Assembly: GCA_012518905.1 (NCBI GenBank) | Contig: JAAYRF010000149.1 | Coordinates: 1-36,396, forward strand | Origin: Bacillota bacterium | GTDB taxonomy: Bacteria; Bacillota; Limnochordia; DTU087 | Length of the DNA: 36,396 nt | Direction: 5' to 3' | Shown: in pieces, positions 1 to 36,396 of the stretch | Numbering within the stretch: the first letter of the stretch is position 1 | Layout of the letters: every line of letters starts with the position of its first letter | Program-made: the position numbers and the translations under genes | Notes under the pieces: generated by a model | Databases searched by the model: none | What the model saw: only the letters and a program-made list of their open reading frames with translations | Told to the model about the DNA's origin: nothing

Positions 1-1
1 C

Positions 2-1084
2 TCAAAGGCCCCACAAGTTGGGCCCTTAAATTTACAGCTTTTCGCAGATGGCAAAACCGAGCCAGCAACACCCCGTCGCAGAGAAGAAGCCCGGAAGAAA
101 GGGCAGGTGGCGAGAAGTCAAGAGATCAATACAGCGGTGATCTTGCTGGCTATATCGGCCTTCTTAGGTTGGGCTGGCAAGTGGGCTCTTGGGCATCTGG
201 CGGATTTTACCCGGGAGATAATCGGTGGGGGTCTGGCGGCAGTGGAGTTTTCCGCAGGTGGCCTGCAGGCAATGCAAGGGCAAGCGGTGTTGTGTACTTT
301 GACAATTGCCGGACCAGTCATGGGATTGGCCTTGGTGCTTGGGGTCATGGGGCAGCTCTTGCAGGTAGGCTTTCATGTAACTGCTGAGCCTCTCACTCCG
401 CAACTTGCTCGGATGAACCCTGTGGAAGGGGCCAAGCGGATCTTCTCTAAGCGAGCCTTGATGGAGCTTCTTAAGGCTTGTCTGAAAATCGGCATCGTTG
501 GTTACGTGGCCTATTTGGCGGTGCGCAATGATATTGGGAAGCTGCCGGCTCTACTTTGGATGGAGCCTGTCCAGGCTGCTGCCTTTGCCATGGGTCTAGT
601 AGGGAAGATGGGTATATGGATCGGCCTTTGTATGCTGGTTGTTGCCGCTATAGACTATTTCTATCAGCGCCGGGAGTATGAAGATAGCATTAAGATGAGT
701 ATTCAAGATATCAAGGACGAACTCAAGCAAACAGAAGGAGATCCCCACGTTCGCTCAGCTATCAGAGCTCGACAAAGGCAACTGGCCCAAAGCCGGATGA
801 TGCAAGCGGTGCCCAGCGCCGATGTTGTGATCACTAACCCTACACATATCGCTATCGCTTTGAAATACGATGCCAACAGCATGACAGCGCCCATCATCGT
901 AGCCAAGGGAGCTGAGTTTTTGGCATTTCGCATTCGGGAAATAGCCCAAGAGCATAGTGTGCCTATTGTCGAAAATCCGCCTTTGGCTCGAGCACTATAT
1001 GATATAGGGCAGGTAGGACGAGAGATACCGGTAGAGCTATATCAAGCCGTTGCAGAAGTATTAGCTTATGTTTATCGCTTGTGA
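2..1084 (+). CDS. flhB: Flagellar type III export switch protein FlhB (5' end truncated by the window)
   Basis: Frame is open to the window edge and reads ...GPLNLQLFADGKTEPATPRRREEARKKGQVARSQEINTAVILL, the characteristic FlhB N-terminus. NPTH autocleavage motif in VVITNPTHIAIALKY. The track start at 107 is an internal GTG. Confidence 0.96.
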   Translation, partial: SKAPQVGPLNLQLFADGKTEPATPRRREEARKKGQVARSQEINTAVILLAISAFLGWAGKWALGHLADFTREIIGGGLAAVEFSAGGLQAMQGQAVLCTLTIAGPVMGLALVLGVMGQLLQVGFHVTAEPLTPQLARMNPVEGAKRIFSKRALMELLKACLKIGIVGYVAYLAVRNDIGKLPALLWMEPVQAAAFAMGLVGKMGIWIGLCMLVVAAIDYFYQRREYEDSIKMSIQDIKDELKQTEGDPHVRSAIRARQRQLAQSRMMQAVPSADVVITNPTHIAIALKYDANSMTAPIIVAKGAEFLAFRIREIAQEHSVPIVENPPLARALYDIGQVGREIPVELYQAVAEVLAYVYRL

Positions 1085-1114
1085 TCCTAGGATTCTTGGA
1101 AGAGAGGAGGCTGC

Positions 1115-3205
1115 GTGGTGTCAACTCAACTAAGAAGCTATGGCCTAGTTAAGAAACTATCCTCAGGTAATGATCTCATCATTGTGCTGGGTGTTGTTCT
1201 CATTGTAGTCATGATGATTTTGCCTTTGCCGCCGCTTTTCTTGGATATTCTCCTAGCCGTAAATATTAGCCTGGCCCTGCTGGTGCTGCTGTTAACCATG
1301 AGCATTACCGATCCACTGCAGCTGTCTGTTTTTCCCTCGCTGCTCCTTATAGCTACCCTTTTTAGGCTGGCCTTAAATGTTTCGTCTACACGGCTTATTC
1401 TGCTTCATGGCTTTGCTGGTCGCATTATCGAGTCCTTCGGTAATTTTGTGGTTGGCGGCAATTATGTAGTCGGATTTGTGATTTTCCTCATCCTGGTAGT
1501 GATTCAGTTTGTGGTGATCACTAAGGGGGCCGAGCGAGTAGCAGAGGTGGCGGCCAGGTTTACCCTTGATGCAATGCCTGGAAAACAAATGAGTATCGAT
1601 GCTGACCTGAACGCCGGCCTAATTACCGATACAGAAGCTAGGCAGAGGCGGCGGGACATAGAACGGGAAGCTGACTTTTATGGTGCCATGGATGGAGCCA
1701 GCAAGTTCGTCAAGGGGGATGCCATAGCTGGTATTATTATTACCGTTATCAACATACTGGGTGGTTTTGCCATAGGGATGGGCCAACAAGGTATGGACCT
1801 GGTCCAGGCCCTGCAGCGCTATACTCTCCTGACAGTAGGCGACGGGTTAGTATCACAGATCCCCGCCTTACTCATCGCTACCGCCACCGGAATCATAATA
1901 ACCCGCGCTGCGTCTGACAGCAGCATGGGGACGGAAGTAACCCAACAGCTATTTTCCCAGCCCAAAGTGCTGCGGGTGACTTCGGTGGTGCTTATGCTCT
2001 TTGCCTTTGTTCCTGGGTTGCCGGTTGTGCCCTTTCTCCTTCTAGGCGGAACTACCGGTGGACTGGCCCACGTACTGGAAAAGGCACAAATGAGTCGGGC
2101 AATAGTTGAGCAGGAGCAGGCGGAGGAAGCGGCGCTGGAAGAAATAAAAAGGCCCGAGAATGTTCTCAACTATCTGCAACTAGACAGAATTGAACTTGAG
2201 ATCGGCTATGGTCTGATCCCTTTGGTTGATGCAAAACAAGGCGGTGATCTTCTAGAAAGGGTCACGATGATCAGAAGACAAGTGGCTCTAGAAATGGGGC
2301 TAGTGATTCCCCCGGTGCGGATTAGGGACAACCTGCAATTGGCGCCAGGTGCCTATTCCATCAAAATCAAAGGTGTTGCCGTCGGGCAAGGAGAGCTCAT
2401 GCTAAATCACTATCTGTGTATGGATTCCGGAGGTGTCGTGGAACCGGTACCCGGCATCGAAACCCAGGAACCTGCCTTTGGTTTGCCGGCTCTGTGGGTG
2501 CCGGCCTCCAGAAGGCAAGAGGCTGAAGTAGCGGGCTATACGGTTGTGGATCCGCCTTCAGTTTTGGCTACTCACCTAACTGAAATCATCCGACGCCATG
2601 CCCATGAACTTGTTGGAAGGCAAGAAGTCAAGCTACTTCTGGATGGACTAAAAGAGGAGTATAGTGCGGTTGTGGATGAGTTGGTTCCCAATCTCATGAC
2701 TCTAGGCGAGATCCAAAAAGTGTTTCAGAACCTTTTGCGGGAGGGTGTGTCCATACGCAACCCCGTCACCATCCTGGAATCCCTGGCTGACTACGCCCCT
2801 ATGACAAAAGATACCGATGTTCTAACGGAATATGTACGGGAAGCTTTGGCGAGACAGATATCCCAGGCGAATACGGGGGAGCGGGGTTATATTCCTGCTA
2901 TCACCCTCGATCCCGCCATCGAGGATTTGATCTCCCAAGCTATTCAGCATACGGAAAGAGGTACTTTTGTCAATCTAGATCCCAAAGATGCCGGCCGCTT
3001 ACTAGATGAGACAGCCAAGGCATGGGAAAGGGCTACCGCTGGCGGGCATCAGGCGGTGGTGCTTTGCTCGCCTGCCGTTCGGTTAGCCTTGAGGCGGTTG
3101 ACAGAGCGAGTTTTGCCATCACTGCCGATATTATCCTATAATGAGATTGCGCCCGACGCGTCTGTACAAGCTGTGGGGATGGTGACATGGGACCATGAGG
3201 GTTAA
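1115..3205 (+). CDS. flhA: Flagellar biosynthesis protein FlhA
   Basis: 696 aa; multi-TM N-terminus, FHIPEP-type region (FPSLLLIATLFRLALNVSSTRLIL, MPGKQMSIDADLNAGLI), cytoplasmic domain; directly after flhB. Confidence 0.97.
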   Translation: MVSTQLRSYGLVKKLSSGNDLIIVLGVVLIVVMMILPLPPLFLDILLAVNISLALLVLLLTMSITDPLQLSVFPSLLLIATLFRLALNVSSTRLILLHGFAGRIIESFGNFVVGGNYVVGFVIFLILVVIQFVVITKGAERVAEVAARFTLDAMPGKQMSIDADLNAGLITDTEARQRRRDIEREADFYGAMDGASKFVKGDAIAGIIITVINILGGFAIGMGQQGMDLVQALQRYTLLTVGDGLVSQIPALLIATATGIIITRAASDSSMGTEVTQQLFSQPKVLRVTSVVLMLFAFVPGLPVVPFLLLGGTTGGLAHVLEKAQMSRAIVEQEQAEEAALEEIKRPENVLNYLQLDRIELEIGYGLIPLVDAKQGGDLLERVTMIRRQVALEMGLVIPPVRIRDNLQLAPGAYSIKIKGVAVGQGELMLNHYLCMDSGGVVEPVPGIETQEPAFGLPALWVPASRRQEAEVAGYTVVDPPSVLATHLTEIIRRHAHELVGRQEVKLLLDGLKEEYSAVVDELVPNLMTLGEIQKVFQNLLREGVSIRNPVTILESLADYAPMTKDTDVLTEYVREALARQISQANTGERGYIPAITLDPAIEDLISQAIQHTERGTFVNLDPKDAGRLLDETAKAWERATAGGHQAVVLCSPAVRLALRRLTERVLPSLPILSYNEIAPDASVQAVGMVTWDHEG

Positions 3206-4400
3206 GACATTCGTCGGTGATACGATGCAAGAGGCGGTTGCGCAGATGCGGGACGAGTTCGGTCCGGACGCGGTGATTCTCGACACCAGATTAGGACGGC
3301 GCCGAGGATTTCTGGGACTTTTCGGCAGACGGATGGTGGAGGTCATAGCAGCGCTGGAGAACGAATCTACCACGGCTATTGACAATAGAGGCAATCAGCC
3401 AAGAGAAAGCTCTGGGCGATCTGATTTGGCTCTTGAAACACCGCGAAACTCTTTGGCGTCTAGTTCCACGGGGCGCCAAATTGAAGCAGCAGAAGAGACG
3501 GAATCCAAGCCAGCCCAGATGGTTTGGCAAATGTACCAGGAAACACTCCTTGCCGGGAGGCAAATTAGCGATGTAAATAGCAGTCAAGCTGCAGCATCTA
3601 CCTATGAGTCTGCTTATCCGGTGGAGCTTCAAGAAATAGAAAGGCGCCTTGCTGATGGCGATGTAGACCCACGGTTGGCTATGGCCATAGTGCAATCAGT
3701 GTGGAAGGATGTACACGATCTTGAACTTGCTCCGGAAGCAATAACTGCAAAGGTTAAGGAGCGGATAGCAGCCATGCTTCGCTGTGTACCACCTTGGGAG
3801 TTTGATGGAAGTGGTCCTGTAGTGGTTGCTTTAATCGGTCCTACCGGAGTTGGCAAGACTACTACTTTGGCCAAGATAGCGGCCAACTACAGCTTGATTG
3901 CCAGAGCCGATGTGGCACTCATAACTCTAGATACCTATCGCGTGGGTGCTGTGGAGCAGCTCCGCACCTATAGCGAGATCATTGGCATTCCCCTCAAGAT
4001 TGTAGAGACTTGTGAGGATATCAAGCAAGTTGTGGAAGATTGGTCCAGGAAGGACCTAATTCTTATCGATACAGCGGGAACGAGCCAAAGAGATACTGAG
4101 CGGCTGCAAGAGATGGGAAAGGCACTGGAGCCCATTGCAGATCTCGAGCGACATCTAGTCTTCAGTGCTACCACCAGGTATAGGGATTTGGTGGATATCA
4201 TCCGTAGATTTGACTCAATAGGTTTTGATCGTTTGATCGCCACCAAGCTAGATGAGACTAACACCTATGGACTCTTACTTACGGCCTTCGCTGTAGCTCG
4301 TCGGCCCTACTCTTTCTTGGCCGATGGCCAGAAGGTGCCTGAGTGTATTCATGTGGCGGAGGCAATGCAGATCACCAACCTGATACTGGGGGATGCTTGA
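3195..4400 (+). CDS. flhF: SRP-family GTPase FlhF (flagellar placement)
   Basis: MRVKTFVGDTMQEAVAQMRDEFGPDAVILDTR N-terminus; P-loop GPTGVGKTTTLAKIAA; LITLDTYRVGAVEQLRTY; DTAG. Overlaps flhA by 11 nt. Confidence 0.95.
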   Translation: MRVKTFVGDTMQEAVAQMRDEFGPDAVILDTRLGRRRGFLGLFGRRMVEVIAALENESTTAIDNRGNQPRESSGRSDLALETPRNSLASSSTGRQIEAAEETESKPAQMVWQMYQETLLAGRQISDVNSSQAAASTYESAYPVELQEIERRLADGDVDPRLAMAIVQSVWKDVHDLELAPEAITAKVKERIAAMLRCVPPWEFDGSGPVVVALIGPTGVGKTTTLAKIAANYSLIARADVALITLDTYRVGAVEQLRTYSEIIGIPLKIVETCEDIKQVVEDWSRKDLILIDTAGTSQRDTERLQEMGKALEPIADLERHLVFSATTRYRDLVDIIRRFDSIGFDRLIATKLDETNTYGLLLTAFAVARRPYSFLADGQKVPECIHVAEAMQITNLILGDA

Positions 4401-5288
4401 ATGCTCAAAGATCAAGCAGCAACGCTAAGAACACTTGCCTCCCGAGAGGCAACCCCGAGGAAGCGGTTTCGGCACAGCCGGGTTATCGTTGTGGCCAGCG
4501 GCAAGGGCGGCGTAGGCAAGACCAATATAGCGGTGAATCTTGGCCTTGCCTGGGCAGAAAAGGGCCTGCAGGTTGCCATACTAGATGCCGACATGGGCCT
4601 TGCCAATGCCGATATTCTCTTGGGGATCAATTCGCCCCATAACCTATCCCACGTATTTAGCGGTGAGCGAACTGTAAGAGAGATTATGACTCGAGGGCCG
4701 TTTGACCTAGGGCTCATAGCTGGAGGCTCAGGCATAGCTGAGCTAGCTGATCTGAGCTCTACTGAGCTGGCCAGGTTTATAGACAGTCTCAAGGAACTCG
4801 ATCAGACGCTGGACATATTGCTCATTGATACCGGAGCAGGGATCTCCCGATCAGTTATGAGCTTTGCCACGGCCAGCGATGAGACTATAGTCGTGGCAAC
4901 ACCAGACCCTACTTCCATAGCCGATGCCTATGGATTGATCAAAGTATTAGATGCCCGCAACCCTAATACACAGCTGCGGATAATCGTGAATTTGTGCGAT
5001 ACCCATGGGCACGGTCAAGAGGTATTTGATAGACTCAACGGAGTTGCCCAACGATTTCTCAACCGTGAATTGCAGCTTGCCGGACTTATTCCCCGTGATG
5101 TCATGGTACAGCGGGCCGTAAGACAGTTTCAGCCTTTTTACCTGCTTTATCCTCACTGTCGAGCTGCTGCTGCCATAGGGCAGATAGCAGATACACTGCT
5201 TTGTGAGGAATCCCTAGGTGCCGATGCCGCGCAGGGATTTGGGGGCATCGGCGGTTTCTTCCAAAAGATTCTGCAATTGGTGCGGTAG
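4401..5288 (+). CDS. flhG: MinD/ParA-like ATPase FlhG (YlxH)
   Basis: Deviant Walker A ASGKGGVGKTNIAVNLG, DADMGLANADILLG; starts immediately after the flhF stop. Confidence 0.93.
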   Translation: MLKDQAATLRTLASREATPRKRFRHSRVIVVASGKGGVGKTNIAVNLGLAWAEKGLQVAILDADMGLANADILLGINSPHNLSHVFSGERTVREIMTRGPFDLGLIAGGSGIAELADLSSTELARFIDSLKELDQTLDILLIDTGAGISRSVMSFATASDETIVVATPDPTSIADAYGLIKVLDARNPNTQLRIIVNLCDTHGHGQEVFDRLNGVAQRFLNRELQLAGLIPRDVMVQRAVRQFQPFYLLYPHCRAAAAIGQIADTLLCEESLGADAAQGFGGIGGFFQKILQLVR

Positions 5289-5308
5289 ATCGGAAAGGTG
5301 GTGGGCCA

Positions 5309-6091
5309 ATGTCAGTGGGAGAAAAACAGTTGGACGCCTGGTGGCTCGAGTACAAAGAAAACAGTGATCCAACCATAAGGGAACAACTCATAATGACATA
5401 TCTCCATCTAGTCAAATATGTGGCCGGACGCATGGCTATTGGCCTTCCTTCTACCATTGACTACGATGATTTGGTAAGCTATGGGATTTTCGGTCTCTTT
5501 GACGCCATCGAAAAATACGACCATGCCCGGGGCGTCAAGTTTGAGTCTTATGCCCTCGTCCGCATTCGAGGTGCTATTTTGGATGGACTCCGGGCTGTGG
5601 ATTGGGTACCCCGCTCTGTACGGCAGCAAGCCAGGCAGTTGGCAGAGGCCATGGCCCAACTGGAAGGGAGATTGGGACGCCCAGCCACAGATAGTGAGAT
5701 TCAGGTGGCCCTCGACATCAGCCCTAAAGAATACGAAGAACTGCTGCGGAACGTGGCTGCAACTACCCTGCTATCCCTCGATGAGCCTTGGTCAGACGGC
5801 GGTGCTGATGGAGAGAAATTGCGGTTGGTTGATATGTTGGCCGATGACCAAGATGGGCCCGGGGTCAGAGTGGAAAAAGGGGCTGTTCTGGAAGCTCTCA
5901 CGAAGGCCATCAGGCTATTGCCGGAAAGAGAAAGATTGGTTATCACCCTCTATTATTACGAAGGACTCACGTTAAAGGAAATCGGCAAAGTAATAGGTGT
6001 CTCGGAGTCCCGGGTATCCCAGCTACATACCAAGGCCCTGAGCCGACTCCGGGGCAAACTAGCTCGTCTGGAAATAGGACTGGCTGGCTAG
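5309..6091 (+). CDS. fliA: FliA/SigD/WhiG-family RNA polymerase sigma factor (sigma-28)
   Basis: 260 aa; region 2 (HLVKYVAGRMAIGLPSTIDYDDLVSYGIFGLFDAIEKYD...FESYALVRIRGAILDGLR) and region 4 HTH (LPERERLVITLYYYEGLTLKEIGKVIGVSESRVSQLHTKA). Confidence 0.95.
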   Translation: MSVGEKQLDAWWLEYKENSDPTIREQLIMTYLHLVKYVAGRMAIGLPSTIDYDDLVSYGIFGLFDAIEKYDHARGVKFESYALVRIRGAILDGLRAVDWVPRSVRQQARQLAEAMAQLEGRLGRPATDSEIQVALDISPKEYEELLRNVAATTLLSLDEPWSDGGADGEKLRLVDMLADDQDGPGVRVEKGAVLEALTKAIRLLPERERLVITLYYYEGLTLKEIGKVIGVSESRVSQLHTKALSRLRGKLARLEIGLAG

Positions 6092-6116
6092 GGTACTACG
6101 GAAAGGGTGAGAAGTT

Positions 6117-6440
6117 TTGTCAATCAGATTCCCTGACCTTCAGGTGTTGTTTCCACGGGCAGATGCCACCTCCCGAACTGAGCAGCAAAACCAAAGACAA
6201 GCAGACATCGTGCAAGCTCAAGCAGCAGCACATAGTGGGGTAGAGACGGAAATAAGACGTCGACAAGTCGCCGGCACAGAAGGAGCCCACCATAAAGAAG
6301 TATCCGAAAAAAAAGGTGGGCAGCAGCACCTAACATCGCAAGATCAAAGCCAGGATGGTGCAAAAAGGCGCCGGGACAGCCAAGGAGAGCCGGATGGGAT
6401 TCAAGGTGATTTGGGGCAAAGCATAGATATTAGGATCTAG
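6117..6440 (+). CDS. Small hypothetical protein of the flagellar locus (Gln/charged-rich, 107 aa, TTG start)
   Basis: Tightly spaced between sigma28 and the next ORF, with an SD-like GGTGAG upstream. N-terminal SIRFPDLQVLFPRA followed by a low-complexity polar tail. Confidence 0.65.
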   Translation: MSIRFPDLQVLFPRADATSRTEQQNQRQADIVQAQAAAHSGVETEIRRRQVAGTEGAHHKEVSEKKGGQQHLTSQDQSQDGAKRRRDSQGEPDGIQGDLGQSIDIRI

Positions 6441-6442
6441 GA

Positions 6443-6883
6443 GTGTGGAGCATGGTTTTCCTTGCACTGAGCCTCTCCATCATTTCTCTGGGCCTCGTCT
6501 TATGGTGCGTTATGGAGATTCGTGAGCTTAAATCGAGATGGGCTCGGCTCTATGGTTTGCGGACAGCTATGGTGGAGACAGAAACAGCATTGCAGAAACT
6601 CATGAATGAACTGCATGCATCGGGTGAAGCCCTCATTGAGGATATAGATCGCCGTTTTGCTAGAGCCCAAGACCTAGAGGCACTACTAAGGGCACAGGGT
6701 GGTGCCAGTGGTCTTGCCGACGCTAATGAATCCGGTCCGACCGTGGAGGATAAAGCTCGCAAAACTGGTTTGGTCATAGCCTTAGCCCAACAAGGATACA
6801 CTGTGGAGGCGATTAGCACCGAGGTGGAGATGCCCCGGGGAGAGGTGCAGCTGATCTTAGATCTAGAACGGGTCAGGAAGTAA
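6443..6883 (+). CDS. Membrane-anchored coiled-coil protein with C-terminal HTH-like segment, YlxL/SwrB-like (DUF6115-type)
   Basis: Single N-terminal TM (VFLALSLSIISLGLVLWCVM), charged helical middle, conserved-looking tail KTGLVIALAQQGYTVEAISTEVEMPRGEVQLILDL; sits in the swrB position between sigma28 and rpsB. Confidence 0.75.
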   Translation: MWSMVFLALSLSIISLGLVLWCVMEIRELKSRWARLYGLRTAMVETETALQKLMNELHASGEALIEDIDRRFARAQDLEALLRAQGGASGLADANESGPTVEDKARKTGLVIALAQQGYTVEAISTEVEMPRGEVQLILDLERVRK

Positions 6884-6902
6884 ATAGCTGGCAAAACTCT
6901 TG

Positions 6903-6932
6903 TTGCACTCCAGTACCGAGGTATGCTATAGT
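6903..6932 (+). promoter_or_regulatory. Predicted sigma-A promoter for rpsB-tsf
   Basis: TTGCAC (6903-6908), 18 bp, TATAGT (6927-6932) with extended -10 TGC. Confidence 0.7.
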
Positions 6933-6953
6933 TGTTTGTGGTGCAATTACACA

Positions 6954-7011
6954 CGCATCCTGACTGACCTGTTGGGTGCCTTTGTGGTCAATAGTCGGGA
7001 GGACGGATGCG
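6954..7011 (+). promoter_or_regulatory. Structured 5' leader of rpsB (nested stem)
   Basis: CGCATCC (6954-6960) pairs with GGATGCG (7005-7011). Inside it GACT/GACC (6962-6969) pairs with GGTC/AGTC (6986-6989, 6993-6996) with an AAT bulge. Confidence 0.55.
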
Positions 7012-7041
7012 GAGGATGAAAACCAGAGAGGAGGTGGGTAA

Positions 7042-7824
7042 ATGGCGGTAGTATCAATGAAGCAGTTACTAGAGGCTGGTGTACACTTTGGCCATCAGAC
7101 TCGCCGCTGGAACCCCAAGATGAAGGAGTATATCTTCACGGAGCGTAACGGGATTTATATCATTGACTTACAAAAGACCGTACGCATGATTGATGTAGCT
7201 TACGATTTCATCAAAGACGTGGCCGCCAACGGAGGCTCTGTTTTGTTTATTGGTACCAAGAAGCAGGCCTATGAGGCAATCCGAGAAGAAGCCACGCGGT
7301 GCGGTATGTTCTATGTAAATGAGCGATGGTTAGGCGGCATGCTGACCAACTTCAGTACCATTCGCAGCCGAGTACAACGCCTAAAGCAGCTGGAAAAGAT
7401 GGAAGAAGACGGCGCCTTTGAGCTCTTACCCAAGAAAGAAGTCTTGGGATTACGCAAAGAACATGATAAGTTGGAGCGTTTTCTAGGCGGCATTCGGAAT
7501 ATGAACCGTCTCCCCGAGGCAGTGTTTATCGTGGATCCCCGCAAGGAGAGGATCGCGGTTGCCGAGGCGAGAAAGTTACAGATTCCCATCGTAGGTATCG
7601 TAGATACTAACTGTGATCCTGATGAGATAGACTATGTTATTCCTGGTAATGATGATGCCATCCGGGCCATACGTCTGCTTACGGGACTCATGGCTGACGC
7701 AGTCATCGAAGGCAAAGAAGGGCAACAAGGTATGGAAGCTGCCCTCGCTAATGAGGACGAGGATATCGAAGAAGAGGATCGTCCCAAATCCGATGAAGCT
7801 GAAGATGTTGAAGACGATATGTAG
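7042..7824 (+). CDS. rpsB: 30S ribosomal protein S2
   Basis: [46 protein letters not shown]; strong SD GAGAGGAGGTG. Confidence 0.99.
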
Positions 7825-7835
7825 GAAATAGGCAA

Positions 7836-7874
7836 AGGGGAGGTATGAAAGGGTGTCTGCCCTGAGCCTCCCCT
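7836..7874 (+). other. Intergenic hairpin between rpsB and tsf
   Basis: AGGGGAGG (7836-7843) pairs with CCTCCCCT (7867-7874), plus inner AGGG...CCCT; no T-tract follows. Confidence 0.6.
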
Positions 7875-7906
7875 CTGTATTCTGAAGAGCAAAAGGAGGG
7901 TTTCCT

Positions 7907-8563
7907 ATGGCAGAGGTTACAGCTGCTATGGTGAAAGAGCTACGAGAGCGGACTGGCGCTGGTATCCTAGATTGCAAGAAAGCCCTGGAAGAGACAAAGG
8001 GTGATATAGACAAGGCCATTGCCTATCTTCGGGAAAAGGGACTAGCAGCCGCTGCAAAAAAGGCGGGACGTATTGCCGCTGAAGGCCTGGTAGATGCCTA
8101 CATACATCTGGGCGGTCGAGTAGGGGTCCTAATCGAAGTCAATTGTGAGACAGATTTTGTGGCAAAGACGGATGCCTTTAAGGATTTCGTTAAGGATATG
8201 GCCATGCAGGTGGCCGCCGCTAAACCAGAGTACGTCTCCCGAGAGGATGTACCTGCTCATATAATCGAGCAGGAGAAGGAGATTTATCGGGCAGCAGCGA
8301 GAAATGAAGGCAAGCCCGAGCAAATCATTGAGCGAATTGTCACCGGCCGCATGGAAAAGTATTTTCAGGAGACCTGCTTGCTGGAACAGCCCTTCATTAA
8401 AGATACCGATAAGACTGTGCAGCAGGTGCTGCAAGAACTCATTGCTCAGCTAGGTGAGAACATGGCCATCCGCCGCTTTGCCCGCTTCGAGCGCGGTGAA
8501 GGCATAGAAAAAAGCGGAGACGACGATTTTGCCACAGAGGTCATGGCCGAATTGAATAAATAG
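7907..8563 (+). CDS. tsf: Translation elongation factor Ts (short form)
   Basis: [42 protein letters not shown]; 218 aa. Confidence 0.98.
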
Positions 8564-8570
8564 ACAGACA

Positions 8571-8596
8571 AGAGAACACTATAGTGTTCTCTTTCT
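8571..8596 (+). terminator. Perfect 22-nt palindrome with pyrimidine/T-rich 3' flank after tsf (putative terminator/attenuator)
   Basis: AGAGAACACTATAGTGTTCTCT (8571-8592) followed by TTCT. Confidence 0.6.
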
Positions 8597-8603
8597 CTAA
8601 CTG

Positions 8604-8627
8604 GGTTCCTTTCTGTAGGAAGGAACC
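8604..8627 (+). other. Second hairpin in the tsf-pyrH intergenic region
   Basis: GGTTCCTTTC-TGTA-GGAAGGAACC, 10-bp stem with one G-U pair. Confidence 0.6.
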
Positions 8628-8661
8628 TAATGGCCGAGGGCGAAATAGTAGGGGGATGGAG

Positions 8662-9405
8662 ATGGTTAAGCCAAAATATAAGCGGATTGTTCTAAAACTG
8701 AGTGGAGAGGCACTCGCCGGTGAAAAGGGCTTTGGAGTAGACTTGGGAGTAGTCAAGGCTATTGGCCAATCAATCGCCGATATCGTCCGACTCGGCGTAG
8801 AGGTAGCCACCGTTGTTGGAGGCGGTAACATCTGGCGGGGGGCTGTGGCCAGCGCTCAGGGCATGGACCGAGCTACGGCCGATTACATGGGAATGCTGGC
8901 AACGGTAATCAACTCTCTGGCGTTTCAAGACTCACTGGAGCGGTTGGGTGTGGAGACACGGGTTATGACCGCCATTGAGATGCGGGAGATAGCAGAGCCA
9001 TATATTCGCCGGCGAGCCATGCGACACTTGGAAAAGGGCAGAGTCGTTATTTTTGCCTCGGGAACTGGCAATCCGTATTTCTCCACTGATACCACAGCGG
9101 CGCTAAGAGCAGCGGAGATCGAAGCCGAAGTGATCTTAATGGCCAAGCGAGGGGTGGACGGGGTCTATGATGATGACCCTCGCATTAATGCCGATGCCCG
9201 TCGATTTGATAGCCTTGATTATATTGAAGTTCTGCAGAGGGGTCTGCGGGTAATGGATTCCACTGCTACGTCTCTGTGCATGGACAATGAGATTCCTATC
9301 ATAATATTTGACATTGCTGAACAAGACAGCATACTTAGAGTCGTATATGGTGAGAGTATCGGAACCATCGTGGGAGGGAAGCAGAGTGACAAAGGAAGTA
9401 CTTAA
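8662..9405 (+). CDS. pyrH: Uridylate kinase
   Basis: [20 protein letters not shown]...VGGGNIWRG...[16 protein letters not shown]. The track start at 8584 runs through the upstream hairpins; ATG 8656 is the alternative start. Confidence 0.97.
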
Positions 9406-9943
9406 AGATGCCGAACGCAAGATGCAGGGAGTCATCGAGGCAACCAAGTACGATTTTTCCACTGTCAGGACTGGAAGAGCCAATCCAGCATTGCTTGATC
9501 GTATCCAAGTTGAGTACTACGGCACATTGACTCCCCTAAATCAGATGGCAAACATATCGGTACCCGAGGCCCGGCTGCTGTTGATTCAGCCGTGGGACAA
9601 GAATGTGGTCAAGGACATTGAAAGAGCTATTTTGAAATCGGACCTAGGCCTAACTCCAAACTCTGATGGTTCGGTCATCCGAATTCCTATTCCGCCTTTG
9701 ACAGAGGAGCGCCGCAAAGACCTAGTGCGCTTGGTCCGCAAAGGTGCTGAGGATAATCGGATTGGCATTCGCAACATTCGGCGGGATGCCAACGAGAGCT
9801 TGCGGACGCTTGAGAAAGATGGTACCATCTCCGAAGATGAGAGACATCGAGCGGAAGATCAAGTACAACAGCTGACAGACAAGTACATTGAGAAGATTAA
9901 CGAACTTCTAGAAGCCAAAGAGAACGAAATAATGGAGGTATGA
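9386..9943 (+). CDS. frr: Ribosome recycling factor
   Basis: [49 protein letters not shown] start at 9386 with SD GGGAGGGAA; overlaps pyrH by 20 nt. Confidence 0.97.
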
Positions 9944-9964
9944 CACATCACAGAGCAACAAGGT

Positions 9965-10201
9965 GTGCCCAGCATGAAGACTGCGGAGGACGGTTTTCCG
10001 TCTGTTCACGAGATCCTCGGGCTAAAGTGGGATGAGGTGGTTTTGCGTTGGCCAGTGCTTGTAGATCACGTTAGCACAATGCTGACAGCGCCATTGCCTT
10101 CTGCCCGAGCTGGTTCACCCGGTCCATGGCGGGTTGTCGACGTCAGAATGCTGGACCTCAGTAGTCGCTGGCAAGTTGTTCTGGCCCGGGAGTACTGGTA
10201 G
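9965..10201 (+). CDS. Small hypothetical protein between frr and uppS (78 aa)
   Basis: Uninterrupted ORF filling the gap, ending ...WRVVDVRMLDLSSRWQVVLAREYW just before a terminator; start uncertain (GTG 9965 or ATG 9974). Confidence 0.5.
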   Translation: MPSMKTAEDGFPSVHEILGLKWDEVVLRWPVLVDHVSTMLTAPLPSARAGSPGPWRVVDVRMLDLSSRWQVVLAREYW

Positions 10202-10239
10202 CTCCTGCCAGGCTTGCCTTGATAACGACTGCGGGCACG

Positions 10240-10273
10240 GCAACCCCCTCGAGAGCAGAGGGGGTGCTTTTTT
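10240..10273 (+). terminator. Rho-independent terminator upstream of uppS
   Basis: ACCCCCTC-GAGAGCA-GAGGGGGT then GC and TTTTTT. Confidence 0.85.
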
Positions 10274-10303
10274 GAGAATGCAGGTGAAAGGGTAGACGTA
10301 GAA

Positions 10304-11101
10304 TTGTGGATAGATAGACTATTGCCTTGGCTAGGGCGTAAAGCAGCGAACATCCATATGGTACAGGAAAACCTCGGCACCGCCTCTATTCCTGCACCGG
10401 AGCGATTACCGGTGCATGTAGCCATTATCATGGACGGTAACGGACGGTGGGCGGAGGCCAGAGGGCTACCTCGCTCTGTCGGCCACAGGCAAGGCACTGA
10501 ATCTCTTAAGGAGATAGTGAAGGCCTGTGGGGAGTGGGGTATTCCCATTCTAACTGTCTACGCTTTTTCTACCGAGAACTGGCGCCGCCCCCAGGAGGAA
10601 GTTGATTTTCTCATGGACCTCTTGGCAGAGGTGCTCCGGAACGAGCTGGAGACTTTGCATAAGGAAGGGGTGCGGATCGTACCTATAGGCAGGTTGGACG
10701 ATCTACCGAAGCAGGTAAGATCAAAAGTAGATGAAGCAGCCCGGTTGACGGCCGACAACTTGTCCCTAAAACTGAATATGGCCATTAGCTATGGAGGTCG
10801 TCTGGAGATTGTTGATGCTGTCCAAAAGCTTCTGACTAAAGCCGCCACCGGCGAGCCAGTCATTGCCGATGAAGAACTACTATCTCAATGTCTATATACC
10901 GCCGGGGATCCGGACCCGGATCTAATCATCCGCACCGGTGGAGAACGCCGCCTAAGCAATTTCCTGCTGTGGCAAAGTGCCTATGCTGAGCTGTATTTCT
11001 CCGATGTCATGTGGCCGGATTTCACCCCCGACCATTTGCGACAGGCTTTGGTGGAGTACGGGAAGAGAGATCGTAGATTTGGTGGGATACGGAGAAAGTA
11101 A
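10304..11101 (+). CDS. uppS: Undecaprenyl diphosphate synthase (cis-prenyltransferase)
   Basis: HVAIIMDGNGRWAEARGLPRSVGHRQG...YAFSTENWRRP...DPDLIIRTGGERRLSNFLLWQSAYAELYF. Confidence 0.97.
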   Translation: MWIDRLLPWLGRKAANIHMVQENLGTASIPAPERLPVHVAIIMDGNGRWAEARGLPRSVGHRQGTESLKEIVKACGEWGIPILTVYAFSTENWRRPQEEVDFLMDLLAEVLRNELETLHKEGVRIVPIGRLDDLPKQVRSKVDEAARLTADNLSLKLNMAISYGGRLEIVDAVQKLLTKAATGEPVIADEELLSQCLYTAGDPDPDLIIRTGGERRLSNFLLWQSAYAELYFSDVMWPDFTPDHLRQALVEYGKRDRRFGGIRRK

Positions 11102-11120
11102 CGGAAAGGGACTAAGGCAT

Positions 11121-11909
11121 ATGTCTTCCTTAACGAAGAGAATATTGACTGCACTAGTGTTTATTCCCATAGTGCTTTGGTGCCTCTGGAGGGGCGGGTG
11201 GGCCTTTTTCGCTTTGACTTTGACGGTAAGTCTCGTTGCCATATTTGAGCTGCAAGAGATGCTGGATTCTATGAAAGAGCCCGTCTTCAGACCGCTGCTA
11301 TATGTAGCTAGCGTATGTCTCCTCGGAGCAATCCATTTGCATGGAGAGCTATGGGTTTCCCCAGTAATGTGTGCCGCTTTCCTGGCGGTGGCCATAGGTG
11401 AGCTCGTTTCTCCATTGGCCCAACCCTTCCGTCGGGGAGGGCTTATGCTATTGTCTCTATTCTATGGAGCTTTTCTACCGAGTCACTTTCTGCTGCTCCG
11501 TCGCCACCCCCAAGGATTAGCATACGTGCTTTTGGTATTGCTGGGGACTTGGGCTGCAGATACTGGGGCGTATTTTGTCGGAATGCGATGGGGTAAACAC
11601 AAACTAGCCCCTCGCATTAGTCCCAACAAATCAGTGGAAGGCGCATTAGGTGGGCTTGTAGCAGCGGCTTTGGTGACAGGCTATCTCGATAGTCGGTTGC
11701 AGATAGGGCTTGTTCCCGGTTGGATCTTGGGCCTACTTATTGCGCTGGCCGCTATGACAGGAGATCTTTTCGAGTCAGCCTTGAAACGGGAAGCAGGAGT
11801 CAAGGATTCCGGATGGATTCTACCTGGTCACGGAGGAGTGCTGGACCGCATCGATAGTCTTCTCTTTGCTGCTCCTGCCATCTACTACTTGGTCCGATGG
11901 CTGGGATAG
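11121..11909 (+). CDS. cdsA: Phosphatidate cytidylyltransferase
   Basis: Multi-TM; GTWAADTGAYFVGMRWGKHKLAPRISPNKSVEGALGG...GDLFESALKREAGVKDSGWILPGHGGVLDRIDSLLF (CDP-DAG synthase signature). Start reset from 10977 to ATG 11121. Confidence 0.97.
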   Translation: MSSLTKRILTALVFIPIVLWCLWRGGWAFFALTLTVSLVAIFELQEMLDSMKEPVFRPLLYVASVCLLGAIHLHGELWVSPVMCAAFLAVAIGELVSPLAQPFRRGGLMLLSLFYGAFLPSHFLLLRRHPQGLAYVLLVLLGTWAADTGAYFVGMRWGKHKLAPRISPNKSVEGALGGLVAAALVTGYLDSRLQIGLVPGWILGLLIALAAMTGDLFESALKREAGVKDSGWILPGHGGVLDRIDSLLFAAPAIYYLVRWLG

Positions 11910-11996
11910 CAGGTGCTAGCAGGTTGGATCTGGGAATATATTCAGTGACAGGCCTCAGCCGATTAGCTAGTTAGTTTGCAGGGAAGTGATAGCAGT

Positions 11997-13046
11997 ATGG
12001 AGCGGCGTCTGAAGATAGTCTTGGCAGCTTTGGCGGTAGTAGCCTTAGTGTTTATCGGAACCAAGTATCTTTTGGAATACTGTGGTCCCTTCATGTTGGC
12101 GATCCTCATCGCCGCAGTTATTGACCCTTTCGTTAACTTGCTGGAAGGGCGCTTGAAGCTCTCTAGGGGATGGGCTACCCTCATTGTTCTGCTCTTCTTT
12201 CTTGCCTTGGTAATCCTATTGCTTACAATCATGGTGACCAATCTGACGGCTGAGCTTACCCACTTAGTATCACTGTTGCCTAGATACCGGAGTCATTGGG
12301 AGGCGTGGATCAGCGATCTGATTGTCTGGTTGGAGCATCTTTATGTCGCAATCTTCGAGCAGATTCCAACCCCCATGGTAGAGATCGTGCGGCTGGATTT
12401 CGATCGAGTAGTTGACACGATTCGTATGCTAACCGCTCGTTTTTTGGGAAGTCTAAGTCGGTTGCCAGCTTTCATGTTTACTCTAATAATCGCCAGTATT
12501 GCCACCTTCTTCATTAGTCGAGATCGGCGCTTATTCACCTCATTCTTCATGGGGCTGGTCCCAAAACGCTGGCGACCTCAGGCTGAGCACATCAAGAGCG
12601 AGGTGGCCAACGGCATTTTCGGCGTCTTCCGGTCACAACTGATGCTGATCTCCCTATCCGGTTCTCTGGCGGTGATCGGGCTGACTGCCCTTCGGATCCG
12701 ATATGCATGGCTCTTGGGACTATTGGTAGCTATTTTGGATTTCATTCCCATGACTGGACCGAGCGCTGTTTTCGTCCCCCTGGTTTTCTACCACATAATC
12801 ATTGGCAATATCGCTTACGCAGCTTGGCTGACCATTATATTGGGAATTATCCTCGTCACTCGGCGGTTAGCTGAGCCCCGGATCATGGGAGCCCAGTTGG
12901 GGCTACACCCTCTTACTTCATTGATGGCCATCTACCTAGGGGTTCAGTTCTTGGGTGTAAGCGGCTTCATCTTAGGGCCCATTGTAATGGTGGTTTTAAA
13001 GGCAATCATGGTAGTAATCTTTATTCCAGCGTGGAGTGAAGATTAG
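11997..13046 (+). CDS. AI-2E family transporter / UPF0118-type permease (YtvI/YdiK-like)
   Basis: Multi-TM protein; ILIAAVIDPFVNLLEGRLKLSRGWATLIVLL N-terminal part and ILDFIPMTGPSAVFVPL...GAQLGLHPLTSLMAIYLGVQFLGVSGFILGPI C-terminal signature. Confidence 0.88.
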   Translation: MERRLKIVLAALAVVALVFIGTKYLLEYCGPFMLAILIAAVIDPFVNLLEGRLKLSRGWATLIVLLFFLALVILLLTIMVTNLTAELTHLVSLLPRYRSHWEAWISDLIVWLEHLYVAIFEQIPTPMVEIVRLDFDRVVDTIRMLTARFLGSLSRLPAFMFTLIIASIATFFISRDRRLFTSFFMGLVPKRWRPQAEHIKSEVANGIFGVFRSQLMLISLSGSLAVIGLTALRIRYAWLLGLLVAILDFIPMTGPSAVFVPLVFYHIIIGNIAYAAWLTIILGIILVTRRLAEPRIMGAQLGLHPLTSLMAIYLGVQFLGVSGFILGPIVMVVLKAIMVVIFIPAWSED

Positions 13047-13066
13047 ATTAGTGAGGTGGATGATTA

Positions 13067-14224
13067 GTGCTGGGAGTGGTGATTCTTGGATCCACTGGAT
13101 CCATTGGTACGCAGACTCTGGATGTCATCATGAGCATGCCAGAGCGTTTTCAGGTAGTGGGTTTGGCGGCAGGGAGCAATGTTGACCGTTTGGAAAGGCA
13201 AATCAGGGAGTTCAAGCCAACCGTTGCTAGTTTGGCGGATACCGCGGCCGCCAACCGGTTGGGCAGTAGGGGACTAGAAGGAACGACAATCCTATCAGGA
13301 CAACGGGGAATCCTTGAAATGGTCCAAAGGGACGATGTCGATATCGTTCTGAATGCTATAGTAGGTGCAGAAGGCATACGGCCTACCCTCGCGGCGATTG
13401 AAGCCGGTAAGGATATAGCTTTAGCTAACAAGGAGACACTAGTGGCAGCTGGCAGTGTCATCATGGCGGCGGTGGATAGATATGGGGTGCGACTACTACC
13501 GGTGGACAGCGAACACAGCGCGATTTTCCAGTGTCTGCAGGGTGCCAATGACAAGCATCTGCATAAGATCATTTTGACTGCCTCCGGAGGCCCATTCCGC
13601 CAAAGCAGTCTAGAAAAGTTGCGACAGGTCTCCGTAAGCGAGGCTTTAAACCACCCTACGTGGGACATGGGAGGTAAGATTACCATCGATTCCGCAACCC
13701 TGATGAATAAGGGCCTGGAAGTTATCGAAGCCCATTGGCTTTTTGGTGTACCCGGCGAGCAAATCGATGTGGTAGTCCACCCACAAAGCATCATTCACTC
13801 CCTTGTGGAGCTTACCGATGGCAGCGTGTTGGCTCAGCTTGGCGTGGCAGATATGCGTCTTCCAATTCAGTACGCACTCACCTATCCAGAAAGGCTGCCT
13901 TCGTCGGTGGCTCCTTTGGACTTGGCAACCATTGGCAAACTGGAATTTGAAGCACCGGATACAAAGAGGTTTCCGTGTCTAGAGCTGGCGTATGACGCTC
14001 TAAAGATGGGGGGAACCTATCCCACTGTCTTGAATGCATCTAATGAGGTAGCTGTTGAAGCCTTTGTCAATGGTGAAATAGGTTTTCTGGATATTCCTCG
14101 GTTAGTGAGGGATGCCCTTGATAACCATCAAGGGGTGTCTAGTCCGAGTATTCACGAAATTCTGGCGGCAGATGCAGCTGTCCGAAGGGACTGCGCCACC
14201 TATCTAAGGCAACGACGTAGCTGA
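13067..14224 (+). CDS. dxr: 1-deoxy-D-xylulose 5-phosphate reductoisomerase
   Basis: VVILGSTGSIGTQTLDVI; ALANKETLVAAG; PVDSEHSAIFQCL; LTASGGPFR; MGGKITIDSATLMNKGLEVIEAHWLF. Confidence 0.98.
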   Translation: MLGVVILGSTGSIGTQTLDVIMSMPERFQVVGLAAGSNVDRLERQIREFKPTVASLADTAAANRLGSRGLEGTTILSGQRGILEMVQRDDVDIVLNAIVGAEGIRPTLAAIEAGKDIALANKETLVAAGSVIMAAVDRYGVRLLPVDSEHSAIFQCLQGANDKHLHKIILTASGGPFRQSSLEKLRQVSVSEALNHPTWDMGGKITIDSATLMNKGLEVIEAHWLFGVPGEQIDVVVHPQSIIHSLVELTDGSVLAQLGVADMRLPIQYALTYPERLPSSVAPLDLATIGKLEFEAPDTKRFPCLELAYDALKMGGTYPTVLNASNEVAVEAFVNGEIGFLDIPRLVRDALDNHQGVSSPSIHEILAADAAVRRDCATYLRQRRS

Positions 14225-14228
14225 GAGG

Positions 14229-15269
14229 ATGATCAGTTTGAATCTTTTCATAGCCTTCGTAATCGTCCTTGGGCCCACGATTTTCTTCCACGAGCTGGGC
14301 CACTTTCTGGTAGCTAAGGCTGTCGGGGTGAGGGTGCACGAGTTTTCCTTGGGTTTTGGCCCTACCCTTTGGAATAAAAAGAAAGGGGATACGGTGTATT
14401 CTGTTCGGGGCCTGCCTCTAGGTGGATTTGTCAAGCTGGCAGGTATGGACTTGCCCGAAGATGAGGCTGATATTGTAGATGATAGTGATGCTGCGAGTTT
14501 CAACAGCAAATCCTTAGGGCAACGGTTAGCAGTAATTGCCGCTGGACCCGTTATGAACCTGATTCTGGCTACGGTCTTATTTGCACTATACATGGGACTG
14601 GTAGTTATTCCACCTACTGTGCAGGGGGTAGAGCCGGGTTCTCCGGCGGAAATAGCAGGTCTTCTGCCAGGCGATGAAATCACCCATGTAGCAGGGCAAG
14701 AGATCGATTCGGTACAAGATATCAATCGAATAGTAGGAGCCTATCTGGATCAGGAGATTAGTGTGGCTGTTGCCCGAGACGGCAGATCTAAGCAGTTGGT
14801 CATTGTGCCTAGACTAGATCCTAAGCTGGGCCGGGCGCGGCTGGGCGTGACTATGGTTGAGAAGCCTAGGGAATCATTGGGTCGGGCAGTGATTCTAGGC
14901 ATTGAAAGAACCTATGTGATCTCGAGAGACATTATTGCCTCGATTGTGCGAATGGTCACTGGGCGCATGGAGCCGGATATTGCTGGCCCAATTGGGATTT
15001 TCCAGTTGGTGGGGGAATCGGCCAATCGTGGCTTCTTCTTCGTACTGTTCATCGCTGGCATCTTAAGTGTCAATTTGGGCTTGTTTAACTTCTTACCCAT
15101 CCCAGTTTTGGACGGTGGCTGGCTCTTGCTACTCATTTGGGAGGCTATACGAGGTCGTCCCTTGGAGCCTGAGCAAAGAGGCCTAGTCCAGTTCATAGGT
15201 CTAGGTTTTCTCTTGCTCTTGATGCTGTTTGCGACATATAAAGATCTGCTGCGCTTAGACATTCTCTAG
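14229..15269 (+). CDS. rseP: Site-2 intramembrane zinc metalloprotease RseP/RasP
   Basis: HELGHFLVAKAVGVRVHEFSLGFGP zinc motif, PDZ region, LGLFNFLPIPVLDGG motif. Confidence 0.97.
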   Translation: MISLNLFIAFVIVLGPTIFFHELGHFLVAKAVGVRVHEFSLGFGPTLWNKKKGDTVYSVRGLPLGGFVKLAGMDLPEDEADIVDDSDAASFNSKSLGQRLAVIAAGPVMNLILATVLFALYMGLVVIPPTVQGVEPGSPAEIAGLLPGDEITHVAGQEIDSVQDINRIVGAYLDQEISVAVARDGRSKQLVIVPRLDPKLGRARLGVTMVEKPRESLGRAVILGIERTYVISRDIIASIVRMVTGRMEPDIAGPIGIFQLVGESANRGFFFVLFIAGILSVNLGLFNFLPIPVLDGGWLLLLIWEAIRGRPLEPEQRGLVQFIGLGFLLLLMLFATYKDLLRLDIL

Positions 15270-15306
15270 ATGTCTTCGTGAGCTAGATTTTCGCGAAAGG
15301 GGACCG

Positions 15307-16452
15307 ATGCCGATGTCTAAGGAGCGAGATACTGAAAAAAGCAGAACTTTAATCACTTTGGACCCTAAGGTCACTCTTCGATCCAATACAAGGCCGGTGA
15401 GAGTAAAGGGATTGGCCCTTGGTGGAGGTGCCCCCATCGTTGTGCAATCTATGACAAATACAGATACTGCCGATATAGAATCGACGGTATCTCAGATACA
15501 GAGCTTGACAGATGCTGGCTGCCAGTTGGTAAGAGTCGCTGTTCCCAATGAGCAGGCAGCTTCAGCGTTGGGTGATATTTGCAGAGAAGTCGATGTACCA
15601 TTGGTAGCCGATATCCATTTTGACTATAGATTGGCCATACACGCTGTGCAAGCCGGTATCAATAAGCTCCGGATTAACCCAGGAAATATCGGCGGTCGCG
15701 ATCGAGTAGAAATGGTGGTAGCAGCGGCAAAGGAACACGGGGTACCGATTCGGATTGGGGTAAATGCCGGTTCCTTGGCCCGCCCACTGCTGGAAAAATA
15801 CGGTGGGCGGGTCCCCCAGGCTCTAGTAGAAAGTGCATTAGATCATGTACGTATTTTGGAGGATCTGGGCTTCTACGATATTGTGATCTCCCTTAAGGCA
15901 TCAGATGTGGCCACTACGGTGGAAGCCTATAGACTCATGGCTCGGAGAGTTCAATATCCTTTGCATTTAGGTATCACAGAGGCGGGCACTTATTTTCATG
16001 GTACCATAAAGTCAGCGGTGGGCCTAGGAATTTTGCTGTCCATGGGGCTAGGGGATACTTTGCGGGTATCTTTGACAGGTGATCCTGTCAAGGAAGTAGA
16101 AGTAGCTTATGGAATCTTGCAGGCCCTTGGCCTAAGGCAAGAAGGAGTTGAGATAATCTCCTGCCCTACGTGCGGCCGCTGCCAAATTGATCTGATTAGC
16201 ATAGCTGAAGCAGTGGAAACTCGCCTGCGTCATGTGAAGGTTCCACTTAAGGTGGCGGTTATGGGCTGTGTAGTCAATGGCCCAGGGGAAGCCAAAGATG
16301 CCGATATAGGTATTGCTGGAGGTAGAGACCGAGTTGTCCTTTTTCGCCAAGGAAAGCTGGTGGGTCAGTATCCTGCAGAGGAATCAGTCGATATTTTGGT
16401 AAAAGCTGTAGAGGAATTGGCAAACGAGATATCTAAGTTGCCAGAAGAATAA
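15307..16452 (+). CDS. ispG: (E)-4-hydroxy-3-methylbut-2-enyl-diphosphate synthase (GcpE)
   Basis: VVQSMTNTDTADIESTVSQI; 4Fe-4S cysteines in ISCPTCGRCQIDL and VMGCVVNGPGEAKDADIGIAGG. Confidence 0.98.
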   Translation: MPMSKERDTEKSRTLITLDPKVTLRSNTRPVRVKGLALGGGAPIVVQSMTNTDTADIESTVSQIQSLTDAGCQLVRVAVPNEQAASALGDICREVDVPLVADIHFDYRLAIHAVQAGINKLRINPGNIGGRDRVEMVVAAAKEHGVPIRIGVNAGSLARPLLEKYGGRVPQALVESALDHVRILEDLGFYDIVISLKASDVATTVEAYRLMARRVQYPLHLGITEAGTYFHGTIKSAVGLGILLSMGLGDTLRVSLTGDPVKEVEVAYGILQALGLRQEGVEIISCPTCGRCQIDLISIAEAVETRLRHVKVPLKVAVMGCVVNGPGEAKDADIGIAGGRDRVVLFRQGKLVGQYPAEESVDILVKAVEELANEISKLPEE

Positions 16453-16471
16453 CTGGAAGCTCTGGCTCTTA

Positions 16472-16501
16472 TTGACAGTGATTTGAACCCTTTGGTACAA
16501 T
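16472..16501 (+). promoter_or_regulatory. Predicted sigma-A promoter for proS (-GT2-polC)
   Basis: TTGACA (16472-16477), 18 bp, TACAAT (16496-16501), in the ispG-proS gap. Confidence 0.75.
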
Positions 16502-16526
16502 GGGTTTGATTTTCGGGGGTGCTGTA

Positions 16527-18269
16527 ATGAGAATGTCCATGCTCCTGGCACCGACTCTCCGGGAGGTTCCGGCAGAGGCGGAGATCGCCAGTCATAAATT
16601 GATGCTAAGGGCAGGTTTGATGCGGAAAGCCGCAGCGGGGATTTATACGTATCTGCCCTTGGGGTATCGGACACTGCAGAAAATTGAAGCGATAATCAGA
16701 GAAGAAATGAACGCAGCTGACGGCCAGGAGGTTTTGCTCCCCATACTTCAGCCCGCTGAGCTATGGCACGAATCCAACCGGTGGGACGACTATGGTGAAG
16801 AGATGTTTAAGCTCAAAGACCGTAATGGGAGGCAGTTTTGCTTAGGCCCTACCCATGAAGAGATCATAACCGCCTTAGTGCGAACAGAGATTAGATCGTA
16901 TCGGCAATTGCCGTTGCTTTTATATCAAATTCAAAACAAATACCGTGATGAGATCCGACCTCGGTTTGGCATAATGCGGGGTAGAGAATTTATCATGAAG
17001 GATCTCTATTCCTTTGACCGGGATGCCCAAGGACTCGATAAGAACTACTGGAAAATGTATCATGCCTATGAGCGAGTATTTGCCCGCTGTGGCCTAAAAA
17101 CTAGGCCTGTAGAGGCCGATCCCGGCGCCATCGGGGGCAACATGACCCATGAGTTTATGGCCCTAGCCGAAGCAGGCGAGGCGGAGATCGTCTATTGTTC
17201 ACATTGTGACTATGCAGCTAATGTGGAAAAAGCCCAGAGTGTTATCTCTTCGGGCAAGAAAACAGGAGTACTGGAGGGACTTGCCAAGGTATCTACTCCC
17301 AATATCCGCACGGTAGAGGAGTTAGGCGAGTTCTTGGGCCGCCCTGCCAGTGATATGATCAAGACCATGCTCTATCACAACAGCGATATGGTGGTAGCAG
17401 CTCTGGTCAGGGGGGATCATGCAGTCAATGACATCAAACTGGCTAGAGCAGTGGGGGTAATGGAGCTGGAATTGGCTGACCAAGCCACCATCGAGGAAGT
17501 TACCGGTGCTCCCATGGGATTTGCCGGTCCCGTTGGTCTCAAAGGCTGTCGTATCATCGCCGACCCTACAGTAATGGAGATGGAAAACGCGATTAGCGGC
17601 GGTAATGCAGTAGATGTGCACATGACTGGCGTCAACCCGGGCCGGGATTTCAAACCGGATCTGGTAATCGATATTCGCACTGCACAGCCCGGTGACTCTT
17701 GTCCCTGTGGTCAGGGTACCCTGATCGGGGCTCGGGGCATTGAAGTAGGACAAGTCTTTAAGCTTGGAACTAAGTATAGCCAGGCTCTGGGAGCCACATT
17801 CCTGGATGAGGCAGGCGAGGAAAATCTTCTGATTATGGGCTGCTATGGGATAGGTGTAACCAGGACTATGGCGGCGGTGGTGGAACAGTGCCACGACGAT
17901 GACGGCATAATCTGGCCCATGAGCCTCGCACCTTATCATGTAATCGTTGTACCGATTAACTATCGAGACGAGTCCCAGAAAGCGGTGGTGGATGCGCTGT
18001 ACGAAGACCTCACCATGGCTGGCATAGAAGTAGTGCTCGATGACCGTAATGAACGACCAGGCGTGAAGTTCAAAGATGCCGATCTAATAGGGTTTCCTAT
18101 CCGTATCACGGTAGGCCCCAGAACCCTTGAAAACAAAGAAGCAGAAGTTCGTCTCCGTAGCACTGGCGAGGAATACGTAATCCCTTTAAGTGAAGTGGTG
18201 ACCAATGCTAAAGAACGAATCAGAAGAGCTATCGAAGCAGAACTACCGGATAGCCGTCGAGGAAGATAA
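16527..18269 (+). CDS. proS: Prolyl-tRNA synthetase (bacterial type with INS editing domain)
   Basis: MRMSMLLAPTLREVPAEAEIASHKLMLRAGLMRKAAAGIYTYLPLGYRTLQKIE; class II motifs; ATG 16527 preferred because ATG 16500 overlaps the promoter -10. Confidence 0.97.
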   Translation: MRMSMLLAPTLREVPAEAEIASHKLMLRAGLMRKAAAGIYTYLPLGYRTLQKIEAIIREEMNAADGQEVLLPILQPAELWHESNRWDDYGEEMFKLKDRNGRQFCLGPTHEEIITALVRTEIRSYRQLPLLLYQIQNKYRDEIRPRFGIMRGREFIMKDLYSFDRDAQGLDKNYWKMYHAYERVFARCGLKTRPVEADPGAIGGNMTHEFMALAEAGEAEIVYCSHCDYAANVEKAQSVISSGKKTGVLEGLAKVSTPNIRTVEELGEFLGRPASDMIKTMLYHNSDMVVAALVRGDHAVNDIKLARAVGVMELELADQATIEEVTGAPMGFAGPVGLKGCRIIADPTVMEMENAISGGNAVDVHMTGVNPGRDFKPDLVIDIRTAQPGDSCPCGQGTLIGARGIEVGQVFKLGTKYSQALGATFLDEAGEENLLIMGCYGIGVTRTMAAVVEQCHDDDGIIWPMSLAPYHVIVVPINYRDESQKAVVDALYEDLTMAGIEVVLDDRNERPGVKFKDADLIGFPIRITVGPRTLENKEAEVRLRSTGEEYVIPLSEVVTNAKERIRRAIEAELPDSRRGR

Positions 18270-18270
18270 G

Positions 18271-18915
18271 ATGTCTAGTATGGGTCAGCAAGTTGCAGCG
18301 GTTGTACCCGCCTATAACGAAGCACAGACCATAAGCCATGTGCTTGAGGTGTTGCAGCAGTGCCCCGAAATAGACGAAATCATTGTAGTTAACGATGGAT
18401 CTACCGACGACACTGCGGAGAAAGCCGCTGAGTTGGGGATCCGTGTAGTAAACTTGTATCCCAACCGAGGCAAAGGAGGCGCCATGCGGGCTGGGGTGAA
18501 AGCTTCATCCGCAGACATAATCTTATTCATTGATGCCGATCTGATAGGGCTTACCCATGCACACTGTCATGCTTTGCTAGAGCCAGTGCTGCAGGATGTG
18601 GCAGATATGACTGTGGGATTGTTTGAAGGAGGGCGGCCCGCGACAACCCTCGCACAGAAAGTAGCGCCATTTCTTTCTGGTCAGAGGGCTCTTCGTCGAG
18701 AGATCATCGAAGACATGCCCGAGCTAGATGACAGTGGCTATGGCGTGGATATTGCGATTTCCCGATATGCTGCATCTAAGAGTATTCGGGTGGAGAAGGT
18801 ACCGCTACAGGATGTATCCCAAATCATGAAGGAAGAAAAACAAGGTTTCGTCACCGGAGCGAAGAATCGCATGATGATGTACTGGGAGATCCTCAAGGTA
18901 CTGCGCACTAAGTGA
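18271..18915 (+). CDS. Family 2 glycosyltransferase
   Basis: VVPAYNEAQTISHVLEVL...EIIVVNDGSTDDTAEKA...NRGKGGAMRAGVKASSADIILFIDADL. Start reset from 18205 to ATG 18271 with SD GAGGA. Confidence 0.92.
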   Translation: MSSMGQQVAAVVPAYNEAQTISHVLEVLQQCPEIDEIIVVNDGSTDDTAEKAAELGIRVVNLYPNRGKGGAMRAGVKASSADIILFIDADLIGLTHAHCHALLEPVLQDVADMTVGLFEGGRPATTLAQKVAPFLSGQRALRREIIEDMPELDDSGYGVDIAISRYAASKSIRVEKVPLQDVSQIMKEEKQGFVTGAKNRMMMYWEILKVLRTK

Positions 18916-21900
18916 GATCTTGGATGGCAATAGTATTGGAAAGGACCCTTGATGTGGCTAGTGATGTAGTTATTTACGAGGTTATTCCCCAAACCAGGGG
19001 TCAGTGTTTGCTAGATTTTTTTCGGGCGGCCCAGCTTTCTCTAGACTGTGAAAGTATAGCCGCCCGAGCCATTGTAAGCCGAATCCTGGTTCACGCCAAG
19101 CGTCAAGCGTGGAGGATTTGCCTGGCCAATGGTAATGACCTACGCCCTCAGGATCTAAATGAATTGGGCGCAGCTTTGGTTGAAGCTGTTCCGGAGGTCT
19201 GCTCTGTCCAATTCAAGATCGAGGCAGACTCTGAGATCGACTCTGCCGGTGAACCTAAAGAAATGGCCGATTCAGACAATCAAGGTGGATATGATTTTCT
19301 CTCTGCCGATGAAGCTACTTATATGGCCTATATAATGGAGCAAGCGGCCCGAACTATAGATGCGGACCCCATCGAGGCTAAATCCCAGGCTAATGTAAAT
19401 GGCCCCGTTGTCTTAAAGGGCCGTCCCATCAGAGAAGAATCTCGGCCGATTTGTGAAATCATCGATGAAGAACGCTCCTACGTATTGGCGGGTGAGATTG
19501 CCTCCATAGACGAACGGGAACTGCGAAGCGGTAGGCGTTTGCTGCAAATCGATGTCACTGATTACAGTGATTCCCTCACCCTAAAAATTTTCGAAGAACA
19601 AGATGCCCCTCGACTCGTTGATAGTCTAACTAAAGGCCGTTGGATAAAAGCTCGGGGACCTATTCAGTGGGATAGATATACCCAGGAGCTTTCTATGCTA
19701 CCCAACGACATCCAGACACAGAAGACTCCAGAATATCTCGTGCGTCAAGATACTGCTCAAAAGAAGCGGATAGAACTGCATCTGCATAGCAAGATGTCAG
19801 CCATGGACGGAACGTTAGAGATAACTGAGGCGATCAAACTAGCGGCTGACTGGGGGCACAAGGCTATTGCCATTACAGACCACGGTGTTGTTCAGGGATT
19901 CCCAGAAGCCCATATGGCGGGTAAAAGAGCAGGTATAAAGGTGATCTACGGCATGGAAGGATACCTTGTGGATGAGGATGACCTTCGGGGACCTTCCTAC
20001 CACATAGTCTTGTTGGCGCGTAATCAAAGAGGATTGAGAAATCTTTATAAGTTAGTCTCCCTTTCCCACCTCAAGTATTTCTATCGCCGACCACGTTTGC
20101 CCCGTCGGCTGATTGCAGATTATCGAGAGGGACTCTTGATCGGCTCTGCATGTGAAGCCGGTGAAATCTACCAAGCTTGCCTCAAAGGAGCAAGTGAAGA
20201 AGAGCTGGTAAAGATTGCTCGATTTTACGACTACCTCGAGATCCAGCCCCTTAAGAACAACGCGTTCTTGGTGGGCAGTAGAGTCGAATCAGAACGAGAG
20301 CTAGAAGACATAAATCGCCGCATAGTAGCTTTAGGAACTAAGCTCGGCAAAGCAGTGGTGGCTACCGGTGATACCCATTTCTTACATCCCTGGGACGAGG
20401 TCTACCGACGCATCCTTATGGCGGGGCAGGGATACGAAGATGCTGAAAGACAAGCTCCGCTGTTTCTCCGCACGACCGGTGAGATGCTAGAAGAGTTTGC
20501 CTACCTAGGCAAAGAAACAGCCCAAGAAGTAGTCATTAATGGCCCCAATCGCGTCAACGAAATGATTGAAGATTTGCAGCCGGTTCCCGACGGTCTCTAC
20601 GCCCCTCAAATCGAAGGAGCCGATGACCGGGTACTAGCCATGACGTATGAAAGAGCCAAAGAGATCTACGGTAATCCACTACCGGAAATCGTTGAAGAGC
20701 GGATCGCAAAAGAACTAAGTGCCATAATAGGGAATGGCTTTGCCGTTCTTTACCTAATTGCCCACAAGCTAGTTAAGAAATCGCTGGATGATGGTTATCT
20801 AGTGGGCTCCCGGGGATCGGTAGGCTCTTCCCTCGTTGCTACTTTGAGCGGAGTTACAGAGGTCAACCCATTGCCTCCCCATTATGTATGTCCCCGTTGT
20901 CATGCCAGTCATTTCGTTTTAGACGGCTCTGTAGAGGCGGGTGTCGATCTAGAGGATCGCTGGTGTGAATGTGGCGAAATATACGAAAAACACGGGTTTG
21001 ACATACCTTTTGAAGTCTTCATGGGGTTCCACGGGGAGAAAGTTCCTGACATTGATCTTAACTTCTCCGGGGAATATCAGAGCGTTGTTCATAAGTATAC
21101 AGAGGAGCTCTTCGGTTCGGAACACGTTTTTCGAGCAGGTACGATAGGTACTCTTGCCGAGAAAACGAGCTATGGCTTTGTGCTAAAATACTTGGAGAGC
21201 AAGGGGCAAACTTCAAGAACTGCGGAGATCAACCGATTAGTACGGGGCTGTACCGGTGTCCGTCGTACTACCGGGCAGCACCCTGGTGGGATGATCGTTG
21301 TACCGGAAGGCCACGATATCCATGAGTTTACGCCTGTGCAACATCCTGCCAATGATGGCAAATCGGGAATCATTACCACACATTTTGATTACAATGCTAT
21401 TAGCGAACAATTAGTCAAGCTAGATATTCTAGGCCATGATGACCCCACCATGATCAGAATGCTGGAAGACGCTACTGGCATAGATGCACTGAGCATCCCT
21501 TTAAATGATCCTCCTACAATGGCGTTGTTTTCTTCATTGGAGTCTCTGGGATTGACCCCGGAGGAGCTTGGTACCACTGTCGGTACTTTAGGGATACCGG
21601 AGTTCGGCACACGGTTTGTCCGGCAGATGCTAGAGGACACTCGGCCCAATACCTTTGGGCAGCTGGTTCGTATCTCGGGACTTTCCCACGGAACCAATGT
21701 TTGGGCAAATAATGCTCAGGATTTAATTCGAAGCGGCATAACAGATCTGGAGCATGCCATCGCCACCAGAGATGATATCATGAATTATCTCATTCAGCTG
21801 GGCATGGAACCCCAGACAGCTTTCCAGATCATGGAGAGGGTACGCAAAGGTAGAGGCCTAAGGCCAGAGGACGAGCAGGCTATGCAAGAGGCCGGCGTGC

Positions 21901-22466
21901 CAACCTGGTATCTTGAGTCATGCAGGAAGATCAGCTACCTTTTCCCCAAGGCCCATGCAGTGGCCTATGTAACCATGGCCTTTCGCATAGCATACTTCAA
22001 AGTCCATCACCCGTTGGCATTCTATGAAGCCTTCTTCACAATTCGCGCCGATGATTTTGACGTACAGCTGACAAGAGAAGGCATCCCTGGAGTCAGAAAG
22101 GCAATTGCTGCCATAATTGAAAAGGGCAGTTCCGCCAGTGCCAAGGAGAGGAATGTACTGACTGTTGCCGAGGTGATCCTGGAAGCAATGCTCCGGGGGA
22201 TTGAGTTCTTACCAGTAGACATCTATGAATCTCACCCCACCAATTTTCTTCAGCGGGACAGCAAACTGCTTCCACCACTGGCCGCGGTGCCTGGGGTAGG
22301 GCGAACAGCTGCATTGACCATAACCACTGGTCGACAGGAAGGGGAATTCGCCTCCTGGGAAGACTTAAGGCTAAGGTGTGGGGTAAGCAGAGCGGTAATC
22401 GAAGCGTTGGCCGCCCATGGAGCTTTGGATGGATTGCCAGAGTCATCGCAACTCTCCCTATTCTAG
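18912..22466 (+). CDS. polC: DNA polymerase III PolC-type alpha subunit, apparently lacking the 3'-5' exonuclease domain
   Basis: PolC polymerase core (LVKKSLDDGYLVGSRGSVGSS, GEKVPDIDLNFSGEYQ, GCTGVRRTTGQHPGGMIVVPEG, GTNVWANNAQDLI) with terminal clamp motif QLSLF. OB and PHP domains present; PHP runs without a DEDD insert; 1184 aa. Confidence 0.96.
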   Translation: MRSWMAIVLERTLDVASDVVIYEVIPQTRGQCLLDFFRAAQLSLDCESIAARAIVSRILVHAKRQAWRICLANGNDLRPQDLNELGAALVEAVPEVCSVQFKIEADSEIDSAGEPKEMADSDNQGGYDFLSADEATYMAYIMEQAARTIDADPIEAKSQANVNGPVVLKGRPIREESRPICEIIDEERSYVLAGEIASIDERELRSGRRLLQIDVTDYSDSLTLKIFEEQDAPRLVDSLTKGRWIKARGPIQWDRYTQELSMLPNDIQTQKTPEYLVRQDTAQKKRIELHLHSKMSAMDGTLEITEAIKLAADWGHKAIAITDHGVVQGFPEAHMAGKRAGIKVIYGMEGYLVDEDDLRGPSYHIVLLARNQRGLRNLYKLVSLSHLKYFYRRPRLPRRLIADYREGLLIGSACEAGEIYQACLKGASEEELVKIARFYDYLEIQPLKNNAFLVGSRVESERELEDINRRIVALGTKLGKAVVATGDTHFLHPWDEVYRRILMAGQGYEDAERQAPLFLRTTGEMLEEFAYLGKETAQEVVINGPNRVNEMIEDLQPVPDGLYAPQIEGADDRVLAMTYERAKEIYGNPLPEIVEERIAKELSAIIGNGFAVLYLIAHKLVKKSLDDGYLVGSRGSVGSSLVATLSGVTEVNPLPPHYVCPRCHASHFVLDGSVEAGVDLEDRWCECGEIYEKHGFDIPFEVFMGFHGEKVPDIDLNFSGEYQSVVHKYTEELFGSEHVFRAGTIGTLAEKTSYGFVLKYLESKGQTSRTAEINRLVRGCTGVRRTTGQHPGGMIVVPEGHDIHEFTPVQHPANDGKSGIITTHFDYNAISEQLVKLDILGHDDPTMIRMLEDATGIDALSIPLNDPPTMALFSSLESLGLTPEELGTTVGTLGIPEFGTRFVRQMLEDTRPNTFGQLVRISGLSHGTNVWANNAQDLIRSGITDLEHAIATRDDIMNYLIQLGMEPQTAFQIMERVRKGRGLRPEDEQAMQEAGVPTWYLESCRKISYLFPKAHAVAYVTMAFRIAYFKVHHPLAFYEAFFTIRADDFDVQLTREGIPGVRKAIAAIIEKGSSASAKERNVLTVAEVILEAMLRGIEFLPVDIYESHPTNFLQRDSKLLPPLAAVPGVGRTAALTITTGRQEGEFASWEDLRLRCGVSRAVIEALAAHGALDGLPESSQLSLF

Positions 22467-22503
22467 GTCTTTTGGCCTTTAGCTTTTGGCCTTGGAACAA
22501 GTC

Positions 22504-22532
22504 TTGTCAAGGCATTGCGAACGTGGTATACT
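22504..22532 (+). promoter_or_regulatory. Predicted sigma-A promoter for rimP-nusA-infB operon
   Basis: TTGTCA (22504-22509), 17 bp, TATACT (22527-22532) with extended -10 TGG. Confidence 0.75.
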
Positions 22533-22538
22533 GTGAAT

Positions 22539-22754
22539 GGAGAAGTCCGCGCTGCATTCTTTGTCGTGATGGACGGGACCTGGCGCGGCCTTGCTTTTGT
22601 CAATGATTTGTCTCGTGGAAAGAGTGGGTCATACCCACTCTTTCGTACTAGAAGGGAAACCTTAAGTTATGGCTTCAAAGGAGTGTGGTGATCTATAGGT
22701 ACCTGGTAGTAGGACCATTACATAGATCTAGCATGTGAATGATATCGGCGAAGG
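22539..22754 (+). promoter_or_regulatory. Structured untranslated leader of rimP-nusA operon (candidate cis-regulatory RNA)
   Basis: Hairpins GAAAGAGTGGGT-CAT-ACCCACTCTTTC (22618-22644), AAGG-GAAA-CCTT (22652-22663), GATCTAT...ATAGATC enclosing GGTACCT/AGGACC (22690-22728). Confidence 0.55.
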
Positions 22755-22780
22755 AGACTAGTGAATAGATTAGTCTTTTT
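22755..22780 (+). terminator. Weak intrinsic terminator/attenuator just upstream of rimP
   Basis: AGACTAGT-GAATAG-ATTAGTCT then TTTT; 8-bp AU-rich stem with one G-U pair, 19 nt before the rimP start. Confidence 0.6.
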
Positions 22781-22799
22781 GAGAAACGGGGGATAGACT

Positions 22800-23264
22800 A
22801 TGGGGCGTCAAAGTACAGAAGCTATTGTGACTCAGTTAGCGGAGGAGATCATGGCTGATTACCCAGAGCTCGAATTGGTAGATGTAAATTATGCTAAGGA
22901 AGGTGCTACCTGGGTTCTGCGAGTGTTTATTGATAAGGAAGCCGGTGTAGACTTGGAAGACTGTGAAAAAGTAAGTCGTCGACTGAGTGCAAGCCTAGAC
23001 GAGGTAGACCCTATACCCGGCAGCTATTCTCTGGAGGTATCATCACCGGGACTGGAAAGGCCTCTTACCAAGGACGCTCACTTTCAGAGGTTTGCCGGAA
23101 AGCTGGTTTCAGTTAGAACCTATGCTCCGTTCCAAGGCAGCAAACAATGGAAAGGACGCTTAATGGGTTTGGTCGATGGCGCCATCACCGTAGAGGTCGA
23201 TGGCGAAGTTATTAAGATTCCTCGAGACCAGGTCGCCAAGGCCAACCTGGCTATAGAGTTTTAG
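22800..23264 (+). CDS. rimP: Ribosome maturation factor RimP (YlxS)
   Basis: ELVDVNYAKEGATWVLRVFIDKEAGVDLEDCEKVSRRLSASLDEVDPIPGSYSLEVSSPGLERPL. Confidence 0.97.
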   Translation: MGRQSTEAIVTQLAEEIMADYPELELVDVNYAKEGATWVLRVFIDKEAGVDLEDCEKVSRRLSASLDEVDPIPGSYSLEVSSPGLERPLTKDAHFQRFAGKLVSVRTYAPFQGSKQWKGRLMGLVDGAITVEVDGEVIKIPRDQVAKANLAIEF

Positions 23265-23287
23265 GTGAAAACAGGAGGGCACTTTAG

Positions 23288-25087
23288 ATGAATCTCGATG
23301 TAGTGAGCGCTCTAAACGAACTGGAAAAAGAGCGGGGCATCGCTAAAGAAATAATACTGGAAGCCATTGAGGCTGCGATTACCTCTGCCTACAAGCGCAA
23401 TTACGGTACTTCGCAGAATGTTAGGGTGGAGATTGATAGCAAAACCGGAAACATCGGGGTCTACGCCCGGAAAGCAGTTGTTGAGGAGGTAACCGATGAG
23501 GCCAGCGAGATTAGCCTCTCGGAAGCCAAAGAGACTGATCCGAACTATGTGCTCGATGACATAGTGGAGATTGAAGTTACTCCCAGTGACTTTGGCCGCA
23601 TAGCCGCTCAAACCGCAAAACAAGTAGTTATTCAAAGAATCCGTGAGGCAGAGCGGGCCCTAGTCTACGATGAGTTTAGCAGCCGTGAAGGAGAAGTCAT
23701 CACCGGTATTGTACAGCGCTCGGATCATAGGAATGTCATCATAGATCTAGGTAAAGCAGAAGCAATCTTGGGACCGAGCGATCAGATGCCAGGCGAGTTC
23801 CACTCTCAAGGGGCAAGACTGAAGGTTTACGTTTCAGAAGTCAGACAAACCAATAAGGGGCCACAAATATACGTCTCCCGCACCCACCCCGGTCTGGTAA
23901 GTCGGCTCTTTGAAATGGAAGTGCCCGAGATCCACGATGGGATCGTTGAGATTAGGGCAGTCGCTCGGGAGGCTGGAGCCCGTTCCAAGCTGGCAGTATC
24001 GTCTCGAGATGAAAACGTTGATCCTGTAGGAGCCTGTGTTGGGCCCAGGGGATCAAGGGTTCAGGCGGTTGTCAATGAGCTGCGTGGTGAGAAGATCGAT
24101 GTCATCCCCTGGTCGGCTCTCCCGGAGGATTTTGTCGGGAACGCTCTAAGTCCGGCAAAAGTAATCCGGGTCTATCTTGATGAAGATAGCAAGACTGCTC
24201 GGGCTGTCGTACCGGATAATCACCTGTCTTTGGCGATTGGTAAGGAAGGGCAGAATGCCCGTTTGGCGGCTCGTCTCACTGGATGGAGAATAGACATTAA
24301 GAGCCAGGAGCAGATGGCCCAGATTCTGGCCCGGGAAGCTTTCGAAAGAGCGACTCCCGAGGAATCAGAATCGGAGGAAGAGGTTCCTTTAGAAGAAGAG
24401 TTGTCCGTGGAAGAGGAACCGGTTCTCTCGGCTGAATCACCAGAGGAGATGGAGCCAACGCCTACGGATGATTCCCAAGATGAGGTAGCCGCTGGTGATC
24501 GAGCCTCTAAGGGTTTGGAAGACGATGCTTTGGCACAACCATTAGCCGATGGGAAATCGGTTACTGAAGATGAACTGGGAGACGCTCCCTTAGCAGAAAC
24601 CGTAGCAGAAGCCGTAGTGGAACGTGAAGAGACAGACGGGGAAGAGGAAATAGAAAAGATAGAACAATTGCCCCAGGAAGAACCCATTGCATTAGATGAG
24701 ACAGACGAAGATGATGCCTCTGGAGCAGCTGACCTAGAACTATCAGAGGAAGAAATAAGACGTCGAAGAGAACCTAGAGTAGCAGCAGGAACTCCTAAGG
24801 TCAAAAGTCGGAAGACCAGGAAGCAAGAGTTGGAGTCTTTACTGGAAGAAGAACTGATTGAGTCGGAGCCGCTACCCACCTTGTTCTCAGGAGGGCCAAA
24901 AAAGGATGGAACGGCAAGACACTATGTAATCGGGGCTGATGAGGGCGAGGAAGGCTTAACTCTGGCTAGTCGCTTAGGACTAGATACTGAGCAAAAGGCA
25001 GAGAAAAAAGGCAAGAAGCAATCCCCTAAGAAGGTGATTAAAGACCTTTCCGAGCTAGGTCTTGTGGATTTCGAATTCGACGAGTAG
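23288..25087 (+). CDS. nusA: Transcription termination/antitermination factor NusA with long acidic C-terminal extension
   Basis: NusA N-domain, S1 (EGEVITGIVQRSDHRNVIIDLGKAEAILG) and KH1/KH2 (VGACVGPRGSRVQAVVNELRGEKIDVIPW; DNHLSLAIGKEGQNARLAARLTGWRIDI), then about 245 further residues, largely Glu/Asp-rich. Confidence 0.97.
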   Translation: MNLDVVSALNELEKERGIAKEIILEAIEAAITSAYKRNYGTSQNVRVEIDSKTGNIGVYARKAVVEEVTDEASEISLSEAKETDPNYVLDDIVEIEVTPSDFGRIAAQTAKQVVIQRIREAERALVYDEFSSREGEVITGIVQRSDHRNVIIDLGKAEAILGPSDQMPGEFHSQGARLKVYVSEVRQTNKGPQIYVSRTHPGLVSRLFEMEVPEIHDGIVEIRAVAREAGARSKLAVSSRDENVDPVGACVGPRGSRVQAVVNELRGEKIDVIPWSALPEDFVGNALSPAKVIRVYLDEDSKTARAVVPDNHLSLAIGKEGQNARLAARLTGWRIDIKSQEQMAQILAREAFERATPEESESEEEVPLEEELSVEEEPVLSAESPEEMEPTPTDDSQDEVAAGDRASKGLEDDALAQPLADGKSVTEDELGDAPLAETVAEAVVEREETDGEEEIEKIEQLPQEEPIALDETDEDDASGAADLELSEEEIRRRREPRVAAGTPKVKSRKTRKQELESLLEEELIESEPLPTLFSGGPKKDGTARHYVIGADEGEEGLTLASRLGLDTEQKAEKKGKKQSPKKVIKDLSELGLVDFEFDE

Positions 25088-25126
25088 TCTATCTGCCCAT
25101 ATGGTCCATAAAGGAGTGATTGTCAG

Positions 25127-25399
25127 GTGCGGAAACAGCGAAGGGTACCCCAAAGGACATGTATCGGCTGTCGCACCGTTCGCCCCAAGAGGGATTTGGT
25201 TCGGATCGTGCGTACCCCCCAAGGAGTAATTCAGCTCGATGTAACAGGGAAACAGTCCGGGCGAGGCGCGTATATATGTCCATCCCGAGCCTGCATTGAA
25301 CAGGCCTTCAAACGCAAGCTGTTGGAAAAGGCACTAGAGACAAGCATCGATACGGAAACGATTGAGCGTCTGCGAGGCGAGGTGGCGAAGCTGCAGTGA
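25127..25399 (+). CDS. rnpM: YlxR-family nucleoid/RNA-binding protein (RnpM)
   Basis: RRVPQRTCIGCRTVRPKRDLVRIVRTPQG...GRGAYICPSRACIEQAFKRK. Confidence 0.93.
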   Translation: MRKQRRVPQRTCIGCRTVRPKRDLVRIVRTPQGVIQLDVTGKQSGRGAYICPSRACIEQAFKRKLLEKALETSIDTETIERLRGEVAKLQ

Positions 25400-25725
25400 A
25401 AGCTTTGAGTTTACTGGGATTCGCCCAGGCGGCCGGCCAGCTAGTATCAGGTTATAATGGCTGTCTGGCTGTGTTGCGACGGAGGCGAGCCAACTTGGTG
25501 GTTTTAGCTACCGATGCTAGCCCGGGTACCCAGGAGACATTTCTCCGGGCAGCCAGGGAAATTCCTGTGATCATATTTGCCAACAAAGAAGCACTAGGCA
25601 ACGCAATTGGCAAGCCGCCTACGGCTGTGCTTTGTGTGCAGAATCCCCAGATGGCTCAAGCAATCAAGGAAGCTGTGAACATGAATATAGCGGAGGCAGA
25701 GGGTGCCCATGGAGAAGTGAGATAA
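25396..25725 (+). CDS. ylxQ: L7Ae/L30e/S12e-like ribosomal protein YlxQ
   Basis: LSLLGFAQAAGQLVSGYNGCLAVLRRRRANLVVLATDASPGTQE; overlaps rnpM by 4 nt; canonical nusA-ylxR-ylxQ-infB position. Confidence 0.9.
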   Translation: MKALSLLGFAQAAGQLVSGYNGCLAVLRRRRANLVVLATDASPGTQETFLRAAREIPVIIFANKEALGNAIGKPPTAVLCVQNPQMAQAIKEAVNMNIAEAEGAHGEVR

Positions 25726-25754
25726 GACAGGATGATAGGTAGGGGTGATGGTAT

Positions 25755-27905
25755 ATGGTGAGAGTTCGAGTTTATGAACTAGCCAGGGAATTGGGGATAA
25801 AGAGTAAGCACTTAGTTGAGTTTTTGCAGGACCTCGGCGCCGACGTCAAAAATCACATGAGTACAATAGACGATGATATAGCCATTTTGGTTAAAGAGCA
25901 TTTTGCCAGTCAAAAAGAGCAAGCAAAGGAGACAGAACCTGTGGAGCCAACTGCTGATCAAGGTCCTAAGGCGGCAGAAGCCCCCAAGAAACGTTCGCCA
26001 CAAACCAATCGGAGAGCAGATGCTGAATCGGCTGAAGACGATTTGAAAGAGGATACCGGCCCAGCGAAGTCCAGGAAGCAACGGCAACCTAGCTCCCGCA
26101 AGGCTCAAAGTCATCGTCGGGGGGCGGGCAAGACGAAGACTAGTCAAAAACAAAAGCCGAAGGAAGTAGAGATTCCTGAAAACATTACAGTCAGGGAACT
26201 AGCGGCGCGGATGAGTATCCCAGCCACCACCATAATCAAGAAGCTAATGGGAATGGGGATCTTAGCTACTGTTCCGCAAAGCATCAGTTGGGAAGCTGCA
26301 GCATCGGTAGCAGAGGATCTTGGGTATGAGGTGAAGCTACAGGAGATCAAAACGGTAGATCCTCTAGCTGATTTTGACGATCCTGAGGAGAAATTGCAGC
26401 CACGTCCCCCCATAGTCACCATTATGGGCCACGTTGACCACGGGAAAACCACCTTATTGGATGCGATTCGTGAGAGCAAAATAACAGAACAAGAGGCTGG
26501 TGGGATTACTCAGCATATCGGTGCATATCAAGTGGAATGCCATGGCAGACGAATTACCTTCCTTGATACACCGGGCCACGAGGCCTTTACAGCCATGCGT
26601 TCCCGAGGTGCTCAAGTGACAGATATTGCCGTTCTGGTCGTGGCAGCAGACGATGGAGTCATGCCTCAAACCAGGGAAGCCATTAGCCATGCCCAAGCTG
26701 CGGAGGTACCCATCATAGTAGCCATAAACAAAATGGACCGTCCTAATGCAAATCCAGATCGGATTAAGCAGAGCTTGGCTGAGCTAGGCCTCATACCGGA
26801 AGAATGGGGTGGGGACACTGTATGCGTCAACATATCCGCCCTCCGCAAGGAAGGCATCGACGATCTTCTGGAGATGATTCTTCTGGTGGCAGATCTCAGG
26901 GAGCTCAAGGCTAATCCCGACCGCATGGCCAGAGGTACCATTGTTGAAGCCAAGCTAGACAAAGGCCGAGGACCGGTAGCCACGGTATTGGTTCGCAACG
27001 GCACACTTCGAACCGGAGACGCCATTGTAGCTGGTTCTGTATGTGGGAGAGTACGGGCGATGCACGATGCCCTTGGGAAGAGGCTTGAGAAAGCAGGACC
27101 GGCTACGCCTGTAGAAGTTATTGGCCTGTCCGATGTACCAGAAGCCGGTGATCTAATGGTGGCTTTGGAGGATGAGAAACTGGCTCGCCAGATCGCGGCC
27201 GAAAGACAGGAAACCAAGCGGGCCGCAGAATTGAAACGTGTTGCGCCGATCTCGCTAGATGATCTTTTTGAACGCATCAAAGAGGGCGAAGTAAGAGAGC
27301 TCAACATAATTATCAAGGCTGATGTACAAGGTTCGGTGGAAGCTGTCCGTCAAGCTTTGGAAGGCCTAAGTACTGAGGAAGTGCGGGTCAATGTCATTCA
27401 TGGTGCTGCAGGCGGGATAACAGAAACAGATGTCAACCTAGCGGCCGCCTCCAATGCTGTCATCATAGGCTTTAACGTCCGGCCCGATGCCAACGCCGGT
27501 CGAGTGGCTGAATGGGAAAACGTAGAGATTCGCACTTACAGAGTAATTTACAATGCCATTGATGAGGTCAAATCTGCCATGGAAGGGCTCCTTGAGCCAG
27601 ACTATGTGGAAGAGGTCATTGGCAGGGCGGAAGTGCGAGCAACTTTCAAGGTGCCCAACGTTGGAACCATTGCCGGCAGCTATGTAACTGACGGGAAAAT
27701 CACCCGGAATGCCCACGTCCGGTTACTTCGAGATAGTATTGTGATCCACGAAGGTCTTATCTCGTCCCTCAAACGTTTCAAGGATGACGTGAGGGAAGTT
27801 GTGCAGGGATATGAATGCGGAATAGGCATAGAGCGATACAATGACATCAAAGAAGGCGATGAACTCGAGGCTTTCATCATGAAGGCAATCAAGAGGACCC
27901 TCTAA
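25755..27905 (+). CDS. infB: Translation initiation factor IF-2
   Basis: [95 protein letters not shown]. Confidence 0.99.
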
Positions 27906-27939
27906 GGTCGACGTACATTGTTATAAAGGGGTTGAGGAA

Positions 27940-28374
27940 ATGGCCACCCAGCAGCGAGTAGAGAAGATTCGAGAAGCCATTAAGCAGGAAGCCAGCGATA
28001 TTATTCGAAATATGAAGGACCCTCGCATTGGTTTTGTAACTGTCACGGATGCTGAGGTATCCAGGGACCTTCGTCATGTTAAGATCTATGTCAGTGTGCT
28101 GGGAGACGAAGAGAGTAAGCGCAGTTCTCTAGAGGGGCTGGAACGGGCAACCGGTTATATCCGCACCGAGATCGGCCAACGTGTGCGCCTCAGATACACT
28201 CCAGAAATTGTGTTCCGATGGGATGGCTCTTTAGAGAGGGGAGCGCGTATCGACCAAATCCTCCAGGAGCTCAAGGCAGAGGAGAAAGGTAGCGATACCG
28301 ATGCTAAAGATGATGGTGAAGATGAGAATCCGTCATCCTCCTCGTCTTCGGAAGGTGCAGGTGAAGACATATAG
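27940..28374 (+). CDS. rbfA: 30S ribosome-binding factor A
   Basis: QRVEKIREAIKQEASDIIRNMKDPRIGFVTVTDAEVSRDLRHVKIYVSVLG. Confidence 0.96.
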   Translation: MATQQRVEKIREAIKQEASDIIRNMKDPRIGFVTVTDAEVSRDLRHVKIYVSVLGDEESKRSSLEGLERATGYIRTEIGQRVRLRYTPEIVFRWDGSLERGARIDQILQELKAEEKGSDTDAKDDGEDENPSSSSSSEGAGEDI

Positions 28375-29351
28375 TGCCACGGGGATCGATTGAACAAGTT
28401 GCTCGGGCCATCGAGGAATATCACCGAATTCTGATCACTTGGCATGTGGACCCAGACCCTGATTGCGTTGGGTCTGGGTTGGCCTTGCAGATGATTCTGG
28501 AGGCCATGGGCAAGGAAGTAACATGCATTTCTCCCGATCCCTTGGGGGATTGGTATTCTTTCTTACCGGGAGCTCATAGATGCAAGGTCTATTCTCTCAA
28601 AATCCCCCTGGATTTCTCAGCAGCCATTGTGGTGGACTGTGAAGCGAGCCGATGTGGGGGATTATCAGAGTATCTGATGTCAGGGTTGCCGGTGATCAAT
28701 ATCGATCACCATGGAACCAATCCTGGTTCGGGCGTAGCGTTCTACGTAGATCCGGCAGCCGCTGCTACTGGCGAGCTCATCTATGCCCTGCGAGATCATT
28801 GGCAGAGCCCGCTAAGCCAAGATATCGCAACCAATCTCTATGCAGCTCTTGCCGGTGACACGGGAACCTTTCGTTTCAGCAATACCACTGCTTCCACCCT
28901 GCGAATAGCCAGCAGACTGGTGGAGGCTGGCGCACAGCCTGCCGAGATAGCTGTCCATCTCTACGAAAACCGCCCCTATGAAGCAATTGATCTCATGCGT
29001 CAGGCACTCAATACTCTGGAAATAAGTGCTGATGGTCGGGCAGCCTGGCTGAATCTCACCATGGAGATGCTCGATGGTCAACAGTGGATAGGACAGCATT
29101 CTGAGGACATCATCCAGTTTCCTCGCATGATTGAGACAGTACAAGTAGCTATGCTCTTTCGGGAAGTGGACCAGGGAAGTACTAAGGTCAGTTTCCGCTC
29201 CCGAAAAGATATAGACGTAAGTGCCATCGCCAAACAGTTTGGTGGGGGAGGGCATGTCCGGGCTGCAGGCTGCACCATCGATGCCCCATTAGCAGAAGCA
29301 AGGGCGCAAGTACTATACGCTGTTACCCGGGAGTTAAATCCATCGATATAA
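28374..29351 (+). CDS. nrnA: DHH/DHHA1 phosphoesterase, NrnA-like nanoRNase/pAp phosphatase
   Basis: ITWHVDPDPDCVGSGLALQ; NIDHHGTNPG; FGGGGHVRAAGCTID. Confidence 0.9.
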   Translation: MPRGSIEQVARAIEEYHRILITWHVDPDPDCVGSGLALQMILEAMGKEVTCISPDPLGDWYSFLPGAHRCKVYSLKIPLDFSAAIVVDCEASRCGGLSEYLMSGLPVINIDHHGTNPGSGVAFYVDPAAAATGELIYALRDHWQSPLSQDIATNLYAALAGDTGTFRFSNTTASTLRIASRLVEAGAQPAEIAVHLYENRPYEAIDLMRQALNTLEISADGRAAWLNLTMEMLDGQQWIGQHSEDIIQFPRMIETVQVAMLFREVDQGSTKVSFRSRKDIDVSAIAKQFGGGGHVRAAGCTIDAPLAEARAQVLYAVTRELNPSI

Positions 29352-29399
29352 GAACTGGCACATACAGGTGAGCAAAAATGCAAGGGCGCTGATCGAAAA

Positions 29400-30401
29400 A
29401 TGCATGGTATTTTGGTAATACTGAAACCGCCGGGGATGACCTCCCACGATGTTGTTGTCGCTGTAAGGCGCTGCACCAATCAACGGCGGGTAGGACATAC
29501 TGGAACTTTGGACCCGGGAGCTGCGGGGGTTTTGGTCCTTTGTATGGGCGATGCCACGCGGTTCATCCCATTTATGGAAGAATACGTAAAGGGCTACAGG
29601 GCAGAACTGTTTTTGGGCCGTTCCACTGATACCCAAGATGCGGGAGGCCAGACCCTCGCAGAAAAACGAGAGTTCGCACTAACCGATTCGGACATGCTCG
29701 AAGCGTTCCAGGCTTTTCAGGGTGAAATCCAGCAGATTCCTCCCATGGTATCTGCCCTAAAACACAAAGGTCAGCGATTGTATCAGCTGGCAAGACGGGG
29801 CCAGGTTGTTGACAGAAAACCCCGCTCCATCCATATTTATCGATTGATACCAGTAGGTAACTGGCAGAAACCTGCATGGCGATTTGGACACACCCTGATG
29901 TATGATACCCTCTGCTCTAAAGGTACATATATACGTACTCTTTGCGAGGATATCGGTGAGTATTTAGGCGTACCAACCCACATGTCGTTTCTGCTTCGAA
30001 CACAAGTGGGGCCTTGGAGATTGGAGCATGCCGTAACATTGGAAGAATTCACCGCGGGTATGGCTAAATTGCAGGCCGATGAGAATCAACCTCCCTTTGA
30101 GGGTTGCCCACCTCTTCCCGGTTTCTTTCCCGTGGATCGGGGTGTAGGGCATTTGCCTGGAGCGATATTTGATTTGCCTGACGCTAAACGTCTGCGTCAA
30201 GGAGGACGGTTGCGGGAAGATCAGGTTCTGTCTTTTTGCGCTCCTGATTCTGATCTATTCGCGGCAACAGGTACTACTGCCACCGAAGAATCGTTGCTGC
30301 GACTATATAATGTAAAGGGTCAGTTCTTGGGTATCGGCCAAAGGCAAAGGGGCGCGGACCAAATCTGGAAGATACGGCCCGTTCGCATGTTACCTTCTTA
30401 G
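29400..30401 (+). CDS. truB: tRNA pseudouridine(55) synthase TruB
   Basis: HGILVILKPPGMTSHDVVVAVRR...RRVGHTGTLDPGAAGVLVLCMGDATRF (catalytic Asp in GTLDPGA). Confidence 0.97.
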   Translation: MHGILVILKPPGMTSHDVVVAVRRCTNQRRVGHTGTLDPGAAGVLVLCMGDATRFIPFMEEYVKGYRAELFLGRSTDTQDAGGQTLAEKREFALTDSDMLEAFQAFQGEIQQIPPMVSALKHKGQRLYQLARRGQVVDRKPRSIHIYRLIPVGNWQKPAWRFGHTLMYDTLCSKGTYIRTLCEDIGEYLGVPTHMSFLLRTQVGPWRLEHAVTLEEFTAGMAKLQADENQPPFEGCPPLPGFFPVDRGVGHLPGAIFDLPDAKRLRQGGRLREDQVLSFCAPDSDLFAATGTTATEESLLRLYNVKGQFLGIGQRQRGADQIWKIRPVRMLPS

Positions 30402-30441
30402 TTAGTATCAGGATGAGCAACGAGCCAGAGGTGAAGACGTT

Positions 30442-31464
30442 TTGCATATCTACTGGCGTGATGGTAGCATCACACGTGAAGCAATAGATAAGAGAGTAGT
30501 TGCAGGTTTGGGCTTCTTTGATGGTGTACATCTTGGGCACCAAGCGATTTTGCATCGGGTGGAAGAGCTCGCGACCAAAAGCGGTGCTATTCCCTTGATG
30601 ATTACATTTGATCGGCATCCTTTATCGATATTGAGTCCTGACACAGTGCCAAAGTTGCTGACAAGTCCTACTGAGAGGCGCGTCTATGCCTGGGATCTTG
30701 GCATTACCGCTGTCGCGGAGCTAGTTTTCGATGAAAATCTGGCGACCATGGACGCCGAGCGATTTGCCAGCGACATATTGGCCAACCGCTTAGGCGTGAT
30801 CTCAGTTGTCGCAGGCGAGGACTTTAGCTTCGGGCACCGGGGACAGGGAGGCGTGAGTCTCTTGCGCCAAGAAGGCCATCAATGGGGCATTGATACGGTT
30901 GATATTGTGGAACCACTTTTTGTCAAAGAATCCAAGGTCTCAAGCACCAGGATCCGCAACCTTCTAAGAGAGGGCAAGGTCGAGGAGGCTAGAGAATGTC
31001 TGGGACGCCCCTATCGATTAGCCGGTCCGGTCATCACTGGAGAAGGTAGGGGGCGGGCGCTAGGGTTTCCCACTGCTAATCTGGCTGTGCCGAGTGATCG
31101 CCTCATACCCAAGGATGGTGTATACGCTGTCACAGTGCGTCGCGCCGCAGATGGTTCAAGTGGTGATATGAAGCATGATGACCATGAGCAAAAGGCAATG
31201 ATAGGTGTCTTGAGTATTGGTGATAAACCCACCTTTGCAGGGAGTGGCCAAACCATCGAGGTCCACATATTGGACAAAAACGAAAACTATTATAGTCAGA
31301 AGCTTGAGGTATCTTTGCATAAGTGGCTCCGTCCTACCCAAAGGTTTGGCAGTGCTGGAGAGCTCAAACACCAAGTTGATCAGGACATAAAGGCAACCAG
31401 ACAGCTGTTTACAATGAAGCATACCATCATGCCTGGAGAGATTTACACCCACAGAGCTTTATGA
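30442..31464 (+). CDS. ribF: Bifunctional riboflavin kinase/FAD synthetase
   Basis: VVAGLGFFDGVHLGHQAILHRV...VSSTRIRNLLREGKVEEARECLGRPYRLAGPVITGEGRGRALGFPTANL; TTG start. Confidence 0.95.
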   Translation: MHIYWRDGSITREAIDKRVVAGLGFFDGVHLGHQAILHRVEELATKSGAIPLMITFDRHPLSILSPDTVPKLLTSPTERRVYAWDLGITAVAELVFDENLATMDAERFASDILANRLGVISVVAGEDFSFGHRGQGGVSLLRQEGHQWGIDTVDIVEPLFVKESKVSSTRIRNLLREGKVEEARECLGRPYRLAGPVITGEGRGRALGFPTANLAVPSDRLIPKDGVYAVTVRRAADGSSGDMKHDDHEQKAMIGVLSIGDKPTFAGSGQTIEVHILDKNENYYSQKLEVSLHKWLRPTQRFGSAGELKHQVDQDIKATRQLFTMKHTIMPGEIYTHRAL

Positions 31465-31470
31465 TATAGT
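31442..31470 (+). promoter_or_regulatory. Predicted sigma-A promoter for rpsO inside the ribF 3' end
   Basis: TTTACA (31442-31447), 17 bp, TATAGT (31465-31470) with extended -10 TGA that is also the ribF stop. Confidence 0.65.
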
Positions 31471-31561
31471 GGGGATGGATTGGAACCCTTGACTCGGATA
31501 AACGAGCTCCTCCGACGTTTTTCTGGGCTGGGGGGATCTTGAAAGTGGGGAGGTGAAATCG

Positions 31562-31831
31562 GTGGCTCTAGATAAAGAGACTAAGCGTGACATCATTGAT
31601 GATTTCAAAATCCATGAGACAGATACAGGCTCACCAGAGGTTCAAATAGCCATCCTCACTAAGAGGATTGGTGATTTGACTGAGCATCTCAAGGTACACA
31701 AGAGAGACTACCATTCTCGACGGGGCATGCTGAAAATGATTGGACAGAGAAAAGGGCTGCTCGATTATCTTCGAGATACAGATATCGAGCGATATCGTGC
31801 CATTGTTGCCAAACTCGGCCTTCGAGGCTAA
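31562..31831 (+). CDS. rpsO: 30S ribosomal protein S15
   Basis: [60 protein letters not shown] 31562 fits SD GGGAGG better than track start 31553. Confidence 0.97.
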
Positions 31832-31838
31832 GCTGGTC

Positions 31839-31866
31839 AGAAGGAGCGGTAACCCCCGCTCCTTCT
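31839..31866 (+). terminator. Stable hairpin after rpsO (putative terminator)
   Basis: AGAAGGAGCGG-TAACCC-CCGCTCCTTCT, 11-bp perfect stem; only a weak T-tract follows. Confidence 0.65.
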
Positions 31867-31993
31867 TCACATGACTAGCTTTACTTGCTAGGCGAGAATG
31901 ACCCCGCAATATGGAGAAGATACTATAGTACTGCCTGGTATGCTCTATTCAGGAGGATAAGTTGCATCAGGCTCTACGCGGATTGCACGAAGA

Positions 31994-32018
31994 CGTGTCA
32001 AGAGTATCTTAGGACACG
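31994..32018 (+). promoter_or_regulatory. Leader hairpin immediately upstream of the pnp SD
   Basis: CGTGTC-AAGA-GTA-TCTT-AG-GACACG, followed by AAGGAGG. Confidence 0.5.
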
Positions 32019-32035
32019 CCAAGGAGGTAAACAGG

Positions 32036-34180
32036 ATGAAAGAGGAATTTAGATTAGAAATAGGGGGGAGACCACTAGTCGTTGAAACCGGCGGCCTAGC
32101 CCAACAAGCTAACGGCAGCGTGCTGATGCGCTACGGTGATACGGTGGCTTTGATTACTGCTACCATCTCCAAAGAGCCCCGGGAAGGGATTGATTTCTTC
32201 CCACTCATGGTTGACTACGAAGAACGCATGTATGCTGTCGGTAAGGTGCCAGGAGGCTGGGGTCGCCGCGAAGGCAGGCCGGGGGAAGCAGCTATTTTAG
32301 CAGCCAGGATGATTGATCGTCCTTTACGACCTTTGTTCCCTGAGGGACTCCGCAACGATGTACAGATAGTAGTCACGGTACTATCGGTAGACCAAGATAA
32401 CGCACCTGATATCACAGCGTTGGTCGGAGCATCAACCGCCCTTTCCCTCTCTGATATACCCTTTGAGGGACCTGTGGGTGGCGTTATAGTTGGTCGGGTC
32501 GACGGCGAGTTCGTCATCAATCCCACCTTAGAGCAGCAAGAAAAAAGTGAACTCCACTTGGTGGTAGCCGGTACGAAGGCAGCTGTGACCATGGTGGAAG
32601 CCGGTGCCAACGAAGTGGCAGAGGATGTACTGCTCGATGCCATTATGTTTGGACATGAAGAGGTCAAACGCATTGTTGCTTTCCAGGAAGAACTTGTCAA
32701 GAAACTGGGCCGGCCGAAAATGGAGGTACCTGCGTGTATCCCTCCGCCACATTTGGTTGAATGGGTCAAGAGTAAAGGAACCCAGCCTCTTGGGGACGCT
32801 TTGCGCATCGCCGACAAACAGAGCAGAGAAGCTGCGGAGGATGATGTCCACACTGCACTACTCGAGGAGTATGCCAGGGAATTCGGCGAGGAGACTCTTG
32901 CCCAGGACGAACCCGAGCTGAGCCAGGCGATTGCATCTCTAACCAGAGAGCTGGTCCGCAACATGATCACCCACGATAGGAAGCGTACAGACGGCCGTGG
33001 CCCACGGGATATTCGATTGATCAGCTGTGAAGTTGGTCTTCTACCAAGGGCCCATGGATCTGCCGTATTTACCCGGGGCCAAACCCAGGTACTAACTGCT
33101 TGCACCCTAGGTGTTAAGTCCGACGAGCAGCTTTTAGACGATCTAAGTGATGAGGATCGCAAGCGCTATATACATCACTACAATTTCCCACCATATAGCG
33201 TCGGTGAAACTAGACCTATACGAGGCCCAGGACGTAGAGAGATAGGTCATGGTGCATTGGCTGAGCGGGCTCTGTTGCCCGTGATCCCCGCGGAGGAGGA
33301 ATTTCCTTATACCATTAGACTGGTTTCGGAAGTACTAGAATCCAACGGCTCCTCATCACAAGCCAGTATCTGTGGCAGTACATTGGCCCTAATGGATGCT
33401 GGTGTGCCCATTAAGCGCCCGGTAGCTGGTATTGCCATGGGACTTGTAAAAGAGGGTCAAGAATTCTCCATCCTGACGGATATTCTAGGTATGGAGGATG
33501 CACTAGGTGACATGGATTTCAAAGTAGCAGGGACGACAGAAGGTGTAACAGCTTTACAGATGGACATTAAGATTGAAGGTGTAACCCGAGACATTCTCGG
33601 CATGGCTTTGGCTCAGGCACGAGAAGCACGTTTGTTCATCCTGGAGAAGATGCTCGAGACCATTCCTGCACCTAGAGAGGGACTCTCTCCCTATGCACCT
33701 CGGATCTTCACTATGGAGATACCTGTAGATAAGATCAGGGATGTCATTGGCCCAGGCGGGAAGACTATCCGTAAGATCATTGACGAGACCGGTGTCTCCA
33801 TCGATATCGAAGACGATGGCCGTGTATACGTGGCTTCGACTAATCAGGAGGCAGGCGTCAGGGCCCAAGATATTATCCGCACTCTGGTTAAAGATGTGGA
33901 GGTAGGGGAGACTTATTTGGGGACTGTCAAGCGCATAGTGGATTTTGGCGCCTTTGTAGAAGTGCTCCCTGGCAAAGAGGGTTTGGTCCATATCTCTAAG
34001 CTGGCCAAAGGCAGAGTCGGAAAAGTTGAGGATGTAGTACAAGTTGGAGATACCATAACCGTTAAGGTCATCGAAATCGACCGCATGGGACGGATCAACT
34101 TAGCTACACTTGAGGCCTTAGAAGGTGACGATGGCAAAGGCTCTGGCCGCAACAGCCGGGGACGTCGCTCCCGCTCATAA
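32036..34180 (+). CDS. pnp: Polyribonucleotide nucleotidyltransferase (PNPase)
   Basis: RNase PH repeats ([72 protein letters not shown]), KH ([20 protein letters not shown]), S1 ([26 protein letters not shown]). Confidence 0.99.
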
Positions 34181-34203
34181 GTTCTGATAGAATCACACGG
34201 GGT

Positions 34204-34233
34204 AAGGAGGTCTGCAAAGCGAGCTACCTCCTT
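34204..34233 (+). terminator. Hairpin after pnp (putative weak terminator)
   Basis: AAGGAGGT...ACCTCCTT, 8-bp stem, no clear T-run. Confidence 0.4.
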
Positions 34234-34286
34234 CCTTGGCTGATTGATCTCAATCTGATTATGTCTAAGGAGACTTGAAGGACGCC

Positions 34287-35444
34287 ATGCTCAACCGACG
34301 GCGGGGTAGAGTAAGAAGCGTTCAAGGTGTATCTACTCACATACAAAGACTCTTAGTGGAAATTGATGGGGAATTGGTGCCTACTGTCAACTACCGTGTT
34401 CTGGCTGCCGATGTTCATCCCGGTGACTTGATCGAAGTAAACACCACCGCCGTTGATCTTGGCCTAGGGACCGGGGGCACCCATTTTCTCATTAGCCGCA
34501 TAGATTCTGATCATGATATGTCCAGTACCACCTCCCAGTCATCCCCAAAAGAAACTGGCCACATCATGAAGCTGCGCTACACGCCTCTACAGCTAAGCAC
34601 CCTTTCGGTGGAAGAGGAGAGCAGCTTGTACCATGGGATTTTGCAGGAAGTAGACTCCCTCGAAGGCATGCCTGTATTGGTAGGCAGTTTACATAGCCTT
34701 ATTGCCCCGGCTGCAGCGGTCCTACAACAGAATACTAATAGATCCGCGCGATTGGTATATGTCATGACCGACGGGGCAGCGTTACCATTGGGTTTTAGTC
34801 GATTGGTAGCATCTTTGCAAAATCAAGGCCTGATCTCAGCGACTATTACAATTGGTCACGCCTTCGGTGGCGATCTAGAAGCTGTGAACATCTATTCTGC
34901 CTTACTGGCTGGTCGACATGTTTTGAAGGCCGATGCCTGCATAGTTGCTATGGGACCAGGAGTGGTCGGTACCGGTACTCCCTTTGGTACCACTGCAATG
35001 GAAATTGCAGGTATACTTGACGGCGTGAACGCTCTAGGAGGTAGAGCTGTTGCCATTCCTCGGATTAGCTTCGCAGATGAAAGACCCCGCCATTATGGAA
35101 TCAGCCACCATACTCTAACAGCCCTTGGCAAGCTATGCCACAGCCGTTGCTTTATTCCCTTTCCCCAGCTACATCCTGAAGAAGATGAGCTTTTGAGGCA
35201 GCAGTGTCAGATTGCTGCTTTGGACCGGCATCACCTATCTTTTACTACTGAAGACAATACTCTGCAATTGCTTCAAGACTATGATTTACATGTCACGTCC
35301 ATGGGCCGTACGGCCCAGGAAGATCCTGCCTTTTTTCGAGCTGGAGGAGCCGCTGGCAGACTGGCAGCGGAATGGATCCTTAGCGCCGAAAAATGGGAGC
35401 CGAAAGCCCAGCTTGGTGACGGAATACCTCCTATGGTAGACTAG
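34287..35444 (+). CDS. DUF3866 family protein
   Basis: NRRRGRVRSVQGVSTHIQRLLVEIDGELVPTVNYRVLAADVHPGDLIEVNTTAVDLGLGTGGTHFLIS; MGPGVVGTGTPFGTTAMEIAG. Start ATG 34287 or TTG 34275. Confidence 0.8.
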   Translation: MLNRRRGRVRSVQGVSTHIQRLLVEIDGELVPTVNYRVLAADVHPGDLIEVNTTAVDLGLGTGGTHFLISRIDSDHDMSSTTSQSSPKETGHIMKLRYTPLQLSTLSVEEESSLYHGILQEVDSLEGMPVLVGSLHSLIAPAAAVLQQNTNRSARLVYVMTDGAALPLGFSRLVASLQNQGLISATITIGHAFGGDLEAVNIYSALLAGRHVLKADACIVAMGPGVVGTGTPFGTTAMEIAGILDGVNALGGRAVAIPRISFADERPRHYGISHHTLTALGKLCHSRCFIPFPQLHPEEDELLRQQCQIAALDRHHLSFTTEDNTLQLLQDYDLHVTSMGRTAQEDPAFFRAGGAAGRLAAEWILSAEKWEPKAQLGDGIPPMVD

Positions 35445-35474
35445 AACTAGTACTGAAAACGACCGGGAGGTATT

Positions 35475-36396
35475 TTGCTGTTGGATTTTTTCGGAGATTT
35501 GCATATTCATATTGGCAGGTCAGCATCGGGAGCACCAGTGAAAATCACCGCTTCCAAGGGGCTAACCTTGTCTGCAATTTTGAAGGAGTGTCGCGACCGC
35601 AAAGGTGTGCATATTGCAGGGATTGTCGATTGTGCCTCACCGCCGGTGCTTAAAGATATTGGCGCCCTCATAGGACAAGGCCACCTAACTCCTTTAGAGG
35701 GTGGAGGCCTTGTGTATGAAAATGCCCTTACGATCATATTGGGGGCAGAGATAGAGCTAGCAGGCCCCCGGGGCGGCAGTGCTCATTTCCTCGCATATGT
35801 TCCTACTCTGGAAGCCATGGAGGAGCTCAGCAACTACCTGGCCAAGGGAATAACCAACATTTCCCTTAGCTCCCAGCGGGCTCAATTTAGTATTGAAGAG
35901 ACCTTCGATTTTGTGACCAACAAGCTACAGGGTATCTTCCTGCCTGCCCATGCATTTACCCCCTTTAAGAGCGTTTATGGCAACTGTGTTGAGCGCTTGG
36001 AAGAGCTAGGACTCAATTTCCCGGCTCTAGAACTGGGCCTTAGTGCAGACACCTTTCTGGCCGATAGACTCCAAGAACTTAACAAAATCAGCTTCTTAAG
36101 CAATTCCGATGCTCACTCTCTTCCGAAGATAGCCCGAGAGTACAACGCTTTCCGCCTTGCTAAGCCCGATTTTGATCACCTTGCCAAAGCCCTTCAAGGC
36201 GATAATGATAACCAGATTATAGCCAACTATGGTCTAGACCCGCGGCTCGGGAAGTACCATCGCACTTACTGTCTTGAGTGTAACTCAGTTGTCCAAGTTC
36301 AACCACCGATGCTGCGCTGTCTAGAATGCGATACAGACCACGTAGTTATCGGTGTGTTAGACAGGGTAACATACATTGCCGATTATGAAAAGCCTA
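35475..36396 (+). CDS. PHP-domain endonuclease Q (EndoQ)-like protein, 3' end truncated by window
   Basis: Not in the ORF track because no stop falls in the window. Frame reads MLLDFFGDLHIHIGRSASGAPVKITASKGLTL...FLPAHAFTPFKSVYG...LSNSDAHSL...CLECNSVVQVQPPMLRCLECDTDHVVIGVLDRV (PHP plus Cys-pair zinc-binding region). Confidence 0.85.
   Translation, partial: MLLDFFGDLHIHIGRSASGAPVKITASKGLTLSAILKECRDRKGVHIAGIVDCASPPVLKDIGALIGQGHLTPLEGGGLVYENALTIILGAEIELAGPRGGSAHFLAYVPTLEAMEELSNYLAKGITNISLSSQRAQFSIEETFDFVTNKLQGIFLPAHAFTPFKSVYGNCVERLEELGLNFPALELGLSADTFLADRLQELNKISFLSNSDAHSLPKIAREYNAFRLAKPDFDHLAKALQGDNDNQIIANYGLDPRLGKYHRTYCLECNSVVQVQPPMLRCLECDTDHVVIGVLDRVTYIADYEKP

Follow-up and report, generated by a model that had tools for sequence, protein, structure and literature searches.

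The rimP-nusA-infB locus and its leader

Within the 36,396-nt stretch of DNA analysed here (the window), from a bacterium of the phylum Bacillota, Pfam searches identified an operon in which RimP is encoded first and NusA second, followed by ylxR, a gene of the L7Ae family and infB. The gene rimP is preceded by a gap of 333 nt, upstream of which polC ends at position 22466. The features of the leader and the operon are listed below.

22504..22532, + strand: sigma-A-type promoter (consensus scan; conserved in the family alignment)
22547..22588, + strand: P1, a family-specific helix pairing 22547-22552 with 22583-22588 (RNAalifold)
22618..22644, + strand: core hairpin of the rimP-leader, GAAAGAGTGGG-TCATA-CCCACTCTTTC, 12 bp (class relatives; phylum search; single copy in its own genome)
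22639..22649, + strand: interrupted T-tract TCTTTCGTACT (sequence; T-rich tail kept in 100 leaders)
22751..22780, + strand: terminator-like hairpin of the preliminary description, 12 bp, -12.2 kcal/mol (this genome only; role doubtful)
22800..23264, + strand: rimP (Pfam PF02576, PF17384)
23288..25087, + strand: nusA, proposed source of feedback (Pfam PF08529, PF13184; S1 slightly below the cut-off)
25127..27905, + strand: ylxR, the L7Ae-family gene and infB, the remainder of the operon (Pfam)

NusA, at 599 aa, has a long acidic C-terminal part. In polC (18912-22466), which encodes a 1184-aa DNA polymerase III alpha of the PolC type, the PHP domain is uninterrupted and a Pfam match to the exonuclease is absent; since a 206-aa PolC query spanning PHP gave a contiguous match in 30 of 31 relatives, the inserted proofreading domain of PolC seems to be missing across the class. 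A family 2 glycosyltransferase gene (18205-18915) lies between proS and polC, and a gene for an AI-2E family transporter (11976-13046) lies directly upstream of dxr.

A near-consensus promoter with an extended -10 had been proposed in the preliminary description, which was made from the sequence alone, and is indeed present, with TTGTCA at 22504-22509, a 17-nt spacer and TATACT at 22527-22532 (consensus scan). Its support comes from conservation in the family rather than from its score, which is unremarkable, with three promoter-like sites in 3 kb vs 2.6 expected by chance. We aligned the leaders of the family's 11 genomes and of one sister-family genome, and found that the -35 element, the 17-nt spacing and the extended -10 TGNTATACT are kept in all 11, with a near copy in the sister family. 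Because these elements are retained in this way, we regard the promoter at 22504-22532 as credible, with transcription predicted to start near 22539.

The hairpin at 22618-22644, the first of those in the preliminary description, was confirmed as a perfect 12-bp stem of -18.0 kcal/mol, and the 61 nt around it (22610-22670) fold with z = -4.85 relative to shuffled sequences. Between the predicted transcription start and the hairpin there are about 80 nt, and a further 155 nt separate the end of the hairpin from the start codon. The pair probabilities of the core hairpin were 0.81-1.0 at all transcript lengths tested, and no competing antiterminator fold was seen at any of these lengths. After CCCAC, the tail TCTTTCGT contains five T residues in eight positions and is interrupted, with similar tails in the relatives, and the hairpin was absent from the list of a simple terminator scan. 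Termination would be expected at about 22646-22650, and the leader RNA would then measure about 105-110 nt. Just 3' of the hairpin, the segment 22644-22656 (CGTAnTAnAAGG) is kept in the family, and other families have related CGTA/ACGTATG tails.

The other structured elements of the leader were less widely shared. In P1, most pairs are kept in 10 of the 11 family genomes and two pairs have compensatory changes (RNAalifold), and the helix is absent from the aligned sister-family leader. A weak pairing, judged by eye, between GCATTCTTT in P1 and AAAGAGTG in the 5' arm of the core hairpin was rejected: its stability falls short of that of the core hairpin, and P1 does not occur in the leader of the sister family. 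Of the further hairpins described initially, AAGG-GAAA-CCTT at 22652-22663 is present, but neither its 3' arm nor its helix is conserved in the alignment; the one at 22690-22728 can also be drawn, but the segment 22665-22740 folds no better than shuffles (z = -0.28) and the helix is not conserved. Between the core hairpin and rimP, TTACATA(G/T)AT (22716-22728) is kept in most family leaders, outside the conserved helices. No conserved leader peptide was found, the short ORFs with a Shine-Dalgarno-like site differing between relatives, and an Rfam search of the window at the gathering cut-off and at E <= 5 gave no riboswitch, T-box, r-protein leader or other match.

Conservation of the core hairpin

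In a sample of 61 genomes of the class, including the genome studied here, rimP was found in 60, and the stem AGAGTGGG/CCCACTCTTT was matched upstream of RimP in all 60, at distances of 46-264 nt. A search for the exact stem in 200 genomes of the phylum gave matches in 112, vs none of 200 for the reversed pattern, and among the phylum genomes without an exact match, all 40 of those sampled that had rimP carried the variant GTGGG...CCC[AG]C upstream of it. These two complete counts (60/60 and 40/40) constitute the evidence for conservation, whereas invariance within sets selected by the pattern, such as alignment A1, is no evidence by itself. In addition, a scan of bacteria and archaea, with one genome per species, gave 80 loci among the matches listed; in 66 of these the hairpin was upstream of rimP on the same strand, in three more it was beside rimP, and in at least five more it preceded nusA. 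The genome studied here has a single copy of the motif. Copies far from rimP in three genomes (G233, G182 and G093) resemble ordinary palindromes or dispersed repeats, and all three genomes still have a variant hairpin before rimP. In G093, the distant copies are three dispersed, near-identical AGAGTGGG...CCCACTCT palindromes (L238, L239 and L240), probably a repeat element.

Comparison of related rimP leaders, as proposed in the preliminary description, bore out the conservation of the hairpin and revealed two-sided changes in its outer pairs. GTGGG...CCC[AG]C was found in 100 of 100 leaders, in which the inner GGG/CCC pairs never change; a U-A pair became U-G in four leaders, a G-C pair became A-U in five (one position), and A-U became G-C in four leaders at each of two other positions. 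The loop length, and hence the spacing of the arms, ranged from 4 to 12 nt across these leaders. In Verrucomicrobiota, the U-A pair also occurred in U-G wobble and C-G versions (read by eye). Because the outer pairs change two-sidedly and the loop varies in length, the element looks, as judged from these alignments, like an RNA helix whose core is constrained in sequence and not like an operator with fixed spacing.

The hairpin before nusA where RimP was not detected

Eleven of the listed scan loci had no RimP match, and in five of them the next gene was nusA, namely L101 (Atribacteria), L108 (Planctomycetota), L116 (FCPU426) and L133 and L150 (both Verrucomicrobiota); at a further locus, L137, a similar motif precedes a reading frame that is apparently a shifted start of nusA. 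The RimP_N model, which matched 10 of 14 control genomes, gave no match in the whole assemblies of these six genomes. In G215, a member of the Bacillota with no RimP match, the hairpin lies 67 nt before the nusA match.

We found a similar situation in a sample of Verrucomicrobiota, the phylum of G254, in which RimP_N was matched in none of 39 genomes and NusA_N in all 39. In this phylum, 14 of 30 nusA leaders contained GTGGG...CCC[AG]C followed by a T-rich stretch within 200 nt of the start of the NusA domain, vs 1.4% of mononucleotide shuffles of the 350-nt leaders, none of 30 for the reversed pattern and none in the 1.2 kb further upstream. The simplest reading of these distributions is that the hairpin belongs to the nusA operon and would need no RimP, although the assemblies may be incomplete and RimP could be too diverged to be detected in such genomes. 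That the hairpin is retained before nusA in genomes without a detected RimP argues for NusA, or another product of the operon such as IF2, as the putative regulator in preference to RimP. In the literature searched, the coverage of which did not extend to many subscription papers, we found no statement that the hairpin stays with nusA without RimP.

Relation to known leaders and a proposed mechanism

The preliminary description had left room for an undescribed cis-regulatory RNA, a suggestion that does not hold, as the leader corresponds to the rimP-leader reported by Naville & Gautheret in 2010 (PMC2965389) and is a new member of the attenuators described there; it is thus largely known, and the new part is the evidence for an association of the hairpin with nusA in genomes in which RimP was not detected. 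As in the published rimP-leader, which occurs in Firmicutes, the element is located in the 5' leader of rimP-nusA-infB, has a G-rich 5' arm, a C-rich 3' arm and an invariant GGG...CCC core, and has no visible antiterminator; its T-rich tail is a candidate counterpart of the published one. It differs in its distance from the start codon (155 nt vs the published 4-130 nt, a descriptive range that the relatives studied here span and that we do not count as a failed defining feature), in its interrupted T-tract and in the presence of P1 upstream. Rfam RF01770 shares the operon and the name, but this 102-position model had no match in the window or in the whole genome; the E. coli leader that it does match has a tandem arrangement of GCCCCG...CGGGGT and CTGGGC...GCCC.

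The published work on this operon points to NusA. In PMC2965389, NusA was considered the best candidate regulator of the rimP-leader, and feedback by RimP was mentioned as a hypothesis. According to a review (PMC12288461, citing Mondal 2016), B. subtilis NusA is autoregulated by NusA-stimulated intrinsic termination in the leader; the operon is the same, and weak intrinsic termination in the leader would be shared, whereas dependence on NusA is experimental in B. subtilis and inferred here, and the likeness is one of description in that text rather than of aligned leaders. In S. agalactiae, a short terminated leader RNA is produced from the rimP operon and NusA feedback has been proposed (PMC4448216), as it is here, but termination occurs there 31 nt after the start, vs the predicted 105-110 nt. 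Moreover, distal interruptions of the U-tract are characteristic of NusA-dependent terminators (PMC8060035), and the T-tract of the present leader is likewise interrupted.

We consider it probable that NusA-stimulated, weak intrinsic termination at the conserved hairpin exerts negative feedback on rimP-nusA-infB. Transcription would start at the conserved promoter, and the near-invariant hairpin 22618-22644 would form with a poor, interrupted U-tract. When NusA is plentiful, pausing and termination would be stimulated at about 22646-22650; when NusA is scarce, the polymerase would read through into the operon, so that NusA would set the output of the operon by negative feedback. Because no alternative fold is available to the leader, we take a protein to be a likelier switch than either a ligand or a ribosome engaged in translation. 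The NusA-responsive attenuator of the preliminary description fits both the evidence and the literature, but it is the first hairpin that is both conserved and terminator-like, which moves the predicted 3' end from 22780 to about 22646-22650.

The hairpin assigned that role initially (22755-22780, or 22751-22780 as folded here) is present, is more stable than shuffled sequences (z = -3.3) and carries a T5 tail, but none of the other 11 leaders in the alignment contains this segment; we regard it as very improbable that this is the main attenuator terminator, and it is possibly a lineage-specific second one. A more serious competitor, though still an unlikely one, is that the core hairpin would act constitutively, as a weak terminator, a processing site or a pause site, and would let through a fixed fraction of polymerases without regulation by NusA. 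The anatomy alone fits a regulated and an unregulated terminator equally well, and the T-tract is weak and interrupted, but the core stem is conserved in sequence far beyond the needs of a plain terminator, and NusA feedback is reported for the B. subtilis operon (PMC12288461). A weakness of the reading we favour is that, with its T-tract too poor for a simple terminator scan to list, the core hairpin might mainly pause the polymerase rather than terminate transcription.

Feedback by RimP itself, or by another ribosome-assembly product, through binding to the hairpin and an effect on termination, translation or decay of the operon mRNA, would agree with the position of rimP as the first gene, with the link of RimP to 30S maturation and with the hypothesis raised by Naville & Gautheret (PMC2965389). 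We nevertheless think this quite unlikely in view of the hairpins that precede nusA without a detected RimP (L101, L108, L116, L133, L150 and G215) and of the Verrucomicrobiota, with 14 of 30 leaders bearing the hairpin and no RimP_N match in 39 genomes. An operator in DNA for a dimeric repressor, which a perfect palindrome with conserved arms might otherwise bring to mind, can scarcely be reconciled with arms spaced 4 to 12 nt apart, with outer pairs kept complementary through two-sided changes and G-U wobbles, or with a position roughly 80 nt into the predicted transcript.

The transcription factor NusA is essential, and the rimP-leader has been called the most ubiquitous transcription attenuator of bacteria, yet RF01770 matched E. 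coli alone among the 14 control genomes. The question raised by the element is why the sequence of its stem is conserved beyond pairing, which termination alone would not explain. A tentative reading, which we place a little short of probable, is that the rimP-leader may be a RimP-independent element of the nusA operon whose GGG/CCC core would be read in sequence by NusA-bound polymerase, and which would have been retained in several phyla, among them Verrucomicrobiota and further lineages without a detected RimP.
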